A DNA stretch of 64,000 bases from Methanomethylovorans hollandica DSM 15978 (GTDB lineage Archaea > Halobacteriota > Methanosarcinia > Methanosarcinales > Methanosarcinaceae), in contig NC_019977.1 of NCBI RefSeq assembly GCF_000328665.1, forward strand, positions 2,224,011-2,288,010, read 5' to 3'. A program made the position numbers and the translations under genes. Positions 1 through 64,000 of the stretch are shown in pieces; within the stretch, counting starts at the first letter, position 1, and each line of letters starts with the position of its first letter. Below the pieces are notes generated by a model. That model ran no database searches and had not been told where the DNA came from. It saw only the letters and a list, made by a program, of their open reading frames with translations.

Positions 1-65
1 AAATGCTGATAGCAATGAAGATCCCAAAGGATATGGTCAAAAAAGAAGCATTGGCAGGATACTGA
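1..65 (+). CDS. C-terminal tail of a truncated upstream gene
   Basis: An open frame runs from the left edge of the window to a TGA at 63-65, giving about 20 residues that end in KKEALAGY. It stops 16 bp before the next start codon on the same strand, so it probably belongs to the same transcript as the archaeoflavoprotein gene. Too little protein is present to name it. Confidence 0.5.
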   Translation, partial: MLIAMKIPKDMVKKEALAGY

Positions 66-81
66 TTAGTGGAGAGATGAC

Positions 82-627
82 ATGAAAAGAATAGCATGGG
101 GAATAACAGGTTCAGGAGACCTTATAAGAGAAACGTGTGACATAATGTTGGACATCAAAAAAAGAGCAGATATAGAGCTAATGACCTTCTTGTCCAAAGA
201 GGGAGAGGTTGTCCTGAAATGGTATAAGATGTGGGATGACTTTAAGACAAACTTCCCGGATCTGAAGACCGAAGGAGGACCTAATTCACCATTCATTGCA
301 GGACCCTTGCAACTTGGACATTATGATATGCTGATAATAGCACCTGCAACTGCCAACACCGTGGCAAAGATAGTGCATGGCATTGCAGACACACTTGTAA
401 CAAATGCTGTTTCTCAGACTGCAAAAGGTGATACCCCGATCTATATCCTGCCAGTGGACAGAAAGAAGGGAACTGTAACCACTTACTCGCCAAAGGGCAA
501 GGAAATAATACTCAAAATGAGAGACATAGATATAGAGAACACAGAAAAGCTGTCCCGTATGGAAAATATCATAATACTTGACAGTCCTGAGGAACTATAT
601 AGAATAATAGGTGTTTCCAAAGAATGA
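82..627 (+). CDS. afpA: Archaeoflavoprotein AfpA-like (FMN flavoprotein)
   Basis: This 181-aa protein belongs to the flavoprotein family with the HFCD (Rossmann-like) fold. It has the N-terminal flavin-phosphate loop GITGSGDL and the family block APATANTVAKIVHGIADT around residues 87-104. The characterised archaeal member, AF1518 (AfpA), is an FMN homodimer that takes electrons from ferredoxin and passes them to reductases. Methanosarcina also has a related dihydromethanopterin reductase (DmrX), but that enzyme carries extra 4Fe-4S cysteines; this protein has essentially one Cys (ETCDIM), so the AfpA call is preferred. The start at 82 is supported by a GGAG site at 71-74. It lies near an oxygen/redox gene group (3-5 kb), consistent with cytosolic electron transfer. 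The exact partner is unknown. Confidence 0.75.
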   Translation: MKRIAWGITGSGDLIRETCDIMLDIKKRADIELMTFLSKEGEVVLKWYKMWDDFKTNFPDLKTEGGPNSPFIAGPLQLGHYDMLIIAPATANTVAKIVHGIADTLVTNAVSQTAKGDTPIYILPVDRKKGTVTTYSPKGKEIILKMRDIDIENTEKLSRMENIIILDSPEELYRIIGVSKE

Positions 628-650
628 GGTTTCACATAAAAGTGAAACCT
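627..650. terminator. Bidirectional hairpin between convergent genes
   Basis: A perfect 9-bp inverted repeat, AGGTTTCAC (627-635) and GTGAAACCT (642-650), encloses the loop ATAAAA. It overlaps the last base of the afpA stop codon and the stop codon of the convergent DUF429 gene (632-634). A short T-rich stretch follows on the plus strand. Its position between two converging genes suggests it serves as a shared terminator or 3'-end stabiliser. Confidence 0.6.
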
Positions 651-1450
651 TCATTTATATAAGGTTCATCAATCACTTTTCCCGGAACCAGCATGTGCAG
701 AACACTGAATACAGAATACGCTGCTATGATGCTGTCCAGAGCATCACCGTCGGCGTTCTGCAAAGCCTTGTCCCGTATATCTTCGGGCAGATCCAATGCC
801 TTTCTTTCAAGGTGGTCCAGAATATGTTCTCTAACTGCCTGCTTCTTTGCTCCTTTTCCTTTATAGGGAATATACAATCCTTCCTTTTTCAGAGCAGAGG
901 CTGGGCATATTTCTATAATCCATGGGACATCGGCCCTAAGAGACTGCATAGGCAATATACTGGCAGCATCTGAGATCACAAGTGGTCTTATGATGTCCCG
1001 TATACCAAAATAGGTCTGCCTGTACAATCTGAGGTTATAAACACAAAAGGGAGCTTTTACATCTTTGTCCGTTGCTCTTTTGAGCTCTACATTCCCTGAA
1101 GTTCTGCGGTTTATATCTCTAAACTCATCTTCACTGGCATAAAGTTCTGGAAAATGCCTTATGAACTCATTCCAGCTGAGTCCCTGCATGAGCGGAAGCG
1201 GAATTCCAAAAGGAAAATCCATACCAAAAATAGAACTTTTACTGGAACATATAAGACCAAGCAGAGCACGAAGGCCATGGTCCCTGCCCAGTTTAGCTGG
1301 ACTGACCTCACTGAGAGGATAACATTCCACAAGAACTAATCTTTCCCCGATCACTTGCCCGTGGCTGATCCATATCTTATTACAAGCAGCCTTTGCGCCG
1401 CTAAAATCCACACCGAAGATATCGTGCTGGCCGGATGAAGCCAGGGACAT
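632..1450 (-). CDS. DUF429 family protein (predicted RNase H-like nuclease)
   Basis: The protein has the DUF429 pattern: GVDFSGAK near the N-terminus, FGMDFPFGIP about 60 residues later, and a C-terminal GDALDSIIAAYS. The three conserved Asp residues resemble the metal-binding arrangement of RNase H-like folds, and the family is predicted, not proven, to be nucleolytic. An upstream ATG at 1486 would overlap the previous gene by 32 bp; ATG 1450 (MSLASSGQHD) lies 5 bp after that gene's stop and has an AGGGA-type site upstream, so it is preferred (272 aa). The gene follows inositol-phosphate synthase on the same strand and is probably cotranscribed with it; no functional link is evident. The substrate is unknown. 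Confidence 0.7.
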   Translation of the reverse strand: MSLASSGQHDIFGVDFSGAKAACNKIWISHGQVIGERLVLVECYPLSEVSPAKLGRDHGLRALLGLICSSKSSIFGMDFPFGIPLPLMQGLSWNEFIRHFPELYASEDEFRDINRRTSGNVELKRATDKDVKAPFCVYNLRLYRQTYFGIRDIIRPLVISDAASILPMQSLRADVPWIIEICPASALKKEGLYIPYKGKGAKKQAVREHILDHLERKALDLPEDIRDKALQNADGDALDSIIAAYSVFSVLHMLVPGKVIDEPYINEGFTFM

Positions 1451-1454
1451 ATGT

Positions 1455-2558
1455 TTAATAATCCCTGGTACCCTCAATGAATTCAAGGGTCATGTTGTAG
1501 GCCTCATCGTCAGTGAACTGTTTAGGAGGATGTTTCATGAAATATGCAGACGGAGAATAAAGTATACCGCCAATACCTCTGTCCAGGGCAAGCCTGCAGC
1601 ACCTTATGGCATCAATGACTACACCGGCAGAATTGGGTGAGTCTTCCACTGACAGGCGCAACTCGATGTTCATAGGTACATCACCGAAAAGCTTGCCTTC
1701 CATCCTGAGGAAACATACTTTATTGTCATTCTGCCAGGGCACATAATCGCTTGGACCCACATGTATATTGTCATCATCCAGACGCTCTCCTACAACAGAC
1801 TGCACAGCTTCGGTCTTGGACTCTTTCTTAGAAGCAAGCCTGCTTCGATTTAGCATGTTAAGGAAATCAGTGTTACCCCCGGTGTTCAGCTGATATGTTC
1901 TTTCAAGTTTGACACCCCTCTTGCGGAAAAGATCAACAAGGGTACGGTGTGTGATGGTAGCGCCAAGCTGGGCTTTGATATCATCCCCGATTATAGGAAG
2001 ACCTTTTTCAGCAAAACGGGCAGCCCACTTAGGATTGCTTGCGATGAAAACCGGCATGTTGTTAACAAAAGCCATACCTGCCTCAAGAGCACATTCTGCA
2101 TAGAACTGGGTGGCCAGTTCGGACCCCACTGGCATGTAATTCAAAAGGATCTCCGCCCCTGAATTTGTAAGTTCCTTGACAACCTGTTCTTTTTCTGATT
2201 CAGGTGCCTTTGAGACAATGAATTTACGGGAGTCAGCATAGTCTGCCATATGCTCTGAAACCCCATCCAGCACTTTTCCCATCTTCACAGTGACGCCTGT
2301 TTTTGGAACACTGCAACAGAACACAGCAGTGCAGTTGGGCAGGGCAAAGATCGCTTCTGATAAGTCCTTTCCAACCTTCCTCTCATCTATGTCAAAGGCA
2401 GCTACCACTTCTATATCAAAGGGCTTGTAACCACCCAGATCCCAGTGCATAAGCCCGATGGCATCCTTTGAAGATTTATCTTTATAGTACTCAATACCCT
2501 GAATGAGTGAACTGGCACAGTTACCAATTCCGGCAATAGCTATCTTTATTTTGCCCAT
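1455..2558 (-). CDS. ino1: Inositol-3-phosphate synthase
   Basis: This 367-aa protein matches the archaeal/actinobacterial myo-inositol-1-phosphate synthase family, which converts glucose-6-phosphate to inositol-3-phosphate in an NAD-dependent reaction. Visible motifs are the Gly-rich NAD loop AIAGIGNCASSL at the N-terminus, NNMPVFIASNP in the middle, GDDIKAQLGATITHRTL in the catalytic half, and ELRLSVEDSPNSAGV near the C-terminus. Length is normal for the short archaeal form. A GAGGTAA site lies just upstream of the ATG. In methanogens the product feeds archaeal phosphatidylinositol lipids, so a role in membrane lipid headgroups is likely; osmolyte synthesis is an alternative. The DUF429 gene follows after 4 bp. 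Confidence 0.9.
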   Translation of the reverse strand: MGKIKIAIAGIGNCASSLIQGIEYYKDKSSKDAIGLMHWDLGGYKPFDIEVVAAFDIDERKVGKDLSEAIFALPNCTAVFCCSVPKTGVTVKMGKVLDGVSEHMADYADSRKFIVSKAPESEKEQVVKELTNSGAEILLNYMPVGSELATQFYAECALEAGMAFVNNMPVFIASNPKWAARFAEKGLPIIGDDIKAQLGATITHRTLVDLFRKRGVKLERTYQLNTGGNTDFLNMLNRSRLASKKESKTEAVQSVVGERLDDDNIHVGPSDYVPWQNDNKVCFLRMEGKLFGDVPMNIELRLSVEDSPNSAGVVIDAIRCCRLALDRGIGGILYSPSAYFMKHPPKQFTDDEAYNMTLEFIEGTRDY

Positions 2559-2783
2559 TAGATTACCTCATGATCAAAAGAATTGAAGAATATGAACCCA
2601 CATGATAAATTTAAACTTCATAATGGATAAGGGGTAATAAAAAGGTTTCTAAATACAAATATTCACTAGCTTGCCTTTCTATCGATGGAATGCCTGCCCA
2701 AAATGTTGTATATATGTTCGAAAGTTATATAATTTATATAGGTTATAGTCACAGAGTGTGGGGAATTGCAAATTGATCTTTAG

Positions 2784-2793
2784 CCATATATAC
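2784..2793 (+). promoter_or_regulatory. Candidate TATA box for the rubrerythrin-like/fprA group
   Basis: CATATATACA lies about 50 bp upstream of the ATG at 2841 in an AT-rich 280-bp divergent intergenic region. The spacing would place a start site near 2810 and leave a short leader with a GGAG site. A second AT run (2724-2742) is an alternative. The call is by composition and spacing only. Confidence 0.3.
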
Positions 2794-2840
2794 ATATCCG
2801 TATAATCCATATACATAAAAACAGATGGAGATGACGAATA

Positions 2841-3332
2841 ATGAAAGATGTATTACAGGAAATTTCGGAGCAACTTGACAAATTGGATACATTGGAAGAA
2901 GCCATTGATGTAGCCATCAAACTTGAAGAAGACGGAAGGGAATACTATCTTGAAAAATCGGGATCAATGCCTAACCCGGCTGCCCGCGAGATGTATGCAT
3001 TTCTTGCAGGGGAAGAGAAGAAACATGCTGATATGCTGAGAAAGTTCAAAAACGGAGACACGAGCGCTGCACATGTTGAACATCTTTTCCCGGACTTTAC
3101 ACCTTCTTTGACACAGGAATTCTCAGACAAGAAACTCGAAGAGATAGGCATACTGCTTGCTGCCCTGCGCTTTGAGTACAAGAGCGAGTATTTCTATATG
3201 GAACTTGGAAAAAGGGCAACAGAGCCTGAACAGAAAGAGTTTTTTGACAGGATAGCTGCAGCGGAAAGAGGGCATTACAGGCTTATAGATGAAATGCTGC
3301 AGGCTGCTACAGAGTTCAGGATGCAGACATGA
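2841..3332 (+). CDS. Rubrerythrin-like ferritin-fold diiron protein
   Basis: This 163-aa all-helical protein carries the two ExxH-type diiron motifs of the rubrerythrin/ferritin superfamily: an early Glu in KLEEDGREYYLE, EEKKH around residue 58, a third Glu in RFEYKSEYFY, and AAERGH near residue 145. It has no Cys at all, so the C-terminal rubredoxin domain of classical rubrerythrin is absent. Such proteins act as peroxide reductases or iron-handling proteins in the cytosol of anaerobes. It ends 9 bp before the flavodiiron protein gene on the same strand, which supports a shared role in oxygen and peroxide defence. The physiological electron donor is not evident. Confidence 0.8.
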   Translation: MKDVLQEISEQLDKLDTLEEAIDVAIKLEEDGREYYLEKSGSMPNPAAREMYAFLAGEEKKHADMLRKFKNGDTSAAHVEHLFPDFTPSLTQEFSDKKLEEIGILLAALRFEYKSEYFYMELGKRATEPEQKEFFDRIAAAERGHYRLIDEMLQAATEFRMQT

Positions 3333-3341
3333 AGGAGAGAT

Positions 3342-4550
3342 GTGTACGTGGGAAATGAAATACAGACTGTACAAATATCCGAAGGTGTTTACTGGGTAGG
3401 TGTGGTAGACTGGAACCTGCGGGATTTCCATGGGTATGAAACACCTAAAGGTGGAACTTACAACTCATATCTGATAATAGACGAGAATATAACGCTTATC
3501 GATACTGTTAAAGCACCCTTCTTCGAAGAGATGCTGGGCAGAATCTCCCAGATAGTGGATCCTTCGAAGATAGACTACATTGTGTCCAACCATGTTGAAA
3601 TGGACCATTCCAGTTCCTTACCGGCTATGATGGAAGTATGCCCCAATGCAAAGTTATTTTGCTCTGCAAAAGGCAAGAAGGGCCTGTTCGAACATTACCG
3701 TGAGATGGGATTCGAGAAATGGGATATACAGGTAGTTAATACCGGGGATGAGATAAGCATCGGAAAAAGGACCCTGCAGTTCATTGAAGTTGTGATGCTG
3801 CACTGGCCGGACAGTATGCATACATATCTCAAGGAAGACAGGTTACTCTTCTCTAACGATGCATTTGGACAGCATATAGCAACCTCGGAAAGGTTCGAGG
3901 ACCAGGTAGAAGGCGTTATGGAGGACGCGCAGATATATTATGCCAACATCCTCATGCCTTTTGGCAAACAGGTCCTCGGTTACGCTGAGAAAATAAAGCA
4001 GATGGGGCTCAAGATCGACATGATAGCTCCTGCGCATGGAGTAATATGGAGAAAGGAACCTGAAAGGATAGTCGAATCCTATGTCAAATGGGCCAATGCT
4101 GAGGCAAAACCTGAGGTACTCATAGTGTATGACACAATGTGGAACAGCACTGAGATAATGGCAAAGGAGGTCCTTGAAGGTGTGCAATCCGCGGGAGTGG
4201 ATGTGAAACTCAGGAACCTACGCAAGAATGACTGGAGCAAGATAACAAAGGAACTTATGGATGCATCGGTAATTGCCATAGGTTCCCCTACGCTGAACAA
4301 TAATATGTTCTTCACCGTTGCAGGATTTCTTAGCTATATGAAAGGCCTCCGGCCAAAAGGCAAGAAGTTCTTTGTATTCGGCTCTTACGGTTGGGGCGGC
4401 GGTGCAGTGAAAGGAATTGAAAAAGAACTCACTGAATCAGGTTTTGAGATCGTGGAACCTGGGTTCCAGATCAACTTCAGGCCATTTGAAGAAGACCGTG
4501 CAAAATGCAGGGAAATCGGCAGCCGGCTTGCTTCCCTTGCAAAGGAATAA
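3342..4550 (+). CDS. fprA: F420H2 oxidase FprA (flavodiiron protein)
   Basis: This 402-aa protein has an N-terminal beta-lactamase-like diiron domain and a C-terminal flavodoxin domain. Diiron ligands appear in SNHVEMDHSSS (HxExDH, about residues 82-90), MLHWPDSM, FSNDAFGQH and APAHGVIW; the flavodoxin half has IVYDTMWNSTE and the flavin-binding GSPTLNNNMFF. Methanogen homologues reduce O2 to water with F420H2. The frame opens at GTG 3342, but a GGAG site at 3334-3337 is better spaced for the next GTG at 3348, so the N-terminus is uncertain by two residues. It sits between a rubrerythrin-like gene and a thioredoxin-reductase-like gene, making a compact oxidative-stress group. Confidence 0.92.
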   Translation: MYVGNEIQTVQISEGVYWVGVVDWNLRDFHGYETPKGGTYNSYLIIDENITLIDTVKAPFFEEMLGRISQIVDPSKIDYIVSNHVEMDHSSSLPAMMEVCPNAKLFCSAKGKKGLFEHYREMGFEKWDIQVVNTGDEISIGKRTLQFIEVVMLHWPDSMHTYLKEDRLLFSNDAFGQHIATSERFEDQVEGVMEDAQIYYANILMPFGKQVLGYAEKIKQMGLKIDMIAPAHGVIWRKEPERIVESYVKWANAEAKPEVLIVYDTMWNSTEIMAKEVLEGVQSAGVDVKLRNLRKNDWSKITKELMDASVIAIGSPTLNNNMFFTVAGFLSYMKGLRPKGKKFFVFGSYGWGGGAVKGIEKELTESGFEIVEPGFQINFRPFEEDRAKCREIGSRLASLAKE

Positions 4551-4593
4551 ATCATAGTACATAAGAATAGTTTCTGAACAAAGGAGTGTTAAC

Positions 4594-4869
4594 ATGCAAT
4601 TCAATAATCCACTTGAAGAAGAATTTTATGAGAAGTCTAAGAAAAATGCGGTCCAAACCGGATACAGGCTGAACCCTGACTATGATGTAGTAGTTATAGC
4701 AGTGAAGGGTATAACCAACAATAAGAAGGAATATGGTGAATGGTATTGCTTCTGTCAGAAGAGGACGGGAGATAAAGAAGCTGACAAGAAGATCATTTGT
4801 CCTTGTGCGGCCAGAAACCGTGACATAGAGATGCGCGGGTCCTGCAGATGTGGCCTGTACATTAAATAA
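4594..4869 (+). CDS. Ferredoxin:thioredoxin reductase catalytic-subunit-like protein
   Basis: This 91-aa protein carries three CxC motifs in the order seen in the ferredoxin:thioredoxin reductase catalytic subunit: WYCFCQKR, IICPCAAR and SCRCGLY. In that family four Cys bind a 4Fe-4S cluster next to a redox-active disulfide, allowing ferredoxin to reduce disulfides; methanogens have related ferredoxin:disulfide reductases. An AAAGGAGTG site at 4579-4587 fixes the ATG. It follows fprA by 43 bp on the same strand, so repair of oxidised thiols is a natural role. No FTR variable subunit is visible nearby, as expected for the archaeal form. Substrate identity (a thioredoxin or other) is not shown. 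Confidence 0.8.
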   Translation: MQFNNPLEEEFYEKSKKNAVQTGYRLNPDYDVVVIAVKGITNNKKEYGEWYCFCQKRTGDKEADKKIICPCAARNRDIEMRGSCRCGLYIK

Positions 4870-4893
4870 GTACACTTAAAGTGCAACTTTATG

Positions 4894-4938
4894 ATATCCC
4901 TTTGACATCAATTTTAAAGGGATATATGATCTTTTTTT
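4894..4938 (+). terminator. Terminator after the redox gene group
   Basis: ATATCCCTTT (4894-4903) and AAAGGGATAT (4916-4925) form a perfect 10-bp stem with a 12-base loop, followed by a T run at 4931-4938. It lies 25 bp after the thioredoxin-reductase-like gene and would end the transcript of 2841-4869. Confidence 0.7.
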
Positions 4939-5115
4939 GATCAATCTTTTGTATCACATTTTATCATGCATCTGATCTTAGGTGATGCATTCTGTGATCT
5001 GTAATTAACAACCGTCAGCAAATACTTAAATAATACATAGTTAAATCCTTTATTGCTCTTTCAAGGGATCCGCCAAATGATCTTGCTGTAGTTTCATTTA
5101 CTATAGCACCCACAA

Positions 5116-5220
5116 ATGACAAAAAAGGGAGAAACAAAGACAGTGGAAGAGAACTTTCATGCATTGTGGCCTCCGGGAAATGTTCTAAAGGATTATATTC
5201 GAAATGCATGGAAAATGTAG
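5116..5220 (+). pseudogene. Short orphan frame in a decayed region
   Basis: An ATG at 5116 with a preceding weak site opens a 34-codon frame (MTKKGETKTVEENFHALWPP near the start) closed by TAG. The composition looks protein-like rather than random, but the frame is too short to stand alone and no family is recognised. It directly precedes a truncated PfkB kinase, so it may be the N-terminal stub of another lost gene. Confidence 0.25.
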
Positions 5221-5270
5221 TGTATCTGACAATATGTGCTACACATTTGCTATATCGGGTAGGCAATAAA

Positions 5271-5747
5271 GTGAGAAGGGTATTTACCATAGACGAAAAT
5301 TTCTGTGATATAACTTTTCGTGAAAATGTACCTGCTTCTGCAACCACCGGCGGTGCGATGCTCAATACTGCTGTTTCTCTTGCAAGATGCGGGATAGATG
5401 TAACACTGATAAGCGAGTTCTCTGCAGACCATTTAGGCAGCACTAGAAATGACTTCCTGATGTCCAATGCAGTGAATACCGAGAGCATATATAGATATGA
5501 AAGAAAAAATCCTCTTGCACTGGCTTTTCTGGATGAGATGAATGATGCAGAATATGCTCTTTATGAAGCATATCCCTATGAGAGGCTACAGATAGTGAAC
5601 CCTGTTCTCAAGAAAGGTGGCATCATACTTTTTGGCTCGCTGATGGCAGTATCAGAGCAGGTTAGAAAGAAACTTTCGGACATATTGAAAAGTGCAGGAG
5701 AACATATCACTGGCACATGTGGTAAAGGATTTTTTATATGCATTTAA
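5271..5747 (+). pseudogene. Truncated PfkB-family sugar kinase (N-terminal half)
   Basis: From GTG 5271 the frame reads RRVFTIDENFCDITFRENVP, then TTGGAMLNTAVSLARCGIDV and LALAFLDEMNDAEYALYEAY, the N-terminal substrate-binding half of a PfkB/ribokinase-type (fructokinase-like) enzyme. It ends after about 158 residues at SAGEHITGTCGKGFFICI. The C-terminal half, which holds the ATP-binding and catalytic GAGD motif, is absent, so the product cannot be an active kinase (family members are about 300 aa). The open frame extends further upstream to 5166 but that part does not resemble the family. The next gene starts 12 bp downstream, so the truncation probably reflects a deletion that brought the ATPase gene close. 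Confidence 0.75.
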
Positions 5748-5759
5748 CAGGAGAATGAC

Positions 5760-8471
5760 ATGAATACCGAGGAAGCCCTTTTGGAACTGGAAAGCTCCCC
5801 TGAGGGGCTATCGAACGAGGAAGCTAAGAAAAGGCTTGTAAGGTACGGACCTAACCAGCTTGAAGAAAAAAACAGAGTCACCCCTTTGAAGGTTTTTGTA
5901 AGGCAGTTGGCAAATGTAATAGTGTGGGTACTTGCTGCTGCTGCCATAATATCGCTGATGGCACACGAAGTAATCAATTTCTGGGCCATAATCGGTATCA
6001 TCCTCTTTGTAATACTTATGGGGTTCCTGCAGGAATACAGGGCAGAAAAGGCCATGGAAGCCTTAAAGAAGTTCGTGCAGCCGCTCACACGAGTGCACAG
6101 GGAAGGGACACTGAAGGAGATACCTTCCAGTGAAGTTGTTCCCGGGGACATACTGATGCTTGAAAGCGGAGATATGATACCAGCAGATGCTCTTGTGATG
6201 GAGATGGTGGGGCTTCGGATAGAAGAGGCGGCACTGACCGGGGAGAGCATGCCTGTGAGCAAAGAAAAGAATGATATGATCTTTGCAGGTACCCAGATAG
6301 TGCATGGTAAATGCAGCGCTCTTGTGGTTGCCACGGGCATGGGAACAAAACTGGGAGAAATTGCCGGACTGGTACAGCAGGAGGAGGAAACAACCCCTCT
6401 GCAGCAGAAGATTGCGAAGCTTGCACGTACACTGGCCATCATTGCCCTGATAGCTTCGCTGATCACTTTAGTCACGGGCGTATCAAAGGGAGCTCCGGTT
6501 GCAGAGATGCTCTTGATAGCCATTGCGTTAGCTGTGGCTGCAGTGCCTGAAGGTTTACCACTTACCATGACCATCACTCTTGCCAGCGGGATGAGACACA
6601 TGGCGAAGCATAATGCCATTATAAGAAAAATGCTGGGTGTGGAAACACTAGGTTCCACTACTGTGATCTGTACTGACAAGACAGGTACCCTTACCCGCAA
6701 CGAAATGATCGTGAGGAGGATCATCCTTCCTGGAAGGGAACTGGATGTTACCGGGAAGGGATATGAGCCGATAGGAGAACTGCTTGATGATAAAACTCCG
6801 GTTGACGTTGAGAACGATAAAGGACTGGAACTGTTGCTCACAGCCGGGGCCCTGTGCAACAATGCTGCACTGGAAGAATCGGATAACGAATGGAAAGGTG
6901 TGGGAGACCCTACGGAAATTGCCCTGATAGTGACTGCAGCTAAAGCAGGGGTATGGAAGGGAAAGGTGGATAATGAACTGCCAAGGTTGCAAGAGGTCAT
7001 ATTCACATCTGAAAGGAAGATGATGAGCACACTGCACGATACACAGGAACATGAGATGGCCTTTACAAAAGGTGCTCCTGAAATGGTGCTTGACAGGTGC
7101 ACGCGCATATATGGTCCTTACGGAATGAGGGACCTTACGGAGCAGGACAGAGAGGAGATGCTTGAGAAAAACCGTGAACTTGCGCAAAGAACATATCGTG
7201 TGCTTGCCCTGGCGTACAGGCCGCTTGACATTAGGAGCGAGGAGCTTGAGAAAGATATGATCTTCCTCGGACTCGTGGCTATGCTGGACCCGCCCCGGGA
7301 AGAGGCAAAAAGTGCCATTGAGACCTGCCATAAGGCGGGGATCAAGGTTGTCATGATCACAGGGGATAATCAGGAGACTGCAAAGGCCATTGCCAGAGAG
7401 ATCGGCCTCTCTGATGGCACTGTGTGCCTGGATAATATCACTGATGAGAAGATAAGGAACATTGTGGCTGACGGAGCCATCACCGGTACTGAACTGGACG
7501 AGCTTGATGACGAAGAGTTCAAAAGCGTGGTAGAAGGGATAAATATCTACGCAAGAGCAAGGCCGGAACAGAAGCTCAGGATCATCAAAGCGCTGCAGGA
7601 CAAGGGACAGGTAGTGGCTATGACAGGAGACGGGGTCAATGACGCTCCTGCCCTGCGTAAAGCCGACATAGGCATTTCCATGGGTGTCAAGGGTACCGAT
7701 GTGGCGCGTGAAGCCAGTGTGATGGTCCTGCAGGACGATAATTTCGCCACAATTGTGGAAGCTGTGAAGATGGGCAGAGGTATCTACGCCAATATAGAGA
7801 AGTTCACCACGTACCTGGTATCCCGTAACTTCACTGAGATGATGCTCATCCTCATTGCAATAACCCTTCTGGGTTTCAACTACATACCCTTGCTGGCTCT
7901 TCAGATCCTGTTCATCAACATGTTCAATGAGGTTGTACCTGCTATATCTCTGGGTATGGACCCGGTGAGAGATAGTATCATGAACAAGAAACCCCGCGAT
8001 CCGAAGGAAGAGATCCTGGGCAGGCGGAACCTGGTGCTTGTGATCAGTATTGCACTTACTATGAGCATTATATCCTTCCTGGTGTTCCTGATAGCGGATC
8101 CTTTTGCTGATGTGCAGAAGGCAAGGACACTCACGTTCGTGACCATAGTCAGCATGGCACTGTTCGTACCCAATGCCTTCAGATCCCTTGATGAACCTGC
8201 CATAAAAATGGGACTGTTCTCCAACAGATTGATGCTGGGAGGGATGCTCATCACCTTGCTGCTGATCCTGTCAGTAGTGTACATCCCGCTGTTCCAGATG
8301 GTATTTGAACTGACACCCTTAAGCCTTGAGGACTGGGTGCTGCCCATTGGAGCTGCTTTCCTTACACTGCTCATAGCCGAGGGTATCAAGTTAGTTGCCA
8401 GAGGGCCTAAAGAGGAGGCAGATATAATAAATGCCCAGTGCGGATCTTTAGAAATAACAGTGGATAAATAA
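5760..8471 (+). CDS. P-type cation-transporting ATPase (type II, Ca2+-ATPase-like)
   Basis: This 903-aa membrane pump has every core P-type motif: an N-terminal cation ATPase domain, LTGESMPVSK (actuator), PEGLPL in the fourth transmembrane helix, CTDKTGTLT (phosphorylated Asp, about residue 306), KGAPE (nucleotide domain), MITGDNQETA and TGDGVNDAPAL (hinge). About ten hydrophobic helices flank the cytosolic domains. It groups with type II pumps (Ca2+, Na+/K+ or H+). Ion-site residues are the M4 PEGL Glu, a Glu in M5 (SRNFTE) and INMFNE in M6, where SERCA has NLVTD; the Asp-to-Glu change makes the transported ion uncertain. A GGAG site lies before ATG 5760. The gene is monocistronic and is followed by a hairpin. 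Confidence 0.88.
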   Translation: MNTEEALLELESSPEGLSNEEAKKRLVRYGPNQLEEKNRVTPLKVFVRQLANVIVWVLAAAAIISLMAHEVINFWAIIGIILFVILMGFLQEYRAEKAMEALKKFVQPLTRVHREGTLKEIPSSEVVPGDILMLESGDMIPADALVMEMVGLRIEEAALTGESMPVSKEKNDMIFAGTQIVHGKCSALVVATGMGTKLGEIAGLVQQEEETTPLQQKIAKLARTLAIIALIASLITLVTGVSKGAPVAEMLLIAIALAVAAVPEGLPLTMTITLASGMRHMAKHNAIIRKMLGVETLGSTTVICTDKTGTLTRNEMIVRRIILPGRELDVTGKGYEPIGELLDDKTPVDVENDKGLELLLTAGALCNNAALEESDNEWKGVGDPTEIALIVTAAKAGVWKGKVDNELPRLQEVIFTSERKMMSTLHDTQEHEMAFTKGAPEMVLDRCTRIYGPYGMRDLTEQDREEMLEKNRELAQRTYRVLALAYRPLDIRSEELEKDMIFLGLVAMLDPPREEAKSAIETCHKAGIKVVMITGDNQETAKAIAREIGLSDGTVCLDNITDEKIRNIVADGAITGTELDELDDEEFKSVVEGINIYARARPEQKLRIIKALQDKGQVVAMTGDGVNDAPALRKADIGISMGVKGTDVAREASVMVLQDDNFATIVEAVKMGRGIYANIEKFTTYLVSRNFTEMMLILIAITLLGFNYIPLLALQILFINMFNEVVPAISLGMDPVRDSIMNKKPRDPKEEILGRRNLVLVISIALTMSIISFLVFLIADPFADVQKARTLTFVTIVSMALFVPNAFRSLDEPAIKMGLFSNRLMLGGMLITLLLILSVVYIPLFQMVFELTPLSLEDWVLPIGAAFLTLLIAEGIKLVARGPKEEADIINAQCGSLEITVDK

Positions 8472-8474
8472 AAA

Positions 8475-8503
8475 ATGCACGCGGTCCGTGAGGACCTGTG
8501 CAT
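8475..8503 (+). terminator. Hairpin downstream of the P-type ATPase
   Basis: ATGCAC (8475-8480) pairs with GTGCAT (8498-8503) and GGTCC (8483-8487) pairs with GGACC (8492-8496) around a GTGA loop, with a small internal bulge. There is no T run, so it may mark the 3' end of the ATPase transcript rather than act as a classic terminator. Confidence 0.4.
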
Positions 8504-8901
8504 CACGACAGGTGATACAACTGTGTAACTCTGTATATTGAGTTTTCTTTCCACATCAGCGGGAGCTATGCCGCTCTTCTGCTGAAAGTGTGGACCAGAA
8601 TAAGATCCCTATAATAAATCTGTCACTAACTGCTCCTGATTTTTCAGAGGATGTATCAGCTGAGGAGAGTATCATCGGGAAGAGCTCTGCGATCCAAAAA
8701 GCACTAAGAAAGACCTTAATGCCAACCTATGGCTTGCGATGAACGCCGCATGTTTCCTGTGGAGGTTCATTAACTAACCTGCATGGATATTGTGCTCCTG
8801 CATCCAGATGACGGGACGGGCAGCTAAGTAGCCAGCATGCCGGATATATAATTGCAGTAATAACAAACAGTTAATTTATTTTTCAATGAAAAGTAAATAA
8901 A

Positions 8902-8914
8902 CCTATATATATAC
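8902..8914 (+). promoter_or_regulatory. TATA box of the subtilase gene
   Basis: CCTATATATATAC lies 17-29 bp upstream of ATG 8931, preceded by an A-rich stretch (AAGTAAATAA) that could act as the TFB recognition element. With the usual 22-27 bp from TATA centre to start site, transcription would begin at or next to the ATG, implying a leaderless mRNA; no ribosome-binding site is present. Confidence 0.5.
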
Positions 8915-8930
8915 GACCATAATATATTCA

Positions 8931-10463
8931 ATGGGTGTTACCATAGGAAAGCAAACAAAATTGCTAGTAATGTTGATGATAATGTTTTTCCTGACAGTAC
9001 CTGCAAGTGCAGCGCAGGAAAAGCAAGAGAAGGTCCCCGTTCTGATCAATTTCAAGGAAAAGACCGATACGGAACTTGTAAAAGCTCATGGTGGAAACGT
9101 GAAGCACGAATACACCATTATCCCTGCTGTGGCTGCAGAGCTGCCCCCACAGGCCATCGATGCCCTGTCGAAGAACCCGAAGATAGATTTCATTGAACCT
9201 GACGGCCAGGCTCAGATCCTTGCCGATGAGATCCCCTGGGGTATTGCCAGGATAGATGCGACCGCTGCCCAGTCCGCCGGTGTCACCGGAAATGGCATCA
9301 AAGTCGCTGTTCTGGACACTGGCATCGATTACAATCATCCTGACCTGAAGGCGAATTACCTGGGAGGGTATGATTTCGTGAATGCTGACAACGACCCCAT
9401 GGACGATCACAGCCATGGCACCCATGTCGCCGGCACGGTTGCTGCCCTTAGCAATGACATCGGCGTACTGGGAGCAGCACCCCAGGCAGGGCTGTATGCC
9501 GTAAAGGTCGCCGACAGCTCAGGATCATGTTCATATAGCAATATCATAGCCGGCATTAACTGGGCGGTAAACAACAATGCCAATGTCATTACAATGAGCA
9601 TTGGTGGTACAGCTTCCTCGTCCACGCTCCAGAACGCCTGTAACAATGCCTACAACAATGGCGTGGTACTGGTGGGAGCAGCCGGCAATTCCGGCGGTGC
9701 TGTGATATATCCCGCAGCTTACTATTCAGTAATAGCTGTGTCTGCAACGGATTCGACCAATACAAAGACCTCCTGGTCATGCTATGGTCCACAGGTGGAA
9801 TTTGCAGCACCTGGCTCCAGTATAAAATCCACTATGCCTGACGGCCTGTATGGTTACAAGAGCGGTACTAGCATGGCAACACCACATGTAACAGGTGCTG
9901 TGGCGTTGCTGATGAGCACGGATATTGCAGGCACTGTCCATGATACCAACGGCAATGGCAAATGGGACCCTGCGGAGGTCCGCTTAAGGCTGCAGAGCAC
10001 GGCAACCGACCTGGGTGCCAGCGGCAGGGACAATTACTACGGGTATGGCCTTGTGAACGCCTATGCAGCGGTCAGGGACCTGAGCAGTACACCAGTGGAT
10101 GACCCTGTTGTCACACCTCCTGAGTCATCAACACCTGTTGTGATGTACGTGGGAGAGCTGAGCCTGGAGCAGCAGTCCAAAGTGAGCGGCAAGAACACCT
10201 TTGGCTGGGCTGTGGCCACCGTGCAGGTGGTGGATGCTGACGGCAAGACAATCCCCGGAGCAAGTGTCGCAGGAAGCTGGAGCGGCCTGACAGCAGCAGC
10301 TGTCTCAGGGACCACTGATGCAAATGGTGTTGTAGTGTTCACATCCGCACAGGTGAAAAAGCCCAAGGGCACGCTGACATTCACAGTTACGGGCATCACA
10401 TGTGACGAATACGCATACGACCCAACGCAAAACGCCTACTCTGCAAAAAGCGTCACTTTCTAA
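8931..10463 (+). CDS. Secreted subtilisin-like serine protease
   Basis: This 510-aa protein has a signal peptide (hydrophobic core LLVMLMIMFFLTVPASAA, about residues 11-28), an I9-type propeptide (about 33-95, ending FIEPDGQAQ), and an S8 catalytic domain. The triad is visible as Asp in VAVLDTGIDYNHPDL, His in HSHGTHVAGT, and Ser in GTSMATPHVTGAVAL, all in canonical order. After a Pro/Thr-rich linker near residue 395 comes a roughly 100-aa C-terminal domain resembling bacterial Ig-like folds (TIPGASVAGSW, TDANGVVVF). It is therefore an exported, self-maturing extracellular protease, probably for peptide scavenging or surface-protein turnover. It has its own leaderless-type promoter and terminator. 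Confidence 0.9.
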   Translation: MGVTIGKQTKLLVMLMIMFFLTVPASAAQEKQEKVPVLINFKEKTDTELVKAHGGNVKHEYTIIPAVAAELPPQAIDALSKNPKIDFIEPDGQAQILADEIPWGIARIDATAAQSAGVTGNGIKVAVLDTGIDYNHPDLKANYLGGYDFVNADNDPMDDHSHGTHVAGTVAALSNDIGVLGAAPQAGLYAVKVADSSGSCSYSNIIAGINWAVNNNANVITMSIGGTASSSTLQNACNNAYNNGVVLVGAAGNSGGAVIYPAAYYSVIAVSATDSTNTKTSWSCYGPQVEFAAPGSSIKSTMPDGLYGYKSGTSMATPHVTGAVALLMSTDIAGTVHDTNGNGKWDPAEVRLRLQSTATDLGASGRDNYYGYGLVNAYAAVRDLSSTPVDDPVVTPPESSTPVVMYVGELSLEQQSKVSGKNTFGWAVATVQVVDADGKTIPGASVAGSWSGLTAAAVSGTTDANGVVVFTSAQVKKPKGTLTFTVTGITCDEYAYDPTQNAYSAKSVTF

Positions 10464-10483
10464 GTGAAAGACACTTGATCAGG

Positions 10484-10522
10484 ATCGTATCCTGTACTTC
10501 CAGGATACGATGATCTTTTTTT
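10484..10522 (+). terminator. Strong terminator after the subtilase gene
   Basis: ATCGTATCCTG (10484-10494) and CAGGATACGAT (10501-10511) form a perfect 11-bp stem with a 6-base loop, followed by a T run at 10516-10522. It lies 20 bp after the protease stop codon and upstream of the convergent Fur-family gene. Confidence 0.8.
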
Positions 10523-10557
10523 ATGCCGGAAGAAAAAGGCTTCCTTGAATCTTGCCT

Positions 10558-11001
10558 TTAAGTGTTCTTATCTGCCTGGCATTTTCTGCAAACGCCATGT
10601 ATGTCAAGTCCGAACACGTTCACGATAAAATCTGCATCATCGGATATCCTCGAAATTACCTCTGACAGGAGAGGGTCCTCCCAATCGGCAATGTCGTTGC
10701 ATTTCACACAGATCAGGTGTGCATGAGGCTCCAGATTCGGATCGAATCTCGACTGGCCGTCAGGCAGGTTCAACTCCTGGATAAAACCAAATTCCTTCAG
10801 GACCTTAAGGGTGGCATAGATCGTTGCAAGACTGACGGTCGGATGCGTTCCCCTGATCTCCTGATAGATCCTCTTAGCTGTCGGATGCTCTTTATTATTG
10901 AGCACATATCTGGCGATGGCTATCCTCTGGGGAGTGACTTTTATATTTTTTTCCCTGAAGGCAGTAATTATTGTTTTATCAATATATTGTGAGTGAGTCA
11001 T
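10558..11001 (-). CDS. Fur/PerR-family metalloregulator
   Basis: This 147-aa protein has the Fur architecture: an N-terminal winged helix (VTPQRIAIARYVL, HPTAKRIYQEI, SLATIYATLKVL) and a C-terminal dimer domain with RFDPNLEPHAH. Two CxxC motifs, CVKC and CRKC, form the structural zinc site typical of Fur and PerR. The RFD Asp and nearby His residues occupy the regulatory metal positions; PerR-type proteins use an Asp here for peroxide-sensitive Fe2+ binding, so a peroxide sensor is plausible but Fe-dependent Fur cannot be excluded. It is monocistronic, and a palindrome directly upstream suggests autoregulation. Targets may include the rubrerythrin/fprA group, but this is inference. Confidence 0.88.
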   Translation of the reverse strand: MTHSQYIDKTIITAFREKNIKVTPQRIAIARYVLNNKEHPTAKRIYQEIRGTHPTVSLATIYATLKVLKEFGFIQELNLPDGQSRFDPNLEPHAHLICVKCNDIADWEDPLLSEVISRISDDADFIVNVFGLDIHGVCRKCQADKNT

Positions 11002-11007
11002 AATTAT

Positions 11008-11019
11008 TATTAGTTAATA
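11008..11019. promoter_or_regulatory. Candidate operator upstream of the Fur/PerR gene
   Basis: TATTAGTTAATA is an inverted repeat (TATTA and TAATA arms) starting 7 bp upstream of the start codon at 11001. Its position over the likely promoter fits autoregulation by the Fur-family protein, whose boxes are AT-rich palindromes. It is shorter than a full Fur/PerR box, and AT-rich palindromes arise easily by chance. Confidence 0.3.
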
Positions 11020-11203
11020 GTTTTTTTTGTATAAGGATTTACTCACATGTAAGATTAATATGAAGTAAAGCATTGCTTTATAAGTAGTATATTAGTTTAC
11101 AAATATTACTGCTGCTTTTGAATGATACTTTCATTCATAATCTCAAATGTACCAGTGGAGTTAAAAAAGTGTATTTAGAAAAGAACTCTATAAGGGGTTA
11201 ATA

Positions 11204-11254
11204 ATGAAAAAGTGGAATAAACTCGTAATTTTGGTGTTGATATTTAAAGATTGA
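11204..11254 (+). pseudogene. Stub of a gene with signal-peptide-like start
   Basis: ATG 11204 is preceded by AAGGGG and opens a 16-residue frame, MKKWNKLVILVLIFKD, then TGA. It looks like the start of a signal peptide or membrane anchor cut off just before the IS1-like remnant. It could be a gene disrupted by the insertion; a chance frame is also possible. Confidence 0.3.
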
Positions 11255-11282
11255 TATATAATATGAACTCACATACTTCTGA

Positions 11283-11662
11283 ATGAATTGCCCAAGATGT
11301 AATAGTTCCATTCACAGAAAGAATGGTATAGTCATGGACGTCAACGATACAAATGCCATGATTGTGACTATAACTATTCAGTAGAGATAAAATCGACTGC
11401 TTTCTCTTCTTTTGTTAAAAGACAGGCTTTACAGCTCTATCTTGAATGATTAGGATTTCGCTCAATAGGACGTATATTAGGAGTAAGTCATGTTTCTGTC
11501 CAGAAATGGATAAAGAAGTTTGGTCAGGAATTAGAGGATATGAAGAGTGAAAATGAGAGCGAAATCGTTGAACTCGATGAGATACACCCTACATCGGGAA
11601 CAAAAAAATATTGCTGGACCTGGATTGCTGTTGATAGCTTCACACCCGACTCCTTGTTTTAA
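11283..11662 (+). mobile_element. Degenerate IS1-like transposase remnant
   Basis: The translation begins MNCPRCNSSIHRKNG (zinc-ribbon InsA-like start), shifts frame near 11328, and continues as GRQRYKCHDCDYNYSVEIKS, LGFRSIGRILGVSHVSVQKW and EIVELDEIHPTSGTKKYCW. An in-frame TGA interrupts it near 11447, and the C-terminal catalytic part is missing after about residue 125. These are the N-terminal zinc finger, the helix-turn-helix and the start of the DDE region of archaeal IS1-family transposases. One frameshift, one stop and a truncation make it inactive. No terminal inverted repeats could be assigned with confidence. Confidence 0.75.
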
Positions 11663-11778
11663 GGAATCGCCCGAACATATTTTAACCTTTCTAAATTGTT
11701 CTGCAGCAGACAGAGCTGACAGTGTTCTTACACCAATAATAGCGTAAAAAGATTATTAACATATCAGGACATCATTCA

Positions 11779-12138
11779 GTGATTATGAGTGGAAAAGAAA
11801 GACTGCTGGAGCCGGAACCTTATATTCTGCCTGATATGGTCATGCAGAAGGTCCATGAATCCATGCAGGAAAATGTGACAGGGCTGGTGGACCTGTTCAA
11901 GGTGCTTTCAGACCCCATCAGGATACATATTCTTAAAGCTCTGGAGGTGCAGGAGCTGTGCGTATGTGTGCTCGTGGAGATAACAGACTATAAGCACTCT
12001 GCACTGTCATACCATCTGAAGCTGCTCAAAGGAGCAGGCCTCGTGGAATCCACGAGGAACAAGAACTTTCAGATGTATTACCTGACAGATCTGGGAAGGT
12101 CCCTGCTCAAGAATATAGAAAGCACCTTCAATCAGTGA
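11779..12138 (+). CDS. ArsR-family metal-type repressor
   Basis: This 119-aa protein is a winged-helix regulator of the ArsR/SmtB type: [18 protein letters not shown], then the metal-binding helix motif ELCVCVLVE (Cys61 and Cys63), [18 protein letters not shown] as recognition helix, and a C-terminal dimer helix. The ELCVC motif is the thiolate site used by arsenic/antimony and some other metal sensors. The longest frame starts at GTG 11779; ATG 11785 is an alternative. No arsenic efflux or methylation gene is adjacent, so its targets lie elsewhere or it responds to another signal. Its 3' end overlaps the convergent NikR gene by 7 bp, which may allow antisense interplay. Confidence 0.8.
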
Positions 12139-12566
12139 CTTTCCGTAGGCTGGGCAGTGTTGAGCTTCACATACTTCACACCCTTAAGCGCCATCAGTTT
12201 CTCAGCTATTGTCTTTACCTCCTGACCCTCCCCATCCAGAATAACTACCTCCAGGCAATTATCATGGTCCAGGTGGATGTGTATCGAGGTCTTGATCAGA
12301 GCAGAGTGTTCATGCTGTATCTCCGTAAGGGAGCTGGTCAGTCCGCGTTTTGTATGGTCATAGATAAGAGTGATAGTGGCAACACGCCTGCCTTTCACAT
12401 CGCTCATCCATTCGTAATGCGTGATGTAGCTTCTGATAGCATCCCGTATGCCCTCTGAACGTGATGAATATCCTCTTTGCTCGATAATGCCGTCGAATTT
12501 CGTAAGAAGGTTCTCAGGCAGCGAAACACCAATCCTCATTAATTCTTGTTCCATTGGATCACCCAT
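12132..12566 (-). CDS. nikR: NikR-family nickel-responsive regulator
   Basis: This 144-aa protein has an N-terminal ribbon-helix-helix ([19 protein letters not shown], then [11 protein letters not shown]) and a C-terminal ACT-like metal domain. His85, His96, His98 and Cys104 keep exactly the spacing of the E. coli NikR nickel site (His76, His87, His89, Cys95), so nickel or another square-planar metal is the expected effector. Methanogens need Ni for F430, CODH and hydrogenase; NikR represses uptake genes when Ni is sufficient. The cobalt CbiMNQO operon at 31-35 kb belongs to the same Ni/Co ECF family and is a possible target, by inference only. An internal ATG (12554) is an alternative start. 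Confidence 0.9.
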
Positions 12567-12587
12567 GAATAAGAAACATATAGCAGC

Positions 12588-12655
12588 TCTGTAGAAATCA
12601 TCATGAATATATCACATCAGCAACAACCGCAGAGAACACAAAGCCCATAGAGGAC
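12588..12655 (+). repeat. Dispersed repeat, copy A
   Basis: About 68 bp beginning TCTGTAGAAATCATCATGAA and including GCAGAGAACACAAAG resemble a second intergenic copy at 23448-23515 (roughly three quarters identical by eye, with a 1-base offset). A short palindrome, GTTCTCTACAGAAC (12709-12722), lies about 50 bp further on. Both copies sit just upstream or downstream of unrelated genes and encode nothing obvious. Confidence 0.45.
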
Positions 12656-12844
12656 TTTTTATCACTTTCCATCCCCTTACATGCTCTTGTGGTTCAATTT
12701 AAATGCACGTTCTCTACAGAACCCATAATATACTAATGAAAGTAAAGAGTAATAACATTTTGTATGTCTTGACGATAGGTTTATTAAGATAAATAGTAAT
12801 TATAGGGAAAATATATTAAAATAACATTGATATAGAGGGACATG

Positions 12845-13558
12845 ATGAAAGGTGAACAATTATACTCAGGAAAAGCAAAGACGATATACAGGACCGAAGA
12901 CCCTTCGAAGTACATATCCGAGTTCAGGGACAGTCTTACTGCTTTTGATGGCAAGAAGAAGAGCGAAGCCTCAAAGAAAGGATATTACAACGCCCAGATA
13001 TCCAAAAAGCTCTTCGAGCTGCTGGAAAGTAAGGGTATAAGGACCCACTATGTCAGGATGCTATCAGACACTGAGATGCTTGTGGAAGCTGTGGACATCA
13101 TCAAAATAGAAGTCATACCCCGTAACATCGCTGCAGGCTCCATCACGCGCAGATACCCTATAAAAGAAGGTACGGTATTCAAGAAGCCTGTCATGGTCAT
13201 GGACTACAAAAGCGATGAGTACGGAGATCCCATGCTCAACGAAGACATTGCTGTAGCCCTGGGTGTCGCCACATACGAAGAAATAGCCACGATCCGCCAG
13301 ATTGCCCTCAAGGTCAACGAGATCCTCATCAAATACCTTGATGAACGTGGCATAGCCCTGCCCGACTTCAAACTGGAGTTTGGGAGAAAGGACGGGCAGA
13401 TCCTGGTAGCCGATGAGATATCCTGTGATACATGCCGCTTCTGGGACAAGGAAACAGGAAAGTCCATGGACAAGGACATCTTCCGCTTTGACAAAGGGGA
13501 TCTGACAAAAGCATACGAAGATGTAGCAAAACGTATTGCCCCTGAAATATTCCAGTAA
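12845..13558 (+). CDS. purC: SAICAR synthetase (PurC)
   Basis: This 237-aa enzyme joins aspartate to CAIR with ATP, step eight of purine synthesis. It shows the family motifs [14 protein letters not shown] at the N-terminus, [17 protein letters not shown] in the middle (substrate binding), and [20 protein letters not shown] near residue 190. Tandem ATGs occur at 12842 and 12845; the GAGGG at 12835-12839 is better spaced for the second, so 12845 is used. It stands alone upstream of an unrelated oxidoreductase gene, 21 bp apart, so the two may share a transcript. purL lies 7 kb away, so purine genes are scattered as is usual in archaea. Confidence 0.95.
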
Positions 13559-13579
13559 GCCTTCAAGGAGATTAGCATC

Positions 13580-15055
13580 ATGCCGAAATATGATGTTATA
13601 GTCGTAGGCTCAGGAGTTACCGGGCTGCTCTCAGCCCTTGTGCTTTCCAAGCACGGAAAAAAGGTACTGATACTGGAAAAGAGCAAACATGTAGGAGGCA
13701 ACTGCAATAGTTATGTAGTGGATGGTTATCAGGTGGACACTGGAGCACATGCCATCACACATCTCATCGAAGGTCCGTTGAAAAGGCTCATGGAGAGCTA
13801 CTTTGACTACCTGCCAGTATTCGAGAATTACGGAGACTATTTCATCCGCACGGATAAACGCCTTATGAAAGTACCTTCCAATATCAAGGAATTCGTGACT
13901 TTCGATGTACTCCCCAAGATGGACAGACTGGTACTTAGCCAGGCAGTCACCAAAGCCCTTACCTACAGGACCTTCGGAATGGACTTGTCCAAACAATCCG
14001 TATATGAATTCCTTCCCAAGAACCTCTCACAGGATACTTACGACTTTGCCAATACTATATCTTATTTCCTTACAGGCAAGGACATGAAACATACATCAGC
14101 ACAGAGGGTACTTGAAGGAAGTGCATTCGTGCGGGACAGCGTAACACCTGAACAGTTAGAGGAGATCCTTAAAATAGACGAAAAGAATGGTCATGAGGAG
14201 AAAGTTTTGCAGAACCTCATTCCATTGAACCTTCACACATCCCTGCAAACCCGGCTGAACAAAGTATCAAGCCCCCTTACGACCCTGGGCAGGCTTGCCA
14301 CTAACAAGGTCAGCTATTCTCAGGGATATCCGCGTAAAGGTCTCAAATCACTCCTTAATGCTATACTTTATTCGCTGCCCAAGTCAGTGGAGATCATGAC
14401 GGAGAATCCTGTGCATAAGATCCTGACAGAGGAAGGCGTGGTAAAAGGAGTTGTGGCAGATGACACATATCTTGCTGATATGGTCATACACACAGGTTTT
14501 GCAAAGGACCTGCCATATCTTGTGGAAGATCTGCCCCCTTCCTATGTAAAGGAACTTGAGGGCATAGTACAGACAAAGAGCCTTACTATCTGGCTTGGGC
14601 TGGACACTACCATGGAAGCTTTCAATTATATTGGTTCTGAGATCTGGTTCAAGGAAAAGGCCTACTGGGCAATGCCCATCAGCAATTATGACTCGTCCCT
14701 TGCGCCTGAAGGAAAACAACTGGTCGGCTTTAGTTTTATAATGGACCCGGAAAAAGATGAGAGCTACGAGATCAAAAAAGCCTATGAAACAATATACAAT
14801 GCTGTGCCTGATATCAAGGAACATGTAGAGATGAGGCATGAACAAATCCTCATCCCTGAAAAAGCGTCAGTCACCATTGATGGGAACTTTGCAGACATCA
14901 GGACACCCATAAAGAATCTGTATGTTGCCGGTACCGACACTGACCGGCGCAGTATGGGCATCACCCGGGCAGCATATTCTGTGATAGAGATGCTGCGCAT
15001 AGTGAACTCAGATGGTAACCTGCACATGAGAGGAGCTAAAAGCTCACCTCCTTAA
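13580..15055 (+). CDS. CrtI-like FAD-dependent oxidoreductase
   Basis: This 491-aa protein belongs to the phytoene desaturase/carotenoid isomerase (CrtI/CrtISO) superfamily. The N-terminus has the dinucleotide fold VIVVGSGVTGLLSALVLSKH and EKSKHVGGNCNSY; the C-terminus has LYVAGTDTDRRSMGITRAAY, the second FAD contact. Archaeal relatives include geranylgeranyl-type lipid and isoprenoid modifying enzymes as well as many uncharacterised oxidoreductases, so the substrate is probably an isoprenoid or related lipid but is not determined here. A GGAG site lies at 13566-13570. It may be cotranscribed with purC; its 3' end overlaps the convergent DUF47 gene by 12 bp. Confidence 0.75.
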   Translation: MPKYDVIVVGSGVTGLLSALVLSKHGKKVLILEKSKHVGGNCNSYVVDGYQVDTGAHAITHLIEGPLKRLMESYFDYLPVFENYGDYFIRTDKRLMKVPSNIKEFVTFDVLPKMDRLVLSQAVTKALTYRTFGMDLSKQSVYEFLPKNLSQDTYDFANTISYFLTGKDMKHTSAQRVLEGSAFVRDSVTPEQLEEILKIDEKNGHEEKVLQNLIPLNLHTSLQTRLNKVSSPLTTLGRLATNKVSYSQGYPRKGLKSLLNAILYSLPKSVEIMTENPVHKILTEEGVVKGVVADDTYLADMVIHTGFAKDLPYLVEDLPPSYVKELEGIVQTKSLTIWLGLDTTMEAFNYIGSEIWFKEKAYWAMPISNYDSSLAPEGKQLVGFSFIMDPEKDESYEIKKAYETIYNAVPDIKEHVEMRHEQILIPEKASVTIDGNFADIRTPIKNLYVAGTDTDRRSMGITRAAYSVIEMLRIVNSDGNLHMRGAKSSPP

Positions 15056-15736
15056 TACCATGGTCCGCAACCTGTCCGCAGCACTCTCGGTACGGTCAGC
15101 AATGCGGCCTATGTTTTTGGAAAGTTCCAGGAAGAAATAAACTCCTCCGCCACCAAGCAGTTCTTCCTTCTCAAATATCTGTTTCATAACTTGTTTTTCT
15201 ATAACGTCCACCTGGTGCTCCATTTCTTCTACCTTGGAAACAAGCTCCAGGGTTTCGTGTACATCCTTCTTCCCAAAAGAAGACTCCAGAAGCTCGCTTA
15301 GCGTGTCCACTAGAAGTTCATACATCTCCACTGTTGCCAAGGTCCTGGACATCAGTTCACGGAACCCCTCTTCGAGTTCTTTTGGCACCTGACAATTTCG
15401 CAGGGTCAGCCAGTAAGCTGCGTCCTGGCACTCATCGGAAATAGAATCCTGTGGTTTGAGGAAATTAAGCAGATCATCCGCATGTACCGGCAGCATAATG
15501 GTAGATGTGAGTTCCGCCCTGATGGTCTGTTTTATTACATCTGCCTCATGCTCAAGGATATCGATCTCACTATTAAGCCTCAGCACGGTGGGCGTGTCAC
15601 ATTCAAAATAAGCAGAAAGCTCCTCGCTCAGCTTCCGAACAGCATCCCCCCCTTTCGTGGCATGCATATGCAGAGGCCTGAAAGGAGATTTTGCAAAGAC
15701 GCTGAGCACAGAGCGTATATATTCTCTCTTTGTCAA
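15044..15736 (-). CDS. DUF47/PhoU-like phosphate transport regulator
   Basis: This 230-aa helical protein matches the TIGR00153/DUF47 family, which is related to PhoU and is encoded next to PiT phosphate permeases throughout bacteria and archaea. Typical stretches are SEEL near residue 37, EADVIKQTIRAEL, and the C-terminal GGVYFFLELSKNIGRIADRT. It begins with TTG (15736), overlapping the stop of the upstream pit gene by 4 bp, so translation is coupled. The family is thought to control or gate PiT transport in response to phosphate through metal-binding helices. Length is normal. Confidence 0.88.
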   Translation of the reverse strand: MTKREYIRSVLSVFAKSPFRPLHMHATKGGDAVRKLSEELSAYFECDTPTVLRLNSEIDILEHEADVIKQTIRAELTSTIMLPVHADDLLNFLKPQDSISDECQDAAYWLTLRNCQVPKELEEGFRELMSRTLATVEMYELLVDTLSELLESSFGKKDVHETLELVSKVEEMEHQVDVIEKQVMKQIFEKEELLGGGGVYFFLELSKNIGRIADRTESAADRLRTMVLRR

Positions 15737-16770
15737 ATTCCTATCCCCATGAGTCCTGTGAATATTAAAGCTGATGTCAACGCTGCTACAGGCACTGTGA
15801 TTATCCAGGATACTGCTATCTTTCCTATTACACTTAAATCAACCGCTGCAAGACCGCCCGCAAGACCAACACCTATGACAGATCCAACAAGTGTGTGGGT
15901 AGTTGAGATGGGAAGAGAACTATAACTGTGCATCACCACAACAGATGCAGTGGCAAACTCTGCACAGAAACCTCTTGTCGGAGTAAGTTCAGTGATCTTA
16001 TTACCAATGGTCTGTATCACTTTGTAGCCCCATGTAGCAAGCCCGAGCACCATACCGAACCCACCGAGAACCATAATCCACGTAGGTACCTGCGCACTAT
16101 CCATACCCAGCACATTAAGTCCTGCATACAAAGGACCTATTGAATTTGCAACATCATTGGAACCATGCGCGAATGCCATATAACATGCTGTCATGATCTG
16201 AAGAGGTACAAACTTCTTTTCAATAAGAAAAGGATTGTCTGTACGTTGGAGGATAAAATGGGATACCATTATAAAGAGGAGATATGCAATAAGAGCTCCC
16301 AGCAGGGGTGAAATCAGCCAGCTTGCTACGATCTTGGTGAGAACAGCCCAGTGTATATCACTGTAAGGGATAATTCCATGATATGCTGAAACTAAACCAA
16401 AACCAAGAACTGCACCGACTATTGAATGTGTGGTAGAAACTGGCAGATTGTAGAATGTGGTCAACGTGACCCAGAAACCTGCGGCCAGGATCGCCGCAAG
16501 CATACCGATAACAACAAGATGAGAATCAATCATTCTAATTTGGTCTAATGGAACTATGCCACTTGCAATAGTCGAAACAACTCGTTTACCGAAAAATGTA
16601 GCACCAAAGAATTCGAACACTGCTGCAACAAGGATCACTTGTTTAAGAGAGAGGGCCCCACTACCCACCGAAGTTCCCATAGCATTGGCAAGATCATTAG
16701 CCCCTATGTTCCAGGCCATGTATAATGCCGCAGCTATGAGGGCAATCACAAAGGGATTAAAAACATCCAT
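15733..16770 (-). CDS. pit: PiT-family inorganic phosphate permease
   Basis: This 345-aa membrane protein has about ten hydrophobic helices and the duplicated PiT signature: NIGANDLANAMGTSVGSGAL in the first half and AHGSNDVANSIGPLYAG in the second. PiT carriers import phosphate (often as a metal phosphate) driven by H+ or Na+. The GGAGG before ATG 16770 supports the start. It is the first gene of a two-gene operon with the DUF47 regulator. No Pst-type transporter is in the window. Confidence 0.92.
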   Translation of the reverse strand: MDVFNPFVIALIAAALYMAWNIGANDLANAMGTSVGSGALSLKQVILVAAVFEFFGATFFGKRVVSTIASGIVPLDQIRMIDSHLVVIGMLAAILAAGFWVTLTTFYNLPVSTTHSIVGAVLGFGLVSAYHGIIPYSDIHWAVLTKIVASWLISPLLGALIAYLLFIMVSHFILQRTDNPFLIEKKFVPLQIMTACYMAFAHGSNDVANSIGPLYAGLNVLGMDSAQVPTWIMVLGGFGMVLGLATWGYKVIQTIGNKITELTPTRGFCAEFATASVVVMHSYSSLPISTTHTLVGSVIGVGLAGGLAAVDLSVIGKIAVSWIITVPVAALTSALIFTGLMGIGI

Positions 16771-16866
16771 TTTCCATTATCCTCCTATAAACTAAGTGGA
16801 CAATTTAGTAAGATATAGATAAATGTAGTTACAATATTCTATATACCACTATATAGTCATATAGAC

Positions 16867-18090
16867 CTATAAGAAAGAATCAAGAGTCCTCTGACACTTT
16901 AACTCGTTGACAAGACTTGCTTTTGGCCTCCATGCTCCAATAGGGGTTTGAAGCCTTGAGGACATATCCGCCAAAGCTGCATCTATGCTCTCGAACTTCT
17001 GTGGAGGATTCTGCAAAGCATTGCGCGCAGCTTCCCTTACAACCCATACACCCAGAGGTGCCCAGTAATCGGGCGTTATTTCCCTTATCATGAACACGGT
17101 TGCCTGTCTTCTGATACCGTTGAGGTACTCAAGTGCCCCAAGACGCGCAGCATAATAACCGCCTGCGAGACTGGAATATCCTTTTTTCCCACCCAGACCC
17201 TCACTGTCAGCACCTATCCATGTGGATTCACCCGACCATACAGCCCTGGGCATCCATATTTCTATTAGTTCATAGGAAAATACACGTGGAATTAAGAGTA
17301 TTTCAAAATGGTTACCGAAAGCACCTCCGCTAAAGAGCATAATATCACTTACCTGGGGATGATCCCGCACCCTGCGCAACATATCCTTGCCCAGCATATC
17401 ATCCACTGCTGTTATGGACCAGCGGGTGGGTACCAGCTTGCGCTCTTTACCGAGCAGACCAATGGAAAGAAGGCGTGTGATGTGATCCTGAGATATATTT
17501 GAAGAGATAAGCTCTGAAACAACGTCTTTTGCCAAGGCATCGTCATCATATACCAGATAATCGACCTTCTTTGGAACATTAGGATTCTCAGCGATATCGA
17601 GATCCTTTAGATCACCTGATGGCCCCATTGGAGTCATTACGCTATCGAACTTCAACCTGTTGGACAGAGGCTTATTGAACCAGGCTTCAGTATCCACAGG
17701 CTTTATAGAAAGGGCCAGTTCCTGGGATTTCAGAAGTAAAGGATCCCTGGGATCTGCAGCATCTTTAACGTTCATGCGCGCCCCTGCCCGCACAAGCCTG
17801 GAACGCGCTGCAATGATCTCACCAATGTTCATGCTGAGCAGCTGCTTTGGATCCTCCAGCATGGATGATTCATCTGCACCCATGTTAGGAGGCACCATGG
17901 GACCCGACATCACCGAAGGATAATCATGCCTGCCAATGAAAACTGCCGGAGGGGAGGCTCCAAATATGGAAGTTGCTCCTTTACTGGCTATTACAGACGA
18001 CTCTATAGACTTGAACTTCTCAAGAATGGGACATACAGGACGCCCACAGAATCCTCTTCCCTTGCAGCTTACACATTGATTATGGCTCAA
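16867..18090 (-). CDS. nreA: DNA repair protein NreA
   Basis: This 407-aa protein matches archaeal NreA (DUF650/DUF651). The N-terminus has a Cys cluster, CVSCKGRGFCGRPVCP, probably a zinc or Fe-S site; the body has FIGRHDYPSVMSGPMVPPN and GGYYAARLGALEYL. The last eight residues, QRTLDSFL, fit the PCNA-interacting peptide pattern (Qxx hydrophobic xx aromatic), as reported for NreA proteins that work with PCNA in repair of alkylation and other damage in Haloferax. The start appears to be TTG at 18090. It lies 51 bp downstream of the HTH gene on the same strand, so it may be the last gene of an iscS-iscU-HTH-nreA transcript. Confidence 0.88.
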   Translation of the reverse strand: MSHNQCVSCKGRGFCGRPVCPILEKFKSIESSVIASKGATSIFGASPPAVFIGRHDYPSVMSGPMVPPNMGADESSMLEDPKQLLSMNIGEIIAARSRLVRAGARMNVKDAADPRDPLLLKSQELALSIKPVDTEAWFNKPLSNRLKFDSVMTPMGPSGDLKDLDIAENPNVPKKVDYLVYDDDALAKDVVSELISSNISQDHITRLLSIGLLGKERKLVPTRWSITAVDDMLGKDMLRRVRDHPQVSDIMLFSGGAFGNHFEILLIPRVFSYELIEIWMPRAVWSGESTWIGADSEGLGGKKGYSSLAGGYYAARLGALEYLNGIRRQATVFMIREITPDYWAPLGVWVVREAARNALQNPPQKFESIDAALADMSSRLQTPIGAWRPKASLVNELKCQRTLDSFL

Positions 18091-18141
18091 CTTTGCTCTT
18101 TATCCCCACATAGGATGCATGATCCTGCTTCAGGTATGTTC

Positions 18142-18468
18142 TTATCGAACCAGCCCGGAGTGCTGCACGAACCTGCAGATATTGCACATACCTTCTACCT
18201 GGTCCTTTTGGTCCATGTCCTTAAGTAACCTGGCAGAGAACTTCCTCACCTCTGCACGGACCTCTTCTGGGAAATCAACTTCGGCTCCTCTTTTCTCACT
18301 CATGTACTGTGAAACAGCGGCCCTTGAAAGACAGAGAATATCAGCGATCTCCTGCTGAGTACATCTGTGTTCAGAGAACATCACACGTGCGATCTCTGCA
18401 CGTATCGCCGGAAGAACTTTTTGTACCATGACCTCACACGTCGTTTTCAAAAGATGGACCTCCATCAT
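18142..18468 (-). CDS. Cys-rich XRE-type HTH regulator next to iscU
   Basis: This 108-aa protein has a central helix-turn-helix (TQQEIADILCLSRAAVSQYM, about residues 37-56) and five cysteines: Cys11, Cys36, Cys46 inside the HTH, and a C-terminal CNIC pair (Cys95, Cys98). It resembles the archaeal COG2522 predicted transcription regulators. Its ATG overlaps the iscU stop (TGATG), so it is translated together with the Fe-S assembly genes. The Cys content and location suggest an Fe-S or thiol-based switch controlling the cluster genes, by analogy with bacterial IscR, although it is not homologous to IscR. No ligand or target is shown by the sequence. Confidence 0.75.
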   Translation of the reverse strand: MMEVHLLKTTCEVMVQKVLPAIRAEIARVMFSEHRCTQQEIADILCLSRAAVSQYMSEKRGAEVDFPEEVRAEVRKFSARLLKDMDQKDQVEGMCNICRFVQHSGLVR

Positions 18469-18839
18469 CAGGTCTTTTGTTTTTTCTGATAATCTTCAAT
18501 GGCCATCCTTAAAGTATCCGGAGCAAAGTTCGAACAATCCATCTTACCTGAAGGAAGACCACCCAGAGCCTCTGCCACTTCTTCCTTTGTTATAAGCCTG
18601 GCTTCTTCTATGGTCCTGCCTTTTGCCATTTGCGTCACCATACTTGAAGTGGCGATAGCGGCCGCACAACCAAAGGTTTTGAACTTTACATCCACAAGTA
18701 CATCATCTTTTACCTTTATGTAGATAGTTATGACATCACCGTCTGCAGGATTTCCCAGTTGCCCCACACCATCTGCATCCTCAATGACACCTACGTTCTG
18801 AGGGTTAGTGAATTCTTCCAGAAGTCTTCTGCTGTACAT
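18468..18839 (-). CDS. iscU: IscU/NifU-like Fe-S cluster scaffold
   Basis: This 123-aa protein is the IscU-type scaffold on which Fe-S clusters are assembled from sulfur delivered by IscS. Two of the three classical cluster cysteines are present, Cys58 (KTFGCAAAIATSS) and Cys102 (KMDCSNFAPD). The first is replaced by Asp33 in NPADGD (normally PACGD), and the His that normally precedes the last Cys is Asp101. Archaeoglobus IscU has the same kind of Asp substitution, so this is a natural archaeal variant rather than decay. ATG 18839 has a GGAGG site and follows iscS by 2 bp; the HTH gene overlaps its stop. Confidence 0.9.
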   Translation of the reverse strand: MYSRRLLEEFTNPQNVGVIEDADGVGQLGNPADGDVITIYIKVKDDVLVDVKFKTFGCAAAIATSSMVTQMAKGRTIEEARLITKEEVAEALGGLPSGKMDCSNFAPDTLRMAIEDYQKKQKT

Positions 18840-18841
18840 AA

Positions 18842-20005
18842 TTATTTCTCCTCCTCAAAAGGCGACATCTGGCGAAGTTTCATGACTGCCTCTTCCAGAT
18901 GGTCTACTGCAATATCGATTTCTTCCATGGTGTTCTCCCTCCCCAGGGTGAACCTCAGCGAACCATGGATGTAATCGACACCTGGATCTATGGCTGTAAG
19001 TACATGAGAAGCTTTCTGGGACTTTGAGGAACATGCAGAGCCGGTGGAAACGGCAACACCTTTCATATCAAGAAGCATAAGCAATGATTCGCCTTCCACA
19101 TGTCTGAAACTCATGTTGACATTATTTGGAAGACGCTTTTCTTCATGACCGTTAAGCCTGGCATACGGTATTCTGCTGCGGATGTTGCATATCATAGAAT
19201 CCCGCAGATGTTGCATGTGCCTGGAATCCTCTTCCAGTTGTTCCCTGACAATGGTCATTGCCTTTGCAAAGCCCACAATGCCAGGAATATTCTCTGTACC
19301 CGGACGCAGCCCGCGTTCATGACCACCTCCCTGCACAAGAGGCAGGATATTGACACCACTACGCAAGTACAGGGCTCCCACACCTTTGGGACCATGGAGC
19401 TTGTGGGAAGAGATGGACAGCATATGCACACCCAGTTCATTCACATCAACGCGTATCTTACCCACGGACTGGACAGCATCTGTGTGAAGAACTATCCTCC
19501 GCCCTTCTATGAGCTCACTTATTTCCTTTATGGGCTGGATAGTTCCAATTTCATTATTGGCATGCATTATACTTATGAGAATGGTATCTTCTCTTATGGA
19601 ATCCTCAAGCAACTGCATATTCAGTATGCCTTCATTATCCACTGGCACATATGTAACTTCGAAACCCTCTCTTTCAAGCTGCTCGCAGGTGCGTAATACT
19701 GCCGGATGTTCTATAATGGAAGTGATGATATGCCTGCCCCGGGAAGAACACATGTATGCAGCACCTTTTATTGCCATGTTATCAGATTCAGTGCCACCTG
19801 ATGTAAAAATAATCTCCTGCGGCTCAGCACCCAGTGCTGCAGCTATCTGTTCCCGGGATGAGGAAAGTGCTTCTGCAGCTTCCAGGCCAAAAGAGTGCAA
19901 ACTGGAAGCATTACCGAACTTTTCACTAAAATAAGGGAGCATGACATCGAGAACCCTGGCATCCACATGCGTGGTTGCACTGTGATCCAGATATATACGT
20001 TTCAT
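18842..20005 (-). CDS. iscS: Cysteine desulfurase IscS
   Basis: This 387-aa PLP enzyme takes sulfur from cysteine for Fe-S assembly. The PLP lysine is Lys202 in SSHKLHGPKG, and the catalytic Cys is Cys325 in STGSACSSKS, within the longer active loop of group I (IscS/NifS) enzymes. Other landmarks are FTSGGTESDNMAI and HTDAVQSVGKI. An AAGGTG site precedes ATG 20005. It is followed 2 bp later by iscU. Many methanogens use other sulfur routes and lack or vary IscS, so a complete active site here, including the PLP lysine that some archaeal homologues have lost, is informative. Confidence 0.93.
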   Translation of the reverse strand: MKRIYLDHSATTHVDARVLDVMLPYFSEKFGNASSLHSFGLEAAEALSSSREQIAAALGAEPQEIIFTSGGTESDNMAIKGAAYMCSSRGRHIITSIIEHPAVLRTCEQLEREGFEVTYVPVDNEGILNMQLLEDSIREDTILISIMHANNEIGTIQPIKEISELIEGRRIVLHTDAVQSVGKIRVDVNELGVHMLSISSHKLHGPKGVGALYLRSGVNILPLVQGGGHERGLRPGTENIPGIVGFAKAMTIVREQLEEDSRHMQHLRDSMICNIRSRIPYARLNGHEEKRLPNNVNMSFRHVEGESLLMLLDMKGVAVSTGSACSSKSQKASHVLTAIDPGVDYIHGSLRFTLGRENTMEEIDIAVDHLEEAVMKLRQMSPFEEEK

Positions 20006-20078
20006 ACTGCACCTTATGAATAATTGATGGATCTACTCATTCCCACTAAATATAAGATTTACAGTTGATTGAGAGTGT

Positions 20079-20387
20079 TTAATCTTTTATCTGCTCTGGA
20101 GAAAAACCCCTTTCAATAAGAACGTCTTTCATGCGAGACAGGTGGTTGCCCTGCAACTCAACAGCATTATCCCTTACAGTTCCACCACAAGCAAACTTGG
20201 ATTTAAGATAGGTAGATAGTTCATGAAGATCTATCTCGTGTGCATCAAAGCCTTCTACAACAGTTACTTCTTTACCATATCTTCTTCTGTTGACCTTCAC
20301 GGTAATTCTTTGCTGCTCTTTTGCTACTTCTTCGCAGATGCACAATTCCATTGGCAATCCACACACAGGGCACATCTCTGAACTCAT
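20079..20387 (-). CDS. Translation initiation factor aIF1 (SUI1 family)
   Basis: This 102-aa protein has the SUI1/eIF1 fold: [39 protein letters not shown] and a C-terminal [13 protein letters not shown]. Archaeal aIF1 binds the small ribosomal subunit and controls start-codon selection. The N-terminus adds a compact Cys motif, [13 protein letters not shown], a likely zinc knuckle seen in archaeal members. It lies 73 bp upstream of iscS on the same strand, and the gap contains a possible TATA element (TTATATTTAG), so iscS may have its own promoter. Confidence 0.9.
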
Positions 20388-20464
20388 CTAGTGACATTTC
20401 CTCCAAGATCATTAAACATGTTGACCATAAACTATACTTAAACAGTCGTATAAACTAAACAGCA

Positions 20465-20818
20465 ATGATATTAAAACCTAGTGGTAAATTAATCGCATCT
20501 GACATTGAATTTGCAGAAGGTTTAATAAGCCAGTCAAAGGGGCTCATGTTCCGAAAAGGCATTGCAGAAAGATATGCACTTGTTTTCATACTGTCCGCAC
20601 CACGATCTGTTTCTGTACACATGCTTTTTGTTTTTTTTCCAATTGACATAATATTTCTGGACTCTGATAAGAAAATACTTGCATTAAAGACATTGAAACC
20701 TTGGATAGGACTGACAAGATCTCCCCAAAGAACAAAATATATTATCGAAATGCATTCTGGTTCTATAGAACGCCATAAGCTTTGTCCCGGAGACAGCATC
20801 AAGATCGATCGTTCCTGA
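20465..20818 (+). CDS. DUF192 family protein
   Basis: This 117-aa protein matches DUF192 (COG1430): it has the conserved SKGLMFRKGI near residue 29, VHMLFVFFPIDIIFLD in the middle and PWIGLTRSPQRTKYIIEM toward the end. The family is widespread and uncharacterised; structures show a small beta-barrel. No signal peptide is present, unlike many bacterial members. The ATG is 28 bp below an ACTATACTTAAAC element (20431-20442), suggesting a leaderless transcript. The gene is divergent from the aIF1 gene and precedes purL by 84 bp. Confidence 0.75.
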   Translation: MILKPSGKLIASDIEFAEGLISQSKGLMFRKGIAERYALVFILSAPRSVSVHMLFVFFPIDIIFLDSDKKILALKTLKPWIGLTRSPQRTKYIIEMHSGSIERHKLCPGDSIKIDRS

Positions 20819-20902
20819 ACAGACAAATGGGACGTATTTATGTCAATTTTTGAAGGAATCTTTTTTAAACTTGAGTGCTTTTAAGCCTACAGAAATACAG
20901 AA

Positions 20903-23074
20903 ATGAATAGGATTCTGAGGCACATAATGTTACCAGAGAACGATTTCAAGCTTATAACCGAAGAAATGGGAAGAGAACCCAATATTGTGGAACAGGGATG
21001 TTTCCTCAATTTGTGGAGCGAGCATTGTTCATATCGCTCCAGCGGACCTTTACTTAAGACTTTTACCACAACCGGAGAGAAAGTGATCATCGGACCGGGG
21101 GATGATGCAGCCATTGTGGACTTTGAAGACGGCTGGGTGCTTGCAATTGGCATGGAAAGTCATAACCACCCATCATATGTGGACCCGCATAACGGCGCTG
21201 CAACCGGAGTGGGAGGCATTGTAAGGGACATTATATCCATGGGTGCGAGACCCATAGCCCTTATGGACCCCCTATATTTCGGACCTCTGAACACTCCCAA
21301 AAACCTATACCTTTTTGAACATATTATAGAAGGTATCGCAAGCTATGGCAACTGCATAGGTGTGCCCGTAGTAAGAGGAGAAGCATTTTTTGATGAAACC
21401 TACAGTGGCAACCCCCTTGTCAACGTTGCATGCATTGGGCTTGCAAGGAAAGACAGCATAGTGACGGCAAAGGCCCAACAGGCTGGAAATAAGATGATCC
21501 TCATGGGATCCACCACTGGAAGGGACGGGCTGGGAGGTGCATCCTTCGCCTCCAGGGACCTATCCGAGAGTTCCGAAGCAGAGGACAGGCCCAGTATCCA
21601 GATAGGTGATCCATTCACAGAGAAACTGCTCATAGAAGCTACACTGGAAGTAGTCGGAGCAGGTTATGCTAAAGCTTGCAGAGACCTGGGAGCAGCAGGC
21701 CTTGCAGGAGCCAGTTCCGAGATGGCATCGAAAGGGGATCTGGGAATGCATATAATCGCTGATAATGTAATACTCAGAGAAAAAGGCATGATCCCTTACG
21801 AGATCCTCATTGCAGAATCCCAGGAGCGTATGCTCTTTGAGGTAGAACCGCAGAACGTGGAAGCTGTATTGGCCATAGCTAAGAAATATGACCTCAATGC
21901 CAGCATGATAGGAGAGCTTACTGAGAGACCATATTACACAGTGGATTTCAAGGGAGAGACTGTTGTCGACATTCCGATCAAACTGCTTGCTGAAGGTGCA
22001 CCTACCTGTGAAATGCCTGCCAGTTCACCAGCCGAGAAAATATCATGGGAAAAACCAGAGATGCCAGCTGATCTGAAACGGTCCCTTGTGGAAGTGCTTT
22101 CCTCCCACAACGTTGCATCAAAGGAATGGATATACAGGCAATATGATCATGAAGTGCAGATAAGGACCACAGTAAAACCCGGTGATGATGCTTCCGTATT
22201 ACGCATAGAAGGAGACAGAGGAATAATACTCTCCTGCGGCTGCAATCCCAGACATACCATGATAGATCCATATCAGGGAGGGAAAGGTACTGTTTATGAA
22301 AATGCCATGAACATTGCAGTCAAGGGTGGAAAAGGATTGGCTCTCGTGGACTGTCTGAATTTCGGGAACCCGGAAAGGCCCGAAATCTACTGGTACTTCA
22401 AACAAGCCATCCTCGGATTGGGTGATGGTTCAAGGGAACTTGGAATACCCGTTGTGGGGGGGAATGTATCCCTGTACAACGAAAGTGATGAGTTTGATAC
22501 CGCGATCCTCCCCACTCCATCCATAGGGGTCGTGGGAACAACAAATAATGTTGCAGGTACCCCTCTATCCTTATTCGCCAATGAGGGCGATACAATAATA
22601 CTTGTGGGAGAAACACAGGATGAGTTGGGTGGCTCTGAATATTACAGCCTGATGGGTAAGAAGATGGATGGCATTGCTCCAAAAGTGCCTGAGAATGGTA
22701 CGAAGATAGTGGATTCCGTGATCAAAGCAGTGAGTACAGGAAAGGTAACATCCTCCCATGATGTTTCACTAGGCGGATTAGGAATTGCACTCTGTGAGAT
22801 GTGCACATGCATGGGAGCAAATGTGGACCTTAGTAAGGTCTGCGAGGGACTAAGGGCAGATGATGCTCTGTTCTCAGAGTCTTATGTTAGGGCCATCCTG
22901 GCGACCTCTGAACCAAAAGCAATAGAAGAGGCACTGAGGGGAGTAACCTATACAATTATAGGTACTGTGGGCGGCGATAGTTTGAAGATTGGACTTGACG
23001 AGATCTCCATTGAACTCTCAGTTTCCGAGATAAATATTGCAAGAAGCAGTCTCACAAGACAGATGATGGAATAA
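20903..23074 (+). CDS. purL: FGAM synthase subunit PurL
   Basis: This 723-aa enzyme is the small-type PurL that forms FGAM from FGAR using ammonia from PurQ, with PurS as a bridging subunit. Signatures are SEHCSYRSS and [10 protein letters not shown] in the first ATP-grasp-like half, [19 protein letters not shown] (substrate and Mg contacts), and in the second half [10 protein letters not shown] and [14 protein letters not shown]. It lacks the glutaminase domain found in the long bacterial PurL, so PurQ must be encoded elsewhere. A hairpin follows its stop. Length is typical for archaea. Confidence 0.95.
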
Positions 23075-23093
23075 AAAAGATATAAAATAATAA

Positions 23094-23121
23094 ATGGTCA
23101 GGTCTTTGAAAGACTGACCAT
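23094..23121. terminator. Hairpin between purL and the DUF378 gene
   Basis: ATGGTCAG followed by TCTTT pairs with AAAGA and CTGACCAT across a tiny loop, with one bulged G, forming a near-perfect stem in the 49-bp gap between two converging genes. T-rich sequence follows on the plus strand, and an A-rich tract gives T residues on the minus strand, so it can serve both transcripts. Confidence 0.65.
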
Positions 23122-23123
23122 AT

Positions 23124-23321
23124 TTATTTCTTGGTTGCATAATAGATTATATACAATGCGGACAGACCTACAAGGATGTAAACGATCCTTGCTATGATGC
23201 TGTAGCCGAATATAAGTGCCACCAGATTTAGATCCTGGGATATCCCGAAGAGCCCCCAATTCAGGCCTCCGATTACAACCAAGACTAATGCTATCCAGTC
23301 TAACGTACTTTTCTCTGCCAA
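23124..23321 (-). CDS. DUF378 small membrane protein
   Basis: From TTG 23321 the 65-aa product reads AEKSTLDWIALVLVVIGGLN, then WGLFGI, followed by a second hydrophobic segment ending in YIIYYATKK. This is the DUF378 pattern: two transmembrane helices with the conserved GGLNWGL motif. Function is unknown. TTG 23321 is preceded by a GGTGAG site at good spacing, whereas the open frame further upstream does not resemble the family. Confidence 0.75.
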   Translation of the reverse strand: MAEKSTLDWIALVLVVIGGLNWGLFGISQDLNLVALIFGYSIIARIVYILVGLSALYIIYYATKK

Positions 23322-23447
23322 AAACTCACCCCCATGGTTTTGGTTAATAGAAGTATGTATAGCGCCCAATATAAAAGATTTGACCACATCTGCCAGAGAG
23401 ATTTTTGGCTGAGAGATAAATTAGTAAGATGCTTACAAATTACAGGT

Positions 23448-23515
23448 TCTACAGAAATACTCATGAATATACCAGCATCAACAATAACCACAGAGAACAC
23501 GGAGTTCACAGAAAA
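23448..23515 (+). repeat. Dispersed repeat, copy B
   Basis: This segment begins TCTACAGAAATACTCATGAA and contains ACCACAGAGAACACGGAG. It matches copy A at 12588-12655. The ACCACAGAGAACACGGAG core resembles the ACCACAGAG-type sequences common in intergenic regions of many prokaryotes. It lies in a 247-bp gap between the DUF378 and ferredoxin-like genes and is not part of a supported coding region. Confidence 0.45.
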
Positions 23516-23568
23516 ACTACAGCAATTTTCCCCTATACTATCGAAAATTAAAAAAATATTTCTTGCTT

Positions 23569-24351
23569 TCAAGCAAGACCCCTTTTTCTGGGAATTATAT
23601 GCGTATCTACGTTTTTGCCATAAGGACAAGCAAGATTACATATTGTACACTCCATAAATCCACGTTCTGTTATTCTGCGGATATGCTTCTCCCATTTATG
23701 ATCTATATCCTTTTCAAGTTCATGTGCTACCACACATTTATCATATATCACTTTTTCACCTGGTGGAACTCCCTGGGACGGACCGGGAATAATTGCACCA
23801 TAGGGACATGCTTTTACGCATAATGATTCCTTCTGACACAGTGGTTGTTCTGCACATAGGTTCCGAGAGAAGGGCTGGTTGGGAATTAGTTCAGCGGTAG
23901 TGAGCAAAGCTATCCAGCGTACCCTTGGACCATATTCTGGGGTTATCACCTGGGTATTATGGCCTATGAAACCAAGGCCTGCAAGATAAGCTGCCACTTT
24001 CACATGAACTGAATGGGTGGGAGCTGCCTTTATACTTTTATCATCCCATAGCCATTGAGCCAGTCTCCATGCACGTGTTTCCACTGTCTCGTAATATAGA
24101 TTATAATACTCTGCTTCGCCCCCGCTAAAATCACCGGTCCCTGGAGTGCTTATTGCAGCATTCATGCCTTCGTCCCAGATCACCATACCCAGAACGATAA
24201 GTGATTTGGCATCCGGCATAAATTCAGAAGGCTTTACAAGCCCACGTCCGGGTGGAAACTCGACATCCTCCATTCTGTTTATGTCTGAAACACCGAAAAG
24301 CTGGAATCCCTTTTCCATAGCTTTACTTCGTATTTCCTCTTTCAGATCCAA
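23569..24351 (-). CDS. QueG-like protein with two 4Fe-4S clusters
   Basis: This roughly 260-aa protein has a reductase-like N-terminal region (GVSDINRMEDVEFPPGRGL, AAYLAGLGFIGHNTQV) and a C-terminal ferredoxin-like domain with two cluster motifs, CQKESLCVKACPYGA and CTICNLACPYGK. It resembles epoxyqueuosine reductase QueG and related corrinoid-dependent reductases. Queuosine synthesis is not expected in archaea, so another reductive role, possibly corrinoid-linked, is more likely. TTG 24351 follows an AGGAG site at ideal spacing; the longer frame to 24420 adds an unlikely hydrophobic leader. The HEAT-repeat tail of bacterial QueG is absent. Confidence 0.7.
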   Translation of the reverse strand: MDLKEEIRSKAMEKGFQLFGVSDINRMEDVEFPPGRGLVKPSEFMPDAKSLIVLGMVIWDEGMNAAISTPGTGDFSGGEAEYYNLYYETVETRAWRLAQWLWDDKSIKAAPTHSVHVKVAAYLAGLGFIGHNTQVITPEYGPRVRWIALLTTAELIPNQPFSRNLCAEQPLCQKESLCVKACPYGAIIPGPSQGVPPGEKVIYDKCVVAHELEKDIDHKWEKHIRRITERGFMECTICNLACPYGKNVDTHIIPRKRGLA

Positions 24352-24485
24352 TGTTTGTCTCCTGCAGAAAATTGCGCCTGCATAGTAAACAGCAATATGG
24401 GAGTATATAAAAAAAAGCAAGTGTAATTTTCAATACCCATGATAATCTTCAAGAGGCATGATAATATTAAGATAATATATCTGGG

Positions 24486-25100
24486 CTATGGATCGCTTTC
24501 CTTTACAACTTCTACATACAGTTCTTTCAGGTTGGTAGAGATAGGGTTTGATCTCAACAATTGTGCGAAGTAGGTTAGATTGTATACCATATACCTGACC
24601 GTTCTGATAGTATACAGATGCCTATCACCACCTGCTGCAATGTAGCTCGGCCCCGGTCATGCCGGCCCCACCCAGTAGCTGTCCACATTTGGGGTACCGT
24701 GCAGCCCAGATGTGTAAGGTTGAGCAGAGTATTGGCAGCTACATCATGTGCTCCATCCTAATTGCCGGTAATAAGCACACCTGCAACCTTTCCGTAGAGA
24801 GGAAACTGACCAGTCTGCGGATCTGACTCCTAATAGGTCCCTTCCAGCCTCTCGATCACCATCTGTACCACAGAGGACCTGACACCGAACCAAATGGGAG
24901 AACACATCACAAGGATATCGCATGCCTTTATCTTTGCAAGTATCAGCGGCCATTAATCGCCTTGACCTTCATCTGAAGAAACACCAAATAGATTTTTATA
25001 GTCCACGATCCGTGTCACTCACTTTCCACCCCCATATCTGAAAAAAGCCCGACAGCCTTGTCTATCAATGTTTGTGTGTTAGAGATCTATGGTTATCTCT
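24486..25100 (-). pseudogene. Decayed flavodoxin-family NAD(P)H/FMN reductase
   Basis: Across three frames the minus strand reads LIDKAVGLFSDMGVES, RIVDYKNLFGVSSDEGQGD, WPLILAKIKACDILVMCSPI, ERLEGTY, FPLYGKVAGVLITGN, AANTLLNLTHLGCTVP, GPSYIAAGGDRHLYTIRTVR and YNLTYFAQLLRSNPI. This is a flavodoxin-like NAD(P)H-dependent FMN reductase of the kind common in methanogens. At least three in-frame stops (after GQGD, after LEGTY and after ITGN) and two frameshifts (near 25025 and 24690) interrupt it, so it is inactive. It explains most of the 860-bp gap between the ferredoxin-like gene and cdc48; the remainder upstream is AT-rich promoter sequence. Confidence 0.8.
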
Positions 25101-25285
25101 TCAAAGTACAGTTCAGAAATAAAACCTTTAACCCCATAACAATATAAGTAATAGAATCTGTTAAAAAGATTTACCCCTTACCTATCATATATTAGCAAGT
25201 GACCACAACATGCATTTTTATGCATTAGATAAAAATAAATACCTATAATCGGACTATATATGAGATTCAATTATAGGATGACATC

Positions 25286-27523
25286 ATGGACGAAGTACAG
25301 ATCAAGGTTGAAAAAGCACACCCGAACGATTTCGGACGCGGCATCATTCGTCTGGACCCAAGCACTCTTCTGAGCCTGCAGCTCTCCCCGGGAGACATAG
25401 TAGAAATAACCGGTAAGAGAAAAACATGCGCTAAAGTTTGGAGAGCAGACCGGCAGGATTGGGGACAGGGTATTATCAGGATAGATGGATTCATCCGTCA
25501 AAACGCAGGAGTTAGTATAGGAGAAAGAGTTACCGTCAAAAAAGCGGAATTTGAGACTGCCGCACACCTAATACTTGCTCCCCCGGAAGGCGTGGTGATG
25601 GAGTATGGAGACCATATTAGAGAGATCATAAAAAGAAACATACTTAAGAGGCCTTTTGTTGTGGGTGACGTGATACCCATCATAAGTTCCATGACGCAGC
25701 CAATGGCAAGCCAGCCCACTGGAGGACAGGCAATACCCCTTATAGCTGTTGAGGCCGAACCGCATGATTCAGTGCTTATCGTCACTGAGATCACAGATAT
25801 AGAACTGCGCCAGAAGCCTGTCAGAGGCTATGAAAGCGCAGCCAGAGGCATCACCTACGATGATATAGGGGGACTCGGAGATGAGATACAGAGAGTAAGG
25901 GAAATGATAGAACTGCCCCTTAAACATCCTGAACTCTTCCAGCGTTTGAACATCGAGCCTCCGAAGGGAATCATATTATACGGCCCTCCCGGAACGGGAA
26001 AGACCCTTATAGCCAAGGCAGTGGCAAATGAATCCAAAGCAAATTTCCTCTACATCGCAGGTCCTGAGATCATGGGAAAGTACTATGGTGAAAGCGAAGA
26101 GCGTATCCGTAAAATCTTTGAAGAGGCTGAAGAAGATGCACCATCCATAGTATTCATTGATGAGATAGACTCCATTGCTCCAAAAAGGCAGAACGTCACC
26201 GGAGAAGTAGAACGCCGTGTGGTGGCCCAGTTACTTACGATGATGGATGGACTGGAAGAGCGTGGACAAGTAGTGGTGATCGGAGCCACGAACCGGCTGG
26301 ATGCTATTGATCCTGCACTGCGCAGGCCGGGAAGGTTCGACAGAGAGATAGAGATCGGCGTCCCAGATGCCGAAGGACGGCTTGAAATCCTCCAGATCCA
26401 TACAAGGGGCGTACCCTTGGGAAGCGATGCTGATGAGAAGTACCTTGAGGATATAGCAAAGAACACGCAGGCATTCGTAGGTGCCGATCTGCTGGCCCTT
26501 GTACAGGAAGCTGCTATGCGGGCATTAAGGAGAGTATTGCCTGACCTCAACCTTGAAGATGACCTGATCCCCCAGGAAAAACTGGAACAGATAATGCTGA
26601 CCCGATCAGACTTTGAGAATGCTCTAAGAGAGATCGGACCTTCTGCAATGCGTGAAGTGTTGGTGGAGATACCATCTGTGAAATGGGCTGATGTGGGAGG
26701 ACTGGACATTGTCAAACAAGAGATCATAGAAGCTGTGGAATGGCCCATCACAAAGCCCGAGAAGTTCGTAGAGATGGGTATAAAGCCTCCGAAAGGGATA
26801 CTGCTGTTCGGACCACCAGGCACAGGTAAAACCCTTGTAGCCCAGGCCGTGGCCAATGAATCCAATGCCAATTTTATCAGTATCAAAGGACCTGAGATGC
26901 TGTCAAAATGGGTGGGAGAGTCTGAACGTGCTATCAGAGAGATCTTCAAGAAGGCAAGGCAGGTAGCTCCATGCGTGGTATTCTTCGATGAGATAGATTC
27001 CATTGCATCTGCAAGAAGTTCCATGTCCGAGGATGGAAAGGTCTCTGAAAGGGTCGTGAACCAGTTACTTACTGAACTTGACGGCCTCGAAGCTTTGAAG
27101 GAGATAGTGGTCATTGCTGCAACCAACAGGCCAGACATGATAGATCCTGCCTTGTTGCGCGCAGGAAGGTTTGACAGGCTTGTGCTTGTGGGGCAGTCCA
27201 CAAGAGAAGGAAGGAGAAGCATCTTCCAGATACACACAAGAAACATACCTCTTGCAAGCAACGTATCTATTGATGAACTAGCGAACATCACGGAAGGATA
27301 CGTGGGCGCAGATATTGAAGCTGTATGCAGGGAGGCTGTTATGCTGGCCCTGAGAGAGGACTTCGATATAGAGAACATAGACATGAAGTATTTCATGGAA
27401 GCACTGAATAAGGTAAGACCCACTCTTTCTGAGAACCTCATGGGCTACTACAAGAAGATACATGAGTTTTTCAAGGGCGGGATGCCGAAAGAAGAAACAA
27501 GTTCTTATATAGGATACAGATAA
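25286..27523 (+). CDS. Cdc48/VAT two-ring AAA+ ATPase
   Basis: This 745-aa protein is the archaeal Cdc48/p97 homologue VAT, an unfoldase that feeds proteins to the proteasome. It has the N-domain (residues 1-180; [15 protein letters not shown]), then two AAA modules. D1 has [14 protein letters not shown] and [15 protein letters not shown]2 has [14 protein letters not shown] and [16 protein letters not shown], each followed by an arginine-finger region ([18 protein letters not shown] in D2). The C-terminus ends IGYR with Tyr second from last, close to the HbYX tail by which proteasomal ATPases dock. It is followed 35 bp later by a PRC-barrel gene. Length is normal for the family. Confidence 0.95.
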
Positions 27524-27558
27524 AGATATGAAAAGTTTAGAGTTATCGGGTGAACTAC

Positions 27559-27822
27559 ATGACGAAGGTATTTGCTAAGAACCTCTCCAGCAAACAAGTA
27601 ATGGCTACGGATGGCACTGAACTGGGTGTGCTCTTCAATATAGTCATGGATGGAAAAACAGGAGACCTCATTGACCTTATAGTCAAGCCAGATATGAGCC
27701 TTGACACATCAAAATACAGGACAGATGATCAATATCTTCTCCTTCCATTTACTTCTGTAAGAGCAATTAAAGACTACATAGTAGTAGATAAAAATGCTGT
27801 ATTAGGCAAATCTGTTGAATGA
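27559..27822 (+). CDS. PRC-barrel domain protein
   Basis: This 87-aa protein is a single PRC-barrel: FAKNLSSKQVMATDGTELG, then LFNIVMDGKTGDLIDLIVKP and YLLLPFTSVRAIKDYIVVDK. Small PRC-barrel proteins in archaea are often found with RNA processing (RimM-like fold) or cell-division functions (for example CdpB), but a specific role cannot be assigned. GTG 27550 opens the frame; ATG 27559 with GGGTGA at 27547-27552 is preferred. It lies directly downstream of cdc48 and is probably cotranscribed. Confidence 0.8.
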   Translation: MTKVFAKNLSSKQVMATDGTELGVLFNIVMDGKTGDLIDLIVKPDMSLDTSKYRTDDQYLLLPFTSVRAIKDYIVVDKNAVLGKSVE

Positions 27823-27844
27823 ACAGCTTTTGCCTTTATGTTTT

Positions 27845-28525
27845 TTAGATGAGGCTGCGCCCGCGAAGATAGGCAATACCTTCGGCGGCTCCGGCCCCAT
27901 AAGGCAATGTAGCAGTGTAATCGGCAACTGACCGTAATTCCGGATCCCTGTTGCCTACAGCTATGCCGAAACCTGCCACTTCAAGCATTTCCACATCATT
28001 CACAGAATCACCTATGGCGACAAAATCCTTCGGCTTAAGACCCATCAGCTCTGCAACTTTAATGAGGCCAGTACCTTTGTTCACTTCCCTGCTCTTGATA
28101 TGAATGGCAAAATGTGTGTCAATGATCTCTACGTTAAAGCCATGATCATACAATATCTGCCTGGCAAGTTCCAGATCGAAGTTTCTCCTGAGCACTATCT
28201 CTGTCTTGCGATGTTCAGGGTCCAGTTTAGTTAGCTCAAACTTACCAGAGAGCAGATCAAAAGCCTGTTGACATTCTATCATATATTCGGATACTATTGG
28301 TACCGTATCAAAACCAGGAGAAACTATCCCTCCATTTTCGGCTATAACTATTCCACCCACCCCTATGAGCCTTGCAGCCGCATGTGCATAACAAAGAATA
28401 TTGCCTGTGGAAAGCACCACAGGTACATCATGGGAGCGTAAACTATCAATTGCCACCAAATCAAGGCTTCTGTCCCTGAAAGTGATGGTACCGTCAATAT
28501 CAACTGCAATGGCCTTGAATTTCAT
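27845..28525 (-). CDS. Phosphoglycolate phosphatase, archaeal HAD type
   Basis: This 226-aa protein is a Cof-type HAD phosphatase matching the archaeal phosphoglycolate phosphatase family (TIGR01487). Motif I is AVDIDGTITFRDR (nucleophile and acid/base Asp), motif II is VVLSTGN, and motifs III and IV lie in NKGTGLIKVAELMGLKP and VAIGDSVNDVEML. It removes phosphate from 2-phosphoglycolate, a by-product of DNA end repair and of oxygenation chemistry. The neighbouring radA may be coincidence. Length is typical. Confidence 0.88.
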   Translation of the reverse strand: MKFKAIAVDIDGTITFRDRSLDLVAIDSLRSHDVPVVLSTGNILCYAHAAARLIGVGGIVIAENGGIVSPGFDTVPIVSEYMIECQQAFDLLSGKFELTKLDPEHRKTEIVLRRNFDLELARQILYDHGFNVEIIDTHFAIHIKSREVNKGTGLIKVAELMGLKPKDFVAIGDSVNDVEMLEVAGFGIAVGNRDPELRSVADYTATLPYGAGAAEGIAYLRGRSLI

Positions 28526-28563
28526 GACAGATTAATTAGAAAAAAAGTTTAAAAACCTGCTGT

Positions 28564-29541
28564 TCAGGGATCACGCAGGCCAGCGGTGGTAACCGAAATA
28601 ACTGCTTCAGCATCCGGAAGGTTCGGAGCATCGACAAGCTTGACTATCCTTTTGTCGCCCTTGGATTTGCGCATATAGAGCCTGAATGTGGAAGTATGGC
28701 CGAGTATGTGCCCCCCTATGGGTTTTGTAGGATCGCCAAAGAAAGCATCCGGTTTTGACATGACCTGATTTGTCACCAGTACTACAGCATTGTTGAGATC
28801 ACCGAATCGCTGGATGTCGTGGAGATGTTTATTGAGCTTTTGCTGCCTGTCGGCAAGGGTTCCCCTGCCGATATACTCTGCTCTGAAATGTGCGGTCAAG
28901 GAGTCAACTATGAGCAGTCTTACCGGTTTGTCAGAATCCTTGAGCTGGTTTGCAAGCTCAGATGCTGCATCCACGAGCAGGATCTGATGGTTCGAGTTGT
29001 ACGCCCTTGCCACATGTATATGTTTGAGGAACTCCTCATAATCATAGTCCTCACCGTATAGCTCTGAAAGGCCATCTACCATCTGCTTGATCCTTTCTGG
29101 TCTGAAGGTGTTCTCAGTATCGATCATTATCACAGAGCCATTCAATCCGCCTTTTTCCTGCGGCAACTGCACATTGACGGCTAACTGATGACCAAGCTGG
29201 GTCTTGCCTGAACCGAACTCACCATAGACTTCAGTTATGGCCTGAGAATCTATCCCGCCTCCCATGATATCATTGAACTCCTTGCAGCCCGTAGAGAGCT
29301 TACCTACCAGTTTCCTGCGTTCCATTACCACATCACCTGTTTCAAAACCACCAATGTCAGCAGCTTTACGGGCTGCCAGGATGATCTTGGCTGCTGTAGA
29401 CTCACCTATATCAGCTGCTGTTGCGAGTTCTGCAGGAGAAGATACAGCAATGGCTTCTACTGTTGAAAAACCTGCGTCTATGAGTTTTTGGGCTGTTGCG
29501 GGACCTACATGGTCCAGATCCTCAAGTAGTGTTTCTGACAT
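28564..29541 (-). CDS. radA: Recombinase RadA
   Basis: This 325-aa protein is the archaeal Rad51/DMC1 homologue for strand exchange. It has the N-terminal helix-hairpin-helix domain ([20 protein letters not shown]), Walker [16 protein letters not shown], Walker [17 protein letters not shown], the polymer and DNA-binding segments around [16 protein letters not shown], and the L2/ATP-cap region ending TAGLRDP. No intein is present. ATG 29541 is preceded by AAAGGAGTC; the ATG at 29565 would add eight unneeded residues. A TATA-like GTATATATATTCC lies about 70 bp upstream. Confidence 0.95.
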
Positions 29542-29707
29542 TTTAATGACTCCTTTATGGTGCACATGTTAACTTCCGGTGCACAATTCGATGACTTATT
29601 GGTCTTTGGAATATATATACATGAAGAGAGCGGAGTGAAAGTAATAATGTCAATAATATATTGATCAATGTTACACTTGGAACAAACTGACATTTTCGGG
29701 CAAACAT

Positions 29708-29721
29708 TTATTTTATAAAAT
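29708..29721 (+). promoter_or_regulatory. TATA box of coaD (leaderless promoter)
   Basis: TTATTTTATAAAAT lies 17-30 bp upstream of ATG 29738, the spacing expected if the transcript starts at the initiation codon. No ribosome-binding site is present. The following gene at 30240 has the same arrangement (TTTTATAAAC at 30210-30219). Confidence 0.5.
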
Positions 29722-29737
29722 ATCCTTTGTACCACCA

Positions 29738-30196
29738 ATGCCCAGGGTAGTAGTTGGTGGAACTTTCGAATGTCTTCATGATGGACATAGGGAGCTTCTA
29801 AAGAAAGCCTTTGAACTTGCAGGCAATGAAGAAGTCCATATCGGACTCACATCCAATGAAATGGCGAACATGCGCCCACGCAAGATACCTGATTACAGTA
29901 TACGGAAAGAAAAGATCATCCGGTACATACACCAAATTACGGTGTGTCAGAAATACACGATCATAGAGCTGAATGATCCTTACGGAAAAACCCTTGAAGA
30001 AGATTATGACTACATTGTGGTCTCCCCGGAAACATATCCTGTTGCCCTTAAGATCAATAAGCTCAGGGCTGAGAAGAACCTGAAGGATATCAATATCGTG
30101 AAAATTGATTACGTTCTCGCCGATGACCAGATACGCATCTCCTCCACAAGGATAGTGCTCGGAGAAATAGACATCCACGGGCGTCTGAAATCTTGA
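29738..30196 (+). CDS. coaD: Phosphopantetheine adenylyltransferase, archaeal type
   Basis: This 152-aa nucleotidyltransferase makes dephospho-CoA from phosphopantetheine and ATP, the penultimate step of CoA synthesis. It begins RVVVGGTFECLHDGHRELL with the TGGTF/HxGH nucleotide-binding motif, and ends with the second signature ISSTRIVLGEID, matching ISSTxIR of the family. Archaeal members are related to the eukaryotic domain rather than bacterial CoaD. It appears to have its own leaderless promoter. Confidence 0.92.
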   Translation: MPRVVVGGTFECLHDGHRELLKKAFELAGNEEVHIGLTSNEMANMRPRKIPDYSIRKEKIIRYIHQITVCQKYTIIELNDPYGKTLEEDYDYIVVSPETYPVALKINKLRAEKNLKDINIVKIDYVLADDQIRISSTRIVLGEIDIHGRLKS

Positions 30197-30239
30197 GCTG
30201 GCACATAATTTTATAAACTACTTTTTACAACTAAAACCC

Positions 30240-30572
30240 ATGAGCAGAGTATTCAGCGACATGGACAAACAGATATTTGACAAACTTGCACCTGAACTTG
30301 GCGGAAATACGACATCAGCAGGAGGACACAACTATCCTTTCATTTTAAGGCCTCTGTCCCATAAGATAGCACAATCTGCAGAGGATTTCAGGGAGAGAAT
30401 AGAGCGCTTGAGCGTGGAAGAGCTGGATTATCTGGTGAAACTTGCACTGGAAAACAAAGAAGACATACGTTCCCTTGAATCTGAAGATATTGACACCATC
30501 ATAGAACTGGTAGAGCAGAAGATCTCTCTGGAGCGCATGAAAGAACTCAAACAGCATCTGGGCATAGTCTGA
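30240..30572 (+). CDS. Conserved methanogen-type protein of unknown function
   Basis: This 110-aa soluble, charged, mostly helical protein begins MSRVFSDMDKQIFDKLAPEL and contains FILRPLSHKIAQSAEDFRER and LSVEELDYLVKLALENKED. There are no Cys, no membrane segments and no recognised domain; the C-terminal half (about residues 60-110) looks like a helical bundle or coiled coil. Its stop overlaps the start of the endonuclease IV homologue (TGATG), so the two proteins are made together and may act together. A TATA-like TTTTATAAAC 21-30 bp upstream suggests a leaderless transcript. No function is proposed. Confidence 0.7.
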   Translation: MSRVFSDMDKQIFDKLAPELGGNTTSAGGHNYPFILRPLSHKIAQSAEDFRERIERLSVEELDYLVKLALENKEDIRSLESEDIDTIIELVEQKISLERMKELKQHLGIV

Positions 30573-31408
30573 TGAAACATAAGGAATTGCTTTTTGGAAC
30601 AGCCGGTGCCCCTTATTCTTCAGCTAAAGGCACCACTGTGAAAGGTATCCGTAGAGTAAAGGAACTGGGTCTTGGCTGCATGGAAATAGAGTTCGTGCGG
30701 GGAGTGAAGATGGGGGCGAATTCTGCAATGGATGTGCAGAGAACAGCCACATCTCAGAATGTAGCCCTTAGCGTGCATGCACCTTATTATATCAATCTGA
30801 ATTCATCAGAACCCGAAAAGATAGATGCAAGTATCAAGAGGATATATGACTCTGCGTTCATTGGCTCCATTTGCGGAGCTCGCTCCATAGTATTTCATCC
30901 TGCCTACTACCAGAAAGATAAGCCTGAAGACGTTTTTTCAAGAGTTTTGGGAAAACTGCAGGAACTCACAACCAGAATAGCTGAAGAGAGTATTGATACG
31001 GTACTCAGGCCCGAGACCACAGGCAAGCCCACACAGTTCGGCAGCCTTGATGAAACCCTCAGCATGTGCAGCCAGCTGGAAAAAGTGCTTCCATGCATCG
31101 ATTTTGCGCATCTGCACGCAAGAAGTAACGGGAAAGAGAATTCATACGAAGAATTCACTAATGTACTTGAAAAGGTCGAAAACATGCTTGGAAGGGAAGC
31201 TCTCGAAAACATGCATGTACATATTTCAGGCATTGAATATGGACCAAAGGGAGAAAAGAACCATCTGAAACTGGATGAATCAGATCTCAGGTACATGGAA
31301 CTGCTGCAGGCTTTCAAGGACTTCCGGGCAAAGGGTCTTGTAATATCCGAAAGCCCGGATAATGAAGGAGATGCTCTACTCCTCAAAAGAACTTATGAGG
31401 GTATTTAG
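30572..31408 (+). CDS. nfo: Endonuclease IV-family AP endonuclease
   Basis: This 278-aa TIM-barrel protein has the metal-ligand pattern of endonuclease IV: SVHAPYYINL, FHPAYY, RPETTGKPTQFG, CIDFAHLHAR, HVHISGIEYG and ISESPD supply the expected His, Glu and Asp ligands in order. The E. coli Asp-x-His pair appears altered here (GEKNHLKL), as in related archaeal proteins, so activity may differ from the bacterial enzyme. The likely role is cleavage at abasic sites in base-excision repair. It overlaps the upstream unknown gene by 1 bp and is convergent with cbiO, 7 bp away. Confidence 0.85.
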   Translation: MKHKELLFGTAGAPYSSAKGTTVKGIRRVKELGLGCMEIEFVRGVKMGANSAMDVQRTATSQNVALSVHAPYYINLNSSEPEKIDASIKRIYDSAFIGSICGARSIVFHPAYYQKDKPEDVFSRVLGKLQELTTRIAEESIDTVLRPETTGKPTQFGSLDETLSMCSQLEKVLPCIDFAHLHARSNGKENSYEEFTNVLEKVENMLGREALENMHVHISGIEYGPKGEKNHLKLDESDLRYMELLQAFKDFRAKGLVISESPDNEGDALLLKRTYEGI

Positions 31409-31415
31409 TGACCCT

Positions 31416-32798
31416 TCATACCCGGTGTTCTTCCGTAGATCGAGAGCATGATACCTGCCCGGTGCAGGCCGTTGCAAGAGAGGAGATATCCCCATTCTCA
31501 TTTATGATATCAACATGTATGTTGATACCACTTTCTTCAATATAATGACTGATACGCTCAAAAGCATGGTAGATCATTCCGCCATGCGTGATTATAAGAC
31601 ACCTCTGTCCGCACAGGGCATTGAGTATAGAGCGGTCTATAACTCCGGAGGTAATGTCGAGGCGTATGTTGTCCCTCTCGGCTATGAGTTTGCTCCTTTT
31701 GCCCATGGCTCCGACTGTATCCACATCACCGTTGGCAATGAACAACTGCAGGAAATCAGTATCGTGATGATCGGTATCATAGATCATGATGGAGCCTGCG
31801 CGCACATAACGTCTGCTGAGTTCCACTATTGCCATGCAGTCCTCGTGTATATGCAGCACTTTCCCGTTGACTGCCTCCATAGGATAGTTCAATGCGAACT
31901 CACCGTGAAGCAGACCCAGATTAATATAATCTCCTGCTTTGACATCTGGAGACACTTTAACCCACATGAGTTCAGGCTCTTTCAGTATCCTTACCAGGCC
32001 GGGTATATCCTTGGGACAGCCATTAGTCTTGACGAGACTGCGCCTGCGCAGCTCCTCATACACCTCAAGTATCTGGGGCTTTCTCAGATATGCCCTCTGG
32101 AGCAGCTCCTCATTTCTGAAAATGTCCTCAGGTATCCCTTCACCGATCATCTGCTGATTGGTCATGATGAACACATAATCCGCCCACCTGTAAGCCAGGT
32201 CCACATCATGAGTAGAGATGATTATTGTTTTGCCGAAGTAGTTAAGTTCATTCAGTAGGTCCATTACCTCATCCGCACCCACCGGATCAAGATTTGACAG
32301 CGGCTCATCAAGGATGATAACCTCCGGTTCCATGGCAACGATACCTGCAATGGCAACTCTCTTCTTCTGGCCGCCGCTTAAGTGATGCGGAGGTTTTTTC
32401 TTGAGCGGGTTAAGTCCCACATAATCAAGAGTGCTCTGCACCACAGAGGTTACTTTTTCCTTTGAATAACCCAGGTTCGTTGGACCAAAGGCCACGTCCT
32501 GGTAAATGCTGGGTGCAAAAAGCTGATCATCCGAATTCTGGAATACAATGCCTACGTTCTTGCGCAGTTCGCGCAGGGACTTTGCATCATACTTCACAGG
32601 TTCACCATGGAAGAGCACATCCCCTGTCTTCGGGACCAGGGTGCCGTTAAGGGTCAGGAACAGCGTGGATTTCCCGGAACCATTGCGGCCTACAAAAGCT
32701 ATTTTTTTACCCATATCTATCCTGACGCTTACATTATCAAGGGCAATTGTGCCGTCCGGATAACTGTATACAAGATCTCTGGTTTCCAGGATTGTCAT
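31416..32798 (-). CDS. cbiO: Cobalt ECF transporter ATPase CbiO with C-terminal extension
   Basis: The first ~260 residues are an ABC ATPase of the CbiO/EcfA type: [16 protein letters not shown] (Walker A), [15 protein letters not shown] (Q-loop), [15 protein letters not shown] (signature) and [13 protein letters not shown] (Walker B). About 190 further residues follow, with [37 protein letters not shown] and several His/Asp-rich stretches (DTDHHDTDF). Ordinary CbiO is about 280 aa, so this is a fusion with an accessory domain that may sense substrate or regulate activity. It follows cbiQ by 8 bp in the cobalt operon. The extension's function is not known. Confidence 0.88.
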
Positions 32799-32806
32799 GA
32801 TCTACC

Positions 32807-33589
32807 TCAGATAAGAAGGATGTTCCTCGTGGAATAGAAAACTACGAGGACTAAGATAAAATATGCGGAGGTAAGTGCAACTTCGGACCTCTTTATCGGA
32901 CGGTGCTCCTCCAGCAGCATGAACTTGCCATCATAACACCTTGAGTTCATGGAAACATAAAGCTTTTCTCCCTGTTCCCATGCCCTTATGAAAAGAGATG
33001 TAGCCAGCATTCCTATAGACCTGAGAGAAGTCCTGAAATCCTTGTAGCCCAACCTGACAGTTTGGGCATACTTTATGCCCATGGCCACCTCCATGAAGAC
33101 AAAGATATAGCGATACATCATCATGGCTATCTCTATGAAGGAATCCGGGAAACGGGTTGCCTTCAGCACAGAGAAGAGCTCTATCATAGGAGTTGAAAGC
33201 GAAAGGAAAAAAAGACAGGACATACCGCTGATAGTACGTGCAAGCACCACTAAAGCCATGTTCAGACCCCCGGTACTGACCCCAAGCCTATGACCCCACA
33301 GATCAAAACCAAAGACCTCACTACCATTACCTGAAAAGAAAGCAATGATGACTACGCTGATCAGCACGAATCCTGCGGGCGCAGCCAGGATCTTTAAGTA
33401 GAAACTTGTAGGCACCTTACTGAAACGGATGGTTGCAATACCCATACATAGAGCTATTACAAAAGGTGTGACAGGAGAATTGGAAGAAACACCCATAACT
33501 ATGCCGAAAGCCGTTATGGCTATCTTGAGCCAGTTGTTTTTTTCACGCAGGGGGCTGTTAAGGGCGTAATCGTCCAAGATAGATGTCAT
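32807..33589 (-). CDS. cbiQ: Cobalt ECF transporter transmembrane protein CbiQ
   Basis: This 260-aa membrane protein is the T component that couples the ATPase to the substrate-binding units. It has about five to six hydrophobic helices and the coupling motif TSLFIRAWEQGEKLYVSMNS, including the usual AxxxRG-like stretch and a second SRCYDG near the C-terminus. ATG 33589 (MTSILDDYALNSPL) starts the recognisable protein; a longer frame to 33652 is unlikely. It lies 178 bp downstream of cbiN, a gap with a possible terminator, and is followed by cbiO. Confidence 0.85.
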   Translation of the reverse strand: MTSILDDYALNSPLREKNNWLKIAITAFGIVMGVSSNSPVTPFVIALCMGIATIRFSKVPTSFYLKILAAPAGFVLISVVIIAFFSGNGSEVFGFDLWGHRLGVSTGGLNMALVVLARTISGMSCLFFLSLSTPMIELFSVLKATRFPDSFIEIAMMMYRYIFVFMEVAMGIKYAQTVRLGYKDFRTSLRSIGMLATSLFIRAWEQGEKLYVSMNSRCYDGKFMLLEEHRPIKRSEVALTSAYFILVLVVFYSTRNILLI

Positions 33590-33737
33590 AATGTGTCCTG
33601 TATACCTTATTAAATCAACAAAATTTGTTTTTGTAAAAAAGCTCCTTTTCAAGCTGGATTGAAATTTATATTAGATAAGTTTTCCGTTTTGTAATAGCCA
33701 CTTTGGGAAGTATAACAGAAAAGATAAAAAGGATTTT

Positions 33738-33766
33738 TTTGAAAAACATAACGGGTTGTAAAACCC
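33738..33766 (-). terminator. Hairpin between cbiN and cbiQ
   Basis: Read on the minus strand, GGGTT and AACCC (33753-33766) form a short stem with a 4-base loop, followed by a short T run near 33740. It lies just after cbiN inside a 178-bp gap and could weaken transcription of cbiQ-cbiO relative to cbiM-cbiN. Confidence 0.35.
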
Positions 33767-33767
33767 A

Positions 33768-34058
33768 TTATTGACCTGACTGGTTCTTTCCTCTGTAGTA
33801 CCCAAAGAAGTAACCAATAACTAAGGAACCGATAGCTGCCTGGAGGGCAAAGAGCAGACTTTCAGTTTCCCCACCTGGTGGCTCGAACTTCGGGAAACCC
33901 GGGTCCCAGGCTTCATAATCAGGGTCAATATCTGAGATGAGATCCTCTGCTGCACCATCTGCGCCCCCGAATTCCGACCCAGGATTAGCTGCAAGTGCAT
34001 ATAAGAATTGGGCCACGAAGAGTATTACTATAGCTCCCACGATGTACTCTAATTTCAT
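33768..34058 (-). CDS. cbiN: Cobalt transporter subunit CbiN
   Basis: This 96-aa protein has two transmembrane helices around an extracellular loop with the CbiN signature: EFGGADGAAEDLI, then WDPGFPKFEPPGGETESLLF and FALQAAIGSLVIGYFFGY. CbiN assists metal loading of CbiM in Co-type ECF transporters. It overlaps the cbiM stop by 4 bp (ATGA), so translation is coupled. Confidence 0.9.
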   Translation of the reverse strand: MKLEYIVGAIVILFVAQFLYALAANPGSEFGGADGAAEDLISDIDPDYEAWDPGFPKFEPPGGETESLLFALQAAIGSLVIGYFFGYYRGKNQSGQ

Positions 34059-34762
34059 CCCACAGCCCCCTTAAGCTTATTCACGGCCTCTGATGTGAGA
34101 ACCTTTAGGTTCACAAGCACATCACCCTTTACCTGCACCACATATTTCATTATAAGGGCCGTGAGCGCACCCTCCATAATGGCAAGTGGCACCTGAGTTG
34201 TGGCGAACACCGCTGCAAATGCGGTGAACGAAGACAGAAAACCCGAAACCGTAAGAACACCACCTGCGGGGAAAGCCAGTGCAAGTTGAGTGGATGTCAC
34301 CACATAAGTTACCCAGTCGGCTATTGCAGTAGCCAGGAATATGTTGAGATAAAAGTTCACATTGACCTTTGCAGCTGCCTTGTAGAATGCATAAGCCACA
34401 AACGGACCCAATATACCCATGGATGCAACATTTGCTCCCAGTGTGCTTATTCCTCCATGACTGAGGAACAGGGCCTGATATATAAGGACAATTAGACCAA
34501 GAACAGATGTTATTGCCGGACCGAAAAGCACGGCTGCCATGCCAGTACCTGTAGGATGTGATGAACTGCCTGTGACCGAGGGAAGCTTAAGGGATGAAAG
34601 TACAAAGATGAAAGCTCCGGCCACTGCAAGCAGAGGCACTATCTCCCTGCGTTCACTCACGAGCCTGTTCAACCGATACATACCGAACAAGATTATGGGT
34701 ATGGAGAATACAAACCATAACTGCCACCAGGGTGATGGCATGAACCCTTCGAATATATGCAT
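34055..34762 (-). CDS. cbiM: Cobalt-binding transporter subunit CbiM
   Basis: From ATG 34762 the protein starts MHIFEGFMPSPWW, the metal-binding N-terminus of CbiM/NikM S components, in which His2 is a Co/Ni ligand and free Met1 is required. Six to seven membrane helices follow, with SSHPTGTGMAAVLFGPAI, which carries another conserved His. The longer frame to 34801 would add 13 residues in front of this N-terminus and is therefore rejected; an AGGTGA site supports 34762. Presence of CbiN favours cobalt over nickel. It is the first gene of cbiMN-QO and lies downstream of cbiDE, linking metal uptake to corrin synthesis. Confidence 0.92.
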   Translation of the reverse strand: MHIFEGFMPSPWWQLWFVFSIPIILFGMYRLNRLVSERREIVPLLAVAGAFIFVLSSLKLPSVTGSSSHPTGTGMAAVLFGPAITSVLGLIVLIYQALFLSHGGISTLGANVASMGILGPFVAYAFYKAAAKVNVNFYLNIFLATAIADWVTYVVTSTQLALAFPAGGVLTVSGFLSSFTAFAAVFATTQVPLAIMEGALTALIMKYVVQVKGDVLVNLKVLTSEAVNKLKGAVG

Positions 34763-34820
34763 AATCGTCACCTTCCTATCGTTTTCCAACTGGATAATCA
34801 AGTTAATTTGCTTTAAGTAA

Positions 34821-34845
34821 ATGTGACTTACATGTTATTATACAT
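34821..34845. promoter_or_regulatory. Candidate operator upstream of cbiM
   Basis: Two overlapping inverted repeats, ATGTGACTTACAT (34821-34833) and ATGTTATTATACAT (34832-34845), share the ATGT/ACAT arms. They lie about 60-80 bp upstream of the cbiM start in a 214-bp intergenic region. A metal-dependent regulator, for example the NikR protein at 12 kb, could bind here, but the match to known NikR sites is weak. Confidence 0.3.
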
Positions 34846-34976
34846 AAAGGTAACGATTCTTGTTTCAAACGATTAAAGGTTTAGCAATAAAGGAGACAGA
34901 TATACCTAATAACTTAATTAATATTGTATAAAGGATATGTGCATATAAAAAATGTAACACAGTAGTCAAATTGAAC

Positions 34977-35561
34977 TTAGCGCTGCACCACTAGGAGACA
35001 GTACATGTCAGACTCCGCAAGAGGCGGATTTTGTACTGAACCAACCACTGCCCTTTCTTCAGGATAGCCGATGTTCTCATAAAGGCAGATCTTTGCCTCA
35101 ACACCCATTTCCCGCAACAGATCAGCCACTTCCTTAGAACCGAAGTTCTCTGCGGGTAACAGGAATATGTTCTTTCCCAAACCGACCTCTCTTATGAGAG
35201 CTTCCCTGGCAGGCGATGGATCACGTCCGTGTGCAGTGATAATGGCAAGATGAGACATCTCTACATGAAAACGGGCGCATGAAGCCTGGATTGAGGAAAC
35301 TCCTGTGATCACTTTGTCATTTTCATCGGCGAACTTTCCAAGTCCTGAGAACATGGGATCGCCCGTGGAAAGCACTACAGCATCAGCAGGCAACAGATGG
35401 AGTTCCCTGTAGTTCTTGATGATGTGAGCTTCACAGTTGATGAAGTCCTTCACAAGCTCGATGGACCTGCCTGAACCATATATCACAGGAGCACTACGGA
35501 TAGCTGCAATGGCTTCCTGGGTCAGCATATTGGGACCAACGCCTACACCTACGATGATCAT
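34977..35561 (-). CDS. cbiE: Cobalt-precorrin-7 C5-methyltransferase CbiE
   Basis: This 194-aa enzyme belongs to the tetrapyrrole methylase fold: [20 protein letters not shown] at the N-terminus, [14 protein letters not shown] (SAM binding) near residue 65, and [15 protein letters not shown]. It methylates C5 in the anaerobic cobalamin pathway; the CbiT partner for C15 is not fused here and not in the window. It overlaps cbiD by 4 bp, so the two are coupled. Corrinoid is needed for methyltransferase-based methanogenesis, for example by the enzyme at 45.6 kb. Confidence 0.9.
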
Positions 35562-36574
35562 GCCTTTTCCCCGCTGTCCATGAGCACAGTGCCATCCCTG
35601 TCGACGACCACGACTCTTGCACCATGAGCTTTTTCCACTGCCATATCAAAAGCTTTTTTAAGCCTTTCGTTATCAGGGTCCAGTTCCAGCATCTCCACCA
35701 CCGTGGCATACCCGCTGTCTGCGAGCATATTCGGGTCCCCCCACTTGAGCACAAGACCGGGTAGTCCGCAAATAATAACATCACCCTTTGCAGCCGCTAC
35801 AGCATCGGATATGCGGCTGCCTGCAAGCACCACCGTATATCCAGGGAACAGCATGGTAGAATAGCGTATGCCTATTCTGCCGGTCGTGAGCACTACCTTG
35901 TCAGCGCTGCGTATAAGATCCTCTTTCATCTCGCCCAGATGATCATTCCAGGGTTCCACGAAACCCGTAGTGCCCAGGATGGATATTCCCCCTTCCACAC
36001 CAATGCGGCTGTTCAGGGTCTGCTTGGCAACCTCAGCACCGCGAGGGAGAGATAAAGTTACCTCAGCACCCTGCAGGCCAAGCTCTTCAACGGCTTCAGC
36101 AATAGCTGCCTTTATCTGTTCCATGGGCCTGGGATTGATGGCAGGATACCCTTTCTTTGACTCCAGGCCGTTCCTTGTTACGATACCTATACCCTCGCCT
36201 GCCCGAATAACGATACCTTCAACCTCTCTGGCATCCGCCACGAATTCAAGCCCACGGGTGATATCGGATTCATGATCGTTATATACCTTTACAGCAACTG
36301 CATGACCATTTACAGCCTGCACATCCATCTCAGCCCTCAATCCCACCGGGGTGGGCACAGATAAATGAGAGACAGGTTTACGTAAAGAGAGCACTGCAGC
36401 TTTAGCTGCGAATGTTGCTGTTGTCCCGGTGGTATAACCCCTCCTGAGTACAGAGCCATCGCTTAAGAGAACAAGTCTTCCACTTTCAATGCCTTTTATG
36501 AGCTCGTCCCTGGGCACATTGGAACGCGCAACCCACTCTTCTGGGATCTTGGATTTATTCACCGGATCTATCAT
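35558..36574 (-). CDS. cbiD: Cobalt-precorrin-5B C1-methyltransferase CbiD
   Basis: This 338-aa enzyme methylates C1 of cobalt-precorrin-5B in the oxygen-independent cobalamin route. The CbiD hallmark [20 protein letters not shown] is near residue 60; [18 protein letters not shown] and the Gly-rich [17 protein letters not shown] follow. It precedes cbiE with a 4-bp overlap, and the cobalt importer genes lie next downstream. Length is typical. Confidence 0.92.
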
Positions 36575-36615
36575 CGAAAACTCAATTGTGGTACAAAGTT
36601 ATAAAAGTAGCGAAT

Positions 36616-38466
36616 TCATCCTGTTCTTTTGAACATGCGGTCAAGTTCCTCCCTTGTAAAAGATAACATGGTCGGACGGCCATGAGGGCATGTGTATGGA
36701 TTCTTGCATTTCTTAAGCTGGCGGATGAGATCAGCCATCTGCTCCTTATTGCACACAGCACCCGCCTTTATGGCAGCTCTGCACGCCATAGTACTAAAAA
36801 CATGGTCATATATCTCGGTATCGTCCTTTATCCTGCCAACAGATAGCAGGTCAGATACTATGTCATGTACCACATCAGGGCTTTCCATCCTGCCAAATAT
36901 CGTAGGCACAGTAGTAACTACATAGGTATCAGGACCAAACTCGGAGATGCTGAAACCCACCTCTTCCAGATACGGAATGAACTCCTCCAGAATGACACGC
37001 TCCTTCGGATTAAGTTCCAGTGTCACGGGGTTCAGAAGCTCCTGCCATCCCATATCCCTGGAATCCATCACACGTTCATACATGACACGCTCATGAGCAG
37101 CATGCTGGTCTATCAGCAGCAGTTTTTTCTCCACCTCTGCAATTACATACAGATCTCCAAACTGACCCATTACCTTCACGTCATCTGCAACGAAAGCACT
37201 TTCTTCTTCCCGGGAAGAGGATTCCAGCCTGGACTGGAGGCGTGCACTTGCTTTGAGCCTCCTTTCAGTGTCCTTTGGAGGAGGATGATAAGGAGTTGGC
37301 TCTTCAAGAACACGAGATCCCAAATACACCTTATCCTGAGCCTTATTTTGCAATTTAGTTTCTTCTTCACTTTTATGTTCGTACAAGACTTTCTGGACAG
37401 GAGAAGGCTTATACTTAACTTTGATCTCAGGAACAAGATGATTAGAACTTAGAGCGTTCTCCACAGCAGCAGTAACAGCTTCCATGATCTCTTTTTCATG
37501 GCTGAGCCTCACTTCGGTTTTACGCGGATGCACGTTCACATCCACTATTCGGGGGTCTATCTCAAGCTTCAGAAAAGCTGCCGGGTACCTGCCCTTGGGA
37601 AGAAGGGTGTAGTAACCAAGCCTTATGGCGTTACTTATAGCCTTTGAGGTGATGCTGCGCCCGTTGATATAGAAGGATTGCAGGTCCGAACCACTGCGAC
37701 TGAGTTCAGGTTTGGAGATGTAGCCTGAGATCTTCACAAGGTCATTTTCCCACACAACAGACACCAGCAATCTGGCAACCTCTGCTCCGTGGATATGTAC
37801 GATGTTGTCGAACATATTATTGGTAGCAGGAGAACGTAAAACAACCTTACCTTCGTTCAGGAGAGTGAAAGAGATATCAGGATGGGCTATAGCATAGTTA
37901 GTAACGAACTCAGTGATATGGGCAAGTTCAGTGCGACTGCTTTTGAGATACTTCCTCCGGGCAGGTGTGCTATGGAACAGATCGGCCACCTCCACAGTGG
38001 TACCTGTGGGAGCACCTACTTCGGATACGGACTCCACACCATTGCTGTCTACCATAACCTTTGTACCAGCTACATCCCAGCCCCTGCGGGTGATAAGGAT
38101 AACTTTTGCAACTGCAGCCATTGAAGAAAGAGCCTCACCTCTGAACCCAAGTGTACGGACAAGTTCCAGATCATCGATGCTGGTAAGCTTACTGGTAGCA
38201 TGTTTCTTGAAAGCCATGGATGCGTCCATGTGGCTCATACCGTGACCATTGTCCCTGACAGCGATCCTTTTGACACCAGAGCCTTCGATCTCAACTTTAA
38301 TCTCGGTGGCTCCCGCATCAATGGAATTGTCAAGCAACTCTTTAACTGCCGAAGCAGGTCTTTCTATTACCTCACCCGCAGCGATCTTACTGATCGTATC
38401 ATCGTCAAGCAGATGTATCCTGTTGCTGTCCACATCACATGCATCATCGACCATATCATTCCCCAC
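36616..38466 (-). CDS. mutL: DNA mismatch repair protein MutL
   Basis: This 616-aa protein has the N-terminal GHKL ATPase (KIAAGEVIERPASAVKELL, DNSIDAGATEI, DNGHGMSHMD, TLGFRGEALSSMAAV) and a C-terminal dimer/endonuclease domain. The endonuclease motif DQHAAHERVMYE fits DQHAxxExxxxE, and ACRAAIKAG and CPHGRPT supply the other metal-site elements, so it is a nicking-type MutL as in organisms without MutH. MutS/MutL are rare in archaea and in mesophilic methanogens are regarded as acquired from bacteria. Its start overlaps the mutS stop by 11 bp. Confidence 0.94.
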   Translation of the reverse strand: MGNDMVDDACDVDSNRIHLLDDDTISKIAAGEVIERPASAVKELLDNSIDAGATEIKVEIEGSGVKRIAVRDNGHGMSHMDASMAFKKHATSKLTSIDDLELVRTLGFRGEALSSMAAVAKVILITRRGWDVAGTKVMVDSNGVESVSEVGAPTGTTVEVADLFHSTPARRKYLKSSRTELAHITEFVTNYAIAHPDISFTLLNEGKVVLRSPATNNMFDNIVHIHGAEVARLLVSVVWENDLVKISGYISKPELSRSGSDLQSFYINGRSITSKAISNAIRLGYYTLLPKGRYPAAFLKLEIDPRIVDVNVHPRKTEVRLSHEKEIMEAVTAAVENALSSNHLVPEIKVKYKPSPVQKVLYEHKSEEETKLQNKAQDKVYLGSRVLEEPTPYHPPPKDTERRLKASARLQSRLESSSREEESAFVADDVKVMGQFGDLYVIAEVEKKLLLIDQHAAHERVMYERVMDSRDMGWQELLNPVTLELNPKERVILEEFIPYLEEVGFSISEFGPDTYVVTTVPTIFGRMESPDVVHDIVSDLLSVGRIKDDTEIYDHVFSTMACRAAIKAGAVCNKEQMADLIRQLKKCKNPYTCPHGRPTMLSFTREELDRMFKRTG

Positions 38467-41116
38467 TTTCGTCCAGTAATTTCTTAAGACTATTGATCAT
38501 GTTCAAGGCATCCACAGGAGTCAGGATATTGACATCCAGGGACTTTAGCTCCTCCAGCACTGGATGCTTTACATCCGCCTTCGGCGAACTCCCGCCATCG
38601 AACAGCATGAGCTGGGTATATCTGGCAGTGCTCTTGCCCTTACCTTTCTTTGGCCTGCCCTCACGGTTGATGGCACTCTCACTTTCTATCTCCCTGAGTA
38701 CTTCTTTTGCGCGGGAAGTAACAGCATGCGGCACACCTGCAAGCCTTGCCACATGAATACCGTAACTTCTGTCAGTGGCTCCAGGCACTATCTTACGCAG
38801 GAACACCAGATCGTCTCCTTCCTCTTTCACCGCAATATGCAGGTTCTTAACCCGCTTGAGAGTGCCTTCCAGCTCAGTAAGCTGATGATAGTGAGTGGCA
38901 AACATGGACCTCACGCCCACCTTACTTTTATTGTGTATGTATTCCACAACAGCCTTTGCGATACTGTACCCGTCGTAAGTGCTCGTACCCCGTCCGATCT
39001 CATCCAGCAGCAGCAGGCTCTTTGGAGTGGAATTGTTAAGGATGTTGGCAAGCTCCACCATCTCCACCATGAAAGTGCTTTGTCCGCTGGCAAGATCGTC
39101 AAAAGCTCCGACCCTTGTGAAGACCCTGTCCACTATGCCTATGGAGGCATGAGAAGCAGGTACGAAAGAGCCTACCTGCGCCATGATGACAATGAGCGCA
39201 GTCTGGCGCATGTATGTGGATTTTCCTGCCATGTTGGGACCTGTGATGAGCAGGAACTGGTTGTCCTCACAATCGATCTCAGTATCATTAGGCACGAAAC
39301 CTCCCGGCACGGTACTTTCCACTACAGGGTGCCGCCCATCTCTGATGAGTATCCTGCAATCGCTGGTAACCGCCGGCCTGATAAAGTTATTATGTACAGC
39401 AACCTCAGCAAGGTTCACCAACACATCGAACTGCCCTATGAGAAAAGCAGCTCTCTGTAACTGCCTGGAATATGAAGCCACAGTAGCATTGACCTCGTTT
39501 AGCAGTTCATGTTCCAGAGCATGTGCCTTCTCATCTGCAGTAAGAATGGAAGTCTCCATCTCCTTAAGTTCAGGAGTGTAAAAACGTTCTGCATTGACCA
39601 TAGTCTGCTTGCGGATGTAATCATCCGGCACCTGCGAGCTGTTGGAACTGGTGACCTCCAGGTAGTAGCCGAATACTCTATTGTATCCGACTTTCAGGGA
39701 TTTGATGCCTGTCCGTTCACGCTCTTTCTGCTGGAAATCTGCCACCCACTTCTTGCCGTTGTGGGACAAGTCTTTGAGCTTGTCAAGTTCTGTATTGTAG
39801 CCGGGTCTGATCATGCCCCCTTCCCGTACACTTAATGGTGGCTCCTCAGCAATTGCCTTGCCTATGAGTTCCACGAGGGAGTTAAGTTCTTCAAAACCTT
39901 GTAATTCTTCAATAATGTCCCTGATAAGCCTGGAAGAAACATCATCTCCCACACACTGTATGAGCAAAGGTACTGCTTCCATAGACAATTTCAATGCAAC
40001 CAGATCCCTTGCATTGGAATTGCCATACATTACCCTGCCTACAAGCCTCTCGATATCCTTCACGTAGGCAAGATGAGAGCGTACATCAAAACGGACCAAA
40101 GTCTTACCTGAGAGTTCTTCCACAGCATCCAGGCGTTCATTTATCTCACTCACAGAGATCAGAGGCTTTAGCAGCCATTTCTTCAACATCCTGCCACCCA
40201 TGGGCGTGCTGGTCTGGTCCAGTATCTTAAGGAGAGATGTATCATTACCTTCTCCCCGGACATTGTGAACTATTTCAAGATTGCGCAGAGTGATGGAATC
40301 CAGGATCATGAACTCTGATTCGGAATATGTGGACAGGGATTGCACATGCCCCAGCTCCCTCATCTGAGTGGTGATGGCATAGTTAAGGGCAGCTCCTGCA
40401 GCAGCTATGGCCTGAGGGAGGGTATCGCAACCCATGCCTTCAAGGGTGGAAACACCGAAATGCTGTTTAAGATGCTCCCTTGCATTAGTTGTATCGAAGG
40501 CCATTTCATCGAATTCATGCACTATGACCTTTAGTTCCTCAAGACGCTGCATAAGGTGTTCGTTCCCGTAGAGATGCAGCGGAACTATACATTCCGCAGG
40601 CAGCATGCGGGCTACTTCGCTGGCTATCCTGTCGAAGGGCGATTCATCTGAAAACTGAGTCGCCATGAACTCGCCTGTGGACACATCCAGGAAGGACACA
40701 CCGAAATCCCCATTCTTTCCTGAGAGGGCCATGAGATAATTGTTAGTGGCATCACTGAACATGGATGGGTCTATGGCTGTGCCGGGTGTGACCACGCGTA
40801 CAACACCCCGTTTCACAACGCCTTTGGCTAACTTGGGATCTTCTAGCTGCTCACATATGGCAACCTTGTAGCCTTTCCTGATGAGGCGGGGCAGATATGT
40901 ATCAATGGCATGGTACGGTATGCCCGCAAGAGGCATGTTCTTGCCATCCTCCCCTTTGCCCCGGGTAGTGAGAGTGATCTCCAGCTCCCGGGCAATGGTC
41001 TTCGCGTCCTCTCCGAAAGACTCGTAAAAATCCCCCATCCTGAAAAAGATCAGGGCATCGCTATACTCTTTCTTTGCCGTATAGTACTGGTGCATGGCGG
41101 GGGTCATCTTGCTCAT
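38456..41116 (-). CDS. mutS: DNA mismatch repair protein MutS
   Basis: This 886-aa protein is a MutS1-type mismatch sensor. The N-terminal mismatch-binding motif is FFRMGDFYESFGEDA (Phe-x-Glu at FYE), and the ATPase has ITGPNMAGKSTYMRQTAL (Walker A), LLLDEIGRGTSTYDG (Walker B) and a conserved ATHYHQLTELE. Domains follow the usual order with a C-terminal segment close to the E. coli length. It is the first gene of mutS-mutL. No ribosome-binding site is obvious before the ATG. Confidence 0.95.
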   Translation of the reverse strand: MSKMTPAMHQYYTAKKEYSDALIFFRMGDFYESFGEDAKTIARELEITLTTRGKGEDGKNMPLAGIPYHAIDTYLPRLIRKGYKVAICEQLEDPKLAKGVVKRGVVRVVTPGTAIDPSMFSDATNNYLMALSGKNGDFGVSFLDVSTGEFMATQFSDESPFDRIASEVARMLPAECIVPLHLYGNEHLMQRLEELKVIVHEFDEMAFDTTNAREHLKQHFGVSTLEGMGCDTLPQAIAAAGAALNYAITTQMRELGHVQSLSTYSESEFMILDSITLRNLEIVHNVRGEGNDTSLLKILDQTSTPMGGRMLKKWLLKPLISVSEINERLDAVEELSGKTLVRFDVRSHLAYVKDIERLVGRVMYGNSNARDLVALKLSMEAVPLLIQCVGDDVSSRLIRDIIEELQGFEELNSLVELIGKAIAEEPPLSVREGGMIRPGYNTELDKLKDLSHNGKKWVADFQQKERERTGIKSLKVGYNRVFGYYLEVTSSNSSQVPDDYIRKQTMVNAERFYTPELKEMETSILTADEKAHALEHELLNEVNATVASYSRQLQRAAFLIGQFDVLVNLAEVAVHNNFIRPAVTSDCRILIRDGRHPVVESTVPGGFVPNDTEIDCEDNQFLLITGPNMAGKSTYMRQTALIVIMAQVGSFVPASHASIGIVDRVFTRVGAFDDLASGQSTFMVEMVELANILNNSTPKSLLLLDEIGRGTSTYDGYSIAKAVVEYIHNKSKVGVRSMFATHYHQLTELEGTLKRVKNLHIAVKEEGDDLVFLRKIVPGATDRSYGIHVARLAGVPHAVTSRAKEVLREIESESAINREGRPKKGKGKSTARYTQLMLFDGGSSPKADVKHPVLEELKSLDVNILTPVDALNMINSLKKLLDESGE

Positions 41117-41322
41117 GGTGCTGTGGTTTATCTGTGTGGTACTATTTTAGTGCTTTCATGGAGAGGAGAAAAGGCAATATGACCATTTGATTTATAGAGG
41201 ATTCAGATTAACCCACTGTTTTTTACGTCACCATAAATTTCAAGTGACATTTATTCTCTCTACCTCTGTTTTTACTTCTTTCCTTTCATTTTTTCCTTGA
41301 TTTTAAGATAGCTTCTGCTATC

Positions 41323-41788
41323 CTAAATAATTCCTTTATGTTTGAGTGTCTTCAACTGGCGTAAGTTAAAGCAAAAAGCCGTCATAAGCATTTTTACATT
41401 TACTCTTTCCACAGTTGTAACAAGAACTTTTCCTGCATTGAATACTTCTTTGACCACCGAATATACTCGGTCTCCTGGAACTCTTTGGATACTTATGCCT
41501 CGGTTCCTTAGGATAGCACTTATTTCTAATGGATGTCCCCTTACGGCTCTCTGCATTGTCGTCAAGTTCAGCACAATAAAGACTATTTTATTGCTGTAGA
41601 AGTTAAAACATCACAATAACATCAGCTTCAGGCCTACCGCCTGAAGCTGTTCTATTGTTATACATCGATTTGAGAATAGGAAGAAATGGTTTCCAGTCTA
41701 TTAATGGTTCTATTTCAGCAAGTTTGTCACCAACAGATTGAAGACGTTTATATTTTTCATTAAGTGCAACACCAATTAAATATGGCAT
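41323..41788 (-). mobile_element. Internally deleted IS5-like transposase
   Basis: On the minus strand an N-terminal piece (41788 to 41603: YKRLQSVGDKLAEIEPLIDW, NNRTASGGRPEADVIVM) is followed after a short junk join by a C-terminal piece (41574 to 41323: GDRVYSVVKEVFNAGKVLVT, RVNVKMLMTAFCFNLRQLKT). Both belong to the IS5-type DDE transposases of methanogens, but the central catalytic core between them is missing. The remnant is inactive. No complete terminal inverted repeat pair was found. It separates mutS from the moeA-like gene. Confidence 0.75.
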
Positions 41789-41869
41789 ATTTATGAATTT
41801 ACTTAGCTATTAGTTATATTTCTGTAGGATGTTATGATGGGGAGAGAGGCTTATCGAAATTCTTTAGAG

Positions 41870-43783
41870 TTAAATATTCTCTATGATTTCACCGGTTCTT
41901 TCATAGGTAAATATCCCATATGGGAGTGCTGTGGCAAAATTATGGGACCTCAGTGCTACAAGCAGTTTTCTTACCTGGGGTATATTCATTATTTCTTTAT
42001 TGATAAGAAAATCAAAATCCTCTACAATAACAGGTATGAACTTGAGTCCCACTGTCTGTGCAAAGGGTCTGATACCGAATCCGACTTCTGCTTTTTTATT
42101 TAGTATTGTATCACAAACTGCTCTGTGCGTCCTTGAGCCTGAACTGTAACCAGGCATCATCTTTACAAGTTCTGTTTTTGTGGTGCCTTTTTTAACAGCA
42201 AGTTCTTCCAGCAGCTTATCGAGCAATGCTCTGGTCCCAGAACCCCTGTTACGGTTCACTATTTTTTTTCCAGGCAGGTCTTCCAAGCTTTTTATATTAC
42301 TTTCCGGGCGCACTATAAGTCCCTGTTCCCGTCGATAGCCCTTTACAAGAACAGCATTACTTATGCCTGTGCTTCGGATAGCTTCAAGTTTGTCATCTCC
42401 TGATCCAGCCAGGTTGATGCCTGCAATATCAGCTATACCTGCAACCATAGCACTTAATCCACGGCTGGACCCCATATTTATCACTCTGAATTTCATTCCA
42501 GTCAGATCTTCCAGCAGGTCGATGCCGGGACATTGTCCTCCTACGATCATAAGGTCTACAGGAGCTATATTTCCAAAAAGTGTAACGTCTATAGTTTTTC
42601 CGGCTTCCAGATATTCTGTCTCCTCGCTGATCTCTATAATGCCATCAGCTTCAGCAAGGGTGGTAATGGCTCCTGATGTTTTGTCTGCAGGATATACTTT
42701 GCCCCTGATCAATCCCACAGGATAAAGTTCCCTTCTTCCTTCGGACCGTATGGACGTTCCCATTACTGCTTGTACCTTTGTTCTGAACGGCGGAATAGTT
42801 TCAAGTGAATCGTATATCATAGGAGCTATGAATTCGTTAAATATAGAGAGTGCAGAAGTGGGGTTACCCGGAAGTCCTATAAGGGGCACATCATCAACAA
42901 TGCCTATAATTACTGGTTTTCCAGGCTTTATTGATATTCCGTGCAATAGTGTCTTTCCCTTTTCATCTATGATCTTATACATTACATCTCCCACGCCTGC
43001 AGAAGTACTGCCGGAAGTGAGCACCATGTTACATTCCTGTAATGCACTATCGATGGCATCTGACATCGCACGTTCGTCATCCTTCACAATTCCATATACT
43101 ATGGGTTTTGCACCGCATTCTTCTACACTGGCGGCTATGGCATAAGAATTAGCATCATAAATCTTACCGGCATATAGTTCAGATCCGGGCTGCACAAGTT
43201 CATCACCAGTGGAAATTATTCCAACGTTCAGTTCTTTTACTGTTACTTGGCTGATACCTATGGAAGCAAGTACTCCGATCTCACGTGGGCCGATGCGTAC
43301 GTTCCTGCGCAGCACACGTTCTCCTTTCATGATGTCAGCACCAGTACGCATGATATTCTCATTGATATGTACTGCCCGGCGTGCTAATATATTGCCATTT
43401 TCTGATATAGTGTGCTCCACCATCATTACAGCATCTGCACCTTCGGGTATTGGTGCCCCTGTGGCTATTTCGATGGCTTCGCCGGAATCAAGGGCTAGAT
43501 CCGAAACGCAGCCCGCAGCGATAGATCCAATATTCTCTAGTGTCACAGGCTCTATTTCTGTTGCCGTGTATGTATCCTGTGCCTTCACAGCAAAGCCATC
43601 TTTTACCGATCTGTCAAAGGCAGGTACATCTATGTCTGAAAAGACATCTTCGGCCAGAATGCGGTTATTTGCGTGTCCCAAGGGCACTTTTTTTAGTGCT
43701 GGCTTTATTTTGATAGCATTTATTATGTTACGTGCTTCTTTTGAGGATGTGAGTTCTCTGAATTCTTTTTGCTCCCTTTCCAA
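41870..43783 (-). CDS. MoeA-type molybdopterin molybdenumtransferase fused to a PBP-like domain
   Basis: Residues 1-400 form MoeA, which inserts Mo into molybdopterin: DVPAFDRSVKDGFAVKAQDT, ATGAPIPEGADAVMMVEHT, LTSGSTSAGVGDVMYKII and GLPGNPTSALSIFNEF. The remaining ~230 residues form a periplasmic-binding-protein-like domain (LMIVGGQCPGIDLLEDL, VNRNRGSGTRALLDKLL, EVGFGIRPFAQTVGLKF) of the sort found in ModE/LysR-type and tungstate-binding proteins; in MoeA fusions it may bind the metal oxyanion. A TTG start at 43783 follows GGAGTG. The gene lies 6 bp after a small membrane-protein gene and is separate from modABC at 56-59 kb. Confidence 0.88.
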   Translation of the reverse strand: MEREQKEFRELTSSKEARNIINAIKIKPALKKVPLGHANNRILAEDVFSDIDVPAFDRSVKDGFAVKAQDTYTATEIEPVTLENIGSIAAGCVSDLALDSGEAIEIATGAPIPEGADAVMMVEHTISENGNILARRAVHINENIMRTGADIMKGERVLRRNVRIGPREIGVLASIGISQVTVKELNVGIISTGDELVQPGSELYAGKIYDANSYAIAASVEECGAKPIVYGIVKDDERAMSDAIDSALQECNMVLTSGSTSAGVGDVMYKIIDEKGKTLLHGISIKPGKPVIIGIVDDVPLIGLPGNPTSALSIFNEFIAPMIYDSLETIPPFRTKVQAVMGTSIRSEGRRELYPVGLIRGKVYPADKTSGAITTLAEADGIIEISEETEYLEAGKTIDVTLFGNIAPVDLMIVGGQCPGIDLLEDLTGMKFRVINMGSSRGLSAMVAGIADIAGINLAGSGDDKLEAIRSTGISNAVLVKGYRREQGLIVRPESNIKSLEDLPGKKIVNRNRGSGTRALLDKLLEELAVKKGTTKTELVKMMPGYSSGSRTHRAVCDTILNKKAEVGFGIRPFAQTVGLKFIPVIVEDFDFLINKEIMNIPQVRKLLVALRSHNFATALPYGIFTYERTGEIIENI

Positions 43784-43789
43784 CAGCTT

Positions 43790-44035
43790 TCACTCCTTCA
43801 GGTGCTCTAAGATCATTTTGTTGAGCCTGAACACCCTTGAGGCTACGTACCACAGGCCAAATATATACACTGCCCAGGTTGCAATGGAAAGCCATTTAAG
43901 TGATTCTGTAGGATCAAGAGCCTCAAAAACTATGACCAGTGTCACAGGCATCAAAAGCAATATAGCAATGACAGAGTCGTTCAGGTACTTTAAGTTTTCT
44001 AAAATCATTTTTTCTTTGTCAGGCACAAATTCCAT
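43790..44035 (-). CDS. Small two-helix membrane protein, unknown
   Basis: This 81-aa protein has a charged N-terminus (MEFVPDKEKMILENLKYL), two hydrophobic segments (VIAILLLMPVTLVIVF and WAVYIFGLWYVA) and a charged C-terminus. No family is recognised. GAGGTG precedes the ATG, and the MoeA fusion starts 6 bp after its stop, so the two are probably cotranscribed. A TATA-like TTTATAATATATC lies about 50 bp upstream. Confidence 0.6.
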   Translation of the reverse strand: MEFVPDKEKMILENLKYLNDSVIAILLLMPVTLVIVFEALDPTESLKWLSIATWAVYIFGLWYVASRVFRLNKMILEHLKE

Positions 44036-44149
44036 AGTAACACCTCACATAGTTATTACAAATTTATATTAACCGAGATATATTATAAACCTGGCAGTCA
44101 ATAAATGCTTTGAAAAAAGAAATCTCTAAATATTAAAAATAAAGAGTTC

Positions 44150-45031
44150 TCACTCTTTATATATAGGTGTACCAGTGTTCTGGGTGATAACTTCGAAAGC
44201 CTTTATCATCTTCTTAGTGACGGGACCAGGTTTTCCGTTCCCGATCGCTCGTCCGTCGACCTTGACCAGAGGAGCAGCTTCTGCTGCCGTACCTGTAACA
44301 AAGATCTCATCAGCTGTGTAGAGGTCAAACATACCCAGATTTTCCACAGAGATCGGTATATTCATCTCTTCCAGCAGTTCAATGGCTGTAGCCCTGGTGA
44401 TACCTTTGAGGTTGTTGATGGTGGGTGGGGTGTAAACCTTACCGTTCTTTATAATGAAAATGTTATCTCCTGAACCTTCGGAGAGATAGCCATTGCTGTC
44501 AAAAAATATGGCTTCATCGCCTCCCTTTGCATTTGCCTCTATTTTCGCAAGGATATTGTTCAGGTAGTTGAGGGATTTGATGTTAGGCGATAGTGCATCG
44601 GCTGCATTGCGGCGAACTGAAACTGTGACTCCTGTAAGGCCAGTCTCATATAGGTCCCCATACATGGCGCCCCAGTACTGTGCGATGATGAACACACCGG
44701 GTTTCGGACATTTACGGGGGTCAAGGCCAAGGTCGCCGACCCCTCTGGTAACCAGCGGTCTTATATATGCATCCCTAAGGTCGTTCTTGCGCAGGGTTTC
44801 TAAAACGGCTTCAGACATTTCTTCTTTTGACATCGGAATATCCAGGGCGATAGCTTTTGCAGAATCATAAAGCCTGTCCAGGTGTTCCTTTAACTTGAAA
44901 ACACGTCCATTGTAGGCTCTGATACCTTCAAAGACCCCATCCCCATACAGGAAACCGTGGTCAAATACAGAAACACTAGCCTTAGATTTGTGAACGTACT
45001 CACCGTTGCAATAGATTAACAGCTCGCTCAT
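44150..45031 (-). CDS. ilvE: Branched-chain amino acid aminotransferase IlvE
   Basis: This 293-aa fold-type IV PLP enzyme transfers the amino group of glutamate to branched 2-oxoacids, the last step in valine, leucine and isoleucine synthesis. Landmarks are [20 protein letters not shown] and [15 protein letters not shown] (N-terminus), the PLP-lysine segment [30 protein letters not shown] and [18 protein letters not shown]. It is monocistronic with a GGTAAT site. Confidence 0.93.
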
Positions 45032-45591
45032 TTTATTACCTCATTAAACAGATGTAGTGATTGATGTCAATATACCCTATATTTGCATTTCGATTCTCTG
45101 AATGGAATGGAGGAAACCATCAACTTATCGGCTTGAATTTTATTCAACCCCATAAAAATAGTGATAAATGTTTTTTAATCTATTTGCACCATTTTATTAT
45201 CAACGCAAAAGTGCTGAGGTGCCAGGAACTGAATAACAATCTTTACGTCCTCGCGCTTTTGTGCCGGTGCGTTAAAAGTAAATTACATTAAGAAAGAGAT
45301 AAATAAATAGATAAATAGATAAATAAGACAATTTTTAAATAAAAACTTTTTTTGCAATCCTCTTATCTATGTCCGCTAGAACCATGCATTTGAGTTTTAG
45401 ATAAACTTTGATAATTGGATCGTGAATCTCCTATCTCTTTTTCTCCAGTTTCCTTCTTTTTTTGCATGTGTGCTCAAGTATTTCTCGCATTGTTTAAGAT
45501 TTTAAAAAATTTGTATTAAAAATACATATCTATTTATTGATACAGTCTCATAATTTCTACATACCTATTAATTATAGGGGGTAGTGAATCA
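45032..45591. other. 560-bp AT-rich divergent intergenic region
   Basis: No supported gene is present. The region holds the promoter of ilvE on one side and a long leader for the methyltransferase gene on the other. It includes a 12-13 base inverted repeat (45207-45260) and a run of octamers GATAAATA (three copies at 45298-45325). Long untranslated leaders are known for methyltransferase genes of methylotrophic methanogens, so this may be regulatory. Confidence 0.4.
45207..45260 (+). promoter_or_regulatory. Inverted repeat upstream of the methyltransferase gene
   Basis: AAAAGTGCTGAGG (45207-45219) and CCTCGCGCTTTT (45249-45260) can pair with one mismatch and one bulge around a 29-base loop. 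Its purpose is unknown; it could be a 5'-leader structure or a remnant terminator. Confidence 0.3.
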
Positions 45592-46668
45592 ATGACACAA
45601 AGAATGACACCGTCTGAACGTATGATGGCCGTTATGAGCGGACAAAAGCCTGATCGTGTGCCTGTGGTCCCTTTCGTATTAGGTTATTCTTCAAAGATAA
45701 CTGGCATATCACTTGGTGACTTCTATGCCGATGGAGATAAGTGTTTCGAAGCTCAGTTCGCTTCAATGCGCCTGCATGGTTACGAGCAGACCCCGATGTA
45801 TGGATATGCATCACTAGGCGCATTAGAATTTGGTGGGGAGATAGAGTATCCCTATGGTAAAGGCCAAGGTGCACCCTTTGTAAAAAAACATCCTGTGAAA
45901 AACATAGAAGACATAGAGAAACTAGAAGTACCTGATTTTAAAAGAGAATTACCTGGCGCATATAAGGAAGCAGATAAATTGGCTGCAAGATGCCATGCAA
46001 TGGGAATGCCCATTAGTGTGCAGACAGGCAGTACCTTTACTGCAGCGTCTGTAGTTGCGGATACATCTGAGTTTCTGAGCTGGCTTATCATGGAGCCAAA
46101 GGCTGCACACTCACTACTCGATAAAGTATGTGATATGTTCATCAATGCTATAGATTATTTTGCAGAGAAATATGGTGCTGAAAACATGCTCCCATTTGAC
46201 GGAGGGCCTTCTGAATCCAATACCATGATCTCGCCGGACACGTTTGCTGAATTCGCATATCCATACATGAAAAGGATTCATGTTCACTTGAAAGAACTGG
46301 GAGTACATGCTGTACTTATGCATCCATGTTCTAATCAGAACAAGAATATAGAACATTATGTCAAATTAAGGAATGAGCTGAATTGGTCTGGAAAATATGT
46401 CTGGCTGTTCGGCCCGGAAACTCCTGTCAAGGATCAGATAAAAGCTTTTGGTGATCACGATGTCATCTGTGGCAATATCAATCCCCCGCTTTTCCTTACC
46501 AAGTCATATGAAGAATTAATGGATATCTGTAAGCAGACAATACTCGAAGGTATGAACTCACCATCAGGTTTTATTCTTGCTCCCGGGTGTGAATTTCCTG
46601 TTAATGCAGCCCCCCTCAAGTTAATGGCCATGCTGGACGCTGCAGAAACGTATGGCAGATATGAATGA
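45592..46668 (+). CDS. UroD-family methylcobamide:CoM methyltransferase
   Basis: This 358-aa protein is a uroporphyrinogen-decarboxylase-fold methyltransferase of the MtaA/MtbA type, which moves a methyl group from a methylated corrinoid protein to coenzyme M. The zinc ligands match the MtaA pattern His-x-Cys...Cys: His244 and Cys246 in LMHPCSNQ and Cys333 in LAPGCEFPV. Other family blocks are TPSERMMAVMSGQKPDRVPV and DGGPSESNTMISPDTFAEFA. The methyl donor (methanol, methylamines, methylsulfides or methoxy compounds) cannot be read from sequence. It stands alone with a long leader and its own terminator, as is common for CoM-methyltransferases. Confidence 0.82.
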   Translation: MTQRMTPSERMMAVMSGQKPDRVPVVPFVLGYSSKITGISLGDFYADGDKCFEAQFASMRLHGYEQTPMYGYASLGALEFGGEIEYPYGKGQGAPFVKKHPVKNIEDIEKLEVPDFKRELPGAYKEADKLAARCHAMGMPISVQTGSTFTAASVVADTSEFLSWLIMEPKAAHSLLDKVCDMFINAIDYFAEKYGAENMLPFDGGPSESNTMISPDTFAEFAYPYMKRIHVHLKELGVHAVLMHPCSNQNKNIEHYVKLRNELNWSGKYVWLFGPETPVKDQIKAFGDHDVICGNINPPLFLTKSYEELMDICKQTILEGMNSPSGFILAPGCEFPVNAAPLKLMAMLDAAETYGRYE

Positions 46669-46700
46669 ATCAAGCATTAATTGCTTGATCTTTTATTTTA
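46669..46700 (+). terminator. Terminator after the methyltransferase gene
   Basis: ATCAAGCA (46669-46676) and TGCTTGAT (46682-46689) form a perfect 8-bp stem with a 5-base loop, directly after the stop codon, followed by TTTTATTTTA. Confidence 0.75.
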
Positions 46701-46783
46701 TATGCCAAAACCTAATTTGATGATCTTTTTATCTCATCGTACAAAAGGCTTTTATGTTAAAACATCTATCACATACCCCTACA

Positions 46784-46858
46784 GGTCCCGTGGCTTAGCC
46801 AGGATATAGCATCGGGCTTCTAACCCGAGGGTCGGGGGTTCGAATCCCTCCGGGATCG
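46784..46858 (+). tRNA. tRNA-Arg (anticodon UCU)
   Basis: A complete cloverleaf can be drawn: acceptor GGTCCCG (46784-46790) with CGGGATC (46851-46857) and discriminator G, anticodon stem TCGGG/CCCGA, anticodon TCT at 46819-46821, and T-arm GGGGGTTCGAATCCCTC. The anticodon reads AGA and AGG codons. CCA is not encoded, as expected for archaea. No intron is present. Confidence 0.95.
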
Positions 46859-47152
46859 TTTTTTATTTTTCAGTGTTGACCTATATACACGTGTGATGCC
46901 TTTTTTCTGTAAAACAAGCCATTCTCCCAGCACATGCACACCATTCCACATCATAGCAAGGGATGGAATAGCTGGTAATGTCATACAGTGGAAAATGCAG
47001 AAAAGTCTGTTAAAAGCACCAGTAACAGTACTATCTATTTTAATTCATCAGACTTGTGCATCTTAGTCCTTCTGTTTTTAAGTACCTTCTGAAAGGTATA
47101 ATGCAGGAAAAAGACCTTCGCAAAGTTCTTCCTCAATCATTTCCAATTGTAC
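46859..47152. other. Intergenic region after tRNA-Arg
   Basis: About 290 bp with no supported gene. It holds a T-rich stretch after the tRNA that may act as its terminator and a weak inverted repeat (CCATTCCA and TGGAATAG near 46950). No further structure is evident. Confidence 0.4.
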
Positions 47153-47908
47153 TCAGATACTTATCTTCCGGAAAAGGTACGCACCGAAGACCACCATGAA
47201 TATTGTAAATCCGCTAAGCACAAAAAAACTCAATACCGGGTCGATCTGGGAGGTTCCAAGCAGTCCGTATCTTATCCCTTCTACCCCGTATGTCAGCGGA
47301 TCCAGCATGGTCAGGGCCCTTATCCAGGGGGGCAGGCTGTCAATGGGAAATAACGCTCCTGAAAGTCCGAAGATGGGGAATACAACAAAGTTCATTATGA
47401 GCTGGAATCCATGCATATCCTCCATTCTGGATGCACAGGCAATGCCAAATGCAGTGAAGGAAAGCCCGATCAAGATCATGAATATGATCGCCAGAGCGAA
47501 TCCCGGAATACTGGTGATCTTCAGGCCCATGAATAACGAGATCACAAGAATTATGATTCCCTGTATAAGAGCAGTAGTAGCTCCTCCCACGGTTTGTCCC
47601 AGCATGATCTCAATTCTGGATACCGGTGCAACCAGGGTTTCTTTTAAGAACCCGAATTGCTTGTCCCAGATGATCTGTATGCCTGAGAATATGGACGTGA
47701 ACAAAACGCTCATGGAAATAATGCCCGGAATGATAAATCCTATGTATCCGTGGCTCATTCCCGGAAGACTGACCACGGAATTAAGGCCGAAGCCGAGTAC
47801 AAGTAATAAGAACATAGGCATGCCTAAGCTGCCCAAGATCCTGCTTTTGGAGCGAAGATAACGTTTTACATTTCTCAACCAGATAGTATATACAATATCC
47901 ATTTTCAT
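47153..47908 (-). CDS. ABC-2 type transporter permease
   Basis: This 251-aa membrane protein has six hydrophobic helices and the ABC-2 pattern (VYTIWLRNVKRYLRSKSRIL near the N-terminus; FVVFPIFGLSGALFPIDSLP and LDPLTYGVEGIRYGL toward the C-terminus), as in daunorubicin-type DrrB exporters. It overlaps the ATPase gene by 4 bp. With the ATPase it should form an efflux pump for a hydrophobic compound or a lipid/polysaccharide exporter; substrate unknown. Confidence 0.85.
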   Translation of the reverse strand: MKMDIVYTIWLRNVKRYLRSKSRILGSLGMPMFLLLVLGFGLNSVVSLPGMSHGYIGFIIPGIISMSVLFTSIFSGIQIIWDKQFGFLKETLVAPVSRIEIMLGQTVGGATTALIQGIIILVISLFMGLKITSIPGFALAIIFMILIGLSFTAFGIACASRMEDMHGFQLIMNFVVFPIFGLSGALFPIDSLPPWIRALTMLDPLTYGVEGIRYGLLGTSQIDPVLSFFVLSGFTIFMVVFGAYLFRKISI

Positions 47909-48888
47909 CTCCTCTGCGACCTTTGCATCCGCATGCGATCTTTACTGCTGGCCTCTTCTTCTCTCATGGTCCTGCCTGTGTAATGCAAAAAGACATCTTC
48001 AAGAGTGGGTTTATGGATAGAAATAGATTCTATGTCTATCCCAGCTTCAGATGCAAGATTTACGATCTCAACAATACGTTTTTCTGCTTTGTGGAGTTTT
48101 ATCGTGACAGAGTCATCGCGAATGCCTGCATGTTTGACCCATGAACACTTTATGATCGTTGAATGGAGCCTCTCCTTGTCCGAAGATACAATCTCGATCA
48201 TATCTCCTCCTATGCTCTCTTTGAGCCTCTCCGAGGTATCCAATGCGATGATCTTCCCTTTATCAATTATTGCCACTCTGTCACAAAGCTTGTCTGCTTC
48301 TTCCATATAATGCGTAGTGAGGACTATTGTGATCCCTTTTTCTTTATTCAGCCTGTCAATATAGTTCCAGAGATGGTTCCTTGTTTGAGGGTCAAGGCCA
48401 AGGGTAGGTTCATCCAGGAACAGCACTCTGGGTTCGTGCAGGAGACCTCTCGCAATCTCCAGACGTCTTCTCATTCCCCCAGAATATGTTTTTACAAGAT
48501 TGTCCTTTTTCTCTTCCAGCTCCACAAGCTTCAGGAGTTCTCTTATCTTTTTCTCTCTAATGTCCTTTGGAATGCGATACAATCTGGCATGAAAGTCCAT
48601 ATTCTCATAGGCCGTGAGTTCTTCATCAAGGCTCTGGTCCTGAAACACAATGCCAATGGATTTTCTTACATTGTCTTGTTCTTTCAATATATCAAAATTG
48701 TTCACGGAAGCCCTGCCGGAAGTTGGTTTCAACATGGTTGAAAGCATGGACATTGTGGTCGTCTTACCTGCCCCATTGGGGCCAAGCAAGCCAAAAGCTT
48801 CTCCTTTTTTTATACTGAAAGAAATATGGTCTACAGCAACAAATCTATTAAATTCCTTAGTCAGGTTCTCAACCTCTATAGCCGCCAT
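47905..48888 (-). CDS. ABC exporter ATPase (DrrA-like)
   Basis: This 327-aa ATPase has GLLGPNGAGKTTTMSML (Walker A), GIVFQDQSLDEELTAYE (Q-loop), YSGGMRRRLEIARGLL (signature) and VLFLDEPTLGLDP (Walker B), plus a C-terminal extension ending with SIHKPTLEDVFLHYTGR, typical of DrrA/CcmA-type drug exporters. Its start overlaps the TetR stop (TAATG), and its stop overlaps the permease start, so all three genes are one coupled operon. Confidence 0.9.
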   Translation of the reverse strand: MAAIEVENLTKEFNRFVAVDHISFSIKKGEAFGLLGPNGAGKTTTMSMLSTMLKPTSGRASVNNFDILKEQDNVRKSIGIVFQDQSLDEELTAYENMDFHARLYRIPKDIREKKIRELLKLVELEEKKDNLVKTYSGGMRRRLEIARGLLHEPRVLFLDEPTLGLDPQTRNHLWNYIDRLNKEKGITIVLTTHYMEEADKLCDRVAIIDKGKIIALDTSERLKESIGGDMIEIVSSDKERLHSTIIKCSWVKHAGIRDDSVTIKLHKAEKRIVEIVNLASEAGIDIESISIHKPTLEDVFLHYTGRTMREEEASSKDRMRMQRSQRR

Positions 48889-49505
48889 TACGATCTATCT
48901 CCTATGCCTTCGAACAACAGGTCGATCTTTACAGATATGTTTCTTGAAAAAGAGAGTTCGTTCTCTGACTTCAGCCACACCATTAAAGTGTGAAAATACA
49001 TAGCGTTCAGGATTTCAGCTGCCATTATCGTATCGATACTTTCTTTTACTTCTCTTTTTTTGATACCCTCTTGCAGCAAGTCCAGAAGCACTTTGATAAG
49101 ACGATAATGTGGATTTCTCTCCTTATCAGGAGTATTTCTTGAATCCTCTATGTATCTTCTATATTCAAAGAACAGCAATTTTGTGAGCTCCTTGTCATTC
49201 TCGTAACTTTCAGCCAATGCTACAAGGAACTTCTTTATCCTTTCTTTTGTATGAAGATGCTTTATAGTTTCGTTCTCTGTCAAGCCGTAGACCAGCTCAG
49301 CCTTTTGTTCAGCGAAGTAAAAAACAAGTGACTCTTTTGTCGGGAAATAATTAAAAAAAGTACCTTTTGCAATTCCGGCTTCCTTTGTTATTTCGTCGAT
49401 CGTGGTACTTTCAAAGCCTTTTTCTTTGAACAGCTTCCCGGATACTTCAAAGATCCTGTTCTTTGTTTCTATCTTCCTTTTTTGGCGAAGTGACATGTTA
49501 TCCAT
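48888..49505 (-). CDS. TetR-family repressor
   Basis: This 205-aa protein has an N-terminal helix-turn-helix (TIDEITKEAGIAKGTFFNYF, about residues 35-54) and a divergent helical ligand-binding domain. It is first in the operon with the ABC exporter, a classic arrangement in which the repressor senses the exported compound and controls its own operon. A tandem palindromic site lies 25 bp upstream of its start. Confidence 0.9.
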   Translation of the reverse strand: MDNMSLRQKRKIETKNRIFEVSGKLFKEKGFESTTIDEITKEAGIAKGTFFNYFPTKESLVFYFAEQKAELVYGLTENETIKHLHTKERIKKFLVALAESYENDKELTKLLFFEYRRYIEDSRNTPDKERNPHYRLIKVLLDLLQEGIKKREVKESIDTIMAAEILNAMYFHTLMVWLKSENELSFSRNISVKIDLLFEGIGDRS

Positions 49506-49530
49506 TTCATTCTATATGGGCTTAATAAAT

Positions 49531-49560
49531 ATGACTGGGGTCATTAATGACTCGGGTCAT
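49531..49560. promoter_or_regulatory. Tandem TetR operator candidate
   Basis: Two 12-bp quasi-palindromes, TGACTGGGGTCA and TGACTCGGGTCA, are separated by TTAA, and the whole 30-bp block is itself an imperfect palindrome centred on ATTAAT (ATGAC and GTCAT at both ends). It lies 25-55 bp upstream of the TetR start, so bound repressor dimers would block the operon promoter. Confidence 0.65.
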
Positions 49561-49685
49561 ATTTATACCTTTGTCCCATGTGTTTGCATAAAAACTTTTT
49601 GTGGCATCTATTCCACAAAAAGCGTGAATTTGAGAAACCCTTATGTGCTTTTACCTCATTCTTTTCCTATAGGTGGATGTTTCAA

Positions 49686-50090
49686 ATGGGAGAAATACAA
49701 GTCTTCATAAATAAACTGGATAGCAGAAGCTTCAGGTCTTCAGACGTTGAGTTGCTTGTCAAGCAACTTGTTCAGGATGCCAGGCTGGGCAAGGCAAAAG
49801 TAGAAAAGGACGATATTCAGTGGTTGCACACATATCAGTTCGCACTACAGCAGCTTGAACTTCATCTCAGGCAGGCTCCCCCCTCAGTTCACCAGGGGGA
49901 ATGGAGGGATGTTGCCGAAGATCTTTCCAAAGTTAAGCAGATGGTGGATGATATGGAACAAAAAAGTATCGTCTCTGATGTGGCATGGAATGCAGGAGGC
50001 TTAGCCATATTCAGTATCCCTGACCCCGTCTGCTATAAGGAACATGTTTACTGTGCTATCACAAACTACATCAAAAAATTATATGTTTAG
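49686..50090 (+). CDS. Conserved hypothetical protein
   Basis: This 134-aa protein begins MGEIQVFINKLDSRSFRSSD and continues with LLVKQLVQDARLGKAKVEKD and DVAEDLSKVKQMVDDMEQK, mostly amphipathic helices, then ends with a more hydrophobic GGLAIFSIPDPVCYKEHVY. No domain is recognised. ATG 49686 has an AGGTGG site at 49671-49676; the open frame upstream to 49578 lies in the divergent promoter region and is unlikely to be translated. It is divergent from the TetR operon and followed by a terminator. Confidence 0.6.
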   Translation: MGEIQVFINKLDSRSFRSSDVELLVKQLVQDARLGKAKVEKDDIQWLHTYQFALQQLELHLRQAPPSVHQGEWRDVAEDLSKVKQMVDDMEQKSIVSDVAWNAGGLAIFSIPDPVCYKEHVYCAITNYIKKLYV

Positions 50091-50098
50091 GCAAGCCT

Positions 50099-50126
50099 CC
50101 CATCTTAAATGGGATTATTATTTTTT
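50099..50126 (+). terminator. Short terminator after the hypothetical gene
   Basis: CCCAT (50099-50103) and ATGGG (50109-50113) form a short stem with a 5-base loop, followed by ATTATTATTTTTTG. It lies 8 bp after the stop codon. Confidence 0.5.
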
Positions 50127-50172
50127 GCTGTTAATGTGAGCTCAGAGCTTTTATTGAGCATCGTTGGTTATC

Positions 50173-50180
50173 TTTATATA
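50173..50180 (+). promoter_or_regulatory. Candidate TATA box of the thermosome gene
   Basis: TTTATATA lies 113-120 bp upstream of the TTG start at 50293 in an AT-rich region. It would give a leader of about 90 bases that carries a strong GGAGGT ribosome-binding site. Confidence 0.4.
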
Positions 50181-50292
50181 GAACTGCCTGCATTTAGATT
50201 CAATCATCGAGTGCTAAATATCTTTGATAAAAGCACTTCAAGGTTCAAATTGATTGTTCAATTATCCAACACTATATGAGGAGGTTAATGAT

Positions 50293-51927
50293 TTGGCAGC
50301 ACGAATGGCTGGACAACCAGCATACTATTCAGGTAACAGAAATCAGAGGACCAGGGGTCACGATGCTCAGAGCATCAATATCCTTGCAGGAAAGGCTGTG
50401 GCAAATGCAGTAAGAAGCACACTGGGTCCCAAAGGTATGGACAAGATGCTTGTGGACTCATTGGGTGATATAGTCATCACCAATGATGGAGCCACTATTC
50501 TGAAGGAAATGGATATTGAGCACCCGGCTGCAAAGATGGTAGTGGAAGTGTCCAAGACCCAGGATGATGAAGTGGGAGACGGAACTACCACAGCAGCAGT
50601 ACTTACAGGGGAATTGCTCACCAAGGCAGAGGAATTGATTAACAAAGGTGTCCACCCAACTATAATCACAAGTGGATACAGGCAAGCAGCTGCGAAATGT
50701 GAAGAAGTCCTGGGGACTATTACCATTGATATTTCACCTGAAGACAGAACAGCTCTCAAGAAGGTAGCTTCAACTGCACTTACAGGCAAGGGCGAAGGAG
50801 AGTTACAAATGGACCTTCTTTCTGAGATAGCTATCGATGCAGTCCTTTCTGTGGCAGAGAAGACCGATTCAGGTTACAAGGTCGATATAGAGGACATCAC
50901 TATTGAGAAGCATGAAGGCGGTAGTATCAAGGACACGGAACTGGTCAAGGGGCTTGTAATAGATAAGGATCGTGTCAGACCCAATATGCCTCAGAGGGTC
51001 GACAATGCTAAAATTATGCTAACAAGCTTTGCTATCGAGTTCAACAAGATCGAGAAGGATGCCGAGATAAAGATCACATCCCCTGAACAGATGCAGCTGT
51101 TCGTGGACCAGGAAGAGCGCATGATCAAGGCAAAGGTCGACAACATTATCCAGACAGGTGCAAATGTTGTGTTCTGTCAGAAGGGTATTGATGATCTTGC
51201 CCAGTACTATCTGGAGAAGGCCGGCATATATGCTTGTAGAAGGGTCAAGAAGAGCGATATGGAAAAGCTCGCCAGGTCTACTGGAGCTACGATTGTGCAG
51301 GATGACACAGAGATTCTTATCGAAGACCTTGGTTATGCAGAATCTGTGGAAGAAAGAGATCTCAAAGGCACCAAGATGACCTTTGTGATGGGCTGTAAGG
51401 ACGCAAAGGCCGTATCTCTGATCCTTCATGGGGGAACTACTCATATAGTGGATAGCCTGAAACGTGCACTCAATGATGCACTACGGGTTGTAGGTGTTTG
51501 CCTGGAGGATGGCAAGGTAGTGGTAGGCGGAGGTGCAACTGAAGTAGAACTCGCAATGAGGCTCAGACAGTACGCTTCAACTCTCAAAGGCAGAGAACAG
51601 CTTGCAGTAAACGGATTTGCAGATGCTTTGGAGGTCATTCCGCAAACCCTTGCAGAGAATGGTGGAATTGACCCGATAGACATACTTGTTGAGATGCGTT
51701 CCCAGCATGAGAAAGGTAATAAAAGAGCAGGTGTGAACGTATACACGGGCAAGGTAGTTGACATGTGGGACGAGAATGTCATTGAACCACTAAGGGTAAA
51801 GACACAGGCCATTAATTCAGCTACGGAAGCTGCCGTTATGATCCTGCGGATCGACGATGTGGTTGCATCTTCCGGCAAGTCAAGTGCTGGAGGCATGCCA
51901 GGCTCTGATGTAGAACTGGGTGAATGA
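50293..51927 (+). CDS. Thermosome subunit (group II chaperonin)
   Basis: This 544-aa protein is a CCT/thermosome subunit that folds proteins in a double-ring ATPase. It shows [59 protein letters not shown] (ATP site) and [20 protein letters not shown]. The C-terminus ends [12 protein letters not shown], a short version of the Gly-Met-rich tail. The frame opens at 50254, but TTG 50293 has GGAGGT at ideal spacing while ATG 50305 is further away, so TTG is preferred. Other subunits are not in the window. Confidence 0.95.
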
Positions 51928-51958
51928 TCCAGTTCTTTTTTATGAACCATCAACTATT

Positions 51959-51990
51959 GCCGAACTTATTTCGGCTTTCTTTTTTTATTT
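51959..51990 (+). terminator. Terminator after the thermosome gene
   Basis: GCCGAA (51959-51964) and TTCGGC (51970-51975) form a 6-bp stem with a 5-base loop followed by TTTCTTTTTTTATTTC. It lies 32 bp after the stop codon. Confidence 0.75.
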
Positions 51991-52045
51991 CTCTTTTATG
52001 TTTAGATAATAATCTTTAAATTTAATGTAAACCAGTTATGTATTT

Positions 52046-52600
52046 ATGGTTTACAATAATCAGTCTTACAAAGACAAATCTCATACTGACCTGAAGAGGA
52101 TGGTCTTTGCAGCCCTCTTCGCATCCCTCACAGCTGTAGGCGCATATGTGAAAATCCCTTTGCCCTTTACACCTGTTCCGGTTACGATGCAGGTATTCTT
52201 TGTATTGCTTGCAGGTTCCATGTTAGGTAGCCGATGGGGGACAATTAGCATGGTCGTGTACTTGTTGTTGGGTTTAGCAGGCTTTCCTGTATTTGCAGGG
52301 GGGTCTTCTGGCATGGGAGTGCTTTTTGGTCCTACTGGGGGCTATCTTGCAGGATTTATTTTTGCAGCATTTGGGATAGGTAAACTCTCTGAAATCCTTT
52401 CCCAGCATGGCCTATTGAAAAATATTCTATGCATGACCCTAGGACTATGTATCATTTATTTATTAGGGGCCTTCAGATTGATGTCTGTAGCAGATCTGAC
52501 ATTCCAGCAAACAATAGTTGCAGGAGTACTGCCGTTCATTATAGGAGATTTAGCCTCATTGCTGCTTGCTGCGCTCATAGCTACACGATACGAGGTATGA
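52046..52600 (+). CDS. bioY: Biotin transporter S component BioY
   Basis: This 184-aa membrane protein matches BioY, the biotin-binding unit of ECF transporters: VGAYVKIPLPFTPVPVTMQV, GSMLGSRWGTISMVVYLLLG, LAGFPVFAGGSSGMGVLFG and PTGGYLAGFIFAAFGIGKL are the family blocks, with about six helices. A TATA-like TTTAAATTTAAT lies 22-33 bp upstream and no ribosome site is present, so the mRNA is probably leaderless. It is followed by two ATPases and a T component, forming a complete transporter. Biotin is needed for pyruvate carboxylase in methanogens. Confidence 0.92.
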   Translation: MVYNNQSYKDKSHTDLKRMVFAALFASLTAVGAYVKIPLPFTPVPVTMQVFFVLLAGSMLGSRWGTISMVVYLLLGLAGFPVFAGGSSGMGVLFGPTGGYLAGFIFAAFGIGKLSEILSQHGLLKNILCMTLGLCIIYLLGAFRLMSVADLTFQQTIVAGVLPFIIGDLASLLLAALIATRYEV

Positions 52601-52604
52601 ATAC

Positions 52605-53420
52605 TTGATCTCTATTAAGGCTCTTTCATACACCTACCCCGATGGAACACATGCACTTGATTCCATCGACCTTGAACTACGAAGAGGCGAGTTCGTTGTC
52701 TTAGTGGGTCCTAATGGCAGTGGTAAGTCAACTCTGTCAAGGCATCTGAATGGCCTGTTAAAGCCCACTAAGGGTTCCTTGAAAGTAATGGGTATGGATA
52801 CCAAAGATCCGTCCAACCTCCGCAAAATAAGGCAGCTTGTTGGCATGGTCTTTCAGGACCCTAATGTGCAGTTCTTTGGGAGTACACTGGAAGAGGATAT
52901 TGCCTTTGGTTTGGAGAATCTGGCTCTGCCAGCTTCGCAGATAAGAGATCTGGTCTCCGAAGCATTAGCAGTTACTGGTATGGAAAATTACAGATATGCC
53001 TCTCCAGGTTCCTTGAGCGGAGGGCAGAAGCAGAAAGCAGCTATAGCAGGGTCACTTGCAATGGGTTCCGGATTTCTGGTGCTTGACGAAGTGACTTCTA
53101 TGCTGGACCCAAAGTCATCTACGGAAGTACTCAATATGCTGCTTTCTCTCAAAAAACAAGGTATTGGACTGCTTTACATCACTCACAGGCCGGAAGAAAT
53201 ACTAGCAGCAGATCGTATTCTGGTGATGGATAGTGGCAAGATCATAGCAGATGGCTTGCCACTTGCCGTTATCCAGGAACTGGGGCCGGACAATGGTCTT
53301 TTTGAGCTTCCTCCTTTACTGCACCTGGCACTAAAACTTGAAGATGCTGGAGTTCTTCAACCGAAGGATCATTCATTATCTGCAAAAGCTCTGGCGGAGG
53401 AAATATGCCGATCATTGTAG
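52605..53420 (+). CDS. ecfA: ECF transporter ATPase (EcfA1-like)
   Basis: This 271-aa ATPase has [16 protein letters not shown] (Walker A), GMVFQDPNVQFFGSTLEED (Q-loop), SLSGGQKQKAAIAGSLA (signature) and FLVLDEVTSMLDP (Walker B). TTG 52605 is the start, 4 bp after the bioY stop, with GAGGT overlapping the end of bioY. It pairs with the second ATPase to drive biotin uptake. All catalytic motifs are intact. Confidence 0.9.
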   Translation: MISIKALSYTYPDGTHALDSIDLELRRGEFVVLVGPNGSGKSTLSRHLNGLLKPTKGSLKVMGMDTKDPSNLRKIRQLVGMVFQDPNVQFFGSTLEEDIAFGLENLALPASQIRDLVSEALAVTGMENYRYASPGSLSGGQKQKAAIAGSLAMGSGFLVLDEVTSMLDPKSSTEVLNMLLSLKKQGIGLLYITHRPEEILAADRILVMDSGKIIADGLPLAVIQELGPDNGLFELPPLLHLALKLEDAGVLQPKDHSLSAKALAEEICRSL

Positions 53421-54232
53421 AGGATGTCAGTTTTTGCTATGCAATTAACACTCAGTCAGAGTCAATGGTGCTTGACAGGGTGAGTTTGCAAATAGAAGAC
53501 GGAGAATTTCTGGTCATCATGGGTGAAATCGGTTCAGGAAAATCCACTCTTATAAAACACTTTAACGGTCTTTTACAGCCTTTTTCCGGAAAAGTGAGAG
53601 TAGATGGGCACAATGCCGCTTCGGTCCAGTCCAGGAAACTTATTGGTATGCTTTTCCAATTCCCACAGCAGCAGCTTTTCGGAAGGACCGTGTTTGAAGA
53701 TATTGCTTTTGGCCCCTCTAACTTTGGGACATCCGGCCAAGAACTGAGCTTACAGGTAAGCAGGTCCTTGAAACTGGTAGGTCTGGACGAGAATATGGCT
53801 TCAAGGTCCCCTTTCAGTTTAAGTAACGGGCACATGCGATTAGTGGCCATTGCCGGTATCCTTGCTGCCAGTCCTAAATACATCGTTCTCGATGAACCCT
53901 TTACAGGGCTAGATCCAAAAAGCAGAAATGAAATGTTAAAGGTACTTGAGCAGGCACATGCCACTGGGGTCACTGTAGTGATAGTGACCCATAATTTAGA
54001 TCATGTGCTACCCATAGCCACGAATTTGATCTTTATGGAAAAGGGTAAAGTGATCTTTGAAGGTACCCCTGAAGCATATTTCTCATCATCGCCTTCGAAA
54101 CTCCCGGATATTCCACAGTTGATGAAGGAGTTGCGCAAATGTGGGATAGGAGTAGGTGAAGGCATATTCAGTGTAGAAGCAGCTTTTGAGGAAATAATGC
54201 GTATCAAAAGGATTGAGACAGCATATGAATAA
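53405..54232 (+). CDS. ecfA': ECF transporter ATPase with degenerate signature (EcfA2-like)
   Basis: This 275-aa ATPase has GEIGSGKSTLIKHFNG (Walker A), the EcfA2-type Q-loop FQFPQQQLFGRTVFEDIAFG, and YIVLDEPFTGLDP (Walker B). The signature motif, normally LSGGQ, reads SLSNGHMRLVAIAG, so the Gly-Gly-Gln is altered. In heterodimeric ABC transporters one composite site is often degenerate; loss of this signature should disable the site formed with the partner's Walker A. It overlaps the first ATPase by 16 bp and the T component by 8 bp. Confidence 0.9.
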   Translation: MPIIVEDVSFCYAINTQSESMVLDRVSLQIEDGEFLVIMGEIGSGKSTLIKHFNGLLQPFSGKVRVDGHNAASVQSRKLIGMLFQFPQQQLFGRTVFEDIAFGPSNFGTSGQELSLQVSRSLKLVGLDENMASRSPFSLSNGHMRLVAIAGILAASPKYIVLDEPFTGLDPKSRNEMLKVLEQAHATGVTVVIVTHNLDHVLPIATNLIFMEKGKVIFEGTPEAYFSSSPSKLPDIPQLMKELRKCGIGVGEGIFSVEAAFEEIMRIKRIETAYE

Positions 54233-55004
54233 AATGTTCTTTTCCTACATCCCGGGAGAATCGTTTCTTCACAGGCTCGATCCCCGCACAAAAATTATAT
54301 CAGTTATGCTGCTTAGCATTGTTATACTACGGGCATCCGATTTTCAGGACATCTTTGTGCTATCAGTTGTCTTTCTGGTGTTCTCTTTGCCTGCAAAGCT
54401 GGGTATCAGGCATCACCTTCAATCTCTTCGCCCTATGTTGTTCTTTTTCCTTTTCCTTTTCATAGTGCAGTCAATCTTCTCAGGAGGTGAGAGCATATTC
54501 TCCATGGGAATGCTAGGTATAAGTTATGAGGGACTCTGGAAAGCTGTGCTTGTTACTTCCCGATTTATCCTTCTTGTCCTCTTTGCATCATTACTTATTT
54601 CTACCACAAGCCCTGCACTTCTCACTCTGGGTATTGAAAAGATGCTGCGCCCACTACCTCTCTCCCTGGTAGGCGTATCATCACATGATCTTGCAATTAT
54701 GATGTCCATTTCCATGCGTTTTGTACCTCTACTTCATATGAATCTGGAGCAAATATTACAGGCACAGGCCTCCAGGGGTATGGATCTGCGCCGCAATCTT
54801 CCCAAGGGCGTGTCTTCCCTGGCTGTACCCATGGTCTATAGCACATTGCGTATGGCCGAGGACATGTCACTGGCCATGGAAAGCCGATGTTACCAGGGAT
54901 TATATAGGACGTCCATGTTCGAGCTGAAGATGCATAAAGAGGACATATCATCTCTTTTCATGGTAGTGGCTATTGTAATTTCGTTCTTCTTTCTTCATAT
55001 GTAA
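54225..55004 (+). CDS. ecfT: ECF transporter transmembrane protein EcfT
   Basis: This 259-aa membrane protein has about five to six hydrophobic helices and the T-component coupling motif QAQASRGMDLRRNLPKGVSS, with a second SRCYQG stretch. ATG 54225 (MNKMFFSYIPGESFLHRLDP) is preferred over 54213 because the family starts here. It completes the bioY-ecfA-ecfA'-ecfT operon. A dedicated module is more likely than a shared one because bioY is in the same operon, although sharing cannot be excluded. Confidence 0.88.
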   Translation: MNKMFFSYIPGESFLHRLDPRTKIISVMLLSIVILRASDFQDIFVLSVVFLVFSLPAKLGIRHHLQSLRPMLFFFLFLFIVQSIFSGGESIFSMGMLGISYEGLWKAVLVTSRFILLVLFASLLISTTSPALLTLGIEKMLRPLPLSLVGVSSHDLAIMMSISMRFVPLLHMNLEQILQAQASRGMDLRRNLPKGVSSLAVPMVYSTLRMAEDMSLAMESRCYQGLYRTSMFELKMHKEDISSLFMVVAIVISFFFLHM

Positions 55005-55383
55005 GGTTAATTATATGAAATATTGATCATATGTTCATGTAAATACCACGCACAAATATTGATGAAACAGCCATCAAAGGCATGATGGAAAAGATATATT
55101 CTGAACAGGTGATCAAACGCATCTGTCAGATATTTGGCGCACTGCAATGCACGACTCGCCTGCAAATTCTGTTACTCTTACAGCAGTGTCAGTATACGTA
55201 ACGGATACCGGGAATGTCCTGGGATCCAGGCAGCTGCAATTGTGGGAACCGGGCGGACATTGTACTGTCTTATGTACAGCTTACATTTGGACCTGTGTTG
55301 CTTCCTCTTATGGTCTTCGGCCTACTTAGAAAAAAGTGTAACTGAACTTATATAGAGAAAAAGACGATATGAGTCCTAATTTA
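55005..55383. other. Intergenic region with possible gene remnant
   Basis: About 380 bp without a supported gene. Short frames translate as MMEKIYSEQVIKRICQIFGA, SPANSVTLTAVSVYVTDTGN and VQLTFGPVLLPLMVFGLLRK in different frames, which resemble pieces of a surface protein with a C-terminal membrane anchor, but stops and frame changes intervene. A degraded gene is possible; the evidence is weak. Confidence 0.3.
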
Positions 55384-55941
55384 TCACTCTCTGGTCACTG
55401 CTTTTTTGCCAATGAGCACTTCTGTGGATTTGATGACTGCAAAGACCTCATCTCCTTCCTTTAGGTCTAATTTCTCCACTGCCTCGCTGGTAATAAGTGA
55501 ACTGAGCACTGCAGCTTCTATGGATACTTTTATCCGGGAGGCTACATCTCCTTTTTCTACTTCTATGACCTTTGCTGGTATCCTGTTACGTGCGGATAAG
55601 TGTAAGCCAAGGTCTTCCCTTAAAGTCTCATCATGCATGGTTTCATTGAGCAGCTGTTTGCTCATATCGTATTCCTTTATTAGTCTGCGGCCGGCATCAG
55701 TGAGAAAGGTGCCCTGTGCTTTTCCTCCTCTAACTGTCACTACTACATCTTTTCCCAGGCGTTCGCTCATTTTATTGAGCACAAGCCATGCATGCTTATA
55801 GGAAACACCTACTTTGCTGCAGGCTTTGCGCAGAGATCCTTCTTCATCTATAGCTTTGAGGAGCGCAACTTTGCCTTCCCCCATTACGGGTTTTCCGTCT
55901 TCTGTGATCCATACTTTTGTTCTTGTTTCCATATCTCTCAT
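55384..55941 (-). CDS. modE: ModE-type molybdate regulator
   Basis: This 185-aa protein has the ModE winged helix (GEGKVALLKAIDEEGSLRKA, VSYKHAWLVLNKMSERLG, VRGGKAQGTFLTDAGRRL) followed by one Mop/TOBE domain (LSARNRIPAKVIEVEKGDVA and VEKLDLKEGDEVFAVIKSTE). ModE binds molybdate or tungstate and represses mod genes. Bacterial ModE has two Mop repeats, so this is a single-Mop form. The start may be ATG 55941 (1 bp after the XRE gene stop) or ATG 55932. It is last in modA-modB-modC-XRE-modE. Confidence 0.9.
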   Translation of the reverse strand: MRDMETRTKVWITEDGKPVMGEGKVALLKAIDEEGSLRKACSKVGVSYKHAWLVLNKMSERLGKDVVVTVRGGKAQGTFLTDAGRRLIKEYDMSKQLLNETMHDETLREDLGLHLSARNRIPAKVIEVEKGDVASRIKVSIEAAVLSSLITSEAVEKLDLKEGDEVFAVIKSTEVLIGKKAVTRE

Positions 55942-55942
55942 T

Positions 55943-56146
55943 TCAAAGGTCAGTATCATCGAATATAAAAAGCTCGTCTATAGAGGGGTTCAGATATTTT
56001 GCTATCCTGTATGTAAGTTTCAGGGACGGGGTGTATTTACCTTTTTCCAGAAAACCTATTGTTTCTCTGCCCACACCTACTTTTTTTTCCAGATCTTCCT
56101 GGGTAAGATCATATCGTGCTCTGAACTCTTTGATCTTTGTCTGCAT
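55943..56146 (-). CDS. Small XRE-family HTH regulator
   Basis: This 67-aa protein is a single helix-turn-helix: [20 protein letters not shown], then [20 protein letters not shown] and a short C-terminal tail ending FIFDDTDL. The longer frame to 56236 overlaps modC and lacks family resemblance, so ATG 56146, 29 bp after the modC stop, is preferred. It resembles the compact Cro-like regulators common in methanogens. Its position between modC and modE suggests a second layer of molybdate-linked control, but this is inference. Confidence 0.8.
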
Positions 56147-56175
56147 GCAACACCTCCGCATAAAAGTGGCGAAAG

Positions 56176-57294
56176 TCAGACGAAGATCAGTATGTCTTTG
56201 GATGCAAATGAAAATATGCAGCTGCATCCCTGGCAAAGGTTAAGTTCTTCATACACTTTGTTAGATACTTCAGAGATCAGTATCCTTCTTTCGTTTTTAG
56301 GTCCCACTGCTATGAGCTTGCTAGCACCTTTATTGACGATGCTTATAACTTTCCCGCTGAAGCGGTTTTCATAGATGTCTGTATTGTCCTTCTCAGGATT
56401 CGCAAGGGCGATATTTTCGGGACGAATGCCCCATGATACTCTTTCATCAAGTTCAAGATCCACGTGTCTGGTAATTAAATCCAGTTCCCCTGCCTTGAAC
56501 AAGGCTCTATCATGGTCTATATGGTCTGTAAATACAGCATCATCGAATATATTGGTCACACCGGCAAGCTCTGCCACATGCCTGTTGTTCGGATAGTAAA
56601 ATACCTCTTCCGGAGTTCCTGTCTGCTGCACTGTCCCTTCATGGTACACTACAACCATGTCAGCAAGGGTGAAAGCCTCTATAGGGTTATGGGTGATGAA
56701 AAGCACGGGTATGTTCAGTTCTTTCTGGATCAGTTTTATCTTTTCCCGCAATTTCATACGCACTATCATATCCAGTGCAGAAAAAGGCTCGTCCAATAGC
56801 AATAGATCCGGTCCGGGAGCCAGAGCACGGGCTAAAGCTACACGTTGTTTCTGTCCGCCTGAAAGCTGTGAAGGATAGTGATCCTCCAGTCCTTCTATAT
56901 GTAAAAGCTGGAGCATTTCCCTCATTCTCCTTTCCTTTTCCTGGTCTGTCCTGCCCTTGAGTCCGTATGTGATATTTTTCTTTACATCCATGTGAGGGAA
57001 AAGAGCGTAGTTCTGGAACACATAACCAAGGCTACGTTGTTGTGGAGGCAGGTCTATTCTCTTATGGCAGTCGAAGTACACTTTTCCGTTCACAGTGATC
57101 TTTCCCCCAGTGGGTTTTTCCAGACCTGCGATACATCGTAAGGTTGTGGTCTTTCCAGAACCTGACTGGCCAAAAAGGACTACCAGTTCGTTACCTGCTT
57201 CAAAGTTGATATCTACAGTGAAAGAAGGTTCCTTTCCTTTCTTCCTGTTATTATCCTTGCAAAATCGTTTTCTGAAGTCAACTTTGATCCCCAT
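56176..57294 (-). CDS. modC: Molybdate ABC transporter ATPase ModC
   Basis: This 372-aa ATPase has [19 protein letters not shown] (Walker A), [19 protein letters not shown] (Q-loop), [19 protein letters not shown] (signature) and [12 protein letters not shown] (Walker B), then a C-terminal regulatory part with [17 protein letters not shown] and a TOBE-like segment ([20 protein letters not shown]). It energises import through ModB. It follows modB by 11 bp. Tungstate is an alternative substrate. Confidence 0.92.
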
Positions 57295-57305
57295 GTATGC
57301 ACACC

Positions 57306-57974
57306 TCAGATCTTCCAGCTATTTACCAGTTTTGTAGTGATGGCTATGGATATCAGGGACATCAGCACGAGTATTATCACCAGCGTGTTCGCAAGTTCAC
57401 TGTTCCCGCCCTGGAAGGCACTGTAAATGGAGATGGCCATGGTGTTGGTCCTGCCAGGGATATTTCCCGCAACCATAAGTGTTGCACCGAATTCCCCAAC
57501 TGCTCTTGCAAAGCTCAGCACGATACCGGCAAGTATGCCTTTCTTGGCGAGAGGTAGTGTAATAAAAAATGCAGTTTCAAGCTCGCTCCTTCCCAGTGTA
57601 TATGCCACATATTCCAGCTCCCTGTCCACAGCCTCTATGGCTGCAGTAGTGGTCTTGACCATAAGGGGCAGGGATACTACAAAAGCAGCGATGACTGCTG
57701 CCTGCCAGGTGAAGAGCAATGTGATACCTGTCAGATCGAACAAGGTATTTCCAAGGATCCCGTTCTTTCCCAGAAGCACGACCAACATGTAACCTGTTAC
57801 CGTGGGTGGAAGTACCATGGGAAGTGTGACTAAAACATCTACAAGCCATTTACCCATGAATTCCCTTCTGGCAAGGATATAAGATATCACGGCCCCCAGT
57901 ATTGCCACTATGAGCGAGGATACGAGTGATATCTTAAGGGTTATAGATAAGGGGAACCATATCTGGTCAAGCAT
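57306..57974 (-). CDS. modB: Molybdate ABC transporter permease ModB
   Basis: This 222-aa membrane protein has five to six helices and the permease coupling motif EFGATLMVAGNIPGRTNTMA, together with the family blocks LPMVLPPTVTGYMLVVLLG and EAVDRELEYVAYTLGRSELE. It forms the channel with ModA and ModC. It follows modA by 6 bp. Confidence 0.92.
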   Translation of the reverse strand: MLDQIWFPLSITLKISLVSSLIVAILGAVISYILARREFMGKWLVDVLVTLPMVLPPTVTGYMLVVLLGKNGILGNTLFDLTGITLLFTWQAAVIAAFVVSLPLMVKTTTAAIEAVDRELEYVAYTLGRSELETAFFITLPLAKKGILAGIVLSFARAVGEFGATLMVAGNIPGRTNTMAISIYSAFQGGNSELANTLVIILVLMSLISIAITTKLVNSWKI

Positions 57975-57980
57975 TTCAGT

Positions 57981-58805
57981 TCATCCAGTCTGAGGAATTA
58001 GGAAGCCATATTGTCCCAGTATGGATTTACCTTTTTCTCCAGTGACGAAATCAATGAACAGCTGTGATTCTTTCGGGTGCTGGGTGGCTGAAACTACAGC
58101 TATGGGGTAAATAATGGGTGTACTTACAGGGACTGAAGAGGCCACTTCAATTGTGCCCGGCTGTGCTGATGATACATCGGTCATGAATACAAATCCAGCA
58201 TCAGCTTCTCCTCTCTCCACATAGAAGAGTGAATTCTTTACCGTGTCGCCTGTCAACAGCTTATCCTGCACACTGTTCCATAGTCCTTCTTCTATAAGTG
58301 ATTGTTTTGCATATCTGCCTACAGTTGAAGCCTCTGTATCACTAAGTGCTATCTTCTTCACTTCAGGCCTAGCCAGGTCTTTCATGTCTGTAATATTAAG
58401 TACGTTTCCTTTTGGGACTATTATCACAAGGGAACTACCTGCAAATTCTTTTCGTGAGTCGTTGTAAACTAATCCCTTTGATGCCAACATGTCCATTTGA
58501 TTCACATCTCCTGGAGCGAACACATCTATAGGTGCACCTCCTTCTATCTGCATCCTTAGAGAACCTGCATTACCGAAGTTCATTATCAGGTCTATTCCCG
58601 AATTGTCAGCCTCAAACTCTTTTTCCATATCTGTGAAAGCTTCTGTAAGTACTGCAGAGCCAGATACGGTAATCGCTGTCTTTTGTGCCGTTTGTCGCTG
58701 GTCTTGTTGCTTTTCACCATTCGAGCCCATGAACATAGCCGCAAGGACTGTGATAATAACGATAGCTATGGCAACTGTAAGTAACGTCTGGTTCTTTTTA
58801 TCCAT
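57981..58805 (-). CDS. modA: Molybdate-binding protein ModA
   Basis: This 274-aa protein is anchored by an N-terminal hydrophobic segment (TLLTVAIAIVIITVLAAMFM) and has the oxyanion-binding fold: ITVSGSAVLTEAFTDMEKEF, NFGNAGSLRMQIEGGAPIDV, FAPGDVNQMDMLASKGLV and SDTEASTVGRYAKQSLIEEG. It should bind molybdate or tungstate outside the cell and deliver it to ModBC. ATG 58805 has an AGGTGG site; the GTG further upstream at 58817 is unnecessary. It is the first gene of the mod operon. Confidence 0.92.
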   Translation of the reverse strand: MDKKNQTLLTVAIAIVIITVLAAMFMGSNGEKQQDQRQTAQKTAITVSGSAVLTEAFTDMEKEFEADNSGIDLIMNFGNAGSLRMQIEGGAPIDVFAPGDVNQMDMLASKGLVYNDSRKEFAGSSLVIIVPKGNVLNITDMKDLARPEVKKIALSDTEASTVGRYAKQSLIEEGLWNSVQDKLLTGDTVKNSLFYVERGEADAGFVFMTDVSSAQPGTIEVASSVPVSTPIIYPIAVVSATQHPKESQLFIDFVTGEKGKSILGQYGFLIPQTG

Positions 58806-59291
58806 GCAGAACACCACCTTATCTTCAGATCAGAACGATCTTGGGATTGAGCTGCCGGCAGGTTTTGGTCAGGCAGTCTTATTTTCTTAAGTGCTGCCAG
58901 CAGCGTTATGTCGGAGTAGACATATCGAATATTCAACCCTTATTATGCTATAAATAGGTTTCTGTATGGAACTTAAGTCTGCATTAAAATTGGTATTATG
59001 TCCACATTATAACTGCTTAGTGACAGCTTGCTGGAAGTGGCAGATCAGCTTGCAAAAAAATTGTGTCCTATTCTTATCGTACAAGACGTTGGGCAGAGAA
59101 GGAATAGCAAGATAATGAAGCATTTTTTCTGTGTATGCACTTCCGCCTATAATCTTCATCCAGGCAAATACATCTTTATATATATACATTAAAAATTACA
59201 CTTGTGTTTAAGTATCACTTCATCTCATATTTTGTCTTAAGGGGACTAAAGCTATTCAGAGTTCCCTAAAGTTCGTAGAGTGGTGATATGA
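58806..59291. other. Divergent intergenic region with structured modA leader
   Basis: The 485-bp region between modA and the repeat protein holds no supported gene. On the modA side, GC-rich short palindromes (CTGCCGGCAG near 58853 and GCTGCTGGCAGC near 58899) lie in what would be the mRNA leader; a TATA-like CTATTTATAGC near 58950 would give about 120 bases of leader. On the other side a GTGAT-type site precedes the repeat-protein gene. A minus-strand frame at 59007-59189 has no support. Confidence 0.35.
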
Positions 59292-61007
59292 ATGCAAATC
59301 AAATCAGGAGTATTGATCGGAGAGATCTTGTTCTTTCTGATAATGACCATAGGAATAGTCTCAGCTGCTCTGGTAGGCATTTATGATACTGATTCTATTG
59401 CAAATGATGTTGCTGTGGTAGGCAGTTATGCATACATAGCTGACGGTGATGGTCTTGTGATCCTGGATATCACTGATCCTTCATCGCCGACATTTGTGAG
59501 CAGTTATGATACCAGCAGTGATGCTTTTGGCATCGTTGTCTCAGGTGATTATGCCTACATAGCCGCTAATACAAGTCTTGTTATCGTGGACATCAGCAAC
59601 CCTTCATCGCCAGTATTTGCCGGTAGTTATGATGTTGATACTGGGATGGCGATAGATGTTGCTGTCGAAGAAGACTATGCCTGCCTGGCAGCCGGTGAAC
59701 TTGTAATCGTGGATATCAGCGATCCTTCATCGCCAACTTTTGTGAGCAGTTATGATACTGGTCATTCTGCAGTTGGTGTTGCTGTAGCAGACCATTATGC
59801 GTATGTGGCGGATGGATATGGTCTTGCAATCATAGATATTATCGTTCCCACATCACCTGTTATGGAGGGCACTTATGATACCGCTGGTTATGCATTTGAT
59901 GTTGCTGTAGCCAACTATTATGCCTACGTGACCAGTAATCTTGAAGATGAGGGGGTCGGTTATCTTGAAATTGTAGATGTATTTGATCCTGCCTTGCCAC
60001 TCTTTGCAGACAGTTATGAGATCAATGGTTCTTCACGGTTTGTTGCTGCACAAGGTAATTATCTCGGTGTTACCGATAATGAAGGCTTTGCTATCATTGA
60101 TATCAGTGACCCGCTATCATCAGTGATCCTAGCAGAGTATTATATGAGTAACCCACAGAAAGTTGCTGTTTCAGGTAACCTTTTGTACGTAGCTAATGCT
60201 GCAAACGGTCTTTTCATTTTCGATCTGGATGCTGATAAGATTGGCGTTTACGACAATGCAGGTACCTGGGCACTCTGGAACCCAGATAACAATTCTGCTG
60301 AAATTGTGGGATTCGGCTGGGCAGGTACAGAGCCGGTAGCAGGTGACTGGGATGGCGATGGTGTTACTGAGGTAGGAATCTATAATAGAGGGGGTAATAA
60401 CTTCCTTATCCAGAATGGTTCGGGTTTTGATGTGATCGGCCTTGGCTGGCCTGGAGTGACACCAGTAGTTATTGACTGGAACGGAGACGGTGCTGATGAG
60501 GTAGGCGTATATGACAATGCAGGTACCTGGGCTCTGTGGAACACTGACACTAACTCTGCAGATATCGTGGGATTCGGCTGGGCAGGTACAGAGCCGGTAG
60601 CAGGTGACTGGAATGGCGATGGTGTTACTGAAGTGGGCATATACAATAGAGGAGGTAATAATTTCCTTATCCAGAATGGTTCAGAGTTCGATTTGATCGG
60701 TCTTGGCTGGCCGGGCGTTACCCCAGTAGTTGGTGACTGGGACGGAGACGGTGCTGATGATGTTGGTGTATACAACAATGAAGGTACCTGGGCTCTGTGG
60801 AACTCCTATACCAACTCTGCCGACATCGTGGGATTTGGCTGGGCCAGTACCGAGCCGGTAGTAGGTGACTGGGATGGAGATCTGACTACAGAAGTAGGTA
60901 TTTACAATACTGGGGGTAATAATTTTCTGATACAGACAGATCCTGGCTTTGATATTATAGGCCTTGGATGGGAAGGTGTGACTCCGGTTGTGGGCAACTG
61001 GGGTTAA
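59292..61007 (+). CDS. Secreted LVIVD/DGDG repeat protein
   Basis: This 571-aa protein has a signal peptide (LIGEILFFLIMTIGIVSAAL) and two repeat blocks. Residues 30-315 contain about seven LVIVD-type repeats of roughly 42 residues (GDYAYIAANTSLVIVDISNP and relatives), probably a beta-propeller. Residues 317-571 contain three near-identical 87-residue units, each with two half units carrying GDWDGDG calcium-binding loops and YNRGGNNFLIQN, resembling FG-GAP/VCBS repeats. No C-terminal anchor or S-layer motif is visible, so it is likely secreted or loosely attached. The function is unknown; adhesion or cell-envelope structure is plausible. Confidence 0.85.
   Translation: MQIKSGVLIGEILFFLIMTIGIVSAALVGIYDTDSIANDVAVVGSYAYIADGDGLVILDITDPSSPTFVSSYDTSSDAFGIVVSGDYAYIAANTSLVIVDISNPSSPVFAGSYDVDTGMAIDVAVEEDYACLAAGELVIVDISDPSSPTFVSSYDTGHSAVGVAVADHYAYVADGYGLAIIDIIVPTSPVMEGTYDTAGYAFDVAVANYYAYVTSNLEDEGVGYLEIVDVFDPALPLFADSYEINGSSRFVAAQGNYLGVTDNEGFAIIDISDPLSSVILAEYYMSNPQKVAVSGNLLYVANAANGLFIFDLDADKIGVYDNAGTWALWNPDNNSAEIVGFGWAGTEPVAGDWDGDGVTEVGIYNRGGNNFLIQNGSGFDVIGLGWPGVTPVVIDWNGDGADEVGVYDNAGTWALWNTDTNSADIVGFGWAGTEPVAGDWNGDGVTEVGIYNRGGNNFLIQNGSEFDLIGLGWPGVTPVVGDWDGDGADDVGVYNNEGTWALWNSYTNSADIVGFGWASTEPVVGDWDGDLTTEVGIYNTGGNNFLIQTDPGFDIIGLGWEGVTPVVGNWG
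60240..61004 (+). repeat. Tandem 261-bp coding repeats in the surface protein gene
   Basis: Units start at 60240, 60501 and 60762, each 261 bp (87 codons) except the last, which is slightly shorter. Units share long identical stretches at the DNA level, such as GGATTCGGCTGGGCAGGTAC, pointing to recent duplication or gene conversion. Each unit is itself a doubled half unit of about 43 codons. Confidence 0.85.
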
Positions 61008-61124
61008 TCTTCTCTTTTTTTTATTTATTATGTGATAGGAATACGCACTGGATCTGATCGTTAATGCACATGCTTGAAACAACTTAGATTATGTAATCCA
61101 ATGTAAGATTCCGTCAGTAGACTA

Positions 61125-61733
61125 TCAGCTGTAACTTCTTGGCTCAATGATCTTCTCCAGCAGTTCCAGTCTTCCAATTTTTTCAAGTTGCCTGTAAATG
61201 AGTTCCCATGCACAGTCCTTTTCCGGAGCAGCCTCGCATTTTCCAGACATTGAACCTCCGCATGGACCGTTGAGCAAGCCTTTCGGGCAGTTGGCTTTGG
61301 GACAGATACCGCCGAATTTTTGGATATTGCATGCACCGCACATCTCGCATAGCTGGGGAAGGACCTGGTCTGCAGATCGTCCTCCCAGAGAATCAGTATT
61401 ATTGGATGGGTAGACCGGTACATCTACGAGCCTGGACACCATTGAAGTACCGCTGCCACATGCCATGACAAGAATAGCATCAGCTTTCTGTATATCCGGA
61501 CCTTTCTCCACGAGTGCTTCATAGGACCGGATGCTACAGGCTGCAGTGGGCAGAACCCAGCCGACAACATCTTTCCCGGCTGTTTTCAGTTTCTCACACA
61601 TATCAAGCACTTCAGGCTCCCCTCCCACGTGCAGCTTTGCAGCACATACATTGCAGCCGATCACAAAAATTTTGTCAATGTTCTCCAGCTCAGAAAGTAT
61701 CTCATTAAACGGCTTAGAAGAAGAGATGATCAT
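61125..61733 (-). CDS. metV: MetV-like protein (MTHFR C-terminal family)
   Basis: This 202-aa protein matches the methylenetetrahydrofolate reductase C-terminal (MetV) family, Fe-S or zinc proteins that support MetF in acetogens and methanogens. Cys motifs are IGCNVCAAKLHVGGEPEV, CSIRSYEAL, LCEMCGACNIQKFGGICPKA and CPKGLLNGPCGGSMSGKCEA. It overlaps the dihydropteroate synthase-like gene by 4 bp (ATGA). The catalytic partner MetF is expected next to it but is not present downstream, where a convergent repeat-protein gene ends at 61007. It may serve methyl-folate formation for biosynthesis with a MetF encoded elsewhere. Confidence 0.82.
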   Translation of the reverse strand: MIISSSKPFNEILSELENIDKIFVIGCNVCAAKLHVGGEPEVLDMCEKLKTAGKDVVGWVLPTAACSIRSYEALVEKGPDIQKADAILVMACGSGTSMVSRLVDVPVYPSNNTDSLGGRSADQVLPQLCEMCGACNIQKFGGICPKANCPKGLLNGPCGGSMSGKCEAAPEKDCAWELIYRQLEKIGRLELLEKIIEPRSYS

Positions 61734-62965
61734 AGCTCCCTCAAATAACGGTACTCCACATTATCATCAAGTTGCAGCGTATCCTGGATTATCCTGGAAA
61801 TAACTGGCAGGTCACGGGCCTGGCATTCCAGTTTTTTCGCAAGCTTCTCAAGCTGCAATATCGTTCCCATGATCAGGATGTCAGTACCCTCTGTCTCATG
61901 GGACACTGCATCACGTTCAAGGGCTGCATCGCCTCCCCTTGCCAATATCTCCTGCTTAATAATAAGGGCTTCTGTGGTGGTTATATTTGATATCTTCAGC
62001 ACCCGGGAAATGGACTTTTTCTTCATGATCTGGGCTCCCGTTCCGGTGACACCCATCTCCTTCATGCTGCGAACAGCATCTTCAGGATTTTTAATATCCA
62101 GCACAGAGACCTCAAAACCATTCTCTTTTACCACAGGCTGCCTGCTGCGCATGGCTGCTGCAACTTGTACCACATCCATTGTCTGGGGTACATCATGCGT
62201 CCTTATGATATGTGCTCCCTTGTGTACCACGATAGCAGTGGCAGCCAGGGTCCCATATAATCTTTCATCTGCCGGCCTGTGCAGCACCGCATCGATACAG
62301 GATTTGCGCGATATCGCTGCAAGGAGTGGTTTTTGAAACACTTTCAGCCTTTCAAACTGGTCCATGGTCTCAAAATCATATATAGGGCCTTTTTCCGGCA
62401 TCCATCTACCGATGGCAGGGTCCAGTACGAGCTTGCTGGTGTCCATACCTTTTTCATGTGCCTGCCTGATGATACCAGACAGGGAGTCCATTATAGCGTT
62501 CATACCTATTGGGTCTCCGGGGATCCTCTCAGTGGCCATGACTACTGCAGGACAGCCGCTTTCCACCAGGACATCCAGCATTCTCTCATCGGCTTTGAAA
62601 CCGGAAACATCATTGATCATGTCGGCTCCCAGTTCAAGGGCCTTTTCAGCGATGTCAGCAAACATCGTATCTACAGAAATAAGTGCATCAACGTTATCTT
62701 TCAGAATAGCAAGCGCAGGGACGAGCCTTTGCAGTTCTTCTTCCCTGCTTATTACAGGCTTTGCAAGCAGCCACGTGGACCGTGCTCCTATGTCCAGGAT
62801 AGTGGCACCGCTGTCTACCATTGCTTGTGCCTTCTCCAGTATGGAGTCTATGTTCACCACAGATGATCTGTAAAAAGACTCCTGGCTGAGGTTTAGAACT
62901 CCCATTATCCTTACAGGATGTTCATCACCAACTTTCAAGCCGCAGATATCTGCATCAACGAACAT
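61730..62965 (-). CDS. Dihydropteroate synthase-like protein with C-terminal extension
   Basis: The first ~265 residues are a DHPS-type TIM barrel: RIMGVLNLSQESFYRSS, TILDIGARSTW, ALISVDTMFADIAEKALELG and ADMINDVSGF. About 145 residues follow (DIKNPEDAVRSMKEMG, HETEGTDILIMGTILQLEKL), as in archaeal DHPS-related proteins. It lies in an operon with GlyA, FolD and MetV, so a pterin or C1-folate role is likely: either dihydropteroate synthesis or methyl-pterin handling, since DHPS and methyl-H4folate methyltransferases share this fold. The AAAGGTAA before ATG 62965 fixes the start. Confidence 0.8.
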   Translation of the reverse strand: MFVDADICGLKVGDEHPVRIMGVLNLSQESFYRSSVVNIDSILEKAQAMVDSGATILDIGARSTWLLAKPVISREEELQRLVPALAILKDNVDALISVDTMFADIAEKALELGADMINDVSGFKADERMLDVLVESGCPAVVMATERIPGDPIGMNAIMDSLSGIIRQAHEKGMDTSKLVLDPAIGRWMPEKGPIYDFETMDQFERLKVFQKPLLAAISRKSCIDAVLHRPADERLYGTLAATAIVVHKGAHIIRTHDVPQTMDVVQVAAAMRSRQPVVKENGFEVSVLDIKNPEDAVRSMKEMGVTGTGAQIMKKKSISRVLKISNITTTEALIIKQEILARGGDAALERDAVSHETEGTDILIMGTILQLEKLAKKLECQARDLPVISRIIQDTLQLDDNVEYRYLREL

Positions 62966-62975
62966 TTTTTACCTT

Positions 62976-63842
62976 TTAGGCTTTACATGTGCCTTTAGCT
63001 GCCATTAGCACATGCTGCATGAGTATGGAGATCGTCATAGGCCCCACACCTCCGGGTACGGGGGTTATAAGGGCGGCTTTCTTGATAACGTTCTCAAAGT
63101 CCACATCACCGTACACTTTTCCATCTTCCTCAGTGATCCCTACATCAAAAACAACAACTCCCTCTTTGACCATCTCGGCCTTGATGAGGTGTTTGACACC
63201 AGTACCAACTACGAGTATGTCAGCATCAAGTGTGTACTGTTTCAGATCCTGGGTGAACACGTGACATACTGAAACTGTGGCATTGCGATTGATCAGCATT
63301 GCAGCCATCGGTTTTCCTACAACATTGCTATGCCCGACAACAACGGCATGCTTGCCCTGTATCTGGATACCATGCTCTTCCATTGCCCGGATAACTCCTT
63401 TGGGAGTGCAGGGCACAAAGCCCTCATTACCTATCAGGAGATTTCCCATGTTGTACGGATGAAAACCATCTGCATCCTTTCCCGGGTCTATGGCCAGCAT
63501 GGCTTCCTTGTCGTTAAGATGTCGTGGAAGAGGTAGTTGCAGTAGTATCCCGTGAATATCTTTCCTCAGGTTGAGCTGCTGAATGTGGGCTATAAGCTCC
63601 TCCTGGGAGATAGAAGCCGGAAGGTTATGGTCTTCTGCATGTATCCCTGTCCTTTCACATGCTTTGTGCTTAAGGCGTACATACATCTTTGAAGCAGGAT
63701 CTTCTCCTACCAGAATGGTGGCAAGGCCAGGAGTTATACCCCTTTCCGCTTTAAGTGCCTCCACACCTTTCTTTACTTCTTCCTCAACCTTCTTTGCAAG
63801 GCTACGCCCATCGATCACCCTTGAACTATATTCCTCTTCCAC
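62976..63842 (-). CDS. folD: Methylene-H4folate dehydrogenase/cyclohydrolase FolD
   Basis: This ~288-aa bifunctional enzyme interconverts methylene-, methenyl- and formyl-H4folate. It has [15 protein letters not shown] (catalytic Tyr and Lys), [13 protein letters not shown] and [15 protein letters not shown] (signature 1) and [17 protein letters not shown] (NADP site). The reading frame opens at 63899, but that part overlaps the end of glyA; GTG 63842, with GGTGA upstream, starts the recognisable protein (another GTG at 63845 is close). Folate-dependent FolD and GlyA are known from Methanosarcina barkeri, which uses folate for biosynthesis beside methanopterin. Confidence 0.92.
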
Positions 63843-63858
63843 CACTCCTTTCACCTCT

Positions 63859-64000
63859 TTACTTATATATAGGGAACCTGCTGCAGAGCTGTTCCACATC
63901 AGAGCTGATCTCCATTAGTGCCTTATCGTTGCCAATATTGAGGATCACGTTCTCTATGAATCCTGCAATGTCCACCATTTCCATTTCTTTCATGCCTCTG
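63859..64000 (-). CDS. glyA: Serine hydroxymethyltransferase GlyA, C-terminal end
   Basis: On the minus strand from the right edge to TAA at 63859-63861 the frame reads [20 protein letters not shown], then [20 protein letters not shown] and IYK. This is the conserved C-terminus of GlyA, which makes glycine and methylene-folate from serine. Only the last ~46 residues are in the window. FolD starts 16 bp after its stop. Confidence 0.85.

Follow-up and report, generated by a model that had tools for sequence, protein, structure and literature searches.

The C-terminal extension of CbiO in Methanomethylovorans hollandica: a remote relative of the sensory module of archaeal DUF7839 regulators that may gate cobalt uptake

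The ATPase CbiO encoded in the cobalt-uptake operon of Methanomethylovorans hollandica carries a C-terminal extension that is, judging from profile comparisons, homologous to the C-terminal sensory module (DUF7839) of archaeal MarR-like winged-helix regulators. We propose, with a probability of roughly 0.6, that the extension serves as a ligand sensor in the cytoplasm, shares its ancestry with the sensory half of these regulators and gates CbiO in response to an anionic, perhaps corrinoid, ligand. The homology to regulators supports the role of a regulatory sensor, which the initial annotation of this DNA had suggested for the extension and to which the conservation in relatives also lends support. 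The relationship found is to the sensory half of such regulators and not to a known non-regulatory domain.

That a cobalt pump and a family of regulators have one sensor module in common is a testable claim, and it replaces the vague notion of an "extra domain". Once a ligand is found for either the pump or the regulator family, studies of the other could build on it, and one could tell whether methanogens control their ECF metal transporters through the product.

The extended CbiO, its operon and its distribution

In the 64,000-nucleotide stretch of DNA analysed here (the window), the open reading frame of cbiO lies on the minus strand at 31416-32798, starts with ATG and encodes 460 residues, whereas the best-matching full-length models of ordinary CbiO have only 269-290 positions. 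Like an ordinary ECF ATPase (TIGR01166), the protein has an ABC ATPase core with the Walker A motif and the LSGGQ signature (residues 1-225; 32124..32798; TIGR01166, PF00005), followed by the C-terminal helical part of ordinary CbiO (residues 226-277; 31968..32123; CbiO model and alignment), and it is encoded in a cbiMNQO operon. TIGR01166 scores 249.2 bits over residues 13-202, above its cut-off of 211.8 bits, and among the NCBIfam models of CbiO the best one, 277 positions long, covers residues 1-254. The alignment, from which this upper boundary was taken, shows that the usual helical part reaches to about residue 277, so that the extra part consists of residues ~278-436 and a tail of residues 437-460. 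The reading frame, the models and the alignment confirm an earlier claim that the 460-residue CbiO has an additional C-terminal domain. The domain is real, and the start at about residue 265 and the length of about 190 residues first given for it are to be replaced by these boundaries.

Within the extension, residues ~278-333 (31800..31967) are predicted to be a beta-barrel part, recognised from strands in an AlphaFold2 model and from an alignment with the barrel of the regulators by way of the bridging sequences described below. Residues 334-436 (31491..31799) make up an alpha/beta domain, a remote relative of DUF7839, and residues 437-460, which together with the stop codon occupy 31416..31490, are an unconserved tail according to identity and pLDDT; all these parts are on the minus strand. 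AlphaFold2, run on a 30-row alignment of the extension, predicted barrel-like strands (model residues 20-84) and the alpha/beta domain with a mean pLDDT of 73.6 and a pTM of 0.55, the block means being 83-92 over model residues 81-160 and pLDDT falling under 50 from about residue 440 of CbiO. A second model, of the alpha/beta domain alone, begins at residue 340, is without most of the first strand and has a mean pLDDT of 90. When residues 265-460 were searched alone, none of the Pfam and NCBIfam models gave a match with an E of 1 or less.

The gene order on the minus strand is cbiD, cbiE, cbiM, cbiN, cbiQ and then the extended cbiO. The first gene, cbiD (35558..36574; PF01888), is followed by a gene for a tetrapyrrole methylase (34977..35561; PF00590), which we take to be cbiE. 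Next come cbiM for the S component (34055..34801; PF01891, TIGR00123; the NCBIfam match begins at residue 14), cbiN (33768..34058; PF02553) and cbiQ for the T component (32807..33652; PF02361, TIGR02454), the real start of which probably lies downstream of the TTG. With cbiM, cbiN and cbiQ as its neighbours in the window, the protein belongs with the ATPases of ECF cobalt transporters. Four-base overlaps occur between cbiM and cbiN (window 34055-34058) and between cbiD and cbiE (35558-35561), as in translationally coupled operons. Methanogens need much cobalt for their corrinoid methyltransferases.

The same context recurs in other genomes. Among the loci, 95 have longer flanks (L031-L105 and L136-L155), although some are short contigs or contig ends. 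In these, cbiQ was found near the extended CbiO in 91, cbiM in 89 and cbiN in 87; without two distant matches (L066 and L090), the counts are 89 for cbiQ and 87 for cbiM. CbiN is described, in an excerpt of PMC2667541, as specific for Co uptake.

The extension was detected in 45 of 60 related genomes (E <= 0.001). In the window's own family it is present in 34 of 37 rows, its own genome counted, and absent from three (G017, G030 and G032). Compared with 24 relatives from outside the genus, the ATPase core has a median identity of 72%, the barrel of 54%, the alpha/beta part of 53% and the helical part of 46%; the tail, in 18 rows, has 5%. Far from being absent in close relatives or poorly conserved, the extension is conserved beyond chance. 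Its nearest named relative among the matches listed is a Methanomethylovorans MAG, with 97% identity over the extension, in a listing from which the window's own genome may be missing. A scan of the phylum with the 30-row extension profile matched 175 of 392 genomes, which is an upper figure for CbiO because weak matches may be regulators.

The alpha/beta half is the more widespread one, in that many of the matches listed outside the family span only this half. Of 22 CbiO rows added from other genomes, 14 have next to no barrel, with no more than 4 of its 49 columns filled; two have about half of these columns filled and six have 42 or more. The CbiO of a MAG named as Methanomicrobiales (L105) is without the barrel, and that of a MAG named as Methanofastidiosia (L099) has most of it. 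A profile of the alpha/beta domain matched 191 of 195 loci, from which rows of at least 85 residues were thinned to 65 diverse rows under 75% identity. At two CbiO loci of family f9 (L344 and L345), a small search with this profile gave no ORF better than E 0.01, and we therefore claim no extension for these two.

Relationship to the DUF7839 regulators

Of the 65 diverse alpha/beta domains, 30 are matched by the Pfam family DUF7839 (PF25211) with an E of 1 or less, the best of them at 2e-16. The window's own CbiO has no PF25211 match at E up to 1 (the Pfam cut-off is 27 bits), and it is for this reason termed a remote homologue of DUF7839 rather than a member. Its link to the family, as far as profiles can tell, needs intermediates.

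Such intermediates came from a non-circular test, in which a profile was built from 24 unique sensory parts of regulators only and compared with 154 unique CbiO extensions (from 194 frames already recruited), the 154 reversals of these and 5,726 other ORFs. Seven of the 154 extensions (L155 and L176-L181, the bridging CbiO) matched over about 150 residues, the barrel included, with E-values from 6e-32 to 2e-27; eight passed 1e-6, 11 passed 1e-3 and 70 matched at E up to 1, a level reached by none of the reversed extensions and none of the other ORFs. The "(I/V)P...GGS" stretch of the regulators is kept in the three bridging CbiO that were printed. Profile-profile comparison connected the sequences stepwise: the seven-row bridge matched the regulators at 99.8% (E 4e-29, 157 columns), the 30-row whole extension matched the bridge at 98.0% (E 1.5e-13, 159 columns), and the alpha/beta domain, with no bridging row in its profile, matched the regulators at 91.5% (E 9e-7, 85 columns). 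Compared directly, the 30-row extension and the regulators gave a weak match (12.2%, E 0.0024), and four control families (HEM4, TP_methylase, B12-binding and MptE) reached at most 5.2%.

When 71 CbiO domains and 24 from regulators were placed in one tree (109 columns, no outgroup), all CbiO fell on one side of a branch (100/100), which makes a single fusion the simplest reading; the sensory module was apparently joined to CbiO once.

The regulators have the same module of barrel and alpha/beta parts, which the bridging CbiO share with them over about 150 residues, but in them it is fused to a DNA-binding domain instead of an ATPase and the chemistry of its loops differs, as in the Glu found at position 368 in 24 of 24. 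Most of the DUF7839 frames listed are about 250-320 residues long, the size of a regulator, and all 27 regulator frames collected align across the full regulator profile. The sole one that was scanned against Pfam (L343, 275 residues) is of the MarR type at its N-terminus and matches DUF7839 at residues 172-270. PF25211 was found in 154 of 196 phylum genomes sampled and in three of 14 control genomes, those of Methanocaldococcus jannaschii, Haloferax volcanii and Methanosarcina acetivorans.

The genome of M. hollandica has one DUF7839 regulator (G000:C2:429206-429508). This winged-helix protein is encoded between the genes of a calcineurin-like phosphoesterase and of a PF09824 ArsR-type regulator (L329:4136-5980), and the gene order around it was also read in L337 and L330. 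In 15 regulator loci of about 10 kb, CbiM, CbiN, CbiQ, CbiD and CbiE had no match (E up to 1e-3). The ligand of the family may therefore have nothing to do with cobalt, and sensing of corrinoids need not be common to all DUF7839 proteins. Near the regulators, the only genes noticed with a link to metals or cofactors are a FecCD-type permease about 2.6 kb after one of them (L338:7986-8933) and hypF near another (L343:1531-3738); the FecCD family also holds the B12 permease BtuC. We know of no ligand for DUF7839, and a full-text search of the open-licence literature returned no paper on it.

Predicted pocket, gating and alternative roles

Seven residues of the alpha/beta domain are invariant in 64 CbiO rows, the bridge being left out: G363, M365, G366, V386, T404, M408 and R415. 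In the same rows, residue 370 is Lys in 62 and Arg in two, residue 388 is Asp in 62, residue 389 is Lys or Arg in 62, and residue 368 is Arg or Lys in 51; in the seven bridge rows, residue 368 is Ser. We read the conserved glycine-rich loops as resembling a pocket, the charge of which seems to have been re-tuned toward an anionic ligand, since the conserved basic residues R/K368, K370, K/R389 and R415 would suit it better than they would bare Co2+. Because of the operon in which the gene lies, we favour a corrinoid or an intermediate of corrin synthesis. We infer that the module binds a ligand of this class and gates the ATPase, the sign of the gating presumably being inhibitory.

How gating could work is suggested by the stoichiometry of the transporter and by two other importers. 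CbiMQO is reported, in an excerpt of PMC7689651, to be a 1:1:2 complex with two CbiO, so that a pair of modules would be suspended beneath the dimer of ATPases. In the proposed mechanism, the two modules would be placed under the CbiO dimer of CbiMNQO, beyond the helical C-terminal part. A ligand that reports cobalt or corrin sufficiency would bind to the GxMGx(R/K)xK, GVIDK and TxGGM loops, and the ligand-bound modules would then hold the ATPase halves apart and slow cobalt uptake. This movement of the CbiO halves is proposed by analogy with MetNI and with ModABC of M. acetivorans, which according to an excerpt of PMC10710835 close when substrate is bound to the pair of C-terminal domains that the ATPase carries.

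Importer ATPases with a fused regulatory domain are thus already known; for CbiO, none was described in the open-licence papers searched. The C2 domain of MetN and the C-terminal domain of ModC are, as far as the same excerpt goes, small regulatory domains that act by transinhibition. MetNI and ModABC are not ECF transporters, and scans of Pfam and NCBIfam models gave no family match between the extension and these domains. The analogy to ModC and MetN drawn in the initial annotation would, in our view, be one of a like way of working and not of common family.

Our best guess is feedback gating by a corrinoid or another anionic metabolite. A more specific proposal is an ECF metal transporter with built-in feedback, in which the module would bind a corrinoid or late corrin intermediate in the cytoplasm and stop cobalt uptake, while its fold, with loops tuned differently, would act as the effector domain in a widespread family of archaeal transcription factors; we put this forward tentatively, with the odds against it.

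Alternatively, the extension might dock a partner or stabilise the dimer and bind no small molecule; it would then link transporter and corrin synthesis, for instance by passing cobalt to a chelatase. Its position after the helical part of the ATPase would fit such a role, as would the presence of cbiD near the extended CbiO in 42, and of cbiE in 39, of the 95 loci, but loops that are rich in glycine and conserved over 65 diverse rows look like a pocket, and the homology is to the sensory part of DNA-binding regulators. We regard a docking module as unlikely.

A direct Co2+ sensor or chaperone, in which His/Asp-rich and Cys-containing stretches bind cobalt and gate transport, was the role first imagined for the extension. 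The gene does lie within a cobalt-uptake operon, and the stretches exist, both DTDHHDTDF and ALCGQRCL being present in the window's protein. However, His occurs at either HH position in only 2 of the 65 diverse rows, both Cys occur in 13 and either Cys in 28; of the 64 CbiO rows, 16 have Cys at 396 and 24 at 400, and the residues that are invariant are Gly, Met, Val, Thr and Arg. Because the residues of the supposed metal motifs are not conserved, we reject metal binding by these stretches as a feature of the family, and a cobalt sensor or chaperone is quite improbable.

Structure prediction gave the barrel and alpha/beta parts, and fold searches with the models were not decisive. With the first model, the best VIA-align Z score was 8.4 (2.9 A, 90 residues), near the level that the tool calls common. 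The top 31 rows, matched in their first domain, are all methyltransferases of the tetrapyrrole-methylase type, and the next, unrelated row has a Z score of 5.8. The domain-only model, which lacks most of the first strand, reached 6.8. The best Foldseek match had an E of 0.025 and its first row was a designed protein; PDB sequence searches with the extension gave nothing at E below 0.4. These 31 rows, and the rank of HEM4 as the best of the control families, would speak for an enzyme fused to the transporter, akin to the tetrapyrrole methylases or to uroporphyrinogen-III synthase. Such an enzyme domain is very unlikely given these fold scores and profile comparisons of only 5.2% for HEM4 and 0.9% for TP_methylase.

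A motif had hinted at HemD. The comparison with HemD (PF02602; hhalign 5.2%) has an E of 0.0074, and one of the 65 rows matches PF02602 at E 0.05. For the B12-binding family (PF02310), hhalign gave 0.1% (E 0.44), and no match was present in the Pfam scan of the window's protein or among the 25 of 27 families listed for the diverse rows. With profile comparisons of 5.2% at most, HemD, tetrapyrrole methylase, B12-binding and MptE are improbable as the family of the extension, and the weak resemblance to the methyltransferase fold was kept as a rival only.

Variant loci and the second CbiO

Two loci named as Methanosalsum (L066, 1877-6579, and L090) have lost the usual cbiMNQ beside the extended cbiO. 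A divergent pair of CbiM and CbiQ (26-28% identity) lies beside it on the opposite strand; Pfam confirms both proteins in L066, and the pair presumably resembles a nickel-type system. An extended CbiO beside such distant partners indicates that the module can go with more than one S component. Other loci also deviate from the usual arrangement. L056 has cbiD and cbiE and no match to cbiM, cbiN or cbiQ; L041, where the contig begins just ahead of cbiQ, has no cbiM or cbiN; and L098, L101 and L104, recruited through partial matches, lack cbiM, cbiN and cbiQ alike. A fusion of CbiQ with CbiO had been suggested by long open frames, and the window's CbiQ matched none of the five frames of at least 600 residues tested, even at E 10, so that we claim no such fusion.

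The genome of M. hollandica has two CbiO above the TIGR01166 cut-off, the 460-residue protein and a 297-residue frame (G000:C2:522304-522858; L346:4568-5446), which adjoins a gene that we read as CbiQ-like. The shorter frame stops just past the helical part and is without the module, which only one of the two paralogues of M. hollandica therefore has. Short and long CbiO frames recur together in many of the genomes listed. Genome G413 has a second extended CbiO (L153:4529-5872) accompanied by cbiQ only, with no match to CbiM or CbiN in 11 kb. In one genome of the window's family (G377), two extended CbiO lie about 4 kb apart (L152:5245-6582 and 10402-11715), and the copy adjacent to cbiQ is the more divergent of the two.
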